This document shows positions 1 through 7,819 of a DNA stretch of 7,819 nt, piece after piece. Each line of letters opens with the position of its first letter. Within the stretch, counting starts at the first letter, position 1. This DNA is from Caldifarciminota bacterium (lineage in GTDB: Bacteria; WOR-3; Hydrothermia; WGAB01), in NCBI GenBank assembly GCA_015489295.1, contig WGAB01000225.1, positions 1 through 7,819 on the forward strand, in the 5' to 3' direction. The notes under the pieces are model-generated. The model ran no database searches. It saw nothing but the letters and a program-made list of their open reading frames with translations, and was not told the DNA's origin. Made by a program: the position numbers and the translations under genes.

Positions 1-12
1 AATCTGGCTCCG

Positions 13-36
13 GTAGGAGCGGCTTCCGTCGCGGCC
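13..36. repeat. REP-like palindromic element (candidate)
   Basis: A GTAG tetranucleotide at 13-16 is followed by a short imperfect hairpin: GCGGC (19-23), loop TTCC, GTCGC (28-32), with one G-T wobble. A GTAG or GGAG head before a small GC-rich palindrome is the layout of REP elements mobilised by RAYT transposases, and the wording resembles common proteobacterial REPs of the GTAGGAGCGGCTTC type. Only one copy is visible and no RAYT gene is in the window, so repetition in the genome cannot be tested here. Confidence 0.35.
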
Positions 37-43
37 ACGATCC

Positions 44-64
44 TCCCCTCCCGCTGCGAGGGGA
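44..64 (-). terminator. Hairpin downstream of pdp, possible terminator
   Basis: A perfect 7-base-pair inverted repeat, TCCCCTC (44-50) and GAGGGGA (58-64), encloses a 7-base loop. It lies about 55 bases past the phosphorylase stop codon on the minus strand. The leftward transcript has no U-run after it, so a classical intrinsic terminator is not shown. It could equally be an mRNA 3' stabilising hairpin or part of the neighbouring repeat. Confidence 0.25.
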
Positions 65-119
65 CCGAGGCAAGAGGGTTCCGGCAGCCACGACGGTGAA
101 TCGTCTCCGCCTCCGGGCC

Positions 120-1421
120 TCACGCCAGGCGTTCCAGGATCAGGGGCGGAGGCGTCACCGGCCTGGGGTCAACGCGGAAAGCCTTTGCCAGATAAGCCCG
201 GGCCTGCGCCAGCCGTTCCGGGTCGTTGGCCCGGATTTCCAGGATCGGCTCGCCCTGGGCCACCGGATCCCCTACCTTTTTGAACACCCGAAGGCCCACG
301 GCCGGGTCAATCCGGTCTTCCTTGGTCAGCCGACCGGCTCCCAGCACGGTGGCGGCCATGCCCACGGCGTAGGTGTCGTAGGCGGCCAGGTACCCGCTTT
401 CCGGTGCGACCACCGGCTCCTGGTACCGGGTTTGGATAAAGGCCGGGTCCAGGATGGCTTCGGGGTCGCCGCCCTGGGCGCGCACCATCTCCTGCCATTT
501 GGCATAGGCCCGGCCCGAGGCCAGGGCATCGTGGATCAGGGCGCGCGCCTCGTCAGCGGAGGATGCCTTGCCGGCCAAAAGCAGCATTTCGGTGGCCAGG
601 GCCTGGGTGAGTTCGGTGGTATCCCGGGGGCCCCGGTTCTGCAGAACCTCCACGGCCTCCACCACCTCCAGGGCGTTGCCCACGGCCCATCCCAGGGGCT
701 GGTCCATGTTGGTGATCAGGGCCACCACCTTCTTGCCCACGCCCTGGGTGATGTTGACCATGCTCCGGGCCAGGGCCTTTGCGTCCTCGTAACGCCGCAT
801 AAAGGCGCCGGAGCCGGTTTTGACATCCAGCACCAGCCCGTCAATGCCCTCGGCCAGTTTCTTGGAAAGAATGGAGGAGGTGATCAGCGGGATGCTGGAC
901 ACCGTGGCCGTCACATCCCGGAGGGCATAGAGCCGCCGATCCGCGGGTGCCAGATCTTCGGTTTGGCCGATGATGGCCACGCCCACCTGCCGCAACACGG
1001 CCTTGAACTCCTCCACCGAAAGATCGGTGCGGAAACCAGGGATGGACTCCAGTTTGTCCAGGGTGCCGCCGGTATGCCCCAGGGCCCGGCCGGAGATCAT
1101 GGGCACCACCACCCCCAGGGAGGCCACCAGGGGAGCCAGCGGCAGCGAGATCTTGTCGCCCACGCCACCGGTGGAATGCTTGTCCACCTTGACGCCGGGC
1201 AAGTCGGAGAGGTCCAGGACCACGCCGCTATGCATCATGGCCCGGGTGAGGGCCACGGTTTCCCGGTCGTTCATTCCCCGGATGTAGATGGCCATGAGCA
1301 GGGCTGCAATCTGGTAATCCGGCAGGGAGCCGTCGGTCACGCCCTGTACAAAGAACTCGATCTCCTCGTCGGTGAGGGCCAGGCCGTCGCGCTTTTTGGC
1401 AATGATCTCCTTGAACACCAT
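120..1421 (-). CDS. pdp: Pyrimidine-nucleoside phosphorylase (thymidine phosphorylase family)
   Basis: Cytosolic salvage enzyme that splits uridine, thymidine or deoxyuridine with phosphate to give the free base and (deoxy)ribose-1-phosphate. The 433 residues match the usual family length. Visible motifs are the phosphate-binding KHSTGG at 81-86 and the family signature SGRALGHTGGTLDKLES at 110-126. By alignment with E. coli DeoA as I recall it, the base- and phosphate-contacting residues His85, Arg171, Ser186 and Lys190 correspond to His82, Arg168, Ser183 and Lys187, all present, so the enzyme should be active. The small alpha domain is at about 1-65 and 160-190, the alpha/beta domain fills the middle, and a C-terminal domain starts near 340. 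The ATG start is set by AAGGAG a few bases upstream. It is transcribed alone, divergently from the methylmalonyl-CoA genes. Whether it prefers thymidine only (DeoA) or both uridine and thymidine (Pdp) cannot be settled by eye; the overall form favours the broad bacterial Pdp type. Confidence 0.93.
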   Translation of the reverse strand: MVFKEIIAKKRDGLALTDEEIEFFVQGVTDGSLPDYQIAALLMAIYIRGMNDRETVALTRAMMHSGVVLDLSDLPGVKVDKHSTGGVGDKISLPLAPLVASLGVVVPMISGRALGHTGGTLDKLESIPGFRTDLSVEEFKAVLRQVGVAIIGQTEDLAPADRRLYALRDVTATVSSIPLITSSILSKKLAEGIDGLVLDVKTGSGAFMRRYEDAKALARSMVNITQGVGKKVVALITNMDQPLGWAVGNALEVVEAVEVLQNRGPRDTTELTQALATEMLLLAGKASSADEARALIHDALASGRAYAKWQEMVRAQGGDPEAILDPAFIQTRYQEPVVAPESGYLAAYDTYAVGMAATVLGAGRLTKEDRIDPAVGLRVFKKVGDPVAQGEPILEIRANDPERLAQARAYLAKAFRVDPRPVTPPPLILERLA

Positions 1422-1453
1422 GGTCCCACTCCTTTCTGAAAACGCTTTTCGGC

Positions 1454-1482
1454 ATTATACGAGCAGGAGGGGGGCCGGGCAA
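1454..1482 (-). promoter_or_regulatory. Promoter of the pyrimidine-nucleoside phosphorylase gene
   Basis: On the minus strand a perfect -10 box TATAAT (1454-1459) lies exactly 17 bases from TTGCCC (1477-1482), which keeps the TTG of the -35 consensus. The start codon is about 33 bases downstream of the -10 box, leaving room for a short leader with an AAGGAG ribosome binding site. This is a normal housekeeping sigma-70/sigma-A type arrangement. Confidence 0.7.
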
Positions 1483-1490
1483 AACCCGGC
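1474..1490. promoter_or_regulatory. Inverted repeat over the -35 region, possible operator
   Basis: GCCGGG (1474-1479) and CCCGGC (1485-1490) form a perfect 6-base palindrome around the loop CAAAA. It covers the -35 box of the leftward phosphorylase promoter and lies some 60 bases upstream of the rightward -10 box. A repressor bound here could block the leftward promoter. In GC-rich DNA a 6-base palindrome can arise by chance. Confidence 0.3.
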
Positions 1491-1548
1491 GAGGGGTTCT
1501 CCTGCGCCCGATCCCGTCTTCGGGGATGGCTCCGGATTCGCATCGGCC

Positions 1549-1554
1549 TATAAT
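1549..1554 (+). promoter_or_regulatory. -10 box of the mcmA operon, probable leaderless transcript
   Basis: A perfect TATAAT lies 7 bases before the ATG at 1562. The usual start site, about 7 bases after the -10 box, would fall at or next to the A of the ATG. No purine-rich ribosome binding site precedes this ATG, in contrast to every other gene in the window, which fits a leaderless mRNA. No convincing -35 hexamer is seen at 16-18 bases, so recognition would rest on the -10 box or on an activator. Confidence 0.6.
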
Positions 1555-1561
1555 TAACGCT

Positions 1562-3157
1562 ATGAACGCCAACGACAAGGAACGGCAAAGTCCCTCCGGC
1601 ATTCCCATCCGGGAGGTGTATCGGCCGGAAGACCTGGCTGACCTGGATTACCGGCGCGACCTGGGAGACCCCGGCGAATATCCCTTTACGCGGGGGGTGT
1701 ACCCTGGCATGTACCGCCGACGGCTCTGGACCATGCGCCAGTATGCCGGGTTCGGCTCCGCACACCAAACCAACCAGCGGTTCCGTTACCTCCTCTCCCT
1801 GGGCCAAACCGGGCTTTCCGTGGCCTTTGACCTGCCCACCCAGCTGGGCTACGACTCCGACCATCCCCTGGCGGAAGGCGAGGTGGGCCGCACCGGCGTT
1901 GCGATTTCTACGGTGGAAGACCTGGAAATCGTGTTCCAGGGCATTCCGCTGGACCGGGTGTCCACCTCCATGACCATCAACGCCACGGCCCCGATCCTTT
2001 TGGCCATGTACATCTTAGTGGCCGAGAAGCAGGGGGTTTCCCGCCAGGAACTCCGGGGCACGGTGCAAAACGACATCCTCAAGGAATTCGCCGCCCGGGG
2101 CAACTACATCTATCCCGTGGACCCCTCCATGAAACTTGTGGGTGACCTCATTGAGTTCTGTGCCCGGGAGATGCCCAAGTGGAACCCGATTTCCATTTCC
2201 GGGTACCATTACCGCGAGGCCGGGGCCACCGCCGTGCAGGAGGTGGCCTTCACCTTAGCCGATGGCAAGGCCTATATCCAGGAGGTGCTACAGCGGGGCC
2301 TGGACCTGGACCAATTTGCGCCCCGGCTTTCCTTTTTCTTCGCCGCCCACAGTTACTTTTTTGAGGAGATCGCCAAGTTCCGGGCCGCCCGGCGCCTCTG
2401 GGCCCGCATGCTGCGGGAGGACTTCGGCGCCCGCAATCCCAAGTCCTGGCGCCTGCGGTTCCACACCCAAACCGGCGGTGTCACCCTGACTTCCATCGAA
2501 CCCCTGAACAATGTGGTGCGGGTCACCCTCCAGGCCCTGGCGGCGGTGCTCGGCGGCACCCAATCGTTGCACACCAACGCCTACGACGAGGCCCTGGCTC
2601 TGCCCACCGCCGAATCCGCCAAACTGGCCCTCCGCACCCAACAGATCATTGGCTACGAGTCCGGCGTGCCCGACACGGCCGATCCCCTGGCGGGTTCCTA
2701 CTTCGTGGAATCCCTCACCCGGGAGGTGGAAAACCGGGTTCGGGCCCTTCTGGAGGAGATCGACGCGAAGGGCGGCGCCGTGGAGGCCGTGAAGCAGGGG
2801 CTCTTTCAGCAGTGGATCGAACAGAGCAGCTACGAGTACCAGAAGCGCTTTGAAGCGGGCGAGGTTGTGGTAGTAGGGGTCAACCGGTTCCAAACCGAAG
2901 GGGCCCGGGAAACCGTGGGCGAACTCCTCAAGATCGACCCCGAGGTGGAACGGGAGCAGATTGAGCGCCTCAAGGCCTACCGCGCCCGCCGGAACTTCTC
3001 GGAAACGGCCCAGGCTCTGCGGGACCTCCGGCGCGCCGCAGAGGGCAACACCGAGAACCTCATGCCTTACATCCTGAACGCCCTGCGCGCCCAGGCCACC
3101 CTGGGCGAAATCTCCGATACCCTCCGGGAGGTGTACGGTGAGTACCGGGAAACCTGA
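1562..3157 (+). CDS. mcmA1: Methylmalonyl-CoA mutase, catalytic (large) subunit without B12 domain
   Basis: Adenosylcobalamin-dependent interconversion of (R)-methylmalonyl-CoA and succinyl-CoA in propionyl-CoA metabolism. The 531 residues form the substrate-binding TIM barrel only; the protein ends without a cobalamin-binding DxHxxG domain, so it is the large subunit of the split type. Key stretches are LWTMRQYAGFG (55-65), FDLPTQLGYDSD (89-100), QNDILKEF (169-176), NYIYP (181-185) and SISGYH (211-216). With a constant offset of 28, P. shermanii Tyr89, Arg207, Tyr243 and His244 fall on Tyr61, Arg179, Tyr215 and His216. The Tyr/Arg pair marks methylmalonyl-CoA specificity; isobutyryl-CoA mutases carry Phe/Gln. 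One mild oddity is Gly49 where the family usually has Thr (YPTMY). I chose ATG 1562 over an upstream ATG at 1526 because the latter precedes the -10 box. The last 20 bases overlap the epimerase gene, which supplies the substrate epimer. The small subunit and the MeaB-type chaperone must be elsewhere in the genome. Confidence 0.93.
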   Translation: MNANDKERQSPSGIPIREVYRPEDLADLDYRRDLGDPGEYPFTRGVYPGMYRRRLWTMRQYAGFGSAHQTNQRFRYLLSLGQTGLSVAFDLPTQLGYDSDHPLAEGEVGRTGVAISTVEDLEIVFQGIPLDRVSTSMTINATAPILLAMYILVAEKQGVSRQELRGTVQNDILKEFAARGNYIYPVDPSMKLVGDLIEFCAREMPKWNPISISGYHYREAGATAVQEVAFTLADGKAYIQEVLQRGLDLDQFAPRLSFFFAAHSYFFEEIAKFRAARRLWARMLREDFGARNPKSWRLRFHTQTGGVTLTSIEPLNNVVRVTLQALAAVLGGTQSLHTNAYDEALALPTAESAKLALRTQQIIGYESGVPDTADPLAGSYFVESLTREVENRVRALLEEIDAKGGAVEAVKQGLFQQWIEQSSYEYQKRFEAGEVVVVGVNRFQTEGARETVGELLKIDPEVEREQIERLKAYRARRNFSETAQALRDLRRAAEGNTENLMPYILNALRAQATLGEISDTLREVYGEYRET

Positions 3158-3560
3158 GATCCGTTTGCACCATGTGGGCATTGCGGTGCGCGACCTGGAG
3201 GCCGCGGTGCGACGGTTCCAGCAGGTGCTGGGCCTGGAGGAGGTGGAATACGAAGATCTGCCTGAGCGCGGCCTGCGGGTGGCCGTGTTCCGGCTGGGCC
3301 CGGTGCGGCTGGAACTCGTGAGCCCTACCCGGCCGGGCACCGCCCTGGACCGGTTCCTCGAAAAACGGGGCGATGGCCTTCACCACCTCTCCTTCAGCGT
3401 AACCCAGTGGAACCACCTGATGGCCCGCCTCCAGCAGGCCGGCGTCCGGATCGTAGACGGCCCCCGGCCCGGGGCCTTTTCCCCGCGGGTAATCTTCACG
3501 GATCCCCGGGATACCGGCCGCGTGCTGATGGAGTTCATGGAGATGCCGGAGGAACCATGA
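3138..3560 (+). CDS. mce: Methylmalonyl-CoA epimerase
   Basis: Converts (S)-methylmalonyl-CoA from propionyl-CoA carboxylase into the (R) epimer used by the mutase. The 140 residues are the usual length for this vicinal-oxygen-chelate metalloenzyme, made of two beta-alpha-beta-beta-beta modules. The first opens with LHHVGIAV (10-17, metal ligand His12) and the second with GLHHLSFSV (80-88, His pair 82-83). The C-terminal VLMEFMEM (129-136) contains Glu132, the expected last metal ligand. RLELVSP (57-63) fits the family pattern. The start is GTG at 3138, inside the end of the mutase gene, with GGGAGG six bases upstream; the overlap suggests translational coupling. Its stop overlaps the next start as ATGA. 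Pairing with the mutase makes the assignment firm against other VOC proteins such as glyoxalase I. Confidence 0.92.
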   Translation: MSTGKPEIRLHHVGIAVRDLEAAVRRFQQVLGLEEVEYEDLPERGLRVAVFRLGPVRLELVSPTRPGTALDRFLEKRGDGLHHLSFSVTQWNHLMARLQQAGVRIVDGPRPGAFSPRVIFTDPRDTGRVLMEFMEMPEEP

Positions 3561-4957
3561 CCTGGCTCCTGGCCCTGGTGCTGGCTTACCAGTCGGTGCC
3601 GGTCCCTGCGCTTTCGTACCAGGGGCAGCATTACCTGACGCCACGGGCGTTGATCCGGGCGTTCCATTTTCGGCATCAGGGCAAAGGGGTTTATCGCAGG
3701 GGAGGCCACCAGGTCGCCTTCGGCACCCACAAAATCTGGGTCGACGGCAAGGCGTTCCGCGTCAGGAGCCATCGGTTTCCCCAGGAGGGCCTGGCCTACG
3801 AGGCCCGCAGTCTGGAACCGGCGGTGAGCCGGTGGTCGGACCGACAGGCCTACTGGGACCTGGAGAAAAAACGCTTCATCCTGTCCCGGTACCGGCCCAG
3901 CATCCAGAAAATCCGGGCCTCGGGCACGGAAAACACCTGTACCCTGGAAATCCAGCACAACCGCGATCTTCGGCCCCGGGTCAGCCTTCGGGGCGACACC
4001 CTTCGCCTCCGGGTTCCCCGGGGGTTTTATGCCGGTCCCCTTCCCAAGGTTCCCTCCTGGCTCCGCACGGTACAGGTCGGCCACACGCTTCGCGGTTTCC
4101 TGTGGGACCTGGTGGGCGCGGCCGAGGCCCGGGTGGAAACGCCGAGGCCCGGCCAAAGCGTGGTCCGGATCTCCCGGCGCCCCTCTGCGCCGGCACCGCC
4201 TGCCGCGGGTCCGACCCCTGTCCTCAAAACGGCACCCCGGGACCACTGGGTGGTGGTCATCGATCCCGGCCACGGGGGCAAGGATCCGGGGGCCATCGGC
4301 CGTCGGGGTACCCGGGAAAAGGACATTACCCTGGCCGTGGCCCGGCGGCTGAAGCGCATCCTGGAGGCCTCGGGCAAGGTGCGCGTGATCCTCACGCGGG
4401 ACCGCGACCGGTTTATCACCCTGGGCGAACGCGCCCGAATCGCCAACCGGGCCCATGCCGATCTCTTCGTGTCGCTGCACTGCAACAAGGCCCGAAGCCG
4501 GAGCGCCAAGGGCGCCGAAACCTACTTCCTTTCGGCGGCCCGCACCCAATGGGAACGGGCCGTGGCCAACCTGGAAAACGGCGCCCTGCGGTTTGAGGGG
4601 GTCCAGCCCCCGGATACCACCGGCGACCTCGTGGCCTATGTGCTCTCGGACATGGCCCAGGCCCAGTTTCTCAAGGAGTCGCAGCAACTGGCTCTGGCGG
4701 TGCAAACCCAGCTGGCCCGGGCCCTGAACCTGCGCGACCGGGGGGTGAAACAGGCCGGTTTCTATGTGCTCACCGGCGCCTATATGCCCGCCATCCTTGT
4801 GGAAATGGGCTTTCTTTCCAACCGCCAGGAAGAGAACCTGCTGCGCCAGGGCTGGTACCAGGAAAAACTGGCCAAGGCCATCGCCCGGGGCATCCTCAAC
4901 TTCCTCCGGCAGCGGAGCACCCTGAGCGCCACCGGCGCCCGCACCCCCGGAGGTTGA
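3557..4957 (+). CDS. Exported N-acetylmuramoyl-L-alanine amidase (Amidase_3)
   Basis: Zinc amidase that cuts the bond between N-acetylmuramic acid and L-alanine in peptidoglycan, used in cell separation and wall turnover. The 466 residues begin with a hydrophobic stretch (3-13) that looks like a short signal peptide, though it lacks basic residues. A region at about 21-90 resembles the copper amine oxidase N-terminal-like substrate/wall-binding fold. About 116-205 is AMIN-like (opening IQKIRAS), the module that targets amidases to peptidoglycan or septa. After a Pro/Ala linker (about 208-220) the catalytic domain starts with VVVIDPGHGGKDPGA. Zinc ligands are His239, Glu254 (REKD) and His308 (SLHCN), and the catalytic Glu416 lies in LVEMGFLSN, so it should be active. 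The ATG overlaps the epimerase stop and is preceded by GGAGGA. The domain order matches AmiA/B/C-like enzymes of many bacteria, but no specific symbol can be justified. Confidence 0.9.
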   Translation: MTWLLALVLAYQSVPVPALSYQGQHYLTPRALIRAFHFRHQGKGVYRRGGHQVAFGTHKIWVDGKAFRVRSHRFPQEGLAYEARSLEPAVSRWSDRQAYWDLEKKRFILSRYRPSIQKIRASGTENTCTLEIQHNRDLRPRVSLRGDTLRLRVPRGFYAGPLPKVPSWLRTVQVGHTLRGFLWDLVGAAEARVETPRPGQSVVRISRRPSAPAPPAAGPTPVLKTAPRDHWVVVIDPGHGGKDPGAIGRRGTREKDITLAVARRLKRILEASGKVRVILTRDRDRFITLGERARIANRAHADLFVSLHCNKARSRSAKGAETYFLSAARTQWERAVANLENGALRFEGVQPPDTTGDLVAYVLSDMAQAQFLKESQQLALAVQTQLARALNLRDRGVKQAGFYVLTGAYMPAILVEMGFLSNRQEENLLRQGWYQEKLAKAIARGILNFLRQRSTLSATGARTPGG

Positions 4958-4960
4958 CCC

Positions 4961-5947
4961 ATGGGCCGACGCCGCTGGCAAACCCTGATCAGCCTGCTCA
5001 TCAGCCTGGTGGCCCTGTTCCTGGCTTTCCGGGGGCTCAACTGGCAAACGCTGGCCCACGTGCTGCGGCAGGGCAACGCTGGCTGGATGATGGTGGCCAC
5101 CCTGTTCCACGCCCTGAGTTACCTGCCCCGGGGAAGCCGCTGGCAACAGATGCTTTCGCCGGTAAAGCGTTTGCCGTGGACCCCGGTGTTCGGAGCCCTC
5201 AGCATTGGCTTCTTCGCCAACAACGTGCTGCCTGCCCGGCTCGGGGAAATTGCCCGCGCCCTGGTGCTGGGCAGCCGCACCGGGCTTTCCCGGAGCGCCG
5301 CCCTTTCCTCGGTGCTCCTGGAGCGCTTCTTTGACGGCGCAGCCACCGTGCTTTTGGCATTCCTGGCGCTGCCCCTGATTCCCCTGCCCCGGATGGTCAA
5401 ATCGGTGCTCTGGATCAGCGCCCTGGTGTTCCTCGGGGTTTTCCCGGCCTACTATGTGCTGCATCTCTGGCGGGCTTCCATCAAGCGCTGGATGTTTCGC
5501 ACCCTGGACCGGGCCCCGGAACGCTGGGCCGGCCTCCTGAAGCACATTCTGGAGGGCCTGGCCCGGGGCATGGACGTGCTCCGCACACCCCGCGCCCTTC
5601 TCTGGACCACGGCCCAAACCCTGTTGATCTGGCTGCTGGAGGCCGTGAGTTACTACGCCGCGCTCCGGGCCTTCCATGTGCCCGCAACCATCCCGCTGAC
5701 CCTCCTGGCCATGGTGGCCATCAACCTGAGCGTGATGATCCCCTCGGCCCCGGGATACATCGGCGTGTTCGAGTACGCCTGCATCCTGGCCCTGGTGCCC
5801 TTCGGCATCGCCCGAGAGGTGGCCCTCTCCTTTGCGATCCTGTCGCACGCCATCCGCTATGTGGTGCCCAATATCCTGGGCCTCGCCTTTTTGTGGAAAT
5901 GGGGCCTGAGTTTTGCCAAGATCCAGGCCCTGGATCAGGAGGCATAG
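4961..5947 (+). CDS. Lysylphosphatidylglycerol synthase TM-region / UPF0104 family membrane protein
   Basis: Integral membrane protein of 328 residues with roughly eight hydrophobic segments, the first at about 8-24 after a basic MGRRRW start (positive-inside). Family motifs are clear: RGSRWQQML (57-65), NNVLPARLGE (87-96), LLERFFDG (119-126) and PSAPGYIGVFEYA (261-273). This family (YbhN, AglD and the flippase half of MprF) is linked to lipid or glycolipid translocation and envelope modification. The cytosolic lysyl-transferase domain of MprF is absent, so this is the stand-alone membrane form and aminoacyl-lipid synthesis should not be assumed. It starts 3 bases after the amidase stop with GGAGG upstream, consistent with an envelope role beside the amidase. 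The actual substrate is unknown. Confidence 0.88.
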   Translation: MGRRRWQTLISLLISLVALFLAFRGLNWQTLAHVLRQGNAGWMMVATLFHALSYLPRGSRWQQMLSPVKRLPWTPVFGALSIGFFANNVLPARLGEIARALVLGSRTGLSRSAALSSVLLERFFDGAATVLLAFLALPLIPLPRMVKSVLWISALVFLGVFPAYYVLHLWRASIKRWMFRTLDRAPERWAGLLKHILEGLARGMDVLRTPRALLWTTAQTLLIWLLEAVSYYAALRAFHVPATIPLTLLAMVAINLSVMIPSAPGYIGVFEYACILALVPFGIAREVALSFAILSHAIRYVVPNILGLAFLWKWGLSFAKIQALDQEA

Positions 5948-7819
5948 ATGCCCCTGCGAGCCATCCGGGTGCACCACGCCTGCTTCGTGTGCGGAGCCGA
6001 CCTGCCGCTGGAACGCTTCATCAGCGGCCTGCCCTGTAAAAAATGCGAGGACAGAGCCCCTCTGGTGCGCCAGGCTTCCCGGCCACCCCGGGTGGTGGAA
6101 CTCCTGGGCCGGGTGTACCAGCGGATCCACCGGGCTCCCCTGCCCCGGGTGTGGATCCCCTGGATCTCGGCGGTGGCGGCCCGCGAATCCCTGCAGATCC
6201 CCTGGTGGGACCCCTACCGGCCGCTGGACCTTTTCCTGCTCCTGGCCGGCACCAGCAAACGGCCTGTGGTGCTCGTCACCCCGGAAACGGAGTTCGCCCG
6301 AATCCATCAGGGCCTGCAGCACCACCGGAAAACCCCGATCACCCAGCGCCTGCCCGGCGAACAGGAGGTCCTGGTGACCACGCCCGACCGCCTTGCCCAG
6401 ATGGCAAACCTTCACCGCTTTTCGGGGTTCCTCCTGTGGCTCCATCCGGAGGCCCGGCCGAAACGGGACCTTTTCCCCTCGGCCACCCTGATGGTGGCCG
6501 AACGCCGGTTCCCCCACGTGCATCCCCACGGCTTCCAGGGCTGGCTCCGCCCCGGTGAGATGCCAGAAACCCCGGAAGCCCGGGTACTGGAGGTGCCTGT
6601 ATTGCGGGGCACGCTATCGGGCATCACCCCGCAGCAACTCCTGGAAATCCTGTTCCTGCTTTTGCCCTATCTCCCGGCAGAGCTCCAGGAGCTGGTGGTA
6701 TCCCTGTATCGATCCGAGGCCCTGGATTCGGCCCGGGCCCAGGTGCTGCGGGAAGCCGTGAATCAGGCCCTGGATCACCACGGACTCCGTTCGATGCTGG
6801 AAAACCTGGGCATGCTCCACCGGCTCCACCTGCAGGTTCCCGATCTCCAGGCCCTGCGAGAACAACTGGAACAGGCCGAGCACCCGGCGCAACGCGGTCC
6901 GATTTATCTCCTGGAACCTCCGTTTGCGCGGGGGCGCTACTGGGTGCATCGGGGGTTCCTGTCCCATCCCCCACCCCTTCGGCAACGCCCTGCCCTGGGG
7001 CCCCTGAAGGACACCGCCACCCTCCTGGTCCTGCTGGGGACCGCGCCAGACCTGCGGGATCTGGGGTTCCGGAATCTCTGGCGCCGCCAGAGCCGGGGAC
7101 TGGAACTGCTGGAAGGCGTGGGCACGCTGGGCCCGGTTACCCTGGTTCATCTGCCCCCGCTGTTTCGGTGGATGGACAAGCACCTATATCCGGATGCGGC
7201 TCTGCTTCAGGCTCTGCGGGGCCTTGCCCGCCGGTACCCGAGGATCACCGTGATGGCCTCCGAACCCCTGAAGCTCCAGGGGATCCTCACCCTCTTTGCC
7301 CTGGGCCACCTGTGGAACCGGCGCCGCCTGGTGCTGTACTCGGACTTCGCCCAGGGCCCGCTGCGCCAGCTGGAGCCCAAGGAGATCCAGGAGGCTTTTC
7401 ACCGCTGGCTCCAGCATCACATCGTGTTTGTGGAGCGACGCCAGCAACTGGCCCGCACAGGCATCACCCCCACGCCTGCCTCCTGGGTGCAGGAGCTGTC
7501 CCTGGACCTGGTCCGGCGCCCCTTAGAGCACCGGGAACCCCGAAAGTTGGCCCTGGTCACCGTTGACGGCTTGACCCTGCAGATCCCTGTGCCCGCCGAC
7601 CTTCCTGAGGACGAGGTGGAAACACGGCTCCGCGAGGAGAGCCGCCTGGAGGTGGAACCCACCGAGGAATCGGTACCCCCTCCGGCGCCGGCGAGCCCGG
7701 GGCTGTTCCTGCGCACCGGGGACGTGGCCGACCTCCAGACCCTGCAGACCCTGCTCCACGAACTCTGGCGGGCGGGCCTCATCAGCCATCCCCACCGGGC
7801 GGTGCCGCTGGTGGCCTAT
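5948..7819 (+). CDS. Putative catalytically dead reverse gyrase-like protein (3' end outside window)
   Basis: The frame is open for 624 codons to the window edge with no stop. ATG immediately follows the previous stop (TAGATG), with AGGAGG five bases upstream. Residues 9-33 form a four-Cys zinc finger (Cys12, 15, 30, 33; HHACFVCG, then ER and GLPCKKC) very like the N-terminal finger of bacterial reverse gyrases. Collinear but worn matches follow. About 105-168 resembles helicase lobe 1 (RPVVLVTPETE, VLVTTPDRL), but Walker A is absent and the acidic DDVD/DEAD box reads LHPE. About 318-338 (IYLLEPPFA) fits the IVESPTKA strand, with Glu323 kept. LGTAPDLRDL (363-372) fits the ATxGHxxDL motif. ITVMASEPLKLQG (433-445) sits where DPDxEGE should be. 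TPASWVQEL (509-517) fits the RVQS region and GLISHPHR (610-617) the GLITYHRT active site, His replacing Tyr. Before the TOPRIM-like start there are about 300 residues instead of about 500. I infer a reverse gyrase descendant without helicase or topoisomerase activity. Alternatives are an unrelated zinc-finger protein or a PriA-like primosome relic. It is the last visible gene of the operon. Confidence 0.55.
   Translation, partial: MPLRAIRVHHACFVCGADLPLERFISGLPCKKCEDRAPLVRQASRPPRVVELLGRVYQRIHRAPLPRVWIPWISAVAARESLQIPWWDPYRPLDLFLLLAGTSKRPVVLVTPETEFARIHQGLQHHRKTPITQRLPGEQEVLVTTPDRLAQMANLHRFSGFLLWLHPEARPKRDLFPSATLMVAERRFPHVHPHGFQGWLRPGEMPETPEARVLEVPVLRGTLSGITPQQLLEILFLLLPYLPAELQELVVSLYRSEALDSARAQVLREAVNQALDHHGLRSMLENLGMLHRLHLQVPDLQALREQLEQAEHPAQRGPIYLLEPPFARGRYWVHRGFLSHPPPLRQRPALGPLKDTATLLVLLGTAPDLRDLGFRNLWRRQSRGLELLEGVGTLGPVTLVHLPPLFRWMDKHLYPDAALLQALRGLARRYPRITVMASEPLKLQGILTLFALGHLWNRRRLVLYSDFAQGPLRQLEPKEIQEAFHRWLQHHIVFVERRQQLARTGITPTPASWVQELSLDLVRRPLEHREPRKLALVTVDGLTLQIPVPADLPEDEVETRLREESRLEVEPTEESVPPPAPASPGLFLRTGDVADLQTLQTLLHELWRAGLISHPHRAVPLVAY

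Follow-up and report, generated by a model that had tools for sequence, protein, structure and literature searches.

Reverse gyrase is the marker protein of extreme-heat life, and it is still debated whether it serves the cell by supercoiling DNA or by protecting it. The locus described here raises the question of what such an enzyme becomes once its catalytic motifs are gone. It lies at the end of the window, by which we mean the whole stretch of 7,819 nucleotides that was analyzed, from a bacterium of the WOR-3 phylum, and a first-pass annotation made from the letters alone had proposed that its gene encodes an inactivated reverse gyrase that is kept as an intact protein. Based on comparisons of its sequence with those of relatives and of working reverse gyrases, the protein is almost certainly a dead, conserved relative of reverse gyrase; what it is kept for can be said with less assurance. 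A conserved non-catalytic version of this enzyme would be a natural experiment on supercoiling versus protection, and reverse-gyrase-like matches need a motif check before being taken as a sign of hyperthermophily.

The gene and its neighbors in the window

The gene for the pseudoenzyme, which almost certainly derives from reverse gyrase, is on the plus strand at 5948..7819, where ATG 5948 opens a frame of 624 codons with no stop before the window end. The intact frame of the first-pass annotation is thus real, and proved to be the first 624 codons of a longer gene that runs past the window and had been seen truncated: the full database copy, on a contig of 20,437 bases, has 811 aa, and the window covers residues 1-624, or 77% of the protein. 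The good ribosome-binding site that had been reported was found as well, as AGGAGG at 5937..5942 (plus strand), within the 3' end of the upstream gene, whose TAG (5945-5947) abuts the ATG. That upstream gene (4961..5947, plus strand) encodes an LPG_synthase_TM membrane protein (PF03706), and it adjoins the pseudoenzyme gene on its 5' side in the relatives L001 and G056 also. The rest of the window holds a pyrimidine nucleoside phosphorylase gene on the minus strand (120-1421) and, on the plus strand, genes for methylmalonyl-CoA mutase (1526-3157), a glyoxalase-family protein (3138-3560) and an N-acetylmuramoyl-L-alanine amidase (within 3407-4957). An antisense frame of 1,049 codons (3380-6529, minus strand) spans four plus-strand genes; because relatives conserve the plus-strand frame at 5948, it is most likely a side effect of high G+C.

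Ancestry and loss of catalytic motifs

A six-member family profile was aligned by hhalign to 11 WOR-3 reverse gyrases with a probability of 98.7, an E of 1.6e-16 and a score of 143.3, against 24.6 for the reversed profile and at most 23.5 for 20 column shuffles. Significant signal came from residues 1-60 (E 5e-9), 560-760 (E 2e-16), 700-811 (E 1e-4) and 420-600 (E 1.7e-4), whereas segments 46-420, 350-560 and 420-570, each taken alone, gave no significant profile signal against reverse gyrase. Homology to reverse gyrase is beyond reasonable doubt for the zinc finger and the topoisomerase C-half, and on these alignments the secure homologous part is the tyrosine-site region and everything after it; residues 560-624 (7625..7819, plus strand) are the start of the strongest homology to the topoisomerase half, which covers 560-760 of the full protein. 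The first-pass annotation had read the complete order of reverse gyrase in the frame, and of that order the N-terminal zinc finger and the tyrosine region stood, but the helicase-like and TOPRIM-like stretches proved to have no profile signal of their own. Because those segments alone lack significant signal, their labels denote order only, i.e., they rest on collinearity, and the homology of the helicase part (residues 91-350, 6218..6997, plus strand, collinear with the helicase domains and likewise without independent profile signal) falls short of proof. The four cysteines of the zinc-finger core, C12-x2-C15 and C30-x2-C33 (5981..6046, plus strand), are conserved in all five sequences possessing the N-terminal end, and matches to Pfam zf_Rg stayed below the curated cut-off throughout, at E 2.3e-3 for the window protein and as low as 2.6e-5 among relatives.

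The other possible source of such a C-half, topoisomerase I, was not favored, as both the family profile and the tree side with reverse gyrase. At E<1e-3 the profile found 20 of 20 reverse gyrases and neither of two topoisomerase I proteins (in G001 and G056). A C-half tree built from 30 rows and 330 columns united the full-length members and a divergent short type, described below, in one clade (100/99) whose stem measured 2.17 changes per column; topoisomerase I, represented by two rows among generally long branches, fell outside it. Within the clade the short type was nested in the full type, a placement that long-branch attraction may have caused. Together, hhalign, profile and tree point to ancestry shared with reverse gyrase rather than with topoisomerase I.

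None of this makes the family reverse gyrases by the established model. Scores against TIGR01054, whose cut-off is 471.7 bits, were 17.8 for P0001, 29.3 for P0003 and 15.4 for both P0002 and P0004, with no match listed for P0005, and even the G056 member (62.9 bits, E 1.2e-17; 51.5 bits in the whole-genome search) fell under the cut-off. The profile search that had been set beforehand as a check gave meaningful signals for reverse gyrase and topoisomerase IA; the latter (PF01131) is a weak likeness, matched over residues 675-726 at E 0.0079 and 15.7 bits at best, below its cut-off of 35.1, and the two topoisomerase I proteins are, as noted, missed by the family profile. Matches to other families (DUF1835, C1_1 and ant_ant_sig) had E values of 0.045 or worse, and the DUF1835 match (residues 461-501, E 0.045) was taken as chance. 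A PDB sequence search returned only two matches, to other proteins, at E 0.73 and 0.87.

That nearly every catalytic motif is replaced, as the annotation had stated, was borne out by pattern counts, which are independent of alignment. Walker A (TG.GK[TS]), the TOPRIM Glu, DxDxEGE, AGRVQ and the Y-x-RTDS catalytic tyrosine motif were each present in 11 of 11 WOR-3 reverse gyrases and in none of six family members (for Walker A, none of the five with the region, which P0005 lacks). The pattern RR.ADR, found in one of six members, was kept out of the verdict, and the patterns for motif II, motif VI and ASLGH, which were incomplete on true reverse gyrases (6, 9 and 9 of 11), were not relied on. 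Residues 88-93 (6209..6226, plus strand), in a part where the alignment is weak, are collinear with Walker A and have P, T, S or I at the Lys position. The catalytic tyrosine place is occupied by H614 (codon 7787..7789, plus strand), the aligned residue being His in P0001-P0005 and Thr in G056; nearby, R617 is common to P0001-P0005 and is Gln in G056, and position 616 is H, Y or W. Across the C-half there are 69 near-invariant reverse gyrase columns (at least 18 of 20 reverse gyrases, with all six family pieces covering the column), of which the family retains 20 (in five or six of the pieces), with 42 replaced and 7 deleted. From these losses we infer that catalytic activity is gone.

What has been conserved includes a block in the TOPRIM place, residues 354-440 (7007..7267, plus strand), which is missing the catalytic TOPRIM motifs and reads DT.TLL...P...DLGF..LW.R...G....EG.G.LGP.TL and on. 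Identity between the window and G056 proteins is 45% over residues 351-460, a value topped only at the zinc-finger end (48% for residues 1-45), and 33% over the 606 codons compared.

Relatives and selection on the frame

A search of about 5.8 billion proteins, in which the best 7,998 word-sharing candidates were scored, produced five matches at E 0.01, including the window protein itself, the other four being 56-60% identical; P0005 is a 601-aa partial sequence without the N-terminal part. Two peptide patterns of this close group, run across 84,980 species genomes, led to a single locus, L001, which belongs to a metagenome-assembled genome of WOR-3 (stated contig coverage 1.8); its protein is identical to P0004, a cluster of 8 members, at all but 10 of 811 residues. 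Among 147 genomes of the WOR-3 phylum, the full type was present in G001, which contains L001, and in G056, whose member has 805 aa and about 30% identity to the window protein. The profile search of these genomes also uncovered the short type, a protein of 628 aa in G045, which was recovered at E 1.9e-10 by a profile built without it. It is unmatched by the reverse gyrase model and linked to it only via the full type. The 628-aa protein is P0007 in the protein collection, and because a partial relative there, P0008, is 86% identical, we count the short type as likewise conserved; neither of the two has the zinc finger, P0008 being the partial one. The gene in G045 (L024:1695-3578) is flanked by a glycosyltransferase gene on one side and a further open frame on the other, and its product is devoid of the motifs as well as of the zinc finger. 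A fourth genome in the first profile search, G100, matched over residues 9-64 only, in a frame of 1,132 codons. When the profile was enlarged by G056 and G045, 22 of the 147 genomes matched, the other 19 in different frames (469-1201 codons) and 17 of these over the topoisomerase part. Carriage by a virus, phage or plasmid was rejected, as viral contigs (19 pattern matches, 0 confirmed), PHROGs (four proteins, nothing at E 0.1) and plasmid records (no P0001 match at E 1e-3) were all negative.

The first-pass annotation had preferred a pseudoenzyme under selection to a decaying pseudogene, and the relatives favor the same choice. Frames of 805-812 codons are open in five full-length members that are 29-72% identical to one another. 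Over 624 codons, the window and L001 differ at 31, 26 and 51% of codon positions 1, 2 and 3, with 57% amino-acid identity and no stops, whereas 500 simulated runs of random change with an equal number of changes left an average identity of 38% (maximum 43.6%) and an average of 10.7 stops, never fewer than 3. The NG86 dN/dS for this pair, proposed earlier as a gauge of decay, was 0.41 and not 1 (0.41-0.54 across the pairs compared), with dS near saturation; maximum-likelihood values were discarded, as they were absurd at saturated dS, for a V-type ATPase control too. Neighboring genes gave lower ratios: between the window and G056 the NG86 value was 0.49 for the pseudoenzyme, 0.32 for LPG_synthase_TM and 0.12 for the mutase, and between the window and L001 it was 0.41 versus 0.16 for a 70-codon piece of LPG_synthase_TM. 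By these measures purifying selection acts on the frame, though less tightly than on its neighbors, and among the full-length relatives there was neither a broken frame nor a dN/dS near 1. True decay within the phylum looks like the opposite. A reverse gyrase in G033 (L058, G033:C22:1500-6000) is broken up over three frames, with ten stops inside the matched pieces (one sub-zero-scoring piece excluded from the count); one can still read its Walker A, TOPRIM Glu and AGRVQ, but not DxDxEGE or the tyrosine motif.

The family has its closest likeness in reverse gyrase itself (TIGR01054, topR/rgy), with a homologous zinc finger and topoisomerase C-half in equal order, and differs from it in having about 810 rather than about 1,150 residues and in being without Walker A, the TOPRIM Glu, DxDxEGE and the Tyr. 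A reverse gyrase that no longer works has a precedent in Thermus thermophilus HB27, but there it is described as a truncated, decayed gene whose HB8 copy is intact (PMC1274311), whereas here an intact family is conserved. The TopR1 and TopR2 of Crenarchaeota resemble the situation in G001 in being two diverged reverse gyrase paralogues per genome, but both crenarchaeal copies are reported to retain the conserved motifs and the tyrosine (PMC6878951); the same evolution survey mentions split, truncated and possibly pseudogenised reverse gyrase sequences. The annotation knew of no described family of this type, and we found none in Pfam, NCBIfam or PHROGs, or in the titles and abstract beginnings listed by literature searches of a collection with few subscription papers. 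A conserved reverse-gyrase pseudoenzyme is apparently undescribed so far.

What the protein may be kept for

Ancestry, the loss of catalytic residues and retention of the frame are taken as established from the sequences. A reverse gyrase paralogue has lost its ATP-binding motifs, the TOPRIM metal-binding motifs and the DNA-cleaving tyrosine, and has shortened to about 810 residues from an original length of about 1,150, while selection kept the protein intact. The nucleic-acid-binding side was most likely retained, so that the zinc finger and the topoisomerase arch would hold DNA—perhaps single-stranded, nicked or branched—that is neither cut nor supercoiled, and the block 354-440, in the former TOPRIM place, probably became a new contact surface. 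Such holding would be akin to the ATP-independent, heat-protective coating of nicks by a true reverse gyrase: that of A. fulgidus is reported to coat nicked DNA and prevent its heat breakage without ATP (PMC11946384, a review; PMC4183072). The analogy is weakened by Sulfolobus, in which reverse gyrase molecules per cell are said to be about 38-fold under the in vitro coating need (PMC4183072).

The charge of the protein bears on DNA holding in both directions. In support, all four sequences tallied have a net positive charge in stretches 1-45, 46-110, 351-470 and 651-750. Against it, net charge is low, at 0 to +12 (per 100 residues, 0.0 to 1.5 in the family versus 0.3 to 2.6 in 11 reverse gyrases), stretches 571-650 (the tyrosine site) and 751-811 (in three of four) are net negative, and the short type has dispensed with the zinc finger. 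Because the C-half columns that are kept (20 of 69) are in 15 cases Pro, Gly, Leu or Ala, they lend no specific support to a persistence of DNA-contacting residues. To the identity and the DNA-holding mechanism taken together we give about an even chance. Somewhat short of that stands a broader proposal, in which a WOR-3 branch may have converted reverse gyrase into a family without catalysis whose new function centers on the former TOPRIM region, a family that persists in genomes where no reverse gyrase was found (G056 and G045) and was whittled down to a 628-residue form without the zinc finger. If true, evolution would here have parted two roles of reverse gyrase, DNA-holding and supercoiling.

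Active relatives are often regulated by pseudoenzymes, and the protein could instead bind or compete with reverse gyrase, topoisomerase I or gyrase, and so tune supercoiling. In keeping with this, G001 carries, alongside the pseudoenzyme, a normal reverse gyrase whose motifs are intact; this reverse gyrase is split over two contigs that have an exact 127-base end in common (L025, L026), with the gene for V-type ATP synthase subunit A directly 5' of it. Because the best match of that subunit among 60 relatives is in G056 (84%), the contig looks native to G001, and G056 looks like a close relative. In G056, however, the three-gene run of the G001 reverse gyrase site is present and no reverse gyrase follows it, and whole-genome searches of the drafts G056 and G045 gave no model match over the cut-off, which of these three genomes was exceeded in G001 only. 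The model's matches in G056 were one topoisomerase-I-like protein, the pseudoenzyme and four to the helicase part only (21-23 bits), and in G045 one topoisomerase-I-like protein and three of 18-26 bits; since neither genome yielded a reverse gyrase, that enzyme would not be an obligatory partner, unless it was missed in the drafts. A gyrase partner is suggested by G056, where the pseudoenzyme gene belongs to a one-strand run of recF, gyrB, a SHOCT/DUF4097 gene, LPG_synthase_TM and the pseudoenzyme (L023:6872-14328), but the gyrB neighborhood is absent from the window. On balance we regard a regulatory partner as rather unlikely.

A role outside DNA metabolism, e.g., as a cytosolic partner of the upstream membrane protein, is less probable again. 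LPG_synthase_TM is directly 5' in all three full-type loci with upstream DNA (the window, L001 and G056), which ties the window to the lineage of the other two, and in two of them its stop and the pseudoenzyme start abut. Adjacency by itself is weak evidence, however; both the zinc finger and the topoisomerase parts are modules for handling nucleic acids, and the short type in G045 follows a glycosyltransferase gene instead. It would be more surprising still, and in our judgment very improbable, for the protein to be an enzyme of a new kind, in which H614 or residue 616 forms a rebuilt active site with the block 354-440. The identity of H614 and R617 in P0001-P0005 and the rank of the block among the best conserved parts of the family would suit this, but G056 replaces the two residues with Thr and Gln, position 616 varies, and no other catalytic family was matched. 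Lastly, the notion of a decaying reverse gyrase pseudogene whose frame has yet to break can point to a dN between the window and G056 of 0.85, against 0.42 for the next gene and 0.20 for the mutase (about twice and four times), but it has scarcely any chance of being right and was rejected on the open frames of five full-length members, a substitution pattern free of the roughly 11 stops that random change would leave, and the contrast with the decayed copy in G033.
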